A stretch of DNA of 40,025 nt from positions 1 to 40,025 of the forward strand of contig MIAA01000039.1 of the NCBI GenBank assembly GCA_001830425.1, in the 5' to 3' direction. Shown here one piece after another: positions 1 through 40,025 of the stretch. The notes beneath the pieces were generated by a model. It did not search any database. It saw nothing but the letters and a program-made list of their open reading frames with translations, and was not told where the DNA came from. A program made the translations under genes and the position numbers. Numbering within the stretch: the stretch's first letter is position 1; the number at the start of each line of letters is the position of its first letter. Source of the stretch: Rhodospirillales bacterium RIFCSPLOWO2_02_FULL_58_16. Its GTDB lineage: Bacteria; Pseudomonadota; Alphaproteobacteria; Rhodospirillales; 2-02-FULL-58-16.

Positions 1-57
1 CGTCGTCGCGGTGGTCGCCGTCGTCGCGGTTGTCGCGGTGGTCGCGGTGGTGGCCGT
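1..57 (-). repeat. 9-bp tandem repeat coding Ala-Thr-Thr
   Basis: About six units of GCG-ACN-ACN (minus strand) encode (Ala-Thr-Thr)n inside the truncated adhesin gene. The third codon positions vary between units, so the repeat is imperfect at DNA level but perfect at protein level. It continues past the left edge. Confidence 0.85.
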
Positions 58-558
58 GTACGGCTCCGGAGGATTAGTTGGGCTAGGCTCTTCTCCTTCA
101 ATGCCCGGAGGAGGCGTGGGCAGAGGAGGTGGAGCGATAATGGGGTCGGGGAACGGCCCTACCTCGGGCTGGGAAAGGTCTATAGCCGCTTCGGGAAGAG
201 GAATTCCGACATGAGGGATGGGAGCCTGGACGCCATCCGTACCTACGGCAATGTTGGGAAGAACAGGGTTGTCGCCGATCCCGGCGCGATCAATTCCGAG
301 GTTGCTGTCGGTAAAGGCGCCGAATTGTTCAGCCCGGATAATCCGCGCATCTACGCCGCCATCGCCGGTTTGGAGGTTTTCAAATCCCGAGTTATCGGCA
401 GCGCCCGGAGCGCTTCCGGAACTTTCAGATGCGTCAAGGGGCTTGTCGCCACTGTCCTGGCTGAGCGACGTCAGATCATCGAACACCTGCGCCTCGCCGG
501 CGCCGGGAGCGCTGCTCTGAGCTATTCCGCCTTGGGTTGTACCGTTATCTTCAGCCAT
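1..558 (-). CDS. Large repetitive surface protein/adhesin, N-terminal part (3' end beyond window)
   Basis: Reading the minus strand from the ATG at 558-556 gives 186 codons with no stop before the window edge, so the gene is cut off. A strong Shine-Dalgarno-like GGAGGGG lies 6-7 bases upstream of the ATG. The first 150 residues are acidic and rich in Gly, Ser and Asp (start MAEDNGTTQG, then VFDDLTSLSQDSGDKPL). A Pro-rich linker follows (PPPLPTPPPGIEGEEPSP), then an alternating Ala-Thr-Thr tract that runs off the edge. There is no Sec signal peptide and no membrane segment. That fits type I secretion substrates, which are exported by a C-terminal signal, and giant repetitive adhesins with a disordered N-terminus. 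HlyD and ABC genes lie 3-8 kb away on the same strand. That it is an adhesin and their cargo is inference; the rest of the gene would decide it. Confidence 0.7.
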   Translation of the reverse strand, partial: MAEDNGTTQGGIAQSSAPGAGEAQVFDDLTSLSQDSGDKPLDASESSGSAPGAADNSGFENLQTGDGGVDARIIRAEQFGAFTDSNLGIDRAGIGDNPVLPNIAVGTDGVQAPIPHVGIPLPEAAIDLSQPEVGPFPDPIIAPPPLPTPPPGIEGEEPSPTNPPEPYTATTATTATTATTATTATT

Positions 559-775
559 GGACCGCCCCTCCAAAAACACATTTCCCTACGATGATTATAG
601 GTTCACCTTAAAGCACTTCCAATCCGGCCAAAGGTTATAGACCGGCGTTTTGCTGTTTTTCAGATTTTTCTGCCTTTTCGGTTGTCGCGGCGGCTGAAAT
701 TGCTATATCTCGAAATCTGAGCTTGGACGTGTGAGCCGCCATTCTTGAAAATAACGGATTCGGACGGATTGTTCC

Positions 776-3175
776 ATGGGCGTGATCTTAAGGGTTTTAC
801 ACCGCAGCGAAGGTCTAAATAAAGCCGAATTCCGCAACATGTTCCTCGATATGGAAGAGAACATCCATATCCACTACCGCGATCTGCGCATCGAACTCAG
901 CCGCAAGGAATTCGAGGACATCGTCAATACCTTCTCCAAGCAGTCCGCCGAGCTGATGGCGATCATCCGCGCCACCAACTACCAGGACGGCATTCTGCCC
1001 AACGCCAACCACGAGGAAAAGCGCATATGGACGGAAAGCCGTCTGGAGAACGAGGTCGTCTATCATCCCCAGCGCCTTTCGCTTGAGGAGTGCACTGACG
1101 GCTACCATCTGCATCTGCGCAATTACAAATTTCTGCTCAGCAAGGAGGACTTCGGCGTCTTCGTCAAGGCCGTCCGCGACATGGATGTCGAGCAGCCCTT
1201 CGCTTCCACCTTCAAGGGAATCCTGGAACTTCTGGACGCCAACCACCTTCATTACAACGTGAAAGAAGAAGGTTGCGTCGCCGTCGCTCATTACCACGAA
1301 CCCAAGGTGCGCTCGATCCTGACCGGCATCGGCATGGAGCGCGTTGCCGCCTCGGCGGAGGCGCAGACCTACACCAAGAACGAACTGAAAATCGAGATGG
1401 AAATTTCCAGGGACCGCGCCGATTTTGCCGACCGCTTCGAGGGCGTGCCGCACTCGATACGCCCGCTCACCGATGTCCTCCTGGAAAAGAAGGACGCCCC
1501 CGACCCCGACCGGCTGAACTTGCTGAAGGCCAAGATTCTGGATACCTTCTGCTTCGTCACCAATTCCCCTCAGCCCATCGCCATCAATCTCGACTACGCC
1601 TCATGGGCCTATGACGAACTGTACGGCAAGGTGATCTTCCCCTTCGATCCGGCGCTGAAGCCTCCCAACCCCAAGGCGGCGTTCCGGGAGTGGTCAAAAT
1701 TTCTGACCTCGAACAATCTGCACTTCGTCAAGCCATCGAAGACCCTCTTCCAGAAGCCCAAGCAAAAGGCGCTTTATGATTCGGTCATCAAAAAGATCAA
1801 CAGCGATGTCGCGCCGATAACGGGGATATCCAAAATCTATCTCATGGGATCGACGGCCAAGGAAACGATGGGCTTTTACAAATCCCCCTTCATCCATTCC
1901 GAATGGTCCAAGCTGGGTTCGGACATCGACCTTCTGATCGAGATCGACGAAACGAAGGGCTTCGTCCCGCCCGAGACCTGGAAATACATCAATATCTCGA
2001 CGACCAACCGGTGCGACATCTATCATATAGGCCAGATTCCGATCAGCGATGTCTACGGCTACAAAAAGCAATATCCCAACATCGCCCATTTCGGTCATTT
2101 GCTGGATGCCTATGTCTATTTTCCTTCCAAGGGCGACATGGAGAAAAAGGATGCTTTCTTGAAGCGCTTCAACGCCGATCTGGTGTTCGACAAATCCCGC
2201 GACGGGGGAATTATGTCGGCATTGGAAGCGGCCTTCGGCGAGCCGGTGACCGGTCTGCGCAAGCTTGACGTCGCCACCGAGAACGAAATCTTCGAAGCCG
2301 ATATCGCGGGACGAACCGACATCCTCAAGGTCTACCGGGTTTCCGGCAATTATAATTCCGCCAAGCTGGCCGAGCATGTCGATTACGAATGCGAAGTCAT
2401 CCGGGCGGTGCAGAAGCTCGGCGTCAACATCGCCTCGGTGCGTATCGCCAAGGACGGCAGGAGCGCACTTGAAATCAACGGCGCTCCGGCGATCCTGTTC
2501 GAGAAGCTGGTAGGCGAGGAAGTCGCGGCGCCCGCCTATCCGGTTGTGGAAACCGCCCAGGCGCTGGCGCGTTTTCATCAGGCGCAGATCGATAGCCCGG
2601 TCGAGATCAAAGCGGATTTTTCCTTCAATGCCAGCTTTGACATCTGGCATGCCGAATTCGAGCGCTTCCGGGGCGAATCCACGGACGACGAGGAACTGTC
2701 GGCCTGCTTTAACCGCTTGGCTCCCATCTACAAATCCTTGAAGAAACTCTACCGCGACATGACGAGGCGCAAGCAGGTGGCCTGGGTGCATAACCACGGC
2801 GACGTGCAGCCGCGCAATGTGATTATGAAAGATCAGCAGGCCTATCTGTTCGATTTCCAGAACGCCTTCTATGGGCCGCGTCTTCTCGATCTGGCGGAAG
2901 GGGCGATCGAGTTCTCCTGGGGCTTCAAGAATCCCGACGACAACGATTTCGCCCGCTTCGACCGGTTCATGGAAGCCTATCTCCGGGCGACGCCCCTTTC
3001 GGGCGACGAGCAAAAGTCGCTCGACAACGCGATCAAGGTAGTCGGCGTCATTAAATTCATCAAGGAAGTGCGCATGACCAAGGGCGACAAGAACAAGAAC
3101 AATCTGCGCCGCAGGCGCGCCGTTGATCTCGCCGCCTACCTGCTCTCCCGCTTCGGCAAGGGGAGCAAAAATTGA
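776..3175 (+). CDS. Fusion protein: duplicated HxH domain, nucleotidyltransferase, APH-family kinase
   Basis: The protein has 799 residues. The C-terminal third is an aminoglycoside-phosphotransferase/choline-kinase fold: a candidate ATP lysine K518 in DILKVYR, the catalytic loop HGDVQPRN (674-681) and the metal-binding DFQ (693-695). The middle holds a polymerase-beta-type nucleotidyltransferase signature, GST at 358-360 followed by SDID with D383 and D385. The N-terminus carries an internal duplication with an 80-residue period: IHIHYRDLRIELSRKEF (30-46) against YHLHLRNYKFLLSKEDF (110-126). I do not recognise this N-terminal domain. The substrate is unknown; a nucleotidyl- plus phosphotransferase pair suits activation of a sugar or polyol for surface polysaccharide, but that is inference. 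The ATG at 776 lacks a clear ribosome site; ATG 839 is an alternative. The gene is divergent from the adhesin and convergent with the HlyD gene. Confidence 0.75.
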   Translation: MGVILRVLHRSEGLNKAEFRNMFLDMEENIHIHYRDLRIELSRKEFEDIVNTFSKQSAELMAIIRATNYQDGILPNANHEEKRIWTESRLENEVVYHPQRLSLEECTDGYHLHLRNYKFLLSKEDFGVFVKAVRDMDVEQPFASTFKGILELLDANHLHYNVKEEGCVAVAHYHEPKVRSILTGIGMERVAASAEAQTYTKNELKIEMEISRDRADFADRFEGVPHSIRPLTDVLLEKKDAPDPDRLNLLKAKILDTFCFVTNSPQPIAINLDYASWAYDELYGKVIFPFDPALKPPNPKAAFREWSKFLTSNNLHFVKPSKTLFQKPKQKALYDSVIKKINSDVAPITGISKIYLMGSTAKETMGFYKSPFIHSEWSKLGSDIDLLIEIDETKGFVPPETWKYINISTTNRCDIYHIGQIPISDVYGYKKQYPNIAHFGHLLDAYVYFPSKGDMEKKDAFLKRFNADLVFDKSRDGGIMSALEAAFGEPVTGLRKLDVATENEIFEADIAGRTDILKVYRVSGNYNSAKLAEHVDYECEVIRAVQKLGVNIASVRIAKDGRSALEINGAPAILFEKLVGEEVAAPAYPVVETAQALARFHQAQIDSPVEIKADFSFNASFDIWHAEFERFRGESTDDEELSACFNRLAPIYKSLKKLYRDMTRRKQVAWVHNHGDVQPRNVIMKDQQAYLFDFQNAFYGPRLLDLAEGAIEFSWGFKNPDDNDFARFDRFMEAYLRATPLSGDEQKSLDNAIKVVGVIKFIKEVRMTKGDKNKNNLRRRRAVDLAAYLLSRFGKGSKN

Positions 3176-3233
3176 AGAAACTTTTGCGCCGAATCACCGC
3201 CGGCCATAGCGGTTTGTGATCGAATGGAATCAT

Positions 3234-3294
3234 CCCCCCTCACCCTTCCCTCTCCCCCCGCGATTTGCGGGGGGAGAGGGAAGGGGGAGGGGGG
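3234..3294. terminator. Long GC-rich hairpin between convergent genes
   Basis: A near-perfect inverted repeat: an 18-bp perfect inner stem (3244-3261 with 3267-3284, loop GATTT), extended outward to 3234/3294 with a single mismatch. It lies between the stop of the APH fusion gene and the stop of the HlyD gene and could terminate both. It has no clear T-tract, and its CCCTTCCCTCTCCCC style resembles dispersed palindromic repeats, so it may be a mobile repeat reused as a terminator. Confidence 0.7.
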
Positions 3295-3328
3295 CAACGC
3301 CATCTGATCGGAAAGTGCTCTAAATTGG

Positions 3329-4720
3329 TCAGCGTTCCCGGAAGGCATTGCTTACCGCGTCCGCAACAGGCTTCATGAGGTAATGCAGCATGGTCTTTTG
3401 CCCGGTGGTGATATCGGCTTCGATGCTCATGCCCGGCGTAATATGCAGTTTTTCGGGGTCTTTCCCGACATAGGGCCGGCTGATGCTGACCCACCCCTTA
3501 AAGTAGGCGTCGTGAACCGGGTCCATGCAGACTGTCGATGACAGAGAGGAACATGTGCTGGAGGGGGAAAGCCGGATAAGTTCCCCCTCAACGCCGCCGA
3601 AGCGGGAGTAATCGTAACTTCCGACTTTTACCAACACGGGATGGCCGATGCGAACATACCCGATGTCACGGGGGGATATCCGCACCTCGGCCTCCATATT
3701 GCCGTCGAGAGGAACAACCTTCATCATAATAGCGCCGGGCTGAACCACCTCGCCGACGGTCCCGACCCTCAAATCCTGGACCAACCCGCGCACAGGAGCG
3801 CGCACCTCAAGCCGCTGGACCCGATCCTCCAGACGCGACAAGGAATTGCGGACCTCGGCGATCTCGGCGGAGACTCCCCCCAATTCGACGGAGGCCTCCC
3901 GACGAAGCTGCGCTTCCAGATTGGCGAGATTGCCGTTGCTTTCAACCAGGGACTGAGACGCCACCGAAATTTCATCATTGATGCGCGCCACCTCGCCGTC
4001 GGCGGTTACTTTTGCGCGTTTTGTCTCAAGGTACACCATCTTGGTAATCAGCTTTTTCTCAACCAGCCTTTCACGCATTTTAAGCATGTTTCCGGTCAGT
4101 TCCTGGTGCTGAAGGGCAATAGTCAGCGATTCTCTGAGCTGCCGAATTTCCCGCTTCCTTTGCTCGATTTGAGATTTAATTACCGATGAGCCGGTAGCAA
4201 GGGCGCCGAGTTGATCCCGCAAAATCTTCTCCTGGTCGGCGACAAGCTCGGGGTATTCATCGCCGATCCCTTCAAAATCAAGCGGACGGCCCTCGTTAAA
4301 TGCCGCCAGACGTTCGGCGCGAAGGCGCAGCGCCGCGTACCTGACCTGCATCTGCTTCAGTTCAGCCTTGGACTGCGCTCCGGAAAATCTGGCAAGCACC
4401 TGGCCGTCTTCCACCATCGTGCCTTCCTTGACGAGGATTTCAGAGACCACTCCGCCCTCAAGATGCTGCACGACCTTGACCAGAGCGCTGGGAACCACCT
4501 CGCCTTGAGCGATGGCAACCTCGCTGACCTCAACCAACGCCGCCCAGACGATAAAGAGGATAACCAGCGCGGATATCCCCAAAAGAGCCGAATGAATGAA
4601 CTCGGGGATGATTTCCTCTTCAAGCTGAATCGCTTCGGAAAGCAGACGCTTGGTCCGCTTGCCCCTGACTATCGTCTGTCCGTTGGGCGTCCGGTCTTTC
4701 GTCATACTCATCGCGGTCAT
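3329..4720 (-). CDS. HlyD-family membrane-fusion protein of a type I secretion system
   Basis: The 463-residue protein would be the periplasmic adaptor linking an inner-membrane ABC exporter to an outer-membrane channel. A short cytoplasmic N-terminus is followed by one membrane segment at about 44-64 (ALLGISALVILFIVWAALVEV). A half-lipoyl motif follows (QHLEGGVVSEILVKEGTMVEDGQVLARF, about 85-112), then a long heptad-rich coiled coil to about 290. The second half-lipoyl part (RLEVRAPVRGLVQDL) and the beta-barrel come next, and the end TGQKTMLHYLMKPV is typical of the family. The length is normal. Two Cys (in STCSSLSSTVCMDP) sit in a short loop where most relatives have none, and could form a disulphide. 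The start codon overlaps the stop of the upstream transporter gene by one base (TAATG), so the two are translationally coupled. Confidence 0.93.
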   Translation of the reverse strand: MTAMSMTKDRTPNGQTIVRGKRTKRLLSEAIQLEEEIIPEFIHSALLGISALVILFIVWAALVEVSEVAIAQGEVVPSALVKVVQHLEGGVVSEILVKEGTMVEDGQVLARFSGAQSKAELKQMQVRYAALRLRAERLAAFNEGRPLDFEGIGDEYPELVADQEKILRDQLGALATGSSVIKSQIEQRKREIRQLRESLTIALQHQELTGNMLKMRERLVEKKLITKMVYLETKRAKVTADGEVARINDEISVASQSLVESNGNLANLEAQLRREASVELGGVSAEIAEVRNSLSRLEDRVQRLEVRAPVRGLVQDLRVGTVGEVVQPGAIMMKVVPLDGNMEAEVRISPRDIGYVRIGHPVLVKVGSYDYSRFGGVEGELIRLSPSSTCSSLSSTVCMDPVHDAYFKGWVSISRPYVGKDPEKLHITPGMSIEADITTGQKTMLHYLMKPVADAVSNAFRER

Positions 4721-7700
4721 TATCGAAGCCCTCCCATGACGGTATCCTTGATGCTTTCAAACGGCCCCATCGCCTGGATCGCTCCCTGTTCCATATATAT
4801 CACCTTATCGGCAAGTTTGAGGTGACTGGGACGATGCGAGACCAGGAATATGGTCGACCGCCCCCTTATCTGCTCCAGAGCGTTAACAAAGGCCCGGTCG
4901 CCGTCCGCGTCCAGCCCGTTGCCGGGTTCGTCCAGCAACATGACAGGGGCTTGCTTGAGAAAAGTCCGGCACAACGCCAACCGCTGCCTGAACCCGTTGG
5001 GAAGCTGGTCGGAACTGGATTCCCCGATGCGCACGTCGAACCCGCTGCGCCTCCATTTGCCCTTCCCTTGTTCAAGAGCCAGCACATCATCAAGCAGCCC
5101 GGACATTTTGGCCGCCCAGCGAAGATCGTCATCGCTTGCCGTCGGGTGAACCAGCCTCAGGTTCTGGGCGATGGTGCCGTAGAAAATATCACAGTGCTGC
5201 GGCATGTAGCTTACCTGCTTCCTCAGATCCTCGGGGGTAAGCTGGCGAATATCCACGCTATCAAGCCGAATGCTGCCGGCCTGCGGGTGATAGGCGTGGA
5301 CAAGCAGTTTAAGAAGAGTCGATTTGCCGGACCCGTTCGGCCCCGCCAAGGCGACGATCTCTCCCGGCTTGATGGTAAAGGTGACCCCCAGCAACGCCGG
5401 ATCGGCGCTCATTGAATAGCGGAACGATACACGCGAAAAAGAGACCTCGCCATGGACAAGAGGGCGAACCGTCTGTTTCGTGCTTTCATCCCGCTCGCCC
5501 TTAAGACGCATGAGGTTGTCGATCTGGTTTAAACTGTTAAGCATGCGAACCAACGTAGAAGCCGCCATGAAGGCGCTCTGTAACGGCCCGGTCACCCGCC
5601 ACATGATGATCATCGTGGCGACGACGGCGCCGCCGCTGATGATGCCGTTCATAGCCGCAATAACGACAACGGTCATCGCCGCCAGACCTGATATGGAAGA
5701 AATAAACTGCGCGGCGGCCGAGACCTGTTCACTAAACTGTTGCGCTCTGAGATCGCTCAGGATCGCTTCTCCCGAAAGTGCGCGGAACCGTTCCTGCCAG
5801 CGGCCATGCGCCCCCGAGATGCGGATGGTTTGAATGTTATCCAGCGTCTCCATCAGAAACTCATTCCGACGCGAAACAAGACGCATGGCCGCAGTGGTCC
5901 TGCGTCCCTGGGAACGGAAGGTCAAGGCCCCAAGAAAGGCGTAAGCCGCCGCCGACGCCAGAATAACTATAAGAATCCAAGGATAGATAACCGCCAGGAC
6001 GACAACATAGACCATGGTCGCCGGCAGATCGTAAATCAGAAGGGAAAGCGGGCCTAGGAAAAAGTCCCTTAGCGACTCAAGGTCCTTGATGCGGGCAACC
6101 TGTTCCGACACGGATACCCGTTCGACGGATTGAGAGGGCAAGCCGATCACTCTCTGGAATATGCTGTTGCCGATAATGTACTCGCTTCTTCCCGCCATGA
6201 AAGAAAGGACGCGGCTTTTCAACGAGCGTATTACCCAGTCCAAAGTCAAAGCGATCACGACGCCGAGCACCAAAAAGCCCTGCATCTCAAAATTACCCGT
6301 CGGCAAAACATGGTTGAAGGTGCCCATGACGAACATGGGCGTCGCCAGGGTAAGTATCGTGCTCAGGATGGTAAGGCCCATGACAAAGGCGATAAACGTC
6401 TTGAACCGCCTGAATATGCGGGAGGTCCAGCTTTCAGTCTCGCCCGCCTTCGGCGCATCGGAACGCTCGACCTTCTTGAACATGTAGGCATTGCCGCGCT
6501 CAACGGATAAGGCGCCGGTTACCACCGCAATGCTGTCGCTGTCAAAGTAGGTAAAGCTGTCCTTCCCGTTCCTGGAGAGGACCACCTTCGCCCCCTCGGT
6601 ATCCGGAATGAACAGACAGGGAAGCAATCTGCTGTCAATATCATTGGGACTGGTTTGGTAGGAACTGCTCTGGAAATCAAGGTTCGCCATTATGCTGCGG
6701 AAGCCGGAAAGATCAAGACTGTCAACCAGATGAGGAAGCGACTCCGTCAATTGCCGTGGCGACCCATGCCAGTTCAAGGCGGCCAGCATAGTCGGAAGGC
6801 AAAGGGAAAAATCAGACGTACTGGGAAAATGCTGGAGGGCGTCGGCCAGCTCCCACTCATTAATATTGGGCGGCGTCAGGCTTTCCTCGACTTTTCCCTC
6901 GCTGTTGTTGCCCCATAAATCAAGGTTGTCTATATCAGCCTCTTCGAGTTTGCCGCCCTTAAGGGTGAAAACCCGATCAGAGAGCCGAATCAGGGTCGGC
7001 CTGAGAGTGATCAAAACAATCGTGCATTTGCCTTTCATCGATTCCAGATACTTGCGCAGGAGATTGTCCCCCGCGCCGTCAATGGCGATGTTGGCCTCGT
7101 CAAACAAGATAATCCTGGGGCCATGCACGATGGCGCGGGCGATGGCGATCCGCTGAATGACCCCCGCCGGCACGGAATCGACGGCGCCCTCGCCGATCAG
7201 CGTCTCGTAACCCATGCGCATGCCGGCCACCACCCGGTCAAGCCCCACCAGCTCCGAGGCCTTGATCGCCGCGTCGGTAAGGCTGTCGTCAAACATAGTG
7301 ACATTTTCCAGGATCGTCCCCGTCATTACCACTCCCCGCTGGGGAAGATAGGCCACGGAAGCATGCAGGGTTTTGGGATCGATATCTTTCACCGGAACGC
7401 CGTCAATAAGAACCTCTCCCTCGTCCGGGGCGAGGATGCCGTTAAATATGGAAATCAGGCTGGTCTTGCCGCATCCGCTATCGCCGACTATCGAGATACA
7501 TTCGCCGGGGGAAACGGCAAGATTAAGGTTCTCAAAAAGAGGAGATTCAGACCCCGGAAAATGAACCTTAACATTCTTCAGTTCTATCCCGCCCTGTATT
7601 TTCGGGCATTTTTCAAAAACGCTGGAACTCATGGAAGGAAGAGCGAACAACGCCTTCATCCGTTGACGGGAAATGGCGAAAGTCTGATACCGCATCCAGA

Positions 7701-8634
7701 CCGAAAGGCTGTTCCGCAAGGGCTGCAAGGCGCGAATCGACAACATCACGCAGGCGGCCAGACTGCCCGGAGTCATGTCGCCGTCAACAACGATCACCGA
7801 ACCGGCGGCGACTACGCCCACGGTAATAATCTGCGTAAACATGGCTCCCATGTTGGCCGCGACCGTGCTGTCGTGAGTTACGCTCGAACCCTTGTCCACA
7901 TTGGTTTCCTGAAGCCGCTCGTAGCGGCGGTGCATCAAGGTCTCCATGGCCATCGTCTTCACCGAATGAATGCCGTGGAAGGTCTCCGACAGGAAGCTGT
8001 AACGGCGGTCATCCTGCATGATGCGGTCTTCAATCCGACCCTTCAGCTTCCGTCCGACCATCAACGAAATGGTCATGAACATAATCAGCATGGCCAAAAC
8101 AACTCCGGCAAGCCACCCGGCGATCAGGCCGATAACCGCCAAATAGATAACGACAAAAGGCAGGTCCAGCAGGACAAGGATGGTCTGGCCCGAAGCAAAA
8201 TCCTTCACCTGCCCCGCCGAACGCAGCCGTTCGTAATGAATGCCTGATTCAACCGACGTGTATTCACGAAAGGGAGTTCCCATCAGGTGCTTCAGCCCCT
8301 CCATGCTGACGCGGTGCTCGAACCTTGATCCCACCCACCCCGTAACGTAACCGCGCAAAACACGCAGCATGGTCTCCAGGAAAACGGCGATGACAACGCC
8401 GAAGACGATCAATCCCAGAGTCGAATAAGATTGATTGGGAATTATGCGGTCATACATCTGCAAGAGGGACATCGGCATTGCCAATGCCAGCAAATTCATC
8501 ATAAGGCTGGCCATAACCAACACGGAAAATGAACCGCGCAGACTTGAAAAATCTCTCAGCCGAATCGTCGTGGATTCCGACTCAACGGTTTTTTCGTGCT
8601 TTGTCCCGGATGTCGCCATTGCCTCGGATACCAT
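4720..8634 (-). CDS. Type I secretion ABC exporter, two complete half-transporters fused
   Basis: The protein has 1304 residues, about twice the usual size. Half 1 has a membrane domain (about 35-315) and an ATPase with Walker A GDSGCGKTS (384-392), signature-like VPAGVIQR (488-495) and Walker B IILFDEA (508-514). At the H-loop it reads ITLRPTL (542-548), where ITHRPSL is usual, so the catalytic His is Leu544. A degenerate C39-peptidase-like domain follows (about 592-720). Half 2 has a membrane domain (about 740-1035) and an ATPase with Walker A GPNGSGKS (1098-1105), signature LPNGFRQR (1211-1218), Walker B VMLLDEP (1231-1237) and an intact H-loop His1267. Both signatures deviate from LSGGQ. 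The layout suggests a covalent heterodimer with one weak and one active ATP site, exporting the repetitive protein at the left edge. The start ATG 8634 has weak ribosome-site support; ATG 8619 is possible. Confidence 0.9.
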   Translation of the reverse strand: MVSEAMATSGTKHEKTVESESTTIRLRDFSSLRGSFSVLVMASLMMNLLALAMPMSLLQMYDRIIPNQSYSTLGLIVFGVVIAVFLETMLRVLRGYVTGWVGSRFEHRVSMEGLKHLMGTPFREYTSVESGIHYERLRSAGQVKDFASGQTILVLLDLPFVVIYLAVIGLIAGWLAGVVLAMLIMFMTISLMVGRKLKGRIEDRIMQDDRRYSFLSETFHGIHSVKTMAMETLMHRRYERLQETNVDKGSSVTHDSTVAANMGAMFTQIITVGVVAAGSVIVVDGDMTPGSLAACVMLSIRALQPLRNSLSVWMRYQTFAISRQRMKALFALPSMSSSVFEKCPKIQGGIELKNVKVHFPGSESPLFENLNLAVSPGECISIVGDSGCGKTSLISIFNGILAPDEGEVLIDGVPVKDIDPKTLHASVAYLPQRGVVMTGTILENVTMFDDSLTDAAIKASELVGLDRVVAGMRMGYETLIGEGAVDSVPAGVIQRIAIARAIVHGPRIILFDEANIAIDGAGDNLLRKYLESMKGKCTIVLITLRPTLIRLSDRVFTLKGGKLEEADIDNLDLWGNNSEGKVEESLTPPNINEWELADALQHFPSTSDFSLCLPTMLAALNWHGSPRQLTESLPHLVDSLDLSGFRSIMANLDFQSSSYQTSPNDIDSRLLPCLFIPDTEGAKVVLSRNGKDSFTYFDSDSIAVVTGALSVERGNAYMFKKVERSDAPKAGETESWTSRIFRRFKTFIAFVMGLTILSTILTLATPMFVMGTFNHVLPTGNFEMQGFLVLGVVIALTLDWVIRSLKSRVLSFMAGRSEYIIGNSIFQRVIGLPSQSVERVSVSEQVARIKDLESLRDFFLGPLSLLIYDLPATMVYVVVLAVIYPWILIVILASAAAYAFLGALTFRSQGRRTTAAMRLVSRRNEFLMETLDNIQTIRISGAHGRWQERFRALSGEAILSDLRAQQFSEQVSAAAQFISSISGLAAMTVVVIAAMNGIISGGAVVATMIIMWRVTGPLQSAFMAASTLVRMLNSLNQIDNLMRLKGERDESTKQTVRPLVHGEVSFSRVSFRYSMSADPALLGVTFTIKPGEIVALAGPNGSGKSTLLKLLVHAYHPQAGSIRLDSVDIRQLTPEDLRKQVSYMPQHCDIFYGTIAQNLRLVHPTASDDDLRWAAKMSGLLDDVLALEQGKGKWRRSGFDVRIGESSSDQLPNGFRQRLALCRTFLKQAPVMLLDEPGNGLDADGDRAFVNALEQIRGRSTIFLVSHRPSHLKLADKVIYMEQGAIQAMGPFESIKDTVMGGLR

Positions 8635-8730
8635 GGTTGCCGATTAAAACAACAAACCCCGTAAATAGCCGATGCCGGCTTAATTTATTATTACTAAAAT
8701 TAATTATGAAGATATAATACTAAATAGCCT

Positions 8731-8840
8731 TAAAGAGTGACTCGTCTAGGGCAAAAAAATCCTCCCCCTTTAGAAGGGGGAGTTAGAGGGGGTATCGGAA
8801 GCAACCTCCCCTGCCCCCTCCTTGGTAAGGAGGGGAAAGT
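8731..8840 (+). repeat. Dispersed palindromic repeat, copy 1 (modules A and B)
   Basis: It begins with TAAAGAGTGACTC, then hairpin A (CTCCCCCTTTAGAAGGGGGAG) at about 8762-8782, then hairpin B (CCCCTCCTTGGTAAGGAGGGG) at about 8815-8835. The same leader and both modules recur at 37155-37270. A leader plus module A recurs inverted at 37411-37463, and both modules in the opposite order at 39568-39643. Confidence 0.85.
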
Positions 8841-8889
8841 GTCGGGGCCGCCACGAGTCAATAACGCTAACCTCGGTCTTTATAGCCTG

Positions 8890-10005
8890 ATGACGATCCC
8901 TTTGACCATAAGAGTTATGCGCCGCCTGCTGGACCTGTTGCGCCGGATCAACCGCCGCGTACCCTTTCCCGAACTACGCGAGAGCAATCAGGTTACTCTG
9001 AGCCAACTCGACAGCGTCTATCAGAAAGCCGGAGCATGGTTCCGGTTTGTCGAGACGCTCGACCATCGCCTCTTGTCGTCGGACAATGCGAGGCGGCGAG
9101 CAGAGAAGCAGGCCTTGTTCAAGGCCCATGTTCGCGTTATCGAATTCGAGCCTCACGCATATTGCAACCGCAAATGCCCGTTTTGTTCCAATGCCGTGGC
9201 GGATCGCACGGACATCAGGGAAATATTCGACTTCTCAATGTTTCTGCATGCGCTTGGAGAACTGCGAGAAATTGACTATGACGGCCTTGTCCGCTTTGCC
9301 CGCTACAGCGAACCCCTGGCTTGCCCGGATATTGACCGCTTTGTTTTTGAAACGCGCAAAGCATTGCCGAAAGCTGAAATCGACATTGTGAGCAACGGCG
9401 ATTACCTTGACGCCACACTTCTGGACAAATTGTCCGCGTCCGGCCTGTCCACCTTACGCATCAGTATTTATCCCGCAGGATACGGTTGGTCTCTTGACGC
9501 CGCCGCCGAGCAGATGAACAAGCTGTGCGCGCGCATTAACATTTCTCCCCGCCGGACGTTTATCGACAGGGAAAGGATCAACTGGACGATACCGCATGAC
9601 AAAATCGCCATCTTCGTCCAGGCCGTCGACCTGGATACTGTCGGCTACGACCGGGGGCAGACGCTTGATCAACTGACTGATAAAGACTTTTCCCGCGTTA
9701 CCCCCTGCTCTCTTGTGTTTGAGAACGTCACCGTAGATTACAACGGCCTTGTCATGCCCTGCTGCAATCTGCGCAGCGATATTGCGGCTCATCTCCCCTT
9801 TGTCGCGGGAGATTTGAAGCAATCGGCAAGCTTGTTCGATATCTACGATTCGCCGGCGATGGCCGAGTGGCGGGCTTCGCTCGTTCGCGTCGAAAGAAAG
9901 ACGCCGCCATGCCGAAGCTGTAAACAAAAGGCGTTATCTTCTTCCATTGCGCATTTCGCCCTGCGACTGCGCATAGAGGGAGCTTTGAAGAATAAGCGTC
10001 CGTGA
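8890..10005 (+). CDS. Radical SAM/SPASM-domain protein of unknown substrate
   Basis: From the ATG at 8890 the protein has 371 residues. CNRKCPFC (C92, C96, C99) is the CX3CX2C cluster that binds the [4Fe-4S]-SAM centre. The C-terminal region has TPCSLVFENVTVDYNGLVMPCC and PPCRSC, a SPASM-type auxiliary cluster pattern. SPASM enzymes modify peptides or act on sugars and cofactors; the substrate cannot be told here and no small precursor peptide is visible nearby. The frame is open back to a GTG at 8737, but that would translate straight through the palindromic repeat at 8731-8840, so I reject it. ATG 8917, with a weak AAGAG upstream, is an alternative start. No signal peptide is seen. The gene stands alone, with the Fur-family gene 84 bases downstream under its own promoter. 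Confidence 0.85.
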   Translation: MTIPLTIRVMRRLLDLLRRINRRVPFPELRESNQVTLSQLDSVYQKAGAWFRFVETLDHRLLSSDNARRRAEKQALFKAHVRVIEFEPHAYCNRKCPFCSNAVADRTDIREIFDFSMFLHALGELREIDYDGLVRFARYSEPLACPDIDRFVFETRKALPKAEIDIVSNGDYLDATLLDKLSASGLSTLRISIYPAGYGWSLDAAAEQMNKLCARINISPRRTFIDRERINWTIPHDKIAIFVQAVDLDTVGYDRGQTLDQLTDKDFSRVTPCSLVFENVTVDYNGLVMPCCNLRSDIAAHLPFVAGDLKQSASLFDIYDSPAMAEWRASLVRVERKTPPCRSCKQKALSSSIAHFALRLRIEGALKNKRP

Positions 10006-10021
10006 ACTTCCGTTATTGAAT

Positions 10022-10050
10022 TTGAATGAGTCCCGGCCCTGGGCTATAGT
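10022..10050 (+). promoter_or_regulatory. Sigma-70-type promoter of the fur-like gene
   Basis: TTGAAT at 10022-10027, a 17-bp spacer, and TATAGT at 10045-10050, 40 bases before the fur-like ATG. A 41-bp block containing it (about 10010-10050) matches about 12532-12572 upstream of miaB at 34 of 41 positions, including both promoter hexamers. Confidence 0.7.
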
Positions 10051-10089
10051 GTCTATGCTCGGAACTGCAACAAGGCCTAAGGAACGGCA

Positions 10090-10521
10090 ATGTCCCCGCC
10101 ATCGCGAATCGAACGGCTGTGCAATCAAAAGAAGATGAAGATGACCGGCCAACGGCGCATCATCGCACACATTCTTTCGGAAGCGGTGGACCACCCGAAC
10201 GTAGAAGAAGTCCACCGGCGGTCATCCGAACTGGACCCGAAAATCAGCGTCGCCACCGTCTATCGCACGGTGCGCACGTTTGAAGATGCAGGCATCATAG
10301 ACCGGCACGAATTCGGCGACGGCAAGTCGCGTTATGAAGAAGCCTCCGACGATCACCACGACCATCTTATCGACATCCAATCCGGTAAGGTTATTGAATT
10401 CCAGAGCGACGAGATTGAAGCCTTGCAGGAAAAGATCGCACGCAAACACGGCTTCAAGCTGGCCGGTCATCGGCTTGAATTATACGGCGTTCCGCTTGGT
10501 TCTTTGAAGGACAACTCATAA
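10090..10521 (+). CDS. fur: Fur-family metalloregulator (Fur/Mur type)
   Basis: The 143-residue protein is a metal-dependent DNA-binding repressor. The N-terminal winged helix contains KISVATVYRTVRTFEDAGII (51-70), the recognition-helix region of the family. The metal-binding HHDH motif is at 89-92, followed by SGKVIEF and the second regulatory site near H127. The C-terminal CxxC pair of many Fur proteins is absent, as is usual in alphaproteobacterial Fur/Mur, which often senses manganese. AAGGA lies 7 bases before the ATG. In many alphaproteobacteria this gene directly precedes miaB; here the quorum-sensing module lies between them. Which metal it senses cannot be decided from sequence. Confidence 0.9.
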   Translation: MSPPSRIERLCNQKKMKMTGQRRIIAHILSEAVDHPNVEEVHRRSSELDPKISVATVYRTVRTFEDAGIIDRHEFGDGKSRYEEASDDHHDHLIDIQSGKVIEFQSDEIEALQEKIARKHGFKLAGHRLELYGVPLGSLKDNS

Positions 10522-10538
10522 CGCCCCTCCTGCGTCGC

Positions 10539-10736
10539 TCAGTGAGCCTCGTATCCCAGGGACACCCCGTCCGTTTTGGTCAAAGGGCCAAAAATGGAAG
10601 ACTCAGCTTCTTCGCGGGCCATTTTAATGTGTTCGGAAAGCTCCTTATGGTCAGCTTTCAATACCTCTTTTTCCAGGCTCATCAAACACCTTGCTATTCC
10701 TTCGAGAATCACTCTGTATTCATTTCCTTTTCCCAT
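10539..10736 (-). CDS. Small uncharacterised protein downstream of luxI (second)
   Basis: 65 residues. ATG at 10736 is preceded by a good GGAGG ribosome site about 8 bases upstream. It overlaps the preceding small ORF by 17 bases. It is charged and predicted mostly helical (VILEGIARCLMSLEKEVL, HIKMAREEAESSIFG), with no membrane segment and one Cys. I do not recognise it. Its position as last gene of a luxI-led unit, the ribosome site and the compact packing argue that it is real; whether it tunes the quorum-sensing circuit is a guess. Confidence 0.6.
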   Translation of the reverse strand: MGKGNEYRVILEGIARCLMSLEKEVLKADHKELSEHIKMAREEAESSIFGPLTKTDGVSLGYEAH

Positions 10737-10929
10737 TGTTGGGTGTCCTCCGACAGTCAGGTCCTATCGACAGGTCATCCGCCTCGATTGCCGCCAGGCG
10801 TATCAATGCGCCAAGGCGTTCCATGCCGATTGCTTCAGCCTCGCTCTCAAGGTAGCGCAAAGCCCGGGAAATCGCCTCGGACACTTCCTTGGGTATTTCC
10901 TCTATTGGATATTTTTGACTAGTGCTCAC
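10720..10929 (-). CDS. Small uncharacterised protein translationally coupled to luxI
   Basis: 69 residues. It starts with GTG at 10929-10927, overlapping the luxI stop TGA as GTGA, a classic coupling arrangement. It is predicted helical and acidic in the middle (VSEAISRALRYLESEAEAIGMERLGALIRLAAIEADDL), with a basic tail (RRTPNNGKRK). I do not recognise the family. The coupling implies production in proportion to the AHL synthase. A role in signal synthesis or receptor control is inference. Confidence 0.65.
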   Translation of the reverse strand: MSTSQKYPIEEIPKEVSEAISRALRYLESEAEAIGMERLGALIRLAAIEADDLSIGPDCRRTPNNGKRK

Positions 10930-11567
10930 GCCGCCTTCTCCATTGATTGTTCGAGGATAGTTTGCGCTGTTCGTAAAACAGGGTGATTGATTTTCGTGCG
11001 CTCGCGGACGCGCATCAGAGTTTCTTGGGATATATTCACCCTTCCGGCCGCGACCGGTTCCCCATTTATTTTATGGGGTTCGCCCAGGAATTCATACGGC
11101 CAGCCGGAGCGCCCGAAAACGGCTTTCCAGACGATAATCGGCATAATTCCGATGATTTGCTTGATCCCGTGAAGGATGCTGAATTCCAGGTAGGCGCATA
11201 AGAGTTCCCCCAGCACCCTCTTACGCTCGACAAGCGTTAAGCCATTATCAATGCCGAAACGGGTGCCTTCCCATACTTCATCGGATGAGGGCAGTGTGAT
11301 GTTGGTGACCATGTCGGGCCATTGCTCTTCAAGCATGTACGGCAAACTGGTCGGATAAAGTCTGGATACGCCCCGCGCCGCGCCGGTTTTATCCCGCCAG
11401 ATCAGGTAAGTGGTTGCAGGTGAATCGTATTGGTCAAACTCCATGCCGTGATATGTTGGAATTTTCCAGCCTTGGCGTTCAATAAAAATTCGGTGGCGCA
11501 ATCTGTGCTGTGAAGCGATGGCGTCGCCGAAAAAATGCGATGTCTCAAGGTTCACACAATCGATCAT
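10926..11567 (-). CDS. luxI: LuxI-family acyl-homoserine-lactone synthase
   Basis: The 213-residue protein would make an N-acyl-homoserine lactone from SAM and an acyl donor. The invariant family residues are visible: R24, F28 and W34 in RHRIFIERQGW, D45 and D48 in FDQYDS, R69 in GVSRLYP, and E100, R103 and F104 in WEGTRFG. The ATG at 11567 is chosen because GGGGGGCA lies just upstream and the LuxI core begins right after it. The frame stays open for another 23 codons upstream, but that stretch overlaps the lux-box region. It follows luxR on the same strand with a 99-base gap holding a palindromic operator, and is coupled to a small ORF at its 3' end. The acyl chain specificity cannot be read from the sequence. 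Confidence 0.92.
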   Translation of the reverse strand: MIDCVNLETSHFFGDAIASQHRLRHRIFIERQGWKIPTYHGMEFDQYDSPATTYLIWRDKTGAARGVSRLYPTSLPYMLEEQWPDMVTNITLPSSDEVWEGTRFGIDNGLTLVERKRVLGELLCAYLEFSILHGIKQIIGIMPIIVWKAVFGRSGWPYEFLGEPHKINGEPVAAGRVNISQETLMRVRERTKINHPVLRTAQTILEQSMEKAA

Positions 11568-11627
11568 AACTTTGCCCCCCTTGCCGTCGATGCCGAAGAG
11601 GGAAGCAGTTATTTCAACGCGAATCAG

Positions 11628-11645
11628 CCTACGCACCTGCGTAGG
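11628..11645. promoter_or_regulatory. lux-box-like palindrome upstream of luxI
   Basis: CCTACGCACCTGCGTAGG is a perfect 8+8 bp inverted repeat with a 2-bp centre, 60 bases upstream of the luxI ATG and just downstream of luxR. Size, symmetry and place match binding sites of LuxR-type dimers. LuxR autoregulation of luxI is inferred. Confidence 0.7.
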
Positions 11646-11666
11646 ACGGTGGAAAATATGGTGAAA

Positions 11667-12389
11667 TCAGATGGTTATGAGTCCAAAGTAAAGCGCCTTA
11701 ACGACCGCAGTAATGCGTGATTCGGCGTTCAGCTTGCTCAGGATGTTGCGTAGGTGAAAGTCCACTCCATGTTCCGAGATGTGGAGAATCTCGCCGATGG
11801 CCCAATTGCTCTTGCCTTCCTTGCACCACTGCAAAACCTCGCGCTCGCGTGGGGTCAGGCGCACCGGCGGCCGCGCCCTTTTCTCAATCTCAAGATGGGC
11901 CATATATACGGTGTGGAACTGCACTGTCAGCAAGTGAATGGCGCTGAGGTGCTCTTTGGGATCAACGCCGCCGGTGCTGCTGGCAAGCCCAACGCCAACA
12001 ACTTCGCCGAAGGGACCATGAAGAGGTACGCCGATGCCATTATGCAGCCCGGCTTCCCTCCCCCCGTTCATAACGTCCTTTTGTGCGGGGGACAGTTGCA
12101 GCTTTTCTTCCATTCCCTCCCAAGTGAACGGTCCTCGCGTGGCGATGCCGTATTTCCTGACCGGGTCTGTTTGTATGTATCCCTTCTCCACATAATGGTT
12201 AATCCAGTCGTCGGGATAGTTTCGCATGATGCTGGGAGTGGATATGCTGTCGTGGGCGGGATGGCGCGTCAGAGCGCTATACATAATGCGGTCGAACCCA
12301 TAGTAGGCTACAGCCTTTTCATAAAGGTGGAAAACCTCCTCCGCGCTCTTGGCGGCGTTGGTGGAATCGATAAATTCCGAAATTCGCAT
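11667..12389 (-). CDS. luxR: LuxR-family autoinducer-binding transcriptional regulator
   Basis: 240 residues. The N-terminal autoinducer-binding domain has the conserved ligand-pocket residues W62 and Y66 (DWINHY), D75 and P76 (TDPVRK) and W90 (FTWEGM). The C-terminal GerE-type helix-turn-helix (about 175-235) reads LTPREREVLQWCKEGKS through SEHGVDFHLRNILSKL. The full set of ligand residues and the adjacent luxI indicate a genuine AHL receptor rather than an orphan. It probably binds the palindrome at 11628-11645. The upstream region (12390-12500) is very AT-rich. The module differs in base composition from the GC-rich flanks, in keeping with acquisition by transfer. Confidence 0.93.
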   Translation of the reverse strand: MRISEFIDSTNAAKSAEEVFHLYEKAVAYYGFDRIMYSALTRHPAHDSISTPSIMRNYPDDWINHYVEKGYIQTDPVRKYGIATRGPFTWEGMEEKLQLSPAQKDVMNGGREAGLHNGIGVPLHGPFGEVVGVGLASSTGGVDPKEHLSAIHLLTVQFHTVYMAHLEIEKRARPPVRLTPREREVLQWCKEGKSNWAIGEILHISEHGVDFHLRNILSKLNAESRITAVVKALYFGLITI

Positions 12390-12748
12390 TTGCCGTTCTT
12401 TTCTCCGGTAGCGACACGATCATAAATTAATTTCACATGTAAACTCGTTATATTATCAGAATTTTCCCAAAAAATTTCAGCAATTTTTGAAGGCGGGCCG
12501 CGTCGGATTGCGCGGGCCGGCGGAGATTAATCCGCTATTGGATTTGAATGAATGCGGACCCTGGGGTATAGTCGCCCGCTGAAGTTATGATAAGAGATTG
12601 ATTAGACCCGTTAAGTCTCAACCTGAAAACAAGGCGTGGACGGTTGCGGGCTTGATCCGTGCGCCTGCGCCTTTATGCAGGCGAGAGCGATTTCATCCAA
12701 TCTTGAAGTACGTTAGACCAAGACCCCTGACCGGACAGCGCAACAAAA
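12390..12748. other. Intergenic control region between luxR and miaB
   Basis: 359 bases without a gene. The left third is AT-rich and must hold the luxR promoter; I see no clean hexamer pair there. The centre is GC-rich. At 12544-12572 is a promoter duplicated from the fur-like gene. At 12662-12683 CGCCTGC and GCAGGCG form a 7-bp hairpin with an 8-base loop in the miaB leader. Nothing else is recognised. Confidence 0.7.
12544..12572 (+). promoter_or_regulatory. Sigma-70-type promoter of the miaB operon
   Basis: TTGAAT (12544-12549), a 17-bp spacer, TATAGT (12567-12572). It is nearly identical to the promoter before the fur-like gene and would give an untranslated leader of about 170 bases. 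Confidence 0.65.
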
Positions 12749-14101
12749 TTGGCAAAAAAACTCCATATCAGAACCTACGGCTGCCAGATGAATGTCTATG
12801 ACTCCGCCCGCATGGCGGACGTCCTGGCGCCGCTCGGCTATACGCTTTCAGATAAGGCGGAGGACGCCGACATGGTCATCCTCAACACCTGCCATATCCG
12901 CGAGAAGGCTTCGGAAAAGGTATTCTCGGAACTGGGCCGGTTGCGTCTCCTGAAGGACCGCAGGGAAAAAGCCGGAGGCGGGCGGATGATCCTGGCCGTC
13001 GCCGGCTGCGTCGCCCAGGCTGAAGGAGAAGAAATTCTGAGCCGCGCCCCTTATGTGGACATAGTCTTCGGACCCCAGACCTATCATCGCCTGCCCGAAA
13101 TGCTGGCCCATGCCGGTCGCTCCGCCGTCCTTGATACCGATTTTCCGCCCGAGTCCAAGTTCGACCATCTGCCGGAGGCCGCCGCCGTCGAGCACGGCTC
13201 CGCCTTCCTAACGGTGCAGGAAGGCTGTGACAAGTTCTGCACTTTTTGCGTGGTTCCATACACCCGAGGCGTCGAATACTCCCGCCCCGTCGCCGATATT
13301 CTCAAAGAGGCCCGCCGATCAGTCGGCGCCGGCGCCCTTGAGATCACCCTGCTCGGCCAGAATGTCAATTGCTATCACGGCAAAGCGCCTGACGACCGGA
13401 ATGAATGGGGTCTTGGCCGTCTTGTCTTTGAACTGGCCGGAATCGACGGATTAACCCGGATTCGCTACACCACCTCGTATCCCGCCGACATGAACGATGA
13501 GCTGATCGCCGCCCACCGGGATGTCCCGCAACTCATGCCCTTCCTCCATCTGCCCGTGCAATCCGGTTCGGACAAAGTTCTGGCGGCGATGAACCGCCGC
13601 CACAAGGCGGATGACTACAGGCGAATTGTCGATAAACTCCGCACGGCGCGCCCCGATCTGGCGTTATCGTCCGATTTCATCGTCGGTTTTCCCGGCGAAT
13701 CGGATGAGGATTTTCGCGCTACCTTGAAGTTGATAGAAGATATCGGCTTCATTAATGCCTACTCCTTCAAATACAGCGCCCGCCCCGGCACTCCGGCGGC
13801 GCTGCTGGAGGATCGGGTTTCCGAGGCGGTAAAGGAAGAGCGGCTGGCGCTGTTGCAAGGACTGCTGAACCGACAACAGACGGCGTTCAACATCTCCTGT
13901 AAAGACACGATCATGCCTGTTTTGCTGGACCGCCGGGGCAGGCGTTCCGGGCAACTGGTCGGCCGTAGCCCGTTTATGCAGCCGGTTCATGTGGAAATTG
14001 ACGAATCCTTTATGGGAACCATCGCCGAATTGCGCATAGAAGCCGGTTACGCCAACAGCCTCGCCGGAATTATTGCAGGAGAAGAAAGGGCCTGCCTTTG
14101 A
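12749..14101 (+). CDS. miaB: tRNA-2-methylthio-N6-dimethylallyladenosine synthase MiaB
   Basis: The 450-residue enzyme adds a methylthio group to isopentenyl-adenosine 37 of tRNAs reading UNN codons. The N-terminal cluster cysteines are C12 (YGCQMN), C48 (NTCHIREKA) and C87 (AGCVAQ). The radical SAM cluster is C160, C164 and C167 ([10 protein letters not shown]). A C-terminal TRAM-like RNA-binding region ends the protein. The start is TTG at 12749: the next ATG falls after the essential C12, so it cannot be the start. The ribosome site is weak. The gene leads a tight run miaB-phoH-ybeY-corC-lnt, overlapping phoH by four bases. Confidence 0.97.
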
Positions 14102-15087
14102 TAATGCTCTTTGACGAAAACAATCTGGCGCTCCAACTTTTCGGGCCTCACCACCATTACCTTGCTCAAATTGAGCAAAGGCTGGGAGTCGCCATCAACG
14201 CTCGCGGCAACGAATTGACCATAACCGGCGATGCGGAAGCGATGGACATCGCCCGTGCGGTGCTTGATGAACTATATGCCCGTCTTAAACGGGGGGTGAC
14301 GGTCGATCATAAGGATATCGACGCCGCCCTGCGGATTGCCGTCCACAACGGCGGCAATATGAGCGATGCCGGAATCGAAATAATCACCCGTAAACGCAGT
14401 ATTTCACCACGCACTCCCGTTCAGGCCGACTACATCCGGGCCATCGACGAAAATGAACTGGTTTTCGGCCTCGGGCCGGCGGGAACCGGCAAGACCTATC
14501 TTGCCGTAGCCAAGGCGGTGGAACGGTTGGTCAAGGGCAAGGTGGATCGCATCATTCTTTCCCGTCCCGCCGTTGAAGCCGGCGAACAATTAGGGTTCCT
14601 GCCCGGAGACATGCGCGAAAAGGTTGACCCGTATCTGCGCCCCCTTTACGACGCCCTTCACGACATGCTGCCCGCCGAACAAGTCGCCAATTGCCTGAAA
14701 CGCGGCGATATCGAGGTGGCGCCGCTGGCCTTCATGCGCGGCAGGACGCTGGCCGACGCCTTCGTCATTCTTGACGAGGCCCAGAACACGACGGCGGTGC
14801 AAATGAAGATGTTTCTTACCCGGCTTGGAGAAAACTCGCGGATGGTGGTGACCGGCGACCTTAGCCAGGTGGACCTGCCGCGAGGCACCCGCTCGGGATT
14901 GCGGGACGCAGAGGAAATCCTGGAAGGGATAAAAGACGTCAGCTTTATTCGCTTTTCCGACAAGGACGTGGTGCGCCATCATCTGGTCGCCGATATTGTC
15001 CGCGCCTATGACGAGGTCGAAGCGCGGCGCAAAGCGGCGGCCCGCTATGAAAAGAAGGGTAGTGCCGACCACGGCAATGATGACTGA
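14098..15087 (+). CDS. phoH: PhoH-like NTPase
   Basis: 329 residues. Walker A is GPAGTGKT (126-133) and Walker B VILDEAQN (223-230), in the typical PhoH order, after an N-terminal KH-like segment. PhoH proteins are ATPases tied to RNA metabolism; with YbeY next door it likely acts in rRNA processing. The TTG at 14098 overlaps the miaB stop (TTGA) and has AAGGG seven bases upstream, better spaced than the ATG at 14104, which remains an alternative. Confidence 0.94.
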
Positions 15088-15595
15088 ATCCCTGGAAATC
15101 GATATCTCCATCCTGTGTCCGGCATGGGTCGAGGCATTGCCGTCGGTCGAAGGGTTATGTCGGCGGGCCGCTCTCGCCGCATTTTACGGAGAGGCGCGGA
15201 ATAACGGGGAAACTCCGGTCGAAGCAAGTCTGGTGCTGGCCGATGACGATTTCATCAGGCCCCTCAACAAAAAGTACCGGGGTCAGGACAAGCCCACCAA
15301 TGTGCTGTCTTTCGCGTTCAGGGAGAGCAACGACGCAAGCCCCGGTCATCCGGAGCAAACGCCGGAAATGTTGGGCGACATCGTCCTCGCCTTCGAGACG
15401 GCAAACTCGGAAGCCTCCGCCGGGGATAAAAGCCTCGCCGACCATTTAAGCCACTTGATAGTCCATGGCATGCTTCACCTGCTCGGCTATGATCACAAGA
15501 CGGCGCCGCAGGCGCGGGTTATGGAACGGCTGGAAACCAGGGCGCTGGCACGCATTGATATCGCCGCCCCCTACAAAGACATAGCTTTGGGATAA
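15077..15595 (+). CDS. ybeY: Endoribonuclease YbeY
   Basis: 172 residues. YbeY is a zinc-dependent endoribonuclease for 16S rRNA 3' maturation and ribosome quality control. The metal-binding motif HGMLHLLGYDH is present, preceded by KPTNVLSF, both family hallmarks. The ATG at 15077 (or the one directly after it, 15080) lies inside the 3' end of phoH. The frame is open further upstream, but family alignment begins at about TESLEIDI. A weak GAAGGG lies further upstream. Confidence 0.94.
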   Translation: MMTESLEIDISILCPAWVEALPSVEGLCRRAALAAFYGEARNNGETPVEASLVLADDDFIRPLNKKYRGQDKPTNVLSFAFRESNDASPGHPEQTPEMLGDIVLAFETANSEASAGDKSLADHLSHLIVHGMLHLLGYDHKTAPQARVMERLETRALARIDIAAPYKDIALG

Positions 15596-15603
15596 CAATA
15601 TTG

Positions 15604-16503
15604 ATGAATGACCATTCCGCCGATTCACCTCCTCATGCCGCAGGATTTGCCGGTTTCCTGCGCGGCGTGCTGCGCGCATTGAAGTGGAGCAACAAGACTT
15701 CGGCGCAAGACACCCTTGCCGAGTTGATCGAAGAACGCGAAGAAGCCGAGATTCCCATCGACATGGACGAGCGGCGGCTGCTGACTAACGTCCTGGACCT
15801 GCGCGACAGAACAATTCACGACGTGATGGTGCCGAGAGCCGACATCATTGCCGTCGAGAACGGGGCATCATTGGCGGAGGTCATCGGCCTGATGACCAAA
15901 GAGGGCCATTCCCGCCTGCCCGTCTACAGGGGCAGCCTGGATGACGCCATCGGCATGGTCCATATCAAAGATATTCTCGCCTGGCGCGGCGAGGATCACG
16001 CCTTCAAACTGCCGGCGATCATGCGCAAGGTGTTATTCGTTTCTCCCTTCATGCAGGTTCTGGAGCTGCTTCTGGAAATGCGCGTCACGCGCAGTCACAT
16101 GGCTTTGGTCGTGGACGAATACGGCGGGGTGGACGGCCTTGTGACCATCGAAGATCTGGTTGAGGAAATCGTCGGCGAGATCGAGGACGAACACGACCGT
16201 GACGAAGAACCCGATCTGATCCGACGCCCCGACGGAACCTTCGATGCCGACGCCAGAGCCACCATCGAGTCCTTTGAAAAAATTATCGGTCGCGCCATCA
16301 GCGACGCTGAACTAGAAGACGTAGATAGTCTGGGCGGTCTGGTTTCCGCCGTGGCGGGACGGGTTCCGATAAAAGGCGAGCTTATCAAGCACCGTTCGGG
16401 ACTTGAATTCGAGGTGCTGGACGCCGACCCCCGCCGCATCAAACGCCTGCGGGTGCGCGGAGTAACTCCCTCGACCGCCGAAGAATCCGAAACCGTTTTA
16501 TGA
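15604..16503 (+). CDS. corC: CorC/TlyC-type CBS-domain protein
   Basis: 299 residues from ATG 15604 (a TTG directly before it is possible). It has two CBS motifs (about 65-190; start [19 protein letters not shown]) and a C-terminal CorC/HlyC transporter-associated domain (about 210-290, [21 protein letters not shown]). The membrane DUF21 part found in larger relatives is missing, as normal for this short cytoplasmic type. Relatives are linked to magnesium/cobalt efflux, but the exact role is unsettled. It overlaps lnt by four bases (ATGA), a conserved pair. Confidence 0.9.
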
Positions 16504-18059
16504 ACGGCGCCTTCGTAAGACTCAAAAGCATGGTGACGGCCATGACGGGCCGGCGGCGTTTCGCCCTGGCGGCGGGACTGGGCGCGTTGGCGACAGCCGC
16601 TCTGCCGCCCCTGCATGTCGTGATTCTTTTAGTCCCCGCTTTTACCGGCCTGCTATGGCTTGTCGAAGGCACAAAAAAGCTGCGCTCCGCTTTTGCCGTC
16701 GGCTGGTGGTTCGGCTTCGGACACTTCGTCAGCGGCGTCTACTGGACTTCCATTTCGATGCTGGTCAAACCCGAAGCCTTTGCCTGGATGATCCCTTTCG
16801 CCCTGTTCGGGTTGCCGGCGACGCTTGCCGTATTTCCCGCCGCAGCGGCTGTGTTGACCTGCGTTTACCGCGTCGGAAGCGTCGGGCGGGTTCTGATCTT
16901 CGCCGCCTCGTGGACGGCGATAGAATGGGTAAGAAGCTGGATATTCACCGGCTTCCCCTGGAATCTCATCGCCACCGCCTGGGCGAATTGCGATTCCATG
17001 ATGCAGTTCGCCGCCTTCGGCGGCGCCTACGGTCTCGGACTGCTGACCATTATCGCAGCGGCCATGCCGACGACGCTCGCTGACGGAACCGGAAAACGCA
17101 TATTTGCGCCGGTCATCATCGCCTTTGCCGCCCTGGGCCTGACATGGGGCGGCGGCGCCCTGCGCTTGGCTTTTGCTGAAAACGGCGTCGTCCCCGACGT
17201 CCGTTTGCGTCTGGTGCAACCTAATATTGACCAAAAGCTCAAATGGGAACCTGAATTGCGCCAAAGCCATGTATTAAATCAGATGCGCATGAGCGCGGCC
17301 CCGTCCACGGCGTCCCCCCCGACTCATATAATATGGGCGGAAACGGCGACGCCTTATTACCTGGCCGATGAACCGCAACTGCTGGCCCTCCTGAGCAAGG
17401 CGGTCCCCGACCATGGTCTTCTTATCACCGGGGCATTCCGGGCCTTGTTCCCGAAGGATAAGCCCTCCCAGGTTTGGAACAGCCTTTATGCCGTCGATGC
17501 GGAAGGTAAAATCGCCGGAACCTACGACAAGTTCCACCTTGTGCCTTTCGGCGAGTATGTCCCGTTCCGCAAGGTGCTGACGTTCGCCAAGCTTACCGAG
17601 GGGCGGAATGATTTCACGCCGGGAGCGGGCCTCCAAACCCTCAAGCTGCCGGGGCTGCCGCCGGTCAGTCCGCTGATTTGCTACGAAGTCATCTTTCCCG
17701 GCCAAGTCGCGAACCAAGACCAACGGCCGGCGTGGATGCTTAATATCACTAATGACGGGTGGTACGGTCGCTCGTCCGGCCCCTATCAGCATTTCGCCGC
17801 CGCCCGTATGCGCGCGGTGGAAGAAGGCCTGCCGCTGGTGCGGGTGGCGAATACCGGCATTTCGGCGGTAGTTGACGCCTATGGACGAACCCGCGCCGTC
17901 CTGGGATTGGGGGTAAGCGGCGTTGTCGACAGCGAACTGCCGGTCCATTTGGAAAAACAGACATTTTATGGTCGTTTCGGTAATGGAATCGTGCTAGTAA
18001 TGTTAATCGGAGTTTTGCTGACCGGAATATTGCTGTCTGAAAAATACCAACAATATTAA
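16500..18059 (+). CDS. lnt: Apolipoprotein N-acyltransferase Lnt
   Basis: The 519-residue inner-membrane enzyme adds the third acyl chain to lipoproteins. The first 220 residues hold several membrane segments; the periplasmic nitrilase-fold domain follows, and one membrane helix closes the protein. The catalytic triad is readable: E281 ([11 protein letters not shown]), K344 ([15 protein letters not shown]) and C394 ([10 protein letters not shown]). The ATG overlaps the corC stop. The NodT-type lipoprotein at 37544-39361 would be among its substrates. Confidence 0.96.
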
Positions 18060-18088
18060 TAATGGATCACCTTCGTAATTTCCTTTTC

Positions 18089-18100
18089 GCAAGCGCTTGC
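18089..18100. promoter_or_regulatory. 12-bp perfect palindrome upstream of the XRE regulator
   Basis: GCAAGCGCTTGC lies 114 bases before the XRE regulator ATG in the 154-base gap after lnt. It could be an operator, perhaps autoregulatory. Single short site, so low weight. Confidence 0.35.
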
Positions 18101-18213
18101 ATCAGTTAATAACAATGCCGACATAGTGTGATGGCGATACGATGCCGATGTTAACCTTAAGCAACCCGAGTTCTGTAATTAACCACCTTCCTGAAAACCC
18201 CTGAGATAAAAAA

Positions 18214-18717
18214 ATGAACAATCAAAACACATCTTCAGAAAAAAAAGACGCCGAACACATCCCCGTCCGCAGGGGAAGGCGGAGGACTACCGGCGCTCCC
18301 AGGCCGGTTGATATTCATGTCGGAAGCCGGGTCAGGCTGCGCCGCACCTTACTTGGAATAAGCCAGGAAAAACTCGGCGACGCCGTCGGCTTGACGTTTC
18401 AGCAAATTCAAAAATATGAACGCGGAGCCAATCGTATCGGCGCCAGCCGTCTTTATGAATTGAGCCGGTTTCTTAATGTCCCGATTTCTTTCTTCTTTGA
18501 TGACATGACCGATGAAGTGAAGGCCGCCGAAGCCCAGGCCCGTGTCCAGATCCACGGCCTGAGCGATCATCAGCAGACGGCTTTCGCCCACGACCCCATG
18601 GCCAAACGCGAGACCCTCGAACTGGTGCGCTCCTACTACAAAATATTTAATCCCAAAGTGCGAAAGCGCCTGTTTGAGCTTACCAAGTCTCTTGCCATCG
18701 CCGCCCGCTCCGCCTGA
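18214..18717 (+). CDS. XRE-family helix-turn-helix regulator upstream of metK
   Basis: 167 residues. A basic N-terminus (RRGRRRTTGAPRP) is followed by a Cro/C1-type HTH at about 30-90 (VGSRVRLRRTLLGISQEKLG, QIQKYERGANRIGASRL) and then FLNVPISFFFDDM. This is the short regulator commonly found between lnt and metK in alphaproteobacteria. Its target is not known to me; its fixed place suggests a link to SAM or sulphur metabolism. The ATG follows a weak GAG site. A helical C-terminal tail may mediate oligomerisation. Confidence 0.88.
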   Translation: MNNQNTSSEKKDAEHIPVRRGRRRTTGAPRPVDIHVGSRVRLRRTLLGISQEKLGDAVGLTFQQIQKYERGANRIGASRLYELSRFLNVPISFFFDDMTDEVKAAEAQARVQIHGLSDHQQTAFAHDPMAKRETLELVRSYYKIFNPKVRKRLFELTKSLAIAARSA

Positions 18718-18741
18718 CTGTTTCGCAATTCTCAGGAAAAG

Positions 18742-18867
18742 CGCCGGGCGGATCATTAAAATTCCTTGACGCGCCCGGCGAAGCTTGCAAAAAGTGCCGC
18801 TGCCTTCTTTCCGACCGGAAGAAGGACGTGGATGGATTTGGACCGCTTGCCACCACGAAGTCCAATC
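18742..18867 (+). promoter_or_regulatory. Structured leader of metK, possible SAM-responsive RNA
   Basis: Three stem-loops precede metK. First, CGCCGGGCG (18742-18750) pairs perfectly with CGCCCGGCG (18772-18780) over a 21-base U/A-rich loop and is followed by an A-rich stretch, AAGCTTGCAAAAAG. Second, 18803-18813 pairs with 18816-18825. Third, GATTTGGAC (18835-18843) pairs with GTCCAATC (18860-18867) with one bulge. The first stem with its large loop and A-rich tail resembles in outline the SAM-II pseudoknot, but I cannot confirm the consensus. Confidence 0.4.
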
Positions 18868-18897
18868 GGACAGCAATTCAGATCGGAGGGGTCAAAC

Positions 18898-20073
18898 GTG
18901 TTGAAAAGAGATCATCTGTTTACAAGCGAATCCGTTTCCGAGGGCCATCCCGACAAAGTCAGCGATCGGATATCCGACGCTATCGTTGATCTTTTTCTGG
19001 CCAAAGACCCCCATTCGCGGGTGGCCGCAGAGACCTTGTGCACCACCAATTTTATCCTGCTGGCCGGCGAGGTTCGCGGTCCCGACTCGCTGACCCATGA
19101 AGACTTTCGCCAGACCGCCCGTAACGCCGTCCGCGATATCGGCTACGAACAGCACGGGTTCCATTGGAAGGACTGTGAAGTCCAGTCCCAAATCCACTCC
19201 CAGTCCAAGGATATCGCCATGGGGGTCGACTCTGCGGACAACAAGGACGAAGGCGCCGGCGACCAGGGCCTGATGTTCGGGTTTGCCTGCCGCGAAACAG
19301 AAGTATTGATGCCGGCCCCCATCTATTTTTCCCACGCCATTCTCAAGGACATGGCCGCCGCCCGCCACGCCGGAACCGCCCCCGGCCTTGAACCGGATTC
19401 AAAAAGTCAGGTGACGTTGCGTTACGTCAACGGCAAACCCGTAGGCGCCACTTCCATCGTCGTCTCCACCCAGCACGCCGAGAGGCTTGATCAGGATGAT
19501 GTTCGGGAGATCGTCCGCCCCTTCGTTCTCAACGTGCTGCCCGAAGGCTGGATGTGCGACGAAAAGAACTTCTACGTCAATCCGACCGGTCGTTTTGTGA
19601 TCGGCGGTCCCGACGGCGACGCCGGACTTACCGGACGCAAGATCATTGTTGACACCTATGGCGGAGCGGCGCCGCACGGCGGCGGCGCTTTTTCCGGCAA
19701 AGACCCGACCAAGGTTGACCGCTCGGCGGCCTACGCGGCGCGATATCTCGCCAAAAACGTGGTTGCCTCCGGACTCGCCGAACGCTGCACCATCCAGCTT
19801 GCTTACGCCATCGGCGTTTCCGAGCCTCTTTCGGTTTACATCAACACCGACGGCACCGGACAGGTGGATGAGGAAAAGCTTTCAGACACGCTGCGGGAAT
19901 TGATGAACCTGACGCCCAGGGGAATCCGCGAGCACCTGCAACTGAACCGCCCCATTTACGCCCGCACCTCCGCCTATGGTCATTTCGGACGCGAACCGGA
20001 AGCCGACGGCGGCTTCTCATGGGAACGCACCGATCTGGTGCAGGAACTCAAGTCAGCCTTCGGGGCCGGTTGA
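18898..20073 (+). CDS. metK: S-adenosylmethionine synthase MetK
   Basis: 391 residues; makes SAM from methionine and ATP. Family motifs are visible: [20 protein letters not shown] at the N-terminus, ATP-loop [16 protein letters not shown], and DTYGG. The start is GTG at 18898 because GGAGGGG ends 6 bases upstream and the family begins here; TTG 18901 directly after it is possible. Upstream codons in the same frame belong to the structured leader. SAM is also the substrate of the LuxI synthase and of MiaB and the radical SAM enzyme in this window. Confidence 0.97.
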
Positions 20074-20780
20074 CCGGCGACGGCGGCAATTGCGCCGAGC
20101 GACTTCGATCCTACGGTCGCCGGCGCGGACGGGCGCTACGCAAGAGTCGCCAAGAGCTTCTGAACGACCTGTTGCCGCGCCTGAGGCCGGACTCGCCGGG
20201 CGGCGGCTTGCGCCTTGATCTTCAAGCCATGTTTCCCGACCCGGTTGAGGACATTTGGCTGGAGGTCGGCTTCGGTTCCGGCGAGCATCTGGCGAAGCAG
20301 GCGCTGACCCATCCCGGCATCGGCATGATCGGGTGCGAGCCTTTCATCAACGGCGTGACCGCTCTGCTTGCCCGCATTCAAAGCGACGACATTACCAACA
20401 TCAGGATTTTTGATGACGACGCCCGCCTGCTGTTTGACGCCCTGCCCGACGCCGTCATCGGTCGGGCCTTCGTTTTATTCGCCGATCCATGGCCCAAGAA
20501 AAGACACAACCGGCGGCGCTTCATCAGCACGGAATGCCTTGACGAACTCGCCCACCTGTTAAAGGACGGAGCGGAACTGCGTTTTGCAAGCGACCATATG
20601 GAATATATACGCTGGACCCTTGAGCATATAATCCGTCATCCGTGCTTTTCATGGACGGCAAAAGGCCCTGATGACTGGCGGCGGCGACCGGATGACTGGT
20701 TTGAAACAAGATACGAAAACAAGGCTCTTGAGAGGGGCGATGCTTGCGTTTACCTCCAATTTATCCGCCTGCCCCGGTGA
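20070..20780 (+). CDS. trmB: tRNA (guanine-N7-)-methyltransferase TrmB
   Basis: 236 residues from TTG 20070, which overlaps the metK stop TGA as TTGA. It methylates G46 of tRNA with SAM. SAM-binding [12 protein letters not shown] and the catalytic-region motif [14 protein letters not shown] are present, and [13 protein letters not shown] is the usual alphaproteobacterial N-terminus. The frame is open to an ATG inside metK (20019), but that extension would duplicate metK coding sequence and is not family-like. Confidence 0.93.
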
Positions 20781-20808
20781 TCGTGTTATAACCCGAGCCA
20801 CAAAAGCC

Positions 20809-20836
20809 TTGTGTCGGGCGCGTTATACGTTATATT
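20809..20836 (+). promoter_or_regulatory. Candidate promoter of the rimP-nusA-infB operon
   Basis: TTGTGT (20809-20814), 16-bp spacer, TATATT (20831-20836). It lies in the 209-base gap after trmB and before the rimP attenuator hairpin. Confidence 0.45.
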
Positions 20837-20895
20837 GCGTCCTAGGTTTTGGTTATGTGGCTTCGTTTGGCTCAAAGATTAAAGGTTTGAACAAG

Positions 20896-20918
20896 GTGGG
20901 CCGCTGGCCCACTTTTCG
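20896..20918 (+). terminator. Intrinsic terminator/attenuator in the rimP leader
   Basis: GTGGGCC (20896-20902), loop GCT, GGCCCAC (20906-20912), then TTTTCGTTTT. It lies about 75 bases before rimP, after the likely promoter, so it may act as an attenuator of the rimP-nusA-infB operon. A hairpin in this place is a known feature of rimP leaders in several proteobacteria. Confidence 0.75.
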
Positions 20919-20989
20919 TTTTCAGCCTGAAATATTTTGCTCCGGGCCGTGAAACGGGCCGTAAGATCAGGAAAGGCTGTGGCGGCGCG

Positions 20990-21466
20990 ATGGACTTGCC
21001 CGACCGCATCGAGCGGCTTGTTGCACCGACCGTTGAAGCCATGGGTTACGATATCGTGCGCGTGCAGCTTCATGGTCAACAGGGGTTGCAGATTATGGCG
21101 GAGCGCCGGGACGGCAAGACGATGCAGGTCGCTGATTGCGCCGAAATCAGCCGAGCCGTCACCGCTGTTCTGGAAGTGGAAGACCCCGTTTTATGGTCTT
21201 ACGCGCTGGAGGTAAGTTCGCCGGGCATTGACCGGCCCTTGGTTAAGCTCGGCGATTATGAGCGCTTCGCCGGGTTCGAGGCCAAGATAGAGACCGATAA
21301 GTTGGTTGACGGGCGTAAACGCTTTAGGGGTCGGCTGTTAGGCGTCGAAGGAGAGACCGTAAGGATACAGACAGCGGAAAATATCGCGGAACTGCCGTTC
21401 CGGGATATCCGCCGAGGAAAACTTGTTTTAACCGACGAACTGATGGCCGCTACAGATAAACATTAA
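20990..21466 (+). CDS. rimP: Ribosome maturation factor RimP
   Basis: 158 residues. RimP helps 30S subunit assembly. IERLVAPTVEAMGYDIVRVQLHG at the N-terminus and LEVSSPGIDRPLVKLGDYERFAG in the middle are family hallmarks. It is preceded by AGGAAAGG and the leader hairpin. It begins the rimP-nusA-infB-rbfA-truB-rpsO run; nusA follows after 20 bases. Confidence 0.95.
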   Translation: MDLPDRIERLVAPTVEAMGYDIVRVQLHGQQGLQIMAERRDGKTMQVADCAEISRAVTAVLEVEDPVLWSYALEVSSPGIDRPLVKLGDYERFAGFEAKIETDKLVDGRKRFRGRLLGVEGETVRIQTAENIAELPFRDIRRGKLVLTDELMAATDKH

Positions 21467-21486
21467 GGATAATAAGCGAAACGACC

Positions 21487-23031
21487 ATGGAAACTGATGC
21501 AGTTCACGCCCGTCCCGAGTTATTGCAGGTAGCCGAGGCGGTTGCCCGCGACAAAGGTATCGAACAGAGCGAAGTCCTGGAGGCTATGGAGCAGGCCATC
21601 CAAAAGGCCGGACGTTCCAAATACGGCCACGACCACGACATTCGCGCCTCCATTGATCGCAAAAGCGGCGAGATCACCCTTGCCCGTTATATCGAGGTGG
21701 CCGAGGTGGTTGAAAACGAGATCACCCAGATTACCCTTGAGAAGGCTCACGAGACCATGAAGGACGCCAAAATCGGCGACTTCCTGGCCGACCCCTTGCC
21801 GCCCATAGATTTCGGACGCATCGCCGCTCAAACGGCAAAGCAGGTCATCGTCCAGAAAGTGCGCGAAGCCGAACGTAAACGTCAATACCTGGAATACAAG
21901 GATCGCATCGGCGAAGTCGTCAACGGTCTGGTCAAGCGCATTGAGTTCGGCAATATCATTGTTGACCTCGGACGCGCCGAGGCCCTGTTGCGTCGCGACG
22001 AAGCCATTCCCCGCGAACATTTTTCCAACGGCGACCGCGTGCGCGCCTACATCATGGACGTGCGCGAAGAACAGCGCGGCCCGCAAATTTTCCTGTCCAG
22101 AACCCACAATCAATTCATGGCCAAGCTGTTCGCCCAGGAAGTGCCGGAAATTTATGACGGCATTATTGAAATCATGTCGGTGGCCAGAGACCCCGGCTCA
22201 CGCGCCAAGATCGCCGTATTGTCTCATGATTCGAGCATTGACCCCGTCGGTCCCTGCATCGGAATGCGCGGATCGCGCGTCCAGGCCGTAGTCGGCGAGT
22301 TGCAAGGCGAAAAGATTGATATCATCCAATGGTCGGCGGATCCCGCCACCTTTATTGTCAACGCTCTGGCCCCCGCCGAGGTCGCCAAGGTGGTGATCGA
22401 CGAGGAAGCGAACCGCATCGAGATTGTGGTCCCCGACGAACAGCTCAGCCTCGCCATCGGCAGGCGCGGCCAGAATGTGCGTTTAGCTTCCCAGCTATCG
22501 GGTTGGAACATCGATATCTTGACCGAAGCCGAGGAATCGGATCGCCGCAACGAGGAATTCCACGGTCGTTCCCAGATATTGATCGATGCCCTTGACGTGG
22601 ACGACGTCATCGCTCACCTGCTGGTTTCCGAAGGATTCTCCTCAGTGGAAGATGTCGCTTTTGTCCCCCTTGAGGACTTGGTCGGCATTGAAGGCTTCAG
22701 CAGGGAAGTGGCCGGCGAGATACAAGAACGCGCCTGCGCCTTTATTGCCAACCGTAACGAGGAATTTACGCGCCGCCGCACGGAATTGGGCGTTACGGAT
22801 GATTTGGCCTCGATTGAGGGAGTAACGCCGGAGCTGCTGGTGGCGTTGGGTGAAAAAGGCGTAAAGAGCCGCGATGATCTGGCTGACCTCGACAGCGGAG
22901 AGTTGATGGAAATTGCGCCGAAGGGATCGATGAACGAAGCGGCTGCCGACAAGATTATCATGGCGGCGCGCGCCCACTGGTTCCCGGACGAAGCCGCCCC
23001 CGGAGAGAACGCCTCTGACGAAAAAGATTAA
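21487..23031 (+). CDS. nusA: Transcription termination/antitermination factor NusA
   Basis: 514 residues. The order is an N-terminal RNA-polymerase-binding domain, S1 (about 130-200), two KH domains ([21 protein letters not shown] and [22 protein letters not shown]), and C-terminal helix-hairpin-helix repeats with an acidic end (ENASDEKD). Normal length for alphaproteobacteria. The gene order nusA-infB is normal but the small ylxR gene usually between them is missing. Confidence 0.96.
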
Positions 23032-23110
23032 TCGCCCGCGCTCCCTCTAAAAAACAAAGTGTTGGCATAACCGGAAGCACTTAACCGGATCGCTTTTGGA
23101 ACGGAAGTAG

Positions 23111-25681
23111 ATGACCGAGATCAAAGAAAAAGAGCAAGATTCCACGAAGAAACCGGGGACCATACGGCCCGGCAGGATGGAACTCAATAAAACCATCGAG
23201 TCCGGGCAGGTTCGTCAGAATTTTTCTCATGGCCGTTCGAAGATGGTGACTGTCGAGGTCCGCAAAAAGCGGACCTTTGCCACGGATGCCGGCGGTCGCA
23301 TGGCCGAAGTCAAACGAAGCGGACTTGCCGCCCATGAAGCCGCTTTTAATGACGCCGTCAGGGGTATCCACGAAGACGACCCCGTTGCCGACTCTCTGCG
23401 GCTGTCCGGGCAAAACCTGACCACGGAAGAAAAAGCGGTTCGCGTTCGCGCCCTTGAGGACGCCCGTAAAGCGGATGACATGGCGGCAAAGCGTGCCGAC
23501 GAAGCCCCTTCGGAAGCGCCCGGGAAAGAGGCGGAAAAAGGCGTCGCCGATAAAGATGATGTTTCGCGGTTACGCACCGAGAAGGAAGATGAGCGCCGCC
23601 GGGAAGATGAAGATACCCAAAAGCGGGAACAGATGGCGAAAGCGTCCGCAGCGGCGGCCCTGGTCAAATTGCAGGCCATGGAAGAAAGCGAAACAAACGA
23701 CGATAAAAAAAGCCGCGACACCATCAAGCGGGCGGCCCGTACGGAAACTTTGCGCCCGGTCTCGGCCCTGCGCCGTGGAGAACCCAGACGGCGCTCCGGC
23801 AAGCTTACCATTGACGAAGCTCTCGGCGTTCGTGAAGAGCGGACCCGCAGCCTCGCCTCCGTCAAGCGCGCCCGCGCCAAGCAAAAACAGCAATTCAACC
23901 AGGGTGACGGAAATAAAATCTTCCGCGAGGTAACGGTCCCCGAAACCATCACCGTGCAGGAACTGTCCAACCGCATGGCAGAACGCGGCGCCGACGTTAT
24001 CAGAGCGCTGATGAAAATGGACGTTATGGTCACCCTGAATCAGGTGATCGACGCCGATACGGCGGAACTGGTGGTCGCCGAATTCGGCCATAAATTAAAG
24101 CGCGTCAGCGAATCCGACGTAGAGATCGGCTTAAAAGGCGAAGTAGACGAGGCGGTCAATCTTATTTCCAGGGCGCCGGTGGTAACCGTCATGGGACATG
24201 TGGACCACGGCAAAACGTCTCTTCTTGACGCCCTGCGCGAGGCTAACGTCGCCGACCGGGAGGCCGGAGGCATTACCCAGCACATCGGCGCCTATCAGGT
24301 AACCTGCCCTTCCGGAGGCAAAATCACCTTTATCGACACTCCCGGACACGCGGCCTTTACCGCCATGCGCGCCCGTGGCGCCAAGGTTACCGATATCGTT
24401 GTTCTCGTCGTTGCCGCCGATGACGGCATCATGCCGCAAACCATCGAGGCCATCAGCCACGCCAAGGCCGCCAATGTCCCCATCGTTGTCGCCATCAACA
24501 AGATGGACAAGCCTAATGCCGATGCCGGTCGAGTCCGCACCGAACTGCTCCAGCATGATGTTGTCGTCGAGGAAATGGGGGGCGATGTTCTTGCCGTAGA
24601 AGTCTCCGCCAAAGGAAGAACTAACCTGGATAAACTTGAGGAAGTCATTCTTCTCCAGGCGGAGGTTCTAGACCTTAAATCCAACCCTAACCGCCCGGCC
24701 GAAGGCGTGGTCATCGAATCCAAGGTGGAACGCGGACGGGGGCCGGTGGCGACCGTTCTGGTGAAACGCGGGACGCTGCGTCTGGGCGATATCATCGTTG
24801 CCGGCGGCGAGTGGGGCCGAGTGCGCGCCCTGATCGATTCCAACGGCAAAAGCCTTGAAGAAGCCGGCCCCTCCGTTCCCGTCGAGGTGCTGGGGTTAAG
24901 TTATACGCCGTTTGCCGGGGACGAAGTCGCCGTCATCGAAAGCGAAGCCCGCGCCCGCGAGGTCACCGAATTCCGCAAACGCAAACTGCGCGACGCCAAG
25001 GCGGCCAAGAATGTTCGGGGAACCCTTGCCGAAATGTTTGAAACCATCGCCGACGGCGAGGCCAAAGAACTGCCGGTTGTAGTCAAGACCGACGTCCATG
25101 GCTCGGAAGAAGCTATTCTCGCCGCCATGAATAAAATGGGGACCAATGAAGTCAAGGTAACCGTGCTTTACTCAGGCGTCGGCGGCGTCAATGAATCAGA
25201 TGTAATCCTGGCACGAGCCAGCAACGCTCTGGTCATCGGCTTTAATGTGCGGGCCAACCCCCAGGCCCGCGCCATGGCCAAGCGGGACGCTGTGGAAATC
25301 CGTTATTACTCAATTATATACAACGTGATCGACGATCTCAGAGGCCTGCTGTCGGGAATGCTTTCGCCGACAATCAAGGAAAAGTTCCTGGGCAATGCGG
25401 AAATTCGCGAGGTGTTCAATATCACCAAGGTAGGCAAGGTCGCCGGTTGCATGGTCGTCGAGGGCATTATGCGGCGCGGCGCCAAGGTGCGTCTGGTGCG
25501 CGACAGCGTGGTTATCCATGAGGGTGATTTATCCCAACTCAAGCGTTTCAAGGACGATGTCAAGGAAGTCAAGGACGGCCAGGATTGCGGCATGGCCTTC
25601 GCCAATTATCATGACATCCAGGCCGGCGACGTCATAGAATGTTTTGAAATTGAGGAAGTGGCCCGTGAACTGGAAGCGTAA
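23111..25681 (+). CDS. infB: Translation initiation factor IF-2
   Basis: 856 residues. It is a GTPase that places initiator tRNA on the 30S subunit. The long charged N-terminal region (to about 270) is rich in Arg, Glu and Lys and low in complexity, as typical. The IF2 N-domain [20 protein letters not shown] follows. The GTPase motifs are G1 GHVDHGKT at 362-369, DTPGHAAF and NKMD. Domains II-IV complete the protein. The start ATG 23111 follows GGAAGTAG. The gap to nusA is 79 bases with no terminator visible, so co-transcription is likely. Confidence 0.97.
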
Positions 25682-25711
25682 GCTCCGGTACGCTTACTGA
25701 TTGAGGTTCCC

Positions 25712-26119
25712 ATGAGAAAACGGGAGGGCAAGGCTCCCAGTCAGCGTCAATTAAGGGTTGGCGAGGAGTTGCGCCATGCTTTGGCGTTAATTCTGGAGCG
25801 CGGCGAGATTCGCGACCCCGGCCTGGCCGGCGTTTCCGTCACCGTGACCGAAATCCGCATTGGACCCGATCTGCGTAACGCCACCGTCTATGTCATGCCG
25901 CTGGGCGGCGGCGGAAAGGAGACCGTAGTTGAAGCCTTGACCAGGGCGCGGCCGTTCCTGCGACGCCGCTTGGCCGACGCGGTGAAATTGAGGCATGTCC
26001 CGGACCTTTCGTTTCGCGCCGATCCTTCTTTCGACGAGGCAAGCCGCATCGAGGCCCTGCTGCGAAGCCCCACGATAAAACGCGACCTTGATATAAAGGA
26101 CAAAGACCATGGGGCGTAG
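25712..26119 (+). CDS. rbfA: Ribosome-binding factor A RbfA
   Basis: 135 residues; binds 30S precursors and helps 16S 5' maturation. The family motifs RQLRVGEELRHALALILERGEIRDP and VSVTVTEIRIGPDLRNATVYV are clear, with a KH-like fold expected. It lies 30 bases after infB and its last 11 bases overlap truB, so the two are coupled. Confidence 0.95.
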   Translation: MRKREGKAPSQRQLRVGEELRHALALILERGEIRDPGLAGVSVTVTEIRIGPDLRNATVYVMPLGGGGKETVVEALTRARPFLRRRLADAVKLRHVPDLSFRADPSFDEASRIEALLRSPTIKRDLDIKDKDHGA

Positions 26120-27035
26120 CCGCAAAGGCGCTCCGATTCACGGCTGGCTGATTATCGACAAGCCGTTGGGCATCAGTTCCAGCGCCGTCGTCGGCAAGGC
26201 GCAGAGACTGATCGGCGCCGCCAAGGCGGGACATTGCGGCACTTTGGACCCCCTGGCCACCGGCGTTCTTCCCCTGGCGCTGGGAGAGGCCACCAAGACC
26301 ACGGCATACGCCATGAACAGCGTCAAGTCATATCGCTTCAAAATCCGTTGGGGCGAAGCGCGGTCAACAGATGACGCTGAAGGCGAAGTGATCGAAACCA
26401 GCGACCGGCGCCCCGCCGAGGACGCAATCATAGCGGCGCTCGGCGCGTTTATCGGCGATATCGAACAAACTCCGCCTCAATTTTCGGCGATCAAGATCAA
26501 CGGCCAAAGAGCCTACCAACTTGCCCGCGCCAACCGGACGGCGGATATCAAGCCCAGGCAAGTACGGGTCAATACATTCGATCTCATCGGTATGCCCGAC
26601 GCCGACCATGGAGAGTTTGAGGTGACGTCGGGAAAAGGCGTCTATATGCGCAGTCTGGCGCGGGATTTAGCCCGGAAGCTGGGAACCGTCGGATATATAT
26701 CGGAGCTGAGACGGACCCGCGTCGGCCCCTTCACGGAAGAAATGGCGATTTCCCTGGAAAAGCTCGAAGCCCTGGGGCATAGTCCGCAACTTCTGGACCT
26801 TCTGCTTCCGGTTGAGACCGCGCTGGACGACATCCCGGCACTGGCCTTGACTGAGGCGGAAGCGTGTTCTTTGCGATACGGTCAGCCCGTTCCGGTGCTG
26901 CCTGTGGCGAGCCGGGTTCCCCTCGAAAACGTAGACCAGGGCGACATCGTTTGCGCCATGGCCGGGGGTAAGCCGGTAGCAATGGCCAGAATAATGGGAG
27001 GGGAAATCAGGCCTCTCCGTGTTTTTAACTTGTAA
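26109..27035 (+). CDS. truB: tRNA pseudouridine(55) synthase TruB
   Basis: 308 residues; makes pseudouridine 55 in the T-loop of tRNAs. The catalytic Asp is D47 in GTLDPLATGVLPL, and GWLIIDKPLGISS is the N-terminal family motif. The C-terminal part (about 250-308) resembles the PUA-like end. The start ATG 26109 lies within rbfA; rpsO follows after 14 bases. Confidence 0.96.
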   Translation: MGRSRKGAPIHGWLIIDKPLGISSSAVVGKAQRLIGAAKAGHCGTLDPLATGVLPLALGEATKTTAYAMNSVKSYRFKIRWGEARSTDDAEGEVIETSDRRPAEDAIIAALGAFIGDIEQTPPQFSAIKINGQRAYQLARANRTADIKPRQVRVNTFDLIGMPDADHGEFEVTSGKGVYMRSLARDLARKLGTVGYISELRRTRVGPFTEEMAISLEKLEALGHSPQLLDLLLPVETALDDIPALALTEAEACSLRYGQPVPVLPVASRVPLENVDQGDIVCAMAGGKPVAMARIMGGEIRPLRVFNL

Positions 27036-27049
27036 GAATGGAGTAATCG

Positions 27050-27319
27050 ATGTCGATTGCCGCAGAGCGGAAACAGGAACTCATTAAAGAGTTCGCTGTC
27101 AAAGAGGGCGATACCGGATCGCCTGAGGTGCAGGTCGCTATTCTGAGCGAGCGCATCCAGAATCTCACCGAACACTTTAAGGCCCATAATAAAGATAATC
27201 ATTCACGTCGCGGTCTTCTGATGATGGTCAGCCAGCGCCGCCGCCTGCTTGATTATGTGAAAAACCAGGACGTCAAACGCTATGAACAACTGGTCAAGCG
27301 TTTGGGTCTGCGCAGATAA
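27050..27319 (+). CDS. rpsO: Ribosomal protein S15
   Basis: 89 residues, exact family length. [19 protein letters not shown] and [26 protein letters not shown] are highly conserved S15 sequences that contact 16S rRNA. GGAG lies 8 bases before the ATG. The pairing rpsO-pnp is conserved across proteobacteria. Confidence 0.98.
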
Positions 27320-27360
27320 GCTGTTGATGTATGGTAATGAACTACGGCATTGGGCCGGAT

Positions 27361-27414
27361 GGCGGTTGAATTTCAACCGCCGCGTCGGCGCTGTTTATGA
27401 TAACGCCGCCGATG
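27361..27414 (+). promoter_or_regulatory. Stem-loops in the pnp leader
   Basis: GGCGGTTGA (27361-27369), loop ATT, TCAACCGCC (27373-27381) form a perfect 9-bp stem without a T-tract. A second imperfect stem follows between about 27385 and 27414. In enterobacteria such an rpsO-pnp hairpin is cut by RNase III for PNPase autoregulation; similar control here is inferred from position. Confidence 0.55.
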
Positions 27415-27442
27415 CTGTCGAGATGAATAGAGGAAAATAAAG

Positions 27443-29536
27443 ATGTTCAAGGAATTCAGGAAAGAAATCGAATGGGGCGGTCGTACGCTGGTGCTCGAAT
27501 CCGGCAAGATTGCGCGTCAGGCCGACGGCGCCGTCATGGCGACCTATGGCGACACCAAGGTGCTTTGCACCGTAGTCGGTGAACAAAAAGCGCGAGAGGG
27601 GGTCGATTTCTTCCCGCTGGCGGTACACTACCAGGAAAAGACCTTCGCCGCAGGCAAAATCCCCGGAGGCTTTTTCAAGCGCGAGGGTCGCCCCGGAGAA
27701 AAGGAAACTCTGACTTCGCGGCTGATCGACAGGCCGATCAGGCCGTTGTTCGCCAAAGGCTTTAAAAACGAGACCCAAATAATCTGCACGGTGTTGTCAC
27801 ATGACCTGGAAAATGATCCGGACATCGTTGCCTTGATCGGAACTTCGGCGGCGTTGACAATTTCCGGACTGCCGTTCATGGGGCCGCTCGGCGGATGCCG
27901 CGTCGGATATATCGCAGGCGAATATGTGCTCAACCCGCATCTCGACGAGATGTCCAACAGCAGCCTCGACCTTATCGTCGCTGGCACCCGCGAAGGCGTG
28001 CTGATGGTGGAATCGGAGGCCTCGGAATTGTCCGAGGAGTTGATGCTGGGCGCCGTGACGTTCGGCCACAACGCCTTCCAGTCGGTCATCAACGCCATTA
28101 TCGATCTGGCGGAACTTTGCGCCAAGGAACCACGGTCCCTGCCTGAGCCTCCGGCGGAACTGGAGGAAATGACCTCACGCATCCGCAACCTCGCCGAGGC
28201 GGACCTGCGCATAGCCTATGGCGCGTCAGATAAAATGACCCGCCAGGAAAAAATTTCCAAGACCAAGGACAGGGTGGCCGCCGAATTGGCCGCCGACGAC
28301 CACTTTGCCCAAAAACTGAACGACAACCTGCTGGGGGATATTTTCAAAGACCTGGAAAAGGATATCGTCCGGCACGCCATTATCAAGACCGGAAAGCGTA
28401 TTGACGGTCGCGACACCAAGACGGTGCGCCCCATCATCTCCGAAGTAGGGTTGCTGCCGCGCACTCACGGCAGCGCGCTGTTTACCCGTGGAGAAACCCA
28501 GGCCCTCGTGGTCACCACTCTGGGCACCGGCCAGGATGAAGCCCGCATTGATGATCTTGCCGGCGAATATCGTGAGCATTTCCTGCTCCACTATAATTTC
28601 CCGCCTTATTCCGTCGGCGAAGCCGGACGTTTCGGCTTCACCGGTCGTCGCGAGATAGGGCACGGCAAACTTGCATGGCGGGCGCTTCATCCGATTATGC
28701 CTTCCAAGGAATCCTTCCCCTACACCATCAGGGTAGTTTCGGAGATTACGGAATCCAACGGCTCGTCATCCATGGCCACCGTCTGCGGCGCCTCTCTTTC
28801 GCTGATGGACGCCGGAGTGCCGCTGCCGCGCCCTGTCGCCGGCATTGCCATGGGATTGATCAAGGAAGATGACGGAATCGCCGTTTTGTCCGACATCCTC
28901 GGCGACGAGGACCATCTGGGCGATATGGACTTTAAGGTCGCCGGCACCGAGAATGGCATCACATCCCTTCAGATGGATATCAAAATCACCTCGATTACCG
29001 GCGAGATCATGAGACAGGCGCTTGACCAGGCCCGCGAAGGAAGATTGCATATCCTCGGCGAGATGAGCAAGGCGTTGAATACCTCCCGCTCCGATATCAG
29101 CAACAACGCTCCCAGGATAACCATCATAAAAATCAACAAGGATAAAATCCGGGAAGTCATCGGACCGGGCGGCAAAATGATTCGCGAAATCAGCGAAACC
29201 ACGGAAACCAAGATCGATATCGAAGACGACGGAACCGTCAAGGTGGCGGCGGTTGACGAAAAGGCCTCGCAAGCCGCCATCGACTGGATCAGGAGCATTA
29301 CCTCTGAACCCGAAGTCGGGGCAATCTATACCGGCAAGGTGGTAAAGACCGTCGATTTCGGAGCCTTTGTAAACTTCATGGGCGCCAAGGACGGTCTGGT
29401 TCACATCAGCGAATTGGCGGAAGGGCGCGTCGGCCAGACCACGGATGTCGTCAATGTCGGCGACACGGTGAAGGTCAAACTGTCCATGAAGGCGGTAAAC
29501 CAGGAAACCGGCAAGGAACTCTCGGCCAAGCCGTAA
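27443..29536 (+). CDS. pnp: Polyribonucleotide nucleotidyltransferase (PNPase)
   Basis: 697 residues; a phosphorolytic 3'-5' exoribonuclease and core of the RNA degradosome. Two RNase PH cores ([20 protein letters not shown] in the first; [14 protein letters not shown] in the second) are followed by KH ([15 protein letters not shown]) and S1 ([18 protein letters not shown]) RNA-binding domains. Length and order are normal. GAGGAAAATAAAG precedes the ATG. It is followed by a strong intrinsic terminator. Confidence 0.98.
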
Positions 29537-29562
29537 AGAGAATTGCGGGGAAGTTGTAAAAA

Positions 29563-29598
29563 GTAGAGACGGAACGCCAAATCCGTCTCTACATTTTT
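29563..29598 (+). terminator. Intrinsic terminator after pnp
   Basis: GTAGAGACGGA (29563-29573), 8-base loop, TCCGTCTCTAC (29582-29592), then ATTTTT. A perfect 11-bp stem, 26 bases after the pnp stop. An A-tract precedes the stem, so it could also work on the other strand. Confidence 0.92.
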
Positions 29599-29662
29599 CA
29601 AGGGGCTTTATACATGAAACAGCCATATATATCGTTGCTTGAACCTTTAAGGATATTTCCCC

Positions 29663-31060
29663 TTGAAACCCCTTAACCCCATTATTATTTCAGGCCGCGA
29701 GATATTGCCCCTGGTTGAGGGCGGCAAAGGCATCGCCGTATCCAACGGTAAAAGCTCCGGAGCATGGGCGGCGGCAAATTGCGTCGGCACGTTTTCCTGC
29801 GTCAACGCGGATAACTATGACGAGAACGGCGCCGTCATCCCTCAAATCTATCACGGCACGACCAGACGCCAACGCTTCGAGGAGCTTATCGCCTACGCCG
29901 TCAGGGGCGGCATTGCCCAGGCGCAAAATGCCTATGAAATATCGAACGGCAAAGGGCGGCTTCATATAAATGTGCTGTGGGAAGCCGGAGGCACGGAACG
30001 TGTTCTTCACGGAATTCTGGAAAAGACCAAGGGACTTATCCACGGCGTAACCTGCGGCGCCGGCATGCCTTACCGGGTGGCTGAGATCGCGGCCAAATAC
30101 GGAGTCTACTACTATCCGATTGTTTCTTCGGCGCGGGCTTTTCGGGCCTTGTGGAAGCGCTCTTATCACAAGCATGCGGACCTGCTGGGCGGAGTAGTCT
30201 ATGAAGACCCCTGGTTAGCCGGCGGTCATAACGGATTGAGTAATTCCGAAAATTTCCGGGAACCTCAAAAGCCCTACCCGCGAGTAAAAGAACTGCGGGA
30301 CGTCATGAGCGGATTTGGTCAACATGACAAGCCGATATTCATGGCCGGCGGCGTGTGGTACCTGCGCGATTGGGAAGAATGGATCGACAATAAAGAGCTG
30401 GGTCCCATCGCCTTTCAGGTCGGCACCCGACCGCTTTTGACCAAGGAAAGCCCGGTTTGCGAAGGTTGGAAGAAAAAACTGCTTTCGTTGGCGAAAGGGG
30501 ACGTGATGCTGAATCAATTCAGCCCGACCGGCTTCTACTCCTCGGCGATCAAAAACCTCTTTCTGACCGAGCTTGAAGAACGCAACAATCGTCAGGTTGA
30601 CTATCGACGCTCGGAAGAAGACGAACATACCGTTCCTCTGCCCGTCGGCGTCCGTGGACGACCGGTTTATCTTACCCCCGAAAACAAGCGCAAAGCCGAT
30701 GGATGGATTGCGGAAGGATTCACCGATATCCTTAAAACCCCGGCTTCCACAATCATTTTCGTAACGCCGGACAAAGCGAAAGAAATCCTCGGCAACCAGC
30801 AGGACTGCGTAGGGTGCCTGGGTTCCTGCCGGTTCAGTAATTGGGCTGATAACGAAGAAGGCTCTACCGGCAAGATAGCGGACCCCCGCTCGTTTTGTAT
30901 TCAAAAGACGCTTCAATCCATCGCCCACGGCGGCGAGTTGGAAAAAAACCTGATGTTCGCCGGTCACAATGCCTACATGTTCGCCGCCGACCCGTTCTAC
31001 AAAAACGGATTCATCCCGACCGTTCAGCAGCTTGTGGACCGTTTCCTGACCGGCGATTGA
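29663..31060 (+). CDS. Nitronate-monooxygenase-like flavoprotein with C-terminal four-Cys motif
   Basis: 465 residues. The TIM-barrel features of the 2-nitropropane dioxygenase/nitronate monooxygenase family can be seen: GAGMPYRVAEIAAKYGVYYYPIVSS, LLGGVVYEDPWLAGGHNG and PIFMAGGVWYLRDW through IAFQVGTRPLLT, the FMN-phosphate region. The C-terminal part holds C382, C385, C389 and C412 (CVGCLGSC, then SFC), a pattern suited to an iron-sulphur or zinc site and absent from the classical enzymes. The true substrate is unknown; relatives include enzymes of lipid and enoyl metabolism. It is a single gene between the pnp terminator and irr. The start ATG is at 29663. Confidence 0.75.
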   Translation: MKPLNPIIISGREILPLVEGGKGIAVSNGKSSGAWAAANCVGTFSCVNADNYDENGAVIPQIYHGTTRRQRFEELIAYAVRGGIAQAQNAYEISNGKGRLHINVLWEAGGTERVLHGILEKTKGLIHGVTCGAGMPYRVAEIAAKYGVYYYPIVSSARAFRALWKRSYHKHADLLGGVVYEDPWLAGGHNGLSNSENFREPQKPYPRVKELRDVMSGFGQHDKPIFMAGGVWYLRDWEEWIDNKELGPIAFQVGTRPLLTKESPVCEGWKKKLLSLAKGDVMLNQFSPTGFYSSAIKNLFLTELEERNNRQVDYRRSEEDEHTVPLPVGVRGRPVYLTPENKRKADGWIAEGFTDILKTPASTIIFVTPDKAKEILGNQQDCVGCLGSCRFSNWADNEEGSTGKIADPRSFCIQKTLQSIAHGGELEKNLMFAGHNAYMFAADPFYKNGFIPTVQQLVDRFLTGD

Positions 31061-31201
31061 TCCGGGCGTGTCAGCGAGTCGCTGCGGCATGTATAATCTT
31101 GTATAATTTTAGATTTGCTATAAAATGAATTCTATGGTTCTCTTATCAGGCTGTCGTCATCTGACGCCACCCTGCGCATAACAGACAAGGAATTTAAAAA
31201 A

Positions 31202-31627
31202 GTGAGGCCGTACAGCAAAGCACTTGAACGATTGCGCGACGCAGGGCTGCGCCCGACGCGGCAGCGTCTGGCCCTCGCCAAGATGTTATTTGAAAACGGT
31301 GATCGTCACTTTACCGCCGAGATGCTGCATGCCGACGCTCTCGGCGCCTCGATTCGCGTTTCCTTGGCCACTGTCTACAACACTTTGCATCAATTCACGT
31401 CATCCGGGCTGTTGCGTGAAATATACGTCGACTCCGCCCGCTCTTATTTTGACACCAACACCAGCGGCCATCATCATTTTTTCTTTGAGGGTTCGTCCCG
31501 TCTGGAAGATATCCCTAACGATCAGATCACGGTCGCCAAAACGCCGCCGGCGCCTGAAGGGACTATCCTGAAAAGCGTCGATGTGGTCGTCAGGCTGGAA
31601 GCGGCGCCGCAACCATTCGGCCATTAA
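31202..31627 (+). CDS. irr: Iron response regulator Irr (Fur family)
   Basis: 141 residues. The GTG start at 31202 has AAGGA about 10 bases upstream. LRPTRQRLALAKMLFENGDRHFTAE and SLATVYNTLHQFTSSGLLREI form the winged helix. GHHHFFFEG (HHH 90-92) is the histidine motif that binds haem in Irr, and the HHDH-type Fur site is absent. Irr represses haem and iron genes when iron is low in alphaproteobacteria. The hybrid kinase gene follows after 33 bases, but co-transcription is not certain. Confidence 0.9.
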   Translation: MRPYSKALERLRDAGLRPTRQRLALAKMLFENGDRHFTAEMLHADALGASIRVSLATVYNTLHQFTSSGLLREIYVDSARSYFDTNTSGHHHFFFEGSSRLEDIPNDQITVAKTPPAPEGTILKSVDVVVRLEAAPQPFGH

Positions 31628-31660
31628 GCAAAAATAGCCGGTATGTCGTCGAGATAGGCA

Positions 31661-33658
31661 ATGAACGCTCGAAAGAATGACAACCGGGTTTTTCTGAATG
31701 TTGTTAATGCCTCCGCTCATTCGGCGACTCCTCATTCGGTTACGATTATCGATTCCTCTCCCGATTTAATCACCATCATCGATTCCTCTCCCGACCTGAT
31801 ATTTTTCAAGACGGCGGACGGCCTTTATGACCGCTGCAACAAGGCATTTCTTGATTTTCTCGGAGTCTCCAGGGAGCAAGTCATCGGCAAGTCCGCCGTG
31901 GACGTCTGGCCGGCGGGTACGGGAGCGTCGATAAACGAACAGGACCGAAGAATAATAAAGTCGGGAAACGCCGAGACTATTGAAGAAATCCTGCCACGAA
32001 GCGACGGTCGAAAAATCATCATGGAAACCATCAAGGTTCCCCTGTTCGACAGCGAAGGGAAAGCTCACGGAATTGCCGGCATGAGCCGTGACATCGCCGA
32101 ACGTAAAACTAACGAAAACCGCCTTTTGGAGAGCGTCCTTAAATTCAGGGAAATAGCCAAATCTGCAGAAGAGTCAAACCGGCAAAAAAGCCAATTCATG
32201 GCTGTCATGAGTCATGAAATACGCACTCCCATGACCGCCTTTCTGGGCGCGGCCGGAATGCTCGCGGAAACTAAGCTGGATGAAAGCCAACGTGAGTTGC
32301 TGGATATCATGCTGTCCTCCGGCGACGGACTGCAAACCCTCCTCAACGATTTTCTGAGCTTCAGCAAAGGTGACGCCGGACAACCGGCATTCGTCCGCCT
32401 CCCCTTCTCTCCCCCGGTCCTGCTGCGGGAAGTAACTACAATCGCCGAGGGGATGAAACATGGATCAAAGGTGACGCTGGAATACAAGGCCGACGGGCTG
32501 CCGGAAGCCTTGTATGGCGATCAGGCGCGCATCCGCCAGGTCATGATCAACATGGTCAGCAACGCCGTTAAATTTACCGATAAGGGCGTCATTACCCTGA
32601 GCGCCGAGGCGGCGGGAGACAAAGGCATACGCTTCGCCGTTCGCGACTGCGGGCCGGGCATTGACAAGAATGAACAACACCGTTTGTTCCAACCCTTCAG
32701 CCAGCTTGGAACGACCTCCCGCCGCCGAACCGGCGTCGGACTGGGGCTGGCCATCTGCCGCCAACTGGTTGAAGGCATGGGCGGAACCATCGGGGTAAAC
32801 AGCATACCGGGAGAAGGCAGCGAATTCTATTTTTTCCTGCCCCTGGAAACGGCCCCCGCCCTTCCCGAACAAAAGACGGAAACTGAAACAACCCTGCCGC
32901 CGCGACTTAACATTCTGCTGGCCGAAGACGCCGAATTAAGCCGCCGGGTTCTGACCATGATGCTTGAACGCGACGGCCACAAAGTCGATGCGGCGTCCAG
33001 CGGTGAAGCGGCGGTAGAGGCGATGACCAAAGGCCGCCGCTATGACGTGATTCTAATGGACCTGCAAATGCCGGGAATGGACGGACTGGAGGCCGCCGGA
33101 CATATTCGCGCCCTCGCCGACCCGGCAATGGCGAGGGCGCCCATAATTGCCCTTACCGCCAACGTCATGCCGGAAATTATAGCCCGGTGCCGGGAAGCGG
33201 GAATGGATCAAATTATAACCAAGCCGGTATCGCCTTCCCATCTGCGCCGAATTCTGATGTCCATCGTCGAAAATGCCCGTGCTCCGAAAGGCAAAAACCA
33301 CCTTTTCGATGATGAAATCATGGCGGAACTGGAAAACCTGTACGGCGCTGCGGGCATGTCGGAATTAGTACAATCATTTAACGAACAGGCAAAAACCGAT
33401 CTGCACGAATTGGCCGACGCCCGTTCGGCGGGAAACTTGAAACTGGTTGCAAAGATTGCCCATCTGTTGGCCGGCAAGGCCGGAAGCGTGGCCGCCGCCG
33501 CCTTTTCCGCCGAGGCGCAAGCCTGTGAAAAAGCGGCTCTGACCATGGATGACGACGCCCTGGCGCGTCATGCCGAACAATTGAACGATCTGTTCCGGCG
33601 CACCGCAGACGCATTGATGGAGCGCTTCGACAAAAAGGCTAATCTACGGCCTCGGTGA
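31661..33658 (+). CDS. Hybrid histidine kinase PAS-HisKA-HATPase-REC-HPt
   Basis: 665 residues with no membrane segment, so cytoplasmic. It has PAS (about 38-148), HisKA with H185 in FMAVMSHEIRTPM, HATPase with N301 and GVGLGLAICRQL (358-370), a receiver with phosphoacceptor D467 in ILMDLQMPGMDG, and a C-terminal HPt domain with H601 in KIAHLLAGKAGSVAA. The full His-Asp-His relay suits passing phosphate to a separate regulator, most simply the convergent OmpR-type gene, whose 3' end overlaps by 20 bases. The PAS edge contains a 10-residue tandem duplication, TIIDSSPDLI twice. The stimulus is unknown; PAS suggests redox, light or a small ligand. Confidence 0.93.
   Translation: MNARKNDNRVFLNVVNASAHSATPHSVTIIDSSPDLITIIDSSPDLIFFKTADGLYDRCNKAFLDFLGVSREQVIGKSAVDVWPAGTGASINEQDRRIIKSGNAETIEEILPRSDGRKIIMETIKVPLFDSEGKAHGIAGMSRDIAERKTNENRLLESVLKFREIAKSAEESNRQKSQFMAVMSHEIRTPMTAFLGAAGMLAETKLDESQRELLDIMLSSGDGLQTLLNDFLSFSKGDAGQPAFVRLPFSPPVLLREVTTIAEGMKHGSKVTLEYKADGLPEALYGDQARIRQVMINMVSNAVKFTDKGVITLSAEAAGDKGIRFAVRDCGPGIDKNEQHRLFQPFSQLGTTSRRRTGVGLGLAICRQLVEGMGGTIGVNSIPGEGSEFYFFLPLETAPALPEQKTETETTLPPRLNILLAEDAELSRRVLTMMLERDGHKVDAASSGEAAVEAMTKGRRYDVILMDLQMPGMDGLEAAGHIRALADPAMARAPIIALTANVMPEIIARCREAGMDQIITKPVSPSHLRRILMSIVENARAPKGKNHLFDDEIMAELENLYGAAGMSELVQSFNEQAKTDLHELADARSAGNLKLVAKIAHLLAGKAGSVAAAAFSAEAQACEKAALTMDDDALARHAEQLNDLFRRTADALMERFDKKANLRPR
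31742..31801 (+). repeat. 30-bp tandem duplication in the kinase gene
   Basis: Two 30-bp units (31742-31771 and 31772-31801) both encode TIIDSSPDLI at the PAS N-cap. The core ATCGATTCCTCTCCCGA is identical and only synonymous sites differ, so the duplication is not brand new or is under selection for protein sequence. Confidence 0.85.
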
Positions 33659-34382
33659 AGAAATAACCTTCGCCGGGCACCGTAAAGATAAATTTAGGCG
33701 TACGCGGCGAATCGCCGAGCTTTCTCCTCAGCCTGACCACCAGCAAATCCACCGAGCGATCTATCGAACCGTCCCTCGCATCGTAGAGGGTATCCATGAG
33801 CTTATCCCTGCTCATCACCCGACCGGGATGACCGGCGAAAGCTTCAAGAAGCCGGCTTTCGTTGGGAGTGAGGCCCACCAACTCTCCGCCGGACGCAGTG
33901 AGTTGATGCTTGCGCTTGTCGAACGTCCATCCGCTGAAACAGATAGTGCTTTTCGCCGCCGTCCCCTTGCGGGATTTACCCTTGGGAGCATTGCCCGTCG
34001 ATGGAATGCGCCGCAGCAAGTTCCTCACCCTGGTCAACAGCTCCTTGGGATTAAACGGCTTCGTAAGATAATCATCGGCGCCGATTTCCAGCCCGGTGAG
34101 TTTATCCACTTCCTCCTTGCGGGCGGTAAGAAAGATAAGTCCCGCCGGCGAGCGGCTGCGGATTTCCTGGGCCAGATCAAATCCGCTGGCGTCAGGCAGA
34201 TTGATGTCAAGCACCACCAAATCCACCGGGCCGTCATCCAATGTCCTGCGCATCGAAGCGCCGTCAATCGCTTCACTGATGCGGTAACCGCCGGCGGCGA
34301 GGGTTTTGGCCACGACCTGACGCACCAAATCGTCATCCTCCACCACCAGCACATGACGAAGTAATTCTGTTTCTGTTTTCAT
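33639..34382 (-). CDS. OmpR/PhoB-family response regulator
   Basis: 247 residues from ATG 34382. The receiver domain has D59 (VDLVVLDINLPDASG), acidic pocket EDDD and K108 (DYLTKPF). The C-terminal winged helix (about 140-245) has LTPNESRLLEAFAGHPGRVMSRDKL and RSVDLLVVRLRRKLGD. The frame extends 43 codons upstream, but the receiver begins at MKTETELLRHVLVVEDDD, so the shorter start is chosen. It converges on the hybrid kinase, its likely partner, with a 20-base overlap. The upstream region contains a 9+9 bp inverted repeat that it may bind. Confidence 0.92.
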   Translation of the reverse strand: MKTETELLRHVLVVEDDDLVRQVVAKTLAAGGYRISEAIDGASMRRTLDDGPVDLVVLDINLPDASGFDLAQEIRSRSPAGLIFLTARKEEVDKLTGLEIGADDYLTKPFNPKELLTRVRNLLRRIPSTGNAPKGKSRKGTAAKSTICFSGWTFDKRKHQLTASGGELVGLTPNESRLLEAFAGHPGRVMSRDKLMDTLYDARDGSIDRSVDLLVVRLRRKLGDSPRTPKFIFTVPGEGYFFTEAVD

Positions 34383-34486
34383 CTCGATCAATGTCCCGGA
34401 CTTACCGACCTGCAACCGCCTCACTTGTATATTATAACCCCTGGTTGACATCGGCATATTAACCAAGTGTACACAAACTTTATGCA

Positions 34487-34511
34487 ATGTTGTATCGTGA
34501 CAATACAACAT
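34487..34511. promoter_or_regulatory. Inverted-repeat operator candidate in the divergent region
   Basis: ATGTTGTAT (34487-34495), 7-bp spacer CGTGACA, ATACAACAT (34503-34511): a perfect 9+9 bp inverted repeat. It lies about 105 bases before the response regulator start and 135 bases before the divergent gene at 34646. The 263-base gap holds nothing else I recognise. It is more like a dimer binding site than a terminator, as no T-tract follows in either sense that would suit. Confidence 0.55.
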
Positions 34512-34645
34512 AAAAAAACCGTTGGGAGTTTTATCCGCACAGCCGTCATGTTGTCTACAGTATGTTCTGTTTGCTGATTCGCATGACTCCCCATCCGCGC
34601 TGAAGTAGGCTGTTTACAGATATTAAGTATCCCCTGGATTTTGGA

Positions 34646-35338
34646 ATGATGCTCGCCGAAATGACCGATACCGTTAAACAGGCTCCCCCCTCGAAGTCGG
34701 CTTCCGACATGGGAAAAAGAGCCGTCCCCGATGCGCAACGCCGCCTTGAGGACCGCATCGAAAAGATCGAGGACATCACGATCCGGCTTCATGACCTGAT
34801 CCGTTCGCCGTCTCTCGCTCCGGCGGCCGCCGGGTCCGAGGAACACTTGAAAATTACGGAAATTTCCGCCGCCCTGGATGCCCTGAAAGCGGAATTAAAA
34901 GCAGTGCGGGAAAGTGAACGGCGTCCCGGCATATATCCTGCCGCCAAGGCTGCCCCGTTATCATTGGTGAAAAGCCCCCCGACCACCAAAAAAATCAGTC
35001 GCGCAAACGTAGGAAAAACGAACGTCGCCCCGCCCCCCCTTCCCGTTGCCCCGAAACCACAACCGGCGGTCAAGCCTTTGTCATTGGTAAAAACCGCCCC
35101 GGTCCCAAAGAAAGTTGATCGCGCAAGCACGGAAAAAACGGTCGTCGCCGCGAAACCGCTTCCCGTCGCCCCGAAACCGCAACCGCCGGCCGCTGAAAAA
35201 ACAGCGATTAAAGCCCGGCCTGAACAGACTCCCTCCCACAGCGAAACTCCGAAGCCGAAATCGGAAACGCATCAAAAGATCGTCAACGCCCTTGCGCAAA
35301 TCAACATGATCGTAAATAAACAACAGGATCAGTATTAG
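34646..35338 (+). CDS. Pro/Lys-rich repeat protein of unknown function
   Basis: 230 residues. The N-terminal third is helical with coiled-coil character (RRLEDRIEKIEDITIRLHDLI; ISAALDALKAELKAV). The centre has two 40-residue tandem repeats, each starting PLSLVK and ending PLPVAPKPQP. The end is helical (HQKIVNALAQINMIVNKQQ). There is no signal peptide or membrane segment. Pro/Ala/Lys-rich spacers between helices resemble scaffolding or linker proteins. I do not recognise it. It lies 31 bases before the next gene, so a two-gene unit is likely. Confidence 0.7.
   Translation: MMLAEMTDTVKQAPPSKSASDMGKRAVPDAQRRLEDRIEKIEDITIRLHDLIRSPSLAPAAAGSEEHLKITEISAALDALKAELKAVRESERRPGIYPAAKAAPLSLVKSPPTTKKISRANVGKTNVAPPPLPVAPKPQPAVKPLSLVKTAPVPKKVDRASTEKTVVAAKPLPVAPKPQPPAAEKTAIKARPEQTPSHSETPKPKSETHQKIVNALAQINMIVNKQQDQY
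34955..35194 (+). repeat. 120-bp tandem repeat coding 40 residues
   Basis: Two diverged units, about 34955-35074 and 35075-35194, share the starts CCNTTRTCATTGGTRAAAA and the code for PLPVAPKPQP. The repeat lies inside the Pro/Lys-rich gene. Confidence 0.8.
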
Positions 35339-35369
35339 CGGAGATTGTCATCCGGGGAAATAATTCAAG

Positions 35370-37142
35370 ATGCATACAAGGCGGATACCAAGCGACAAAC
35401 CGGACGTTGCCGCCCCTATTGCCGAAGAGCAACCCCACCGGCTTTCCCCACGCCAAAAAGATATCCTCTCCCTTCTTCAGGAAGGGAAGGCCAACAAGGA
35501 AATTGCCCGTGAACTCGGGATCGGACTGGGAACGGTCAAGCAGCATGTCGTCGCCCTGTTCAAGAAGCTGAACGTCACCAACAGAGCCATGGCCGTATCC
35601 AAGGGCTTTACGGCCAAGGACGCCACTCCGCCCCTAAAAACGGCGAATGAAGGGACGATGGATATTGAAACCGCCCTGGAGCGGCGTCCCGCCACGGTGC
35701 TGAGCCTGCTTCCCGAGAAAGAACTGCAAACCGCCGATCCGGATTTCCAGCGTACGCTCTATCGGGCGCTCTCCGAGGTGGCTTTTGATTTCGATGCTGT
35801 TTTATTCGCCAACCGGCACGGCGGCGGCGATATGGTCTTCGGAGTAGAGAAAACCCGTGAACACGACGTGCTCAGGGCCGTTCGCGCCGCCATGTCGGCC
35901 GCCACCTACGTTGCGGCCCTGAGCGGCAACGCAGTGTCTCTGCGCGGCGGTCTTTCCAGCGGAGTCGTCGTCGCCAGCATGGAGAGAACGGGAACATGGT
36001 CCGGAGAAGCCATTGCCGGATCGGTGATCGCCCTGACGCGGGAGTTGGCCGCCGAAGCGGCGCCCGGAACCCTGGCCCTTGGGGAGTCATCGCGCCGATT
36101 GATCCACTTCCTCGGCGCTGAACGTGACGGAGAAGTTCCTAAAATAGTTCCCTTTACCCGTACTTTCCAATGGCAGCTTTGCGGACGAAGACTCGAAACG
36201 CCCTTGCGGGGACGCCGCGCCGAGATAAAGACCATGAAAGCGTGTCTGGCCGATCTGGCCAACGGCAAGGGTGGCGTCATACTCCTGGAAGGGGAAAGCG
36301 GCATCGGCAAATCAGCTCTGTTGTGGAGCTTCATTGATCGTTGCGCCGACTATGAAATTTCAGTCTTGATGAAAACCTGTCCCGCGCCGGACAGCCAGCC
36401 GTCGGGCCATTTGACGGGTTGCCTGATCCGGCCCGGAACAAGCGAAAGCCTTCCCGTAGCCAAGTTCAAAGCCTCCTTGATCAAGGCCCCTCCGAAAAAA
36501 CCGACGGTGATAATCATCGACGACACCCATTTTTTACCTAAAGAAGCGATTGATGATCTTTCTTCCCTGCTTCAAGGCATGGCGGGAGCGCCGGTTCTGT
36601 TTGTATTGTCCGGGCGCGCCCACTCCGGTCTGCCCGTTGAAATCAAAGACCGGGCCACGAGCATACGACTGAAGCGCCTTGCTGAAAATCATATAACGGA
36701 AATACAGAAGAATTGGCTCGGCCCCGCGTTTTCCGAAGCGTTGGGGATTTGCCGTCTGGCTGCGGGCGTCCCCGTTTTCGCCGTTGAACTTGCGCGACAT
36801 TACCGCGACCACGGTCTGGCCGAAAACGCCCCCGATCGACGCCTCTCTATTCCGCTAAGTCTCTTTGCCCTGGTGATTGCGCGCGTCGACTCGTTAAGCC
36901 TTGACCGGCAACTGTTGCGATTGACGGCGAACAAGGAAGGCGAGCATCGCCGCGACGACCTTCTCAAACAATGGCGAGGCGATGAAACTGAACTGGATAC
37001 GGCTATTGAAAAGACAATCAACGCCGGCCTGTTGCGGCGCATAAATTCCACGAACGGCAAAAACGAAACCATCGGTTTTTGCCATCCGCTGGTCCACGCC
37101 GTCGTGAGCTTCGCCATGAAAACTCCCGACCGAACCAAATAA
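35370..37142 (+). CDS. Multidomain regulator: N-terminal LuxR HTH, cyclase-like domain, AAA ATPase
   Basis: 590 residues. A GerE-type helix-turn-helix sits at the N-terminus (about 24-80: LSPRQKDILSLLQEGKANKE, TVKQHVVALFKKLNV). Next is a domain with the outline of a class III nucleotide cyclase (about 105-247: ATVLSLLPEKE, LRGGLSSGVVVASM, AAPGTLALGESSRRLI). It lacks the usual catalytic metal and Asn residues, so it is probably inactive. Then comes an AAA/STAND-like ATPase with Walker A GESGIGKS (308-315) and Walker B VIIIDD (380-385). The usual STAND regulator carries its HTH at the C-terminus and a long repeat sensor; here the order is reversed and the sensor is missing. It likely couples ATP or partner binding to DNA binding. 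The target is unknown. Confidence 0.85.
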   Translation: MHTRRIPSDKPDVAAPIAEEQPHRLSPRQKDILSLLQEGKANKEIARELGIGLGTVKQHVVALFKKLNVTNRAMAVSKGFTAKDATPPLKTANEGTMDIETALERRPATVLSLLPEKELQTADPDFQRTLYRALSEVAFDFDAVLFANRHGGGDMVFGVEKTREHDVLRAVRAAMSAATYVAALSGNAVSLRGGLSSGVVVASMERTGTWSGEAIAGSVIALTRELAAEAAPGTLALGESSRRLIHFLGAERDGEVPKIVPFTRTFQWQLCGRRLETPLRGRRAEIKTMKACLADLANGKGGVILLEGESGIGKSALLWSFIDRCADYEISVLMKTCPAPDSQPSGHLTGCLIRPGTSESLPVAKFKASLIKAPPKKPTVIIIDDTHFLPKEAIDDLSSLLQGMAGAPVLFVLSGRAHSGLPVEIKDRATSIRLKRLAENHITEIQKNWLGPAFSEALGICRLAAGVPVFAVELARHYRDHGLAENAPDRRLSIPLSLFALVIARVDSLSLDRQLLRLTANKEGEHRRDDLLKQWRGDETELDTAIEKTINAGLLRRINSTNGKNETIGFCHPLVHAVVSFAMKTPDRTK

Positions 37143-37154
37143 TACCAGCGGCTT

Positions 37155-37270
37155 TAAAGAGTGACTCATCGTCAGTGGGTAGAGAAGAATTCCTCCCCCT
37201 TGCTTCAAGGGGGAGGTCAGGAGGGGGTAAGAGTAACCTCCCCTAACCCCTCCTTCGTAAGGAGGAGAGG
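37155..37270 (+). repeat. Dispersed palindromic repeat, copy 2 (modules A and B)
   Basis: TAAAGAGTGACTC at 37155-37167, as in copy 1, then hairpin A (CTCCCCCTTGCTTCAAGGGGGAG) and hairpin B (CCCTAACCCCTCCTTCGTAAG and on). It lies 13 bases after the stop of the multidomain regulator. Confidence 0.85.
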
Positions 37271-37294
37271 TTGCCGCCGATACTGTTTTATGGA

Positions 37295-37390
37295 CCACAG
37301 AGGCTCAAAGACACAGAGGAGGATAGAAAAAAAGAAAAAGCAGGAAGGAAACTTCGCTTAATCTTCTCTGCGCCTCTGTGCCTCTGTGTC
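37295..37390. repeat. CACAGAGG-type inverted repeat
   Basis: Left arm 37295-37320 (CCACAGAGGCTC, ACACAGAGGA) and right arm 37363-37390 (CTCTGCGCCTCTGTGCCTC) are imperfect inverse complements around a purine-rich loop of about 42 bases. It is nested between copies 2 and 3 of the CTCCCCCTT repeat. The whole gap 37143-37543 holds only such repeats and the AT-rich promoter region of the next gene. Confidence 0.8.
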
Positions 37391-37410
37391 AAAACACACA
37401 GGCCGATAAT

Positions 37411-37463
37411 TCCCTCTTCCCCCTTCAAAAGGGGGAGGATTTTCCAGAGTCATTACTTTATGG
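37411..37463 (-). repeat. Dispersed palindromic repeat, copy 3 (inverted, module A only)
   Basis: On the minus strand it reads TAAAGTAATGACTCTGG, then AAATCCTCCCCCTTTTGAAG, matching the leader and hairpin A of copies 1 and 2. With copy 2 it forms inverted ends around the CACAGAGG palindrome. Confidence 0.8.
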
Positions 37464-37543
37464 CCATTAGTATAGAAACTTCATCATAATTTAATAATTG
37501 ATTTCCTAAACTGAACACGGAAGTGTTTAGAGAAGGATGATTC

Positions 37544-39361
37544 ATGGGCAGAGCATCGAAATGGGGCATGTTTTTACTATCCCTTTCAGTTGCCGGTTGC
37601 GCGGTCAAGCGCGACAACTACGCTATTCCCGAAGTGGAATTGCCGGTTTCCTATCGCCATAACTCCGGTGAAAAATCCGAGACCGAATCAACGCCGGGGC
37701 AAACGGCCCCCATGACCGTTCCCCAGGCCGTTTCCAAATGGTGGACCCACTTCGGCAACGACGAACTCAACGGTCTGGTCGAAGGAGCGCTCGCCAACAA
37801 TCACCAGCTAAAGGCCGCTATCGGCCGCATCGCCGAAAGCAAGGCCCAATGGGGGGCAATCAAGGCCGACCAATGGCCGGTGTTAAGCACCTCGGCGAAG
37901 GAAGACATCACGGCGCCGAGAGACGGCAAAGGCGACGTAAAGCCGGGCGGTAAAACCATATCCGAAAAGAACTACGACCTGGGTCTGCAAATCAGCTACG
38001 AAGCGGACTTCTGGGGCAAGAACAGCGCCGCCAGCGAAGCCGCCTACAATACGGCATGGTCCAGTGTTTTTGCCCGTGAAGTCGTTGCCCTGACCCTGAC
38101 CTCAAGCATGGTCCAGAACTTCATTAAATACCTTTCCTTTAATGACCGGATTCAAACGGCCAAAGATACGGAGCGCGTCTATAAGGACATGTTGCAGGCC
38201 GTCATTGACCGCCTGGACGACGGCGAAGCGACTTCCTTGCAGATCGCCCAGCAGAGGACCGCCGTTTTCGCCGCTTCCGCCGTTATCCCCGTGCTTGAGC
38301 TGCAACGCGAGCAAGCGCGGAACTCTATCGCCCTGCTCATGGGCAAGGCGCCTTCCGAGGTCAACCTCCAAAGCGACAGCCTCGACGACATTGTTTTTCC
38401 CGAGGTGAAGCCGGGCCTGCCTTCGCGGCTGTTGCTGCGCCGCCCGGACATCCGCAAAGCCGAGACCGAGCTTATCGCCGCCGACGCCTCCATCGACGTG
38501 GCGCGGGCCAGCCTGCTTCCCACCTTCAAGTTGACCGGCGACTACGGCTACGGCAGCCATCACCTCAGCTCCCTGCTTTCTCCTGAAAGCCTGTATTACA
38601 ATCTGGCCGTCAGCATTACCCAGGCGATTTTCGACGCCGGTAAACGCGAAAGCCAGGTGGACTTCGCAAAAGCGCGGCATGAGGTCCTGGTGCAGACCTA
38701 CATGGAGACCGCGTACACGGCCCTGAAAGAGGTGGAGGACGCCCTGGTCTCCATCCGTTTCCTTACCTTGCGCAAGCAAGCCCAGGAGGAAGCCGTCGTC
38801 GCCGGCGGCAATGCGTTTGAACTTTCCACCACTTCCTATACCGTCGGCACCCTTGACTTCCTTACTCTTCTCGACACGGAGCGCACGATGTTCCGCGAAG
38901 AGGACCAACTGCACCTGATAAAATTCGAGCGTCTACAATCCGCCGTGGACCTGTTCAAGGCCCTCGGCGGCGGCATGGAATCAGACGACGCCAAGATGGT
39001 GGCCGCCGCTGACAAAGGGGAAAACCGCACCACGCTTGACGGCAAATACGCGACCGACGAAGAGCCGCAAAGCCCCGAAGTGAACCATGTGCCGAGTCTC
39101 CCCGAAAAAGAAGGGTTCTGGGTTCAGCTTGCCGCCACCTGGAGCGAGTCCGCCCTTGAACGCCACTGGCGCCTGCTCAAGACCCGCTACCCCAATGTGC
39201 TGGAGAATATATCTCCCACCTTCCGCAGGGAAGGCGTCCCCGCCGAGAACGAGAAATGGTACACCATGCTGGTCGGGCCTTTCGAGCAAAGAAACAACGC
39301 CGATGGGCTTTGTGTTTCCTTGCGCAATGAAGGCCAAGGCTGCCATGTTCTGGTGCGCTGA
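37544..39361 (+). CDS. TolC/NodT-family outer-membrane lipoprotein with C-terminal SPOR domain
   Basis: 605 residues. The signal peptide ends in lipobox VAGC with lipid-bearing C19 (MGRASKWGMFLLSLSVAGC). The outer-membrane efflux repeats follow: WWTHFGNDELNGLVEGALANNHQLKAA, YDLGLQISYEADFWGKNSAA, SRLLLRRPDIRKAETELIAADASIDVA and LKEVEDALVSI. From about 524 to the end is a SPOR domain (GFWVQLAATWSESALERHW, WYTMLVGPFEQRNNADGL), which binds denuded septal peptidoglycan. SPOR on a channel protein is unusual. It would be the exit duct for an inner-membrane pump; no pump is adjacent, so the HlyD/ABC pair at 3329-8634 is the candidate partner by elimination. The ATG follows AGAAGGATG. Confidence 0.92.
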   Translation: MGRASKWGMFLLSLSVAGCAVKRDNYAIPEVELPVSYRHNSGEKSETESTPGQTAPMTVPQAVSKWWTHFGNDELNGLVEGALANNHQLKAAIGRIAESKAQWGAIKADQWPVLSTSAKEDITAPRDGKGDVKPGGKTISEKNYDLGLQISYEADFWGKNSAASEAAYNTAWSSVFAREVVALTLTSSMVQNFIKYLSFNDRIQTAKDTERVYKDMLQAVIDRLDDGEATSLQIAQQRTAVFAASAVIPVLELQREQARNSIALLMGKAPSEVNLQSDSLDDIVFPEVKPGLPSRLLLRRPDIRKAETELIAADASIDVARASLLPTFKLTGDYGYGSHHLSSLLSPESLYYNLAVSITQAIFDAGKRESQVDFAKARHEVLVQTYMETAYTALKEVEDALVSIRFLTLRKQAQEEAVVAGGNAFELSTTSYTVGTLDFLTLLDTERTMFREEDQLHLIKFERLQSAVDLFKALGGGMESDDAKMVAAADKGENRTTLDGKYATDEEPQSPEVNHVPSLPEKEGFWVQLAATWSESALERHWRLLKTRYPNVLENISPTFRREGVPAENEKWYTMLVGPFEQRNNADGLCVSLRNEGQGCHVLVR

Positions 39362-39457
39362 AATAAGCCGTTAAAGGTGCGTTTTAACCACGTTAAATGA
39401 CGTTTTGATCACGTTTTAACGCATTTTATAGCGGTTTTAACCATGGTAAATCAGGCT

Positions 39458-39569
39458 TAAGTCGTTGATATCAAACAAAACCACCACAAAAAACATCTTA
39501 AAATGTCATCATTTGTCGTCATTTGTCGTCATTTTGCCGCCTAAGCTCTTGATATCAAACAAGACCACC
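39458..39569 (+). repeat. Direct repeat pair with TTGATATCAAACAA core
   Basis: Copies at 39458-39485 and 39542-39569 agree at 24 of 28 positions (TAAG, then TTGATATCAAACAA, then ACCACC). Between them is ATTTGTCGTC repeated in tandem. Confidence 0.8.
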
Positions 39570-39643
39570 CCCTCCTGACCTCCCCCTTTTTAAGGGGGAG
39601 GAATTTTTTTCCCCTCCTTAGCAAGGAGGGGCAAGGGGAGGTT
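39568..39643 (-). repeat. Dispersed palindromic repeat, copy 4 (module order reversed)
   Basis: CTCCCCCTTTTTAAGGGGGAG and CCCCTCCTTAGCAAGGAGGGG occur here as in copies 1 and 2, flanked by CCTCCTGACC and GGGGAGGTT. Read on the minus strand, module B precedes A, opposite to copies 1 and 2. No TAAAGAGTGACTC leader is found. Confidence 0.8.
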
Positions 39644-39836
39644 CCGCCGGCGGTTCAAATCCCCCGCCAAGACCGCCATATATTCACAATGTCCAGCATC
39701 CGCCCCTGCAAGCTCACTGTCGGGGAATAAAAAGCGAACATACCTGATAAATAGCCCAAATGCAAGGATTAATTTCTTGTTTAGGTATTGATGGCTTTAG
39801 CCGTGGATATATCGGAATTAGACAACGGCGGCTAAA

Positions 39837-39907
39837 ATGACTTCGCGCCTTTGCGCCTTCGCGTGACCAACCATGTTTCACGCGAAGACGCAAAGACGCG
39901 AAGTCAT
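39837..39907. repeat. 30-bp-arm palindrome of GCGAAG type
   Basis: Left arm 39837-39866 (ATGACTTCGCGCCTTTGCGC and on) and right arm 39878-39907 (TCACGCGAAGACGCAAAGAC and on) are inverse complements at 28 of 30 positions, with an 11-base loop. Confidence 0.85.
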
Positions 39908-40009
39908 GATGAAGGGTAAGCCGCCATGCGGATTGAAAAAACAGTCTTAAGGAACCACATAGGCCAATAACGCCCGGCGCGAGGAACCGGGAGCAACCAA
40001 AAAGAAACC

Positions 40010-40025
40010 CCGCCGAACAGGGCGG
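40010..40025. terminator. GC hairpin cut by the window edge
   Basis: CCGCC (40010-40014), loop GAACAG, GGCGG (40021-40025), preceded by AAAAAGAAAC. It looks like the start of an intrinsic terminator whose T-tract would lie just outside the window. Confidence 0.4.

Follow-up and report, generated by a model that had tools for sequence, protein, structure and literature searches.

A single-chain type I secretion transporter built from two unlike ABC halves in a Rhodospirillales bacterium

The mechanism of type I secretion rests on homodimeric HlyB-like engines. The DNA analysed here, a stretch of 40,025 nucleotides at the beginning of a contig of Rhodospirillales bacterium RIFCSPLOWO2_02_FULL_58_16 (hereafter the window), carries an open reading frame that departs from this picture, for which a first-pass annotation had proposed that two type I exporter halves are fused into one protein with asymmetric ATP sites. 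We asked whether such a fusion is a natural gene product, whether its halves would work as unlike partners, and what it would export.

The reading frame, its two halves and their relatives

The frame is uninterrupted from ATG to stop (Table 1), and Pfam finds ABC_membrane (PF00664) and ABC_tran (PF00005) twice each in the 1304-aa product, all above the cut-off. The two halves have diverged from each other, with 19% identity in the transmembrane domains (TMD) and 28% in the nucleotide-binding domains (NBD). The curated NCBIfam cut-offs are 693 bits for TIGR03375, 726 for TIGR01846 and 510 for TIGR01842, and single halves stay below all three (406 and 435, 330 and 272, and 319 and 298 bits, respectively). 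The whole protein reaches 833 bits with TIGR03375, a membership that we rejected since the score sums two halves, each of which alone is below the cut-off. Half 2 (about residues 600-1297) opens with a domain of some 135 residues for which a sequence comparison with the PDB gave no real match. Residues 586-735, modelled separately, reached a pLDDT of 78.5 and a pTM of 0.74, and the top structural matches of this model are all C39 or C39-like (3b79, 3zua, HlyB 7sgr and PCAT1). As the position of the C39 catalytic Cys is occupied by Phe, Leu or Ala across the half-2 family, the domain is a C39-like domain of the docking type. Thus the two halves in one chain, the domain order and the degenerate C39-like domain that had been described from the letters alone are all borne out.

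Table 1. Coordinates of the transporter gene, its parts and the candidate partners (window positions unless a contig is named)
Feature	Position	Strand	Basis
Likely RTX substrate N-terminus, MAE..DDLTxL motif before a Thr-Thr-Ala repeat, truncated at the contig end	1..579	-	Motif comparison
C-terminal part of the likely substrate, with RTX repeats	Contig C50:1-1769 (same genome)		Shared repeat
Nucleotidyltransferase-like and APH kinase-like protein, 799 aa, possible accessory	776..3175	+	Same place in L050; near L138 too
Periplasmic adaptor of the HlyD family, 463 aa; its start codon and the transporter stop overlap (TAATG)	3329..4720	-	TIGR01843, 356 bits (cut-off 209)
Fused type I secretion ABC transporter, 1304 aa, TMD1-NBD1-linker-C39-like-TMD2-NBD2	4720..8634	-	Open reading frame, Pfam
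Half 1 (residues 31-564), TMD1-NBD1, without N-terminal C39 domain	6943..8544	-	TIGR03375, TIGR01846 and TIGR01842 matches, all below cut-off
C39-like domain (about residues 600-735), catalytic Cys absent	6430..6837	-	Fold model and structure matches
TMD2-NBD2 of half 2 (residues 736-1297)	4744..6429	-	Pfam, NCBIfam profiles
Leu544 codon, NBD1 H-loop position; His in 14/47 half-1 homologues	7003..7005	-	Residue check
His1267 codon, NBD2 H-loop; His in 43/47 half-2 homologues	4834..4836	-	Residue check
LuxR-type HTH and AAA ATPase regulator	35370..37142	+	Homologues near the fused transporter in L050-L055 and in eight of the loci L134-L144
Outer-membrane factor, NodT/TolC type, C-terminal SPOR domain	37544..39361	+	Homologues beside the fused transporter in L050-L053

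A count of natural fusions, which the first-pass annotation had suggested as a check, gave 19 unbroken ones besides the window, distributed over Alphaproteobacteria, Methylococcaceae, other proteobacterial families and Desulfonatronum, with open frames of 1293-1441 aa if any untranslated upstream stretch is counted in. These include the nearest full-length relative, from a Rhodospirillaceae MAG (locus L051, 58% identical), as well as Candidatus Methylobacter titanis (L050), Desulfonatronum (L052), three other genomes of the order (L054-L056) and two Azospirillum plasmids (L081 and L082); the eleven remaining loci come from other proteobacterial genomes. The junction is identical in all fusions, and the linkers measure 17-56 aa. 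In an even sample of the phylum (398 genomes) an unbroken fusion is present in 13 genomes including our own (E <= 1e-190), while the class sample (385 genomes) holds 2 unbroken fusions and 2 loci where an in-frame stop separates the halves. Within a single family, E <= 1e-190 is reached by 9 of 18 genomes. In the nearest family member (genome G004, locus L053) the same gene is frameshifted within half 1 and runs off the end of its contig. Homologues of this length are therefore numerous, but the well-described ones that would have made the protein commonplace were not found: Azospirillum plasmid records label the fused protein 'ATP-binding cassette domain-containing protein', and the open-access literature gave no published description of a fused type I ABC (subscription papers lay outside the scope of this search).

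The halves also occur as separate adjacent genes, with order kept and ends mostly overlapping or nearly so, in 26 loci, and at L084, L085, L088 and L089 the split halves even share a reading frame that only one stop codon interrupts. A protein pair found both fused and as neighbours is a classical sign of joint function, and this one, fused in 20 loci and encoded side by side in 26, has the marks of an obligate ABC heterodimer. As far as sequences can tell, the fusion covalently links what looks like an obligate pair. In a quick maximum-likelihood tree built from both halves, the fusion state changes at least 2 times, but a single fused clade is not rejected (p-AU 0.41). It may be added that the clade of the window protein also contains Gammaproteobacteria and one member of Desulfobacterota, so that the fused gene has probably moved between phyla.

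Secretion partners and the exported protein

The transporter is linked genetically to an HlyD-type adaptor, whose gene overlaps it by one base, and to a likely RTX substrate. For the outer-membrane channel, a homologue was found in L056 as well as in the loci of Table 1, and Pfam detects the SPOR domain in the channel proteins of the window, L050 and L052 and not in those of L051 and L056. The window protein scores 320 bits with the NodT model (above the cut-off) against 83 bits with the type I TolC model (below the cut-off). Being nearer to NodT, it takes its putative secretion role from synteny, and export would probably run through this TolC-type channel. The LuxR-AAA regulator is present in exactly 4 of 60 relatives, and all four carry the fused transporter (chance 1e-5 under independence of the genomes, which does not fully hold). 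The complete order regulator-channel-ABC-adaptor-substrate is seen in L052. The window itself has the channel and regulator genes 27-30 kb away from the transporter, which counts against the explanation that we favour below.

The N-terminus of the window substrate reads MAE..QVFDDLTSL. In a comparison covering its own substrate family, this motif starts open reading frames beside six other fused transporters (L050, L052, L054, L055, L081 and L082) and none beside split pairs. The substrates of L050 and L052 likewise break off at the contig edge in the same kind of repeat. Contig C50 of our genome opens in the same repeat and continues with a 118-aa domain, RTX repeats and an RTX-type C-terminus, and is likely to be the other end of the gene that is truncated in the window. 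This 118-aa domain shares 79% identity with its counterpart in the L054 protein, the substrate encoded next to the fused transporter in genome G057.

The first-pass annotation had assigned the transporter to adhesin secretion. Nothing inside 4720-8634 encodes an adhesin; the N-terminus of the likely RTX substrate lies on the reverse strand at 1-579, and the label 'adhesin' for this substrate is one that we infer. It is a serious possibility, if somewhat short of an even one, that the system is real and the exported RTX protein is something else, such as a matrix or S-layer-like protein or an enzyme. The substrate pieces show the Thr-Thr-Ala repeat, few RTX repeats and the conserved 118-aa domain, for which Pfam has no match, and none of them showed an adhesin domain. 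The Azospirillum fusions speak against this alternative, as they adjoin cadherin/Ig/RTX proteins of 4635 aa and longer that have the same N-terminal motif. As a separate observation, the genome carries three LapG-like Peptidase_C93 genes; in LapA-type adhesin systems the substrate bears an N-terminal retention module that LapG can cleave.

The two ATP sites and the pairing of the halves

The Walker A lysines K390 (NBD1) and K1104 (NBD2) and the H-loop residues L544 and H1267 are correctly placed in the first-pass annotation, and both signature loops do depart from LSGGQ, with V488-P-A-G-V in NBD1 and L1211-P-N-G-F in NBD2. The catalytic Glu is intact in both NBDs (E513 and E1236). In full-length human exporters the degenerate site is always NBS1 with an altered NBD2 signature, and the Walker B Glu is usually lost too (PMC7756269). 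Our protein has the altered NBD2 signature and the replaced NBD1 H-loop His of such a degenerate NBS1, but its NBD1 Walker B Glu is present. Nor is the second site canonical, for NBD2 has its Walker A, Walker B and His intact, yet the signature of NBD1 is altered, which makes the presumed active site 2 unusual.

A motif survey of 47 half-1 and 47 half-2 sequences, fused and split, places these residues in the family. The Walker B Glu is kept in 45 of 47 half-1 and in all 47 half-2 sequences, and the Walker A Lys in 43 of 47 for half 1. The H-loop His is lost in 33 of the half-1 sequences, those that have it including L051, L052, L054 and L055 among others, while the four half-2 sequences that lack it have Gln. 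The A-loop aromatic residue varies in half 1, whereas every half-2 sequence has Tyr there. The prevailing signature is LPxG[VI] in half 1 and L[SP]x[GS][FLM] in half 2, and the 26 LssB/HlyB/PrtD references (two from the same genome) have LSGGQ or the near variants LSRGE, LSSGQ, LSGGE and ISGGQ. The tree requires at least 10 changes of the His state in half 1 and 3 in half 2, and at least 17 changes of residue at the Leu544 position. Within this set of sequences L544 is not a conserved feature, and L051, the closest complete relative, has His there.

Of 990 locus comparisons, 971 show stronger conservation of NBD2 than of NBD1; the comparisons are non-independent but uniform in direction. For the TMDs they show the opposite, TMD1 being more conserved than TMD2. 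Since the split pairs are also asymmetric, the asymmetry is older than the fusion and not its invention, and NBD1 is relaxed both before and after fusion. Fusion as the cause of the H-loop loss found no support: split pairs lose the His too, and few pairs are independent. As the Glu is kept in half 1 and both signatures are non-canonical throughout the family, this is not a textbook degenerate site. The assignment of one regulatory and one catalytic site is therefore plausible but too clear-cut: the bias in His and the conservation of the NBDs favour it, and the retained Glu and the two non-canonical signatures do not.

In HlyB, the H-loop mutant H662A has less than 0.1% of the ATPase activity and retains ATP binding and NBD dimerisation (PMC6222333, PMC5018854). 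From this behaviour and the relaxed NBD1 we infer that site 1 would be binding-only and site 2 hydrolysing. The reading that we prefer, at a probability of about 0.66, is that two different ABC half-transporters in one chain pair intramolecularly, hydrolyse ATP at site 2 and, with an HlyD adaptor, export an RTX protein. The protein would drive a type I secretion system from the inner membrane; its half 1, without a C39-like domain, and half 2, with a peptidase-dead one, may pair within one polypeptide to give two composite ATP sites. Site 2, composed of the NBD2 Walker A and B motifs and His1267 with the NBD1 signature VPAGV, is likely the hydrolysing one. Site 1, composed of the NBD1 Walker A and B motifs and Leu544 with the NBD2 signature LPNGF, most likely binds ATP, keeps the dimer closed and hydrolyses poorly or not. 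Its partners would be the HlyD-type adaptor, whose gene overlaps its own, and probably the NodT/TolC channel with SPOR domain (37544-39361), and its cargo an RTX protein whose gene starts at position 579 of the window and probably ends on contig C50. Within-chain pairing, the choice of the hydrolysing site, the channel partner, the substrate and any surface or adhesin role are the proposed parts of this reading; the reading frame, the order of domains, the states of the residues, the natural fusions, the split pairs, the conserved neighbouring genes and the C39-like fold are observed.

An unlikely alternative, which still deserves weighing, is a covalent heterodimer with two working ATP sites, in which half 1 copes with its H-loop change, by tolerance or compensation, and the two halves have diverged for docking of the adaptor or the substrate and not for ATP hydrolysis. 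It would suit the retention of Glu and Walker A Lys in half 1 and the presence of His in 14 of these sequences, including the four loci named above, and H-loop mutants are not always dead, those of Pdr5 having given controversial results (cited in PMC6222333). But HlyB is the closest characterised exporter, and there the mutation nearly abolishes ATPase activity; also, NBD1 is systematically less conserved than NBD2 although the TMDs show the reverse.

Far less probable is a functional unit of two 1304-residue chains, that is four halves, with like pairing with like. Type I exporters are normally homodimers, and the confidence of a whole-chain AlphaFold model (residues 103-1302, shallow 4-row alignment; pLDDT 50.6, pTM 0.30) was too low to bear on pairing within the chain. 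The one-to-one adjacent gene pairs and the short linkers fit a single heterodimer instead, and since the losses fall on half 1, half-1/half-1 dimers would hold two defective sites. The covalent heterodimer that had been suggested at the outset is thus supported, by the 26 adjacent split pairs and by the constant bias of a relaxed half 1 and a conserved half 2. That two genes were joined by faulty assembly or a misread stop could be argued from the draft state of the genome, the window starting at a contig edge and the L053 frameshift near a contig end. This is for practical purposes excluded by the other fusions: 19 are unbroken and share the junction, many of them belong to unrelated families and one comes from beyond the phylum.

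The fused transporter among known systems

A natural single-chain heterodimer sets pairing and stoichiometry, so single-residue changes can probe each ATP site separately, as no homodimer would allow, and the role of one C39-like domain as against two is testable likewise. The split relatives provide a ready fused/unfused comparison, and the neighbouring genes name a candidate regulator and channel. More tentatively, and at slightly less than even odds, the fused proteins may form a distinct type I secretion subtype: a single-chain, one-site-hydrolysing exporter in a mobile module with a LuxR-AAA regulator, SPOR channel, HlyD adaptor and DDLT-motif RTX substrates, which would have spread horizontally over Alphaproteobacteria, Gammaproteobacteria and Desulfobacterota and would go back to an obligate heterodimeric pair common in Alphaproteobacteria.

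With HlyB, LssB and PrtD (TIGR01846, TIGR03375 and TIGR01842) the window protein shares the TMD-NBD order, a C39-like domain on one half, an adjacent HlyD adaptor and an RTX substrate. Those exporters are homodimers of about 550-720 aa with LSGGQ, whereas here two diverged halves form one chain. The PCAT/AMS peptidase transporters have the C39 fold in common with it, but the C39 catalytic Cys is missing in the half-2 family. Secretion of MARTX toxins needs two ABC proteins, RtxB and RtxE, for which a heterodimer has been proposed (PMC4316617, PMC3034196), and this atypical type I system of Vibrio may be analogous to the fused protein in employing two different ABC proteins. RtxB and RtxE are encoded by separate genes flanking the adaptor gene, with no fusion reported there, whereas the window transporter is fused. 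The novelty that the first-pass annotation had seen in asymmetric ABC use in type I secretion is foreshadowed by that heterodimer; heterodimeric type I secretion had been proposed before, and what is new is the fused variant and the conserved module rather than the asymmetry itself. The BapP locus of Pseudoalteromonas tunicata has tandem ABC genes beside a Ca2+-dependent adhesin, modelled as a heterodimer (PMC12153261), but these genes are separate and accompanied by a LolD-like ATPase subunit, so the ABC architecture is probably another one. TAP1/2, TM287/288, BmrCD and CFTR share the one-sided loss of the NBD1 H-loop His and the altered NBD2 signature, by which the degenerate site would be NBS1; unlike in these, the NBD1 Glu is kept here, the signature of the other site is altered too and the cargo is of the RTX type.

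Split and two-frame forms of the transporter

At four of the loci where the two halves of the type I secretion ABC protein are separate genes (L084, L085, L088 and L089), a single stop codon parts the half-1 gene from the half-2 gene, both lying in one frame. This in-frame, one-stop arrangement is a natural half-way state between the split and the fused transporter. Other loci carry extra sequence between the halves (1.2-1.4 kb in L061 and L062) or long C-terminal extensions of half 1 (L070, L071, L074 and L075). For the closest family homologue (L053, on contig C60 of genome G004) the reading is split over two frames, 6486-7451 and 7436-9922, and the contig stops inside the transporter gene; the two-frame gene is either a pseudogene or a draft error.

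Genes around the fused transporter

Between the adaptor gene on one side and the substrate gene on the other, the window encodes a protein of 799 aa, for which a role as substrate modifier is possible. Its homologue occupies the equivalent position in Candidatus Methylobacter titanis (L050) and another lies close to the fused transporter in L138, and none was found in plasmids. The LuxI-type synthase and LuxR regulator pair is located upstream of the secretion genes. At the family f225 loci (L136-L139, L143 and L144) no adhesin adjoins the fused transporter, and two HlyD-like adaptor genes are present near the one fused transporter.

Genes of the window and genes elsewhere in the same genome (GCA_001830425.1)
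Feature	Location	Strand	Remark
Nucleotidyltransferase-like + APH-like kinase protein, 799 aa	window 776-3175	+	GSDIDLLIE motif, kinase domain
Radical SAM/SPASM protein	window 8737-10005	+	divergent from fused transporter
Autoinducer synthase (LuxI type) + autoinducer-binding LuxR regulator	window 10926-12389	-	
Peptidase_C93 (LapG-like) genes (n = 3), any of which may act on the RTX substrate	C1:16494, C47:12140, C27:72612		
Ordinary single type I ABC transporters (n = 2)	C41:15066, C48:14560		

Single transporters of the same genome

An RTX frame of 2564 residues lies near the single ABC transporter on C48, and both single transporters have the canonical LSGGQ and the canonical His.
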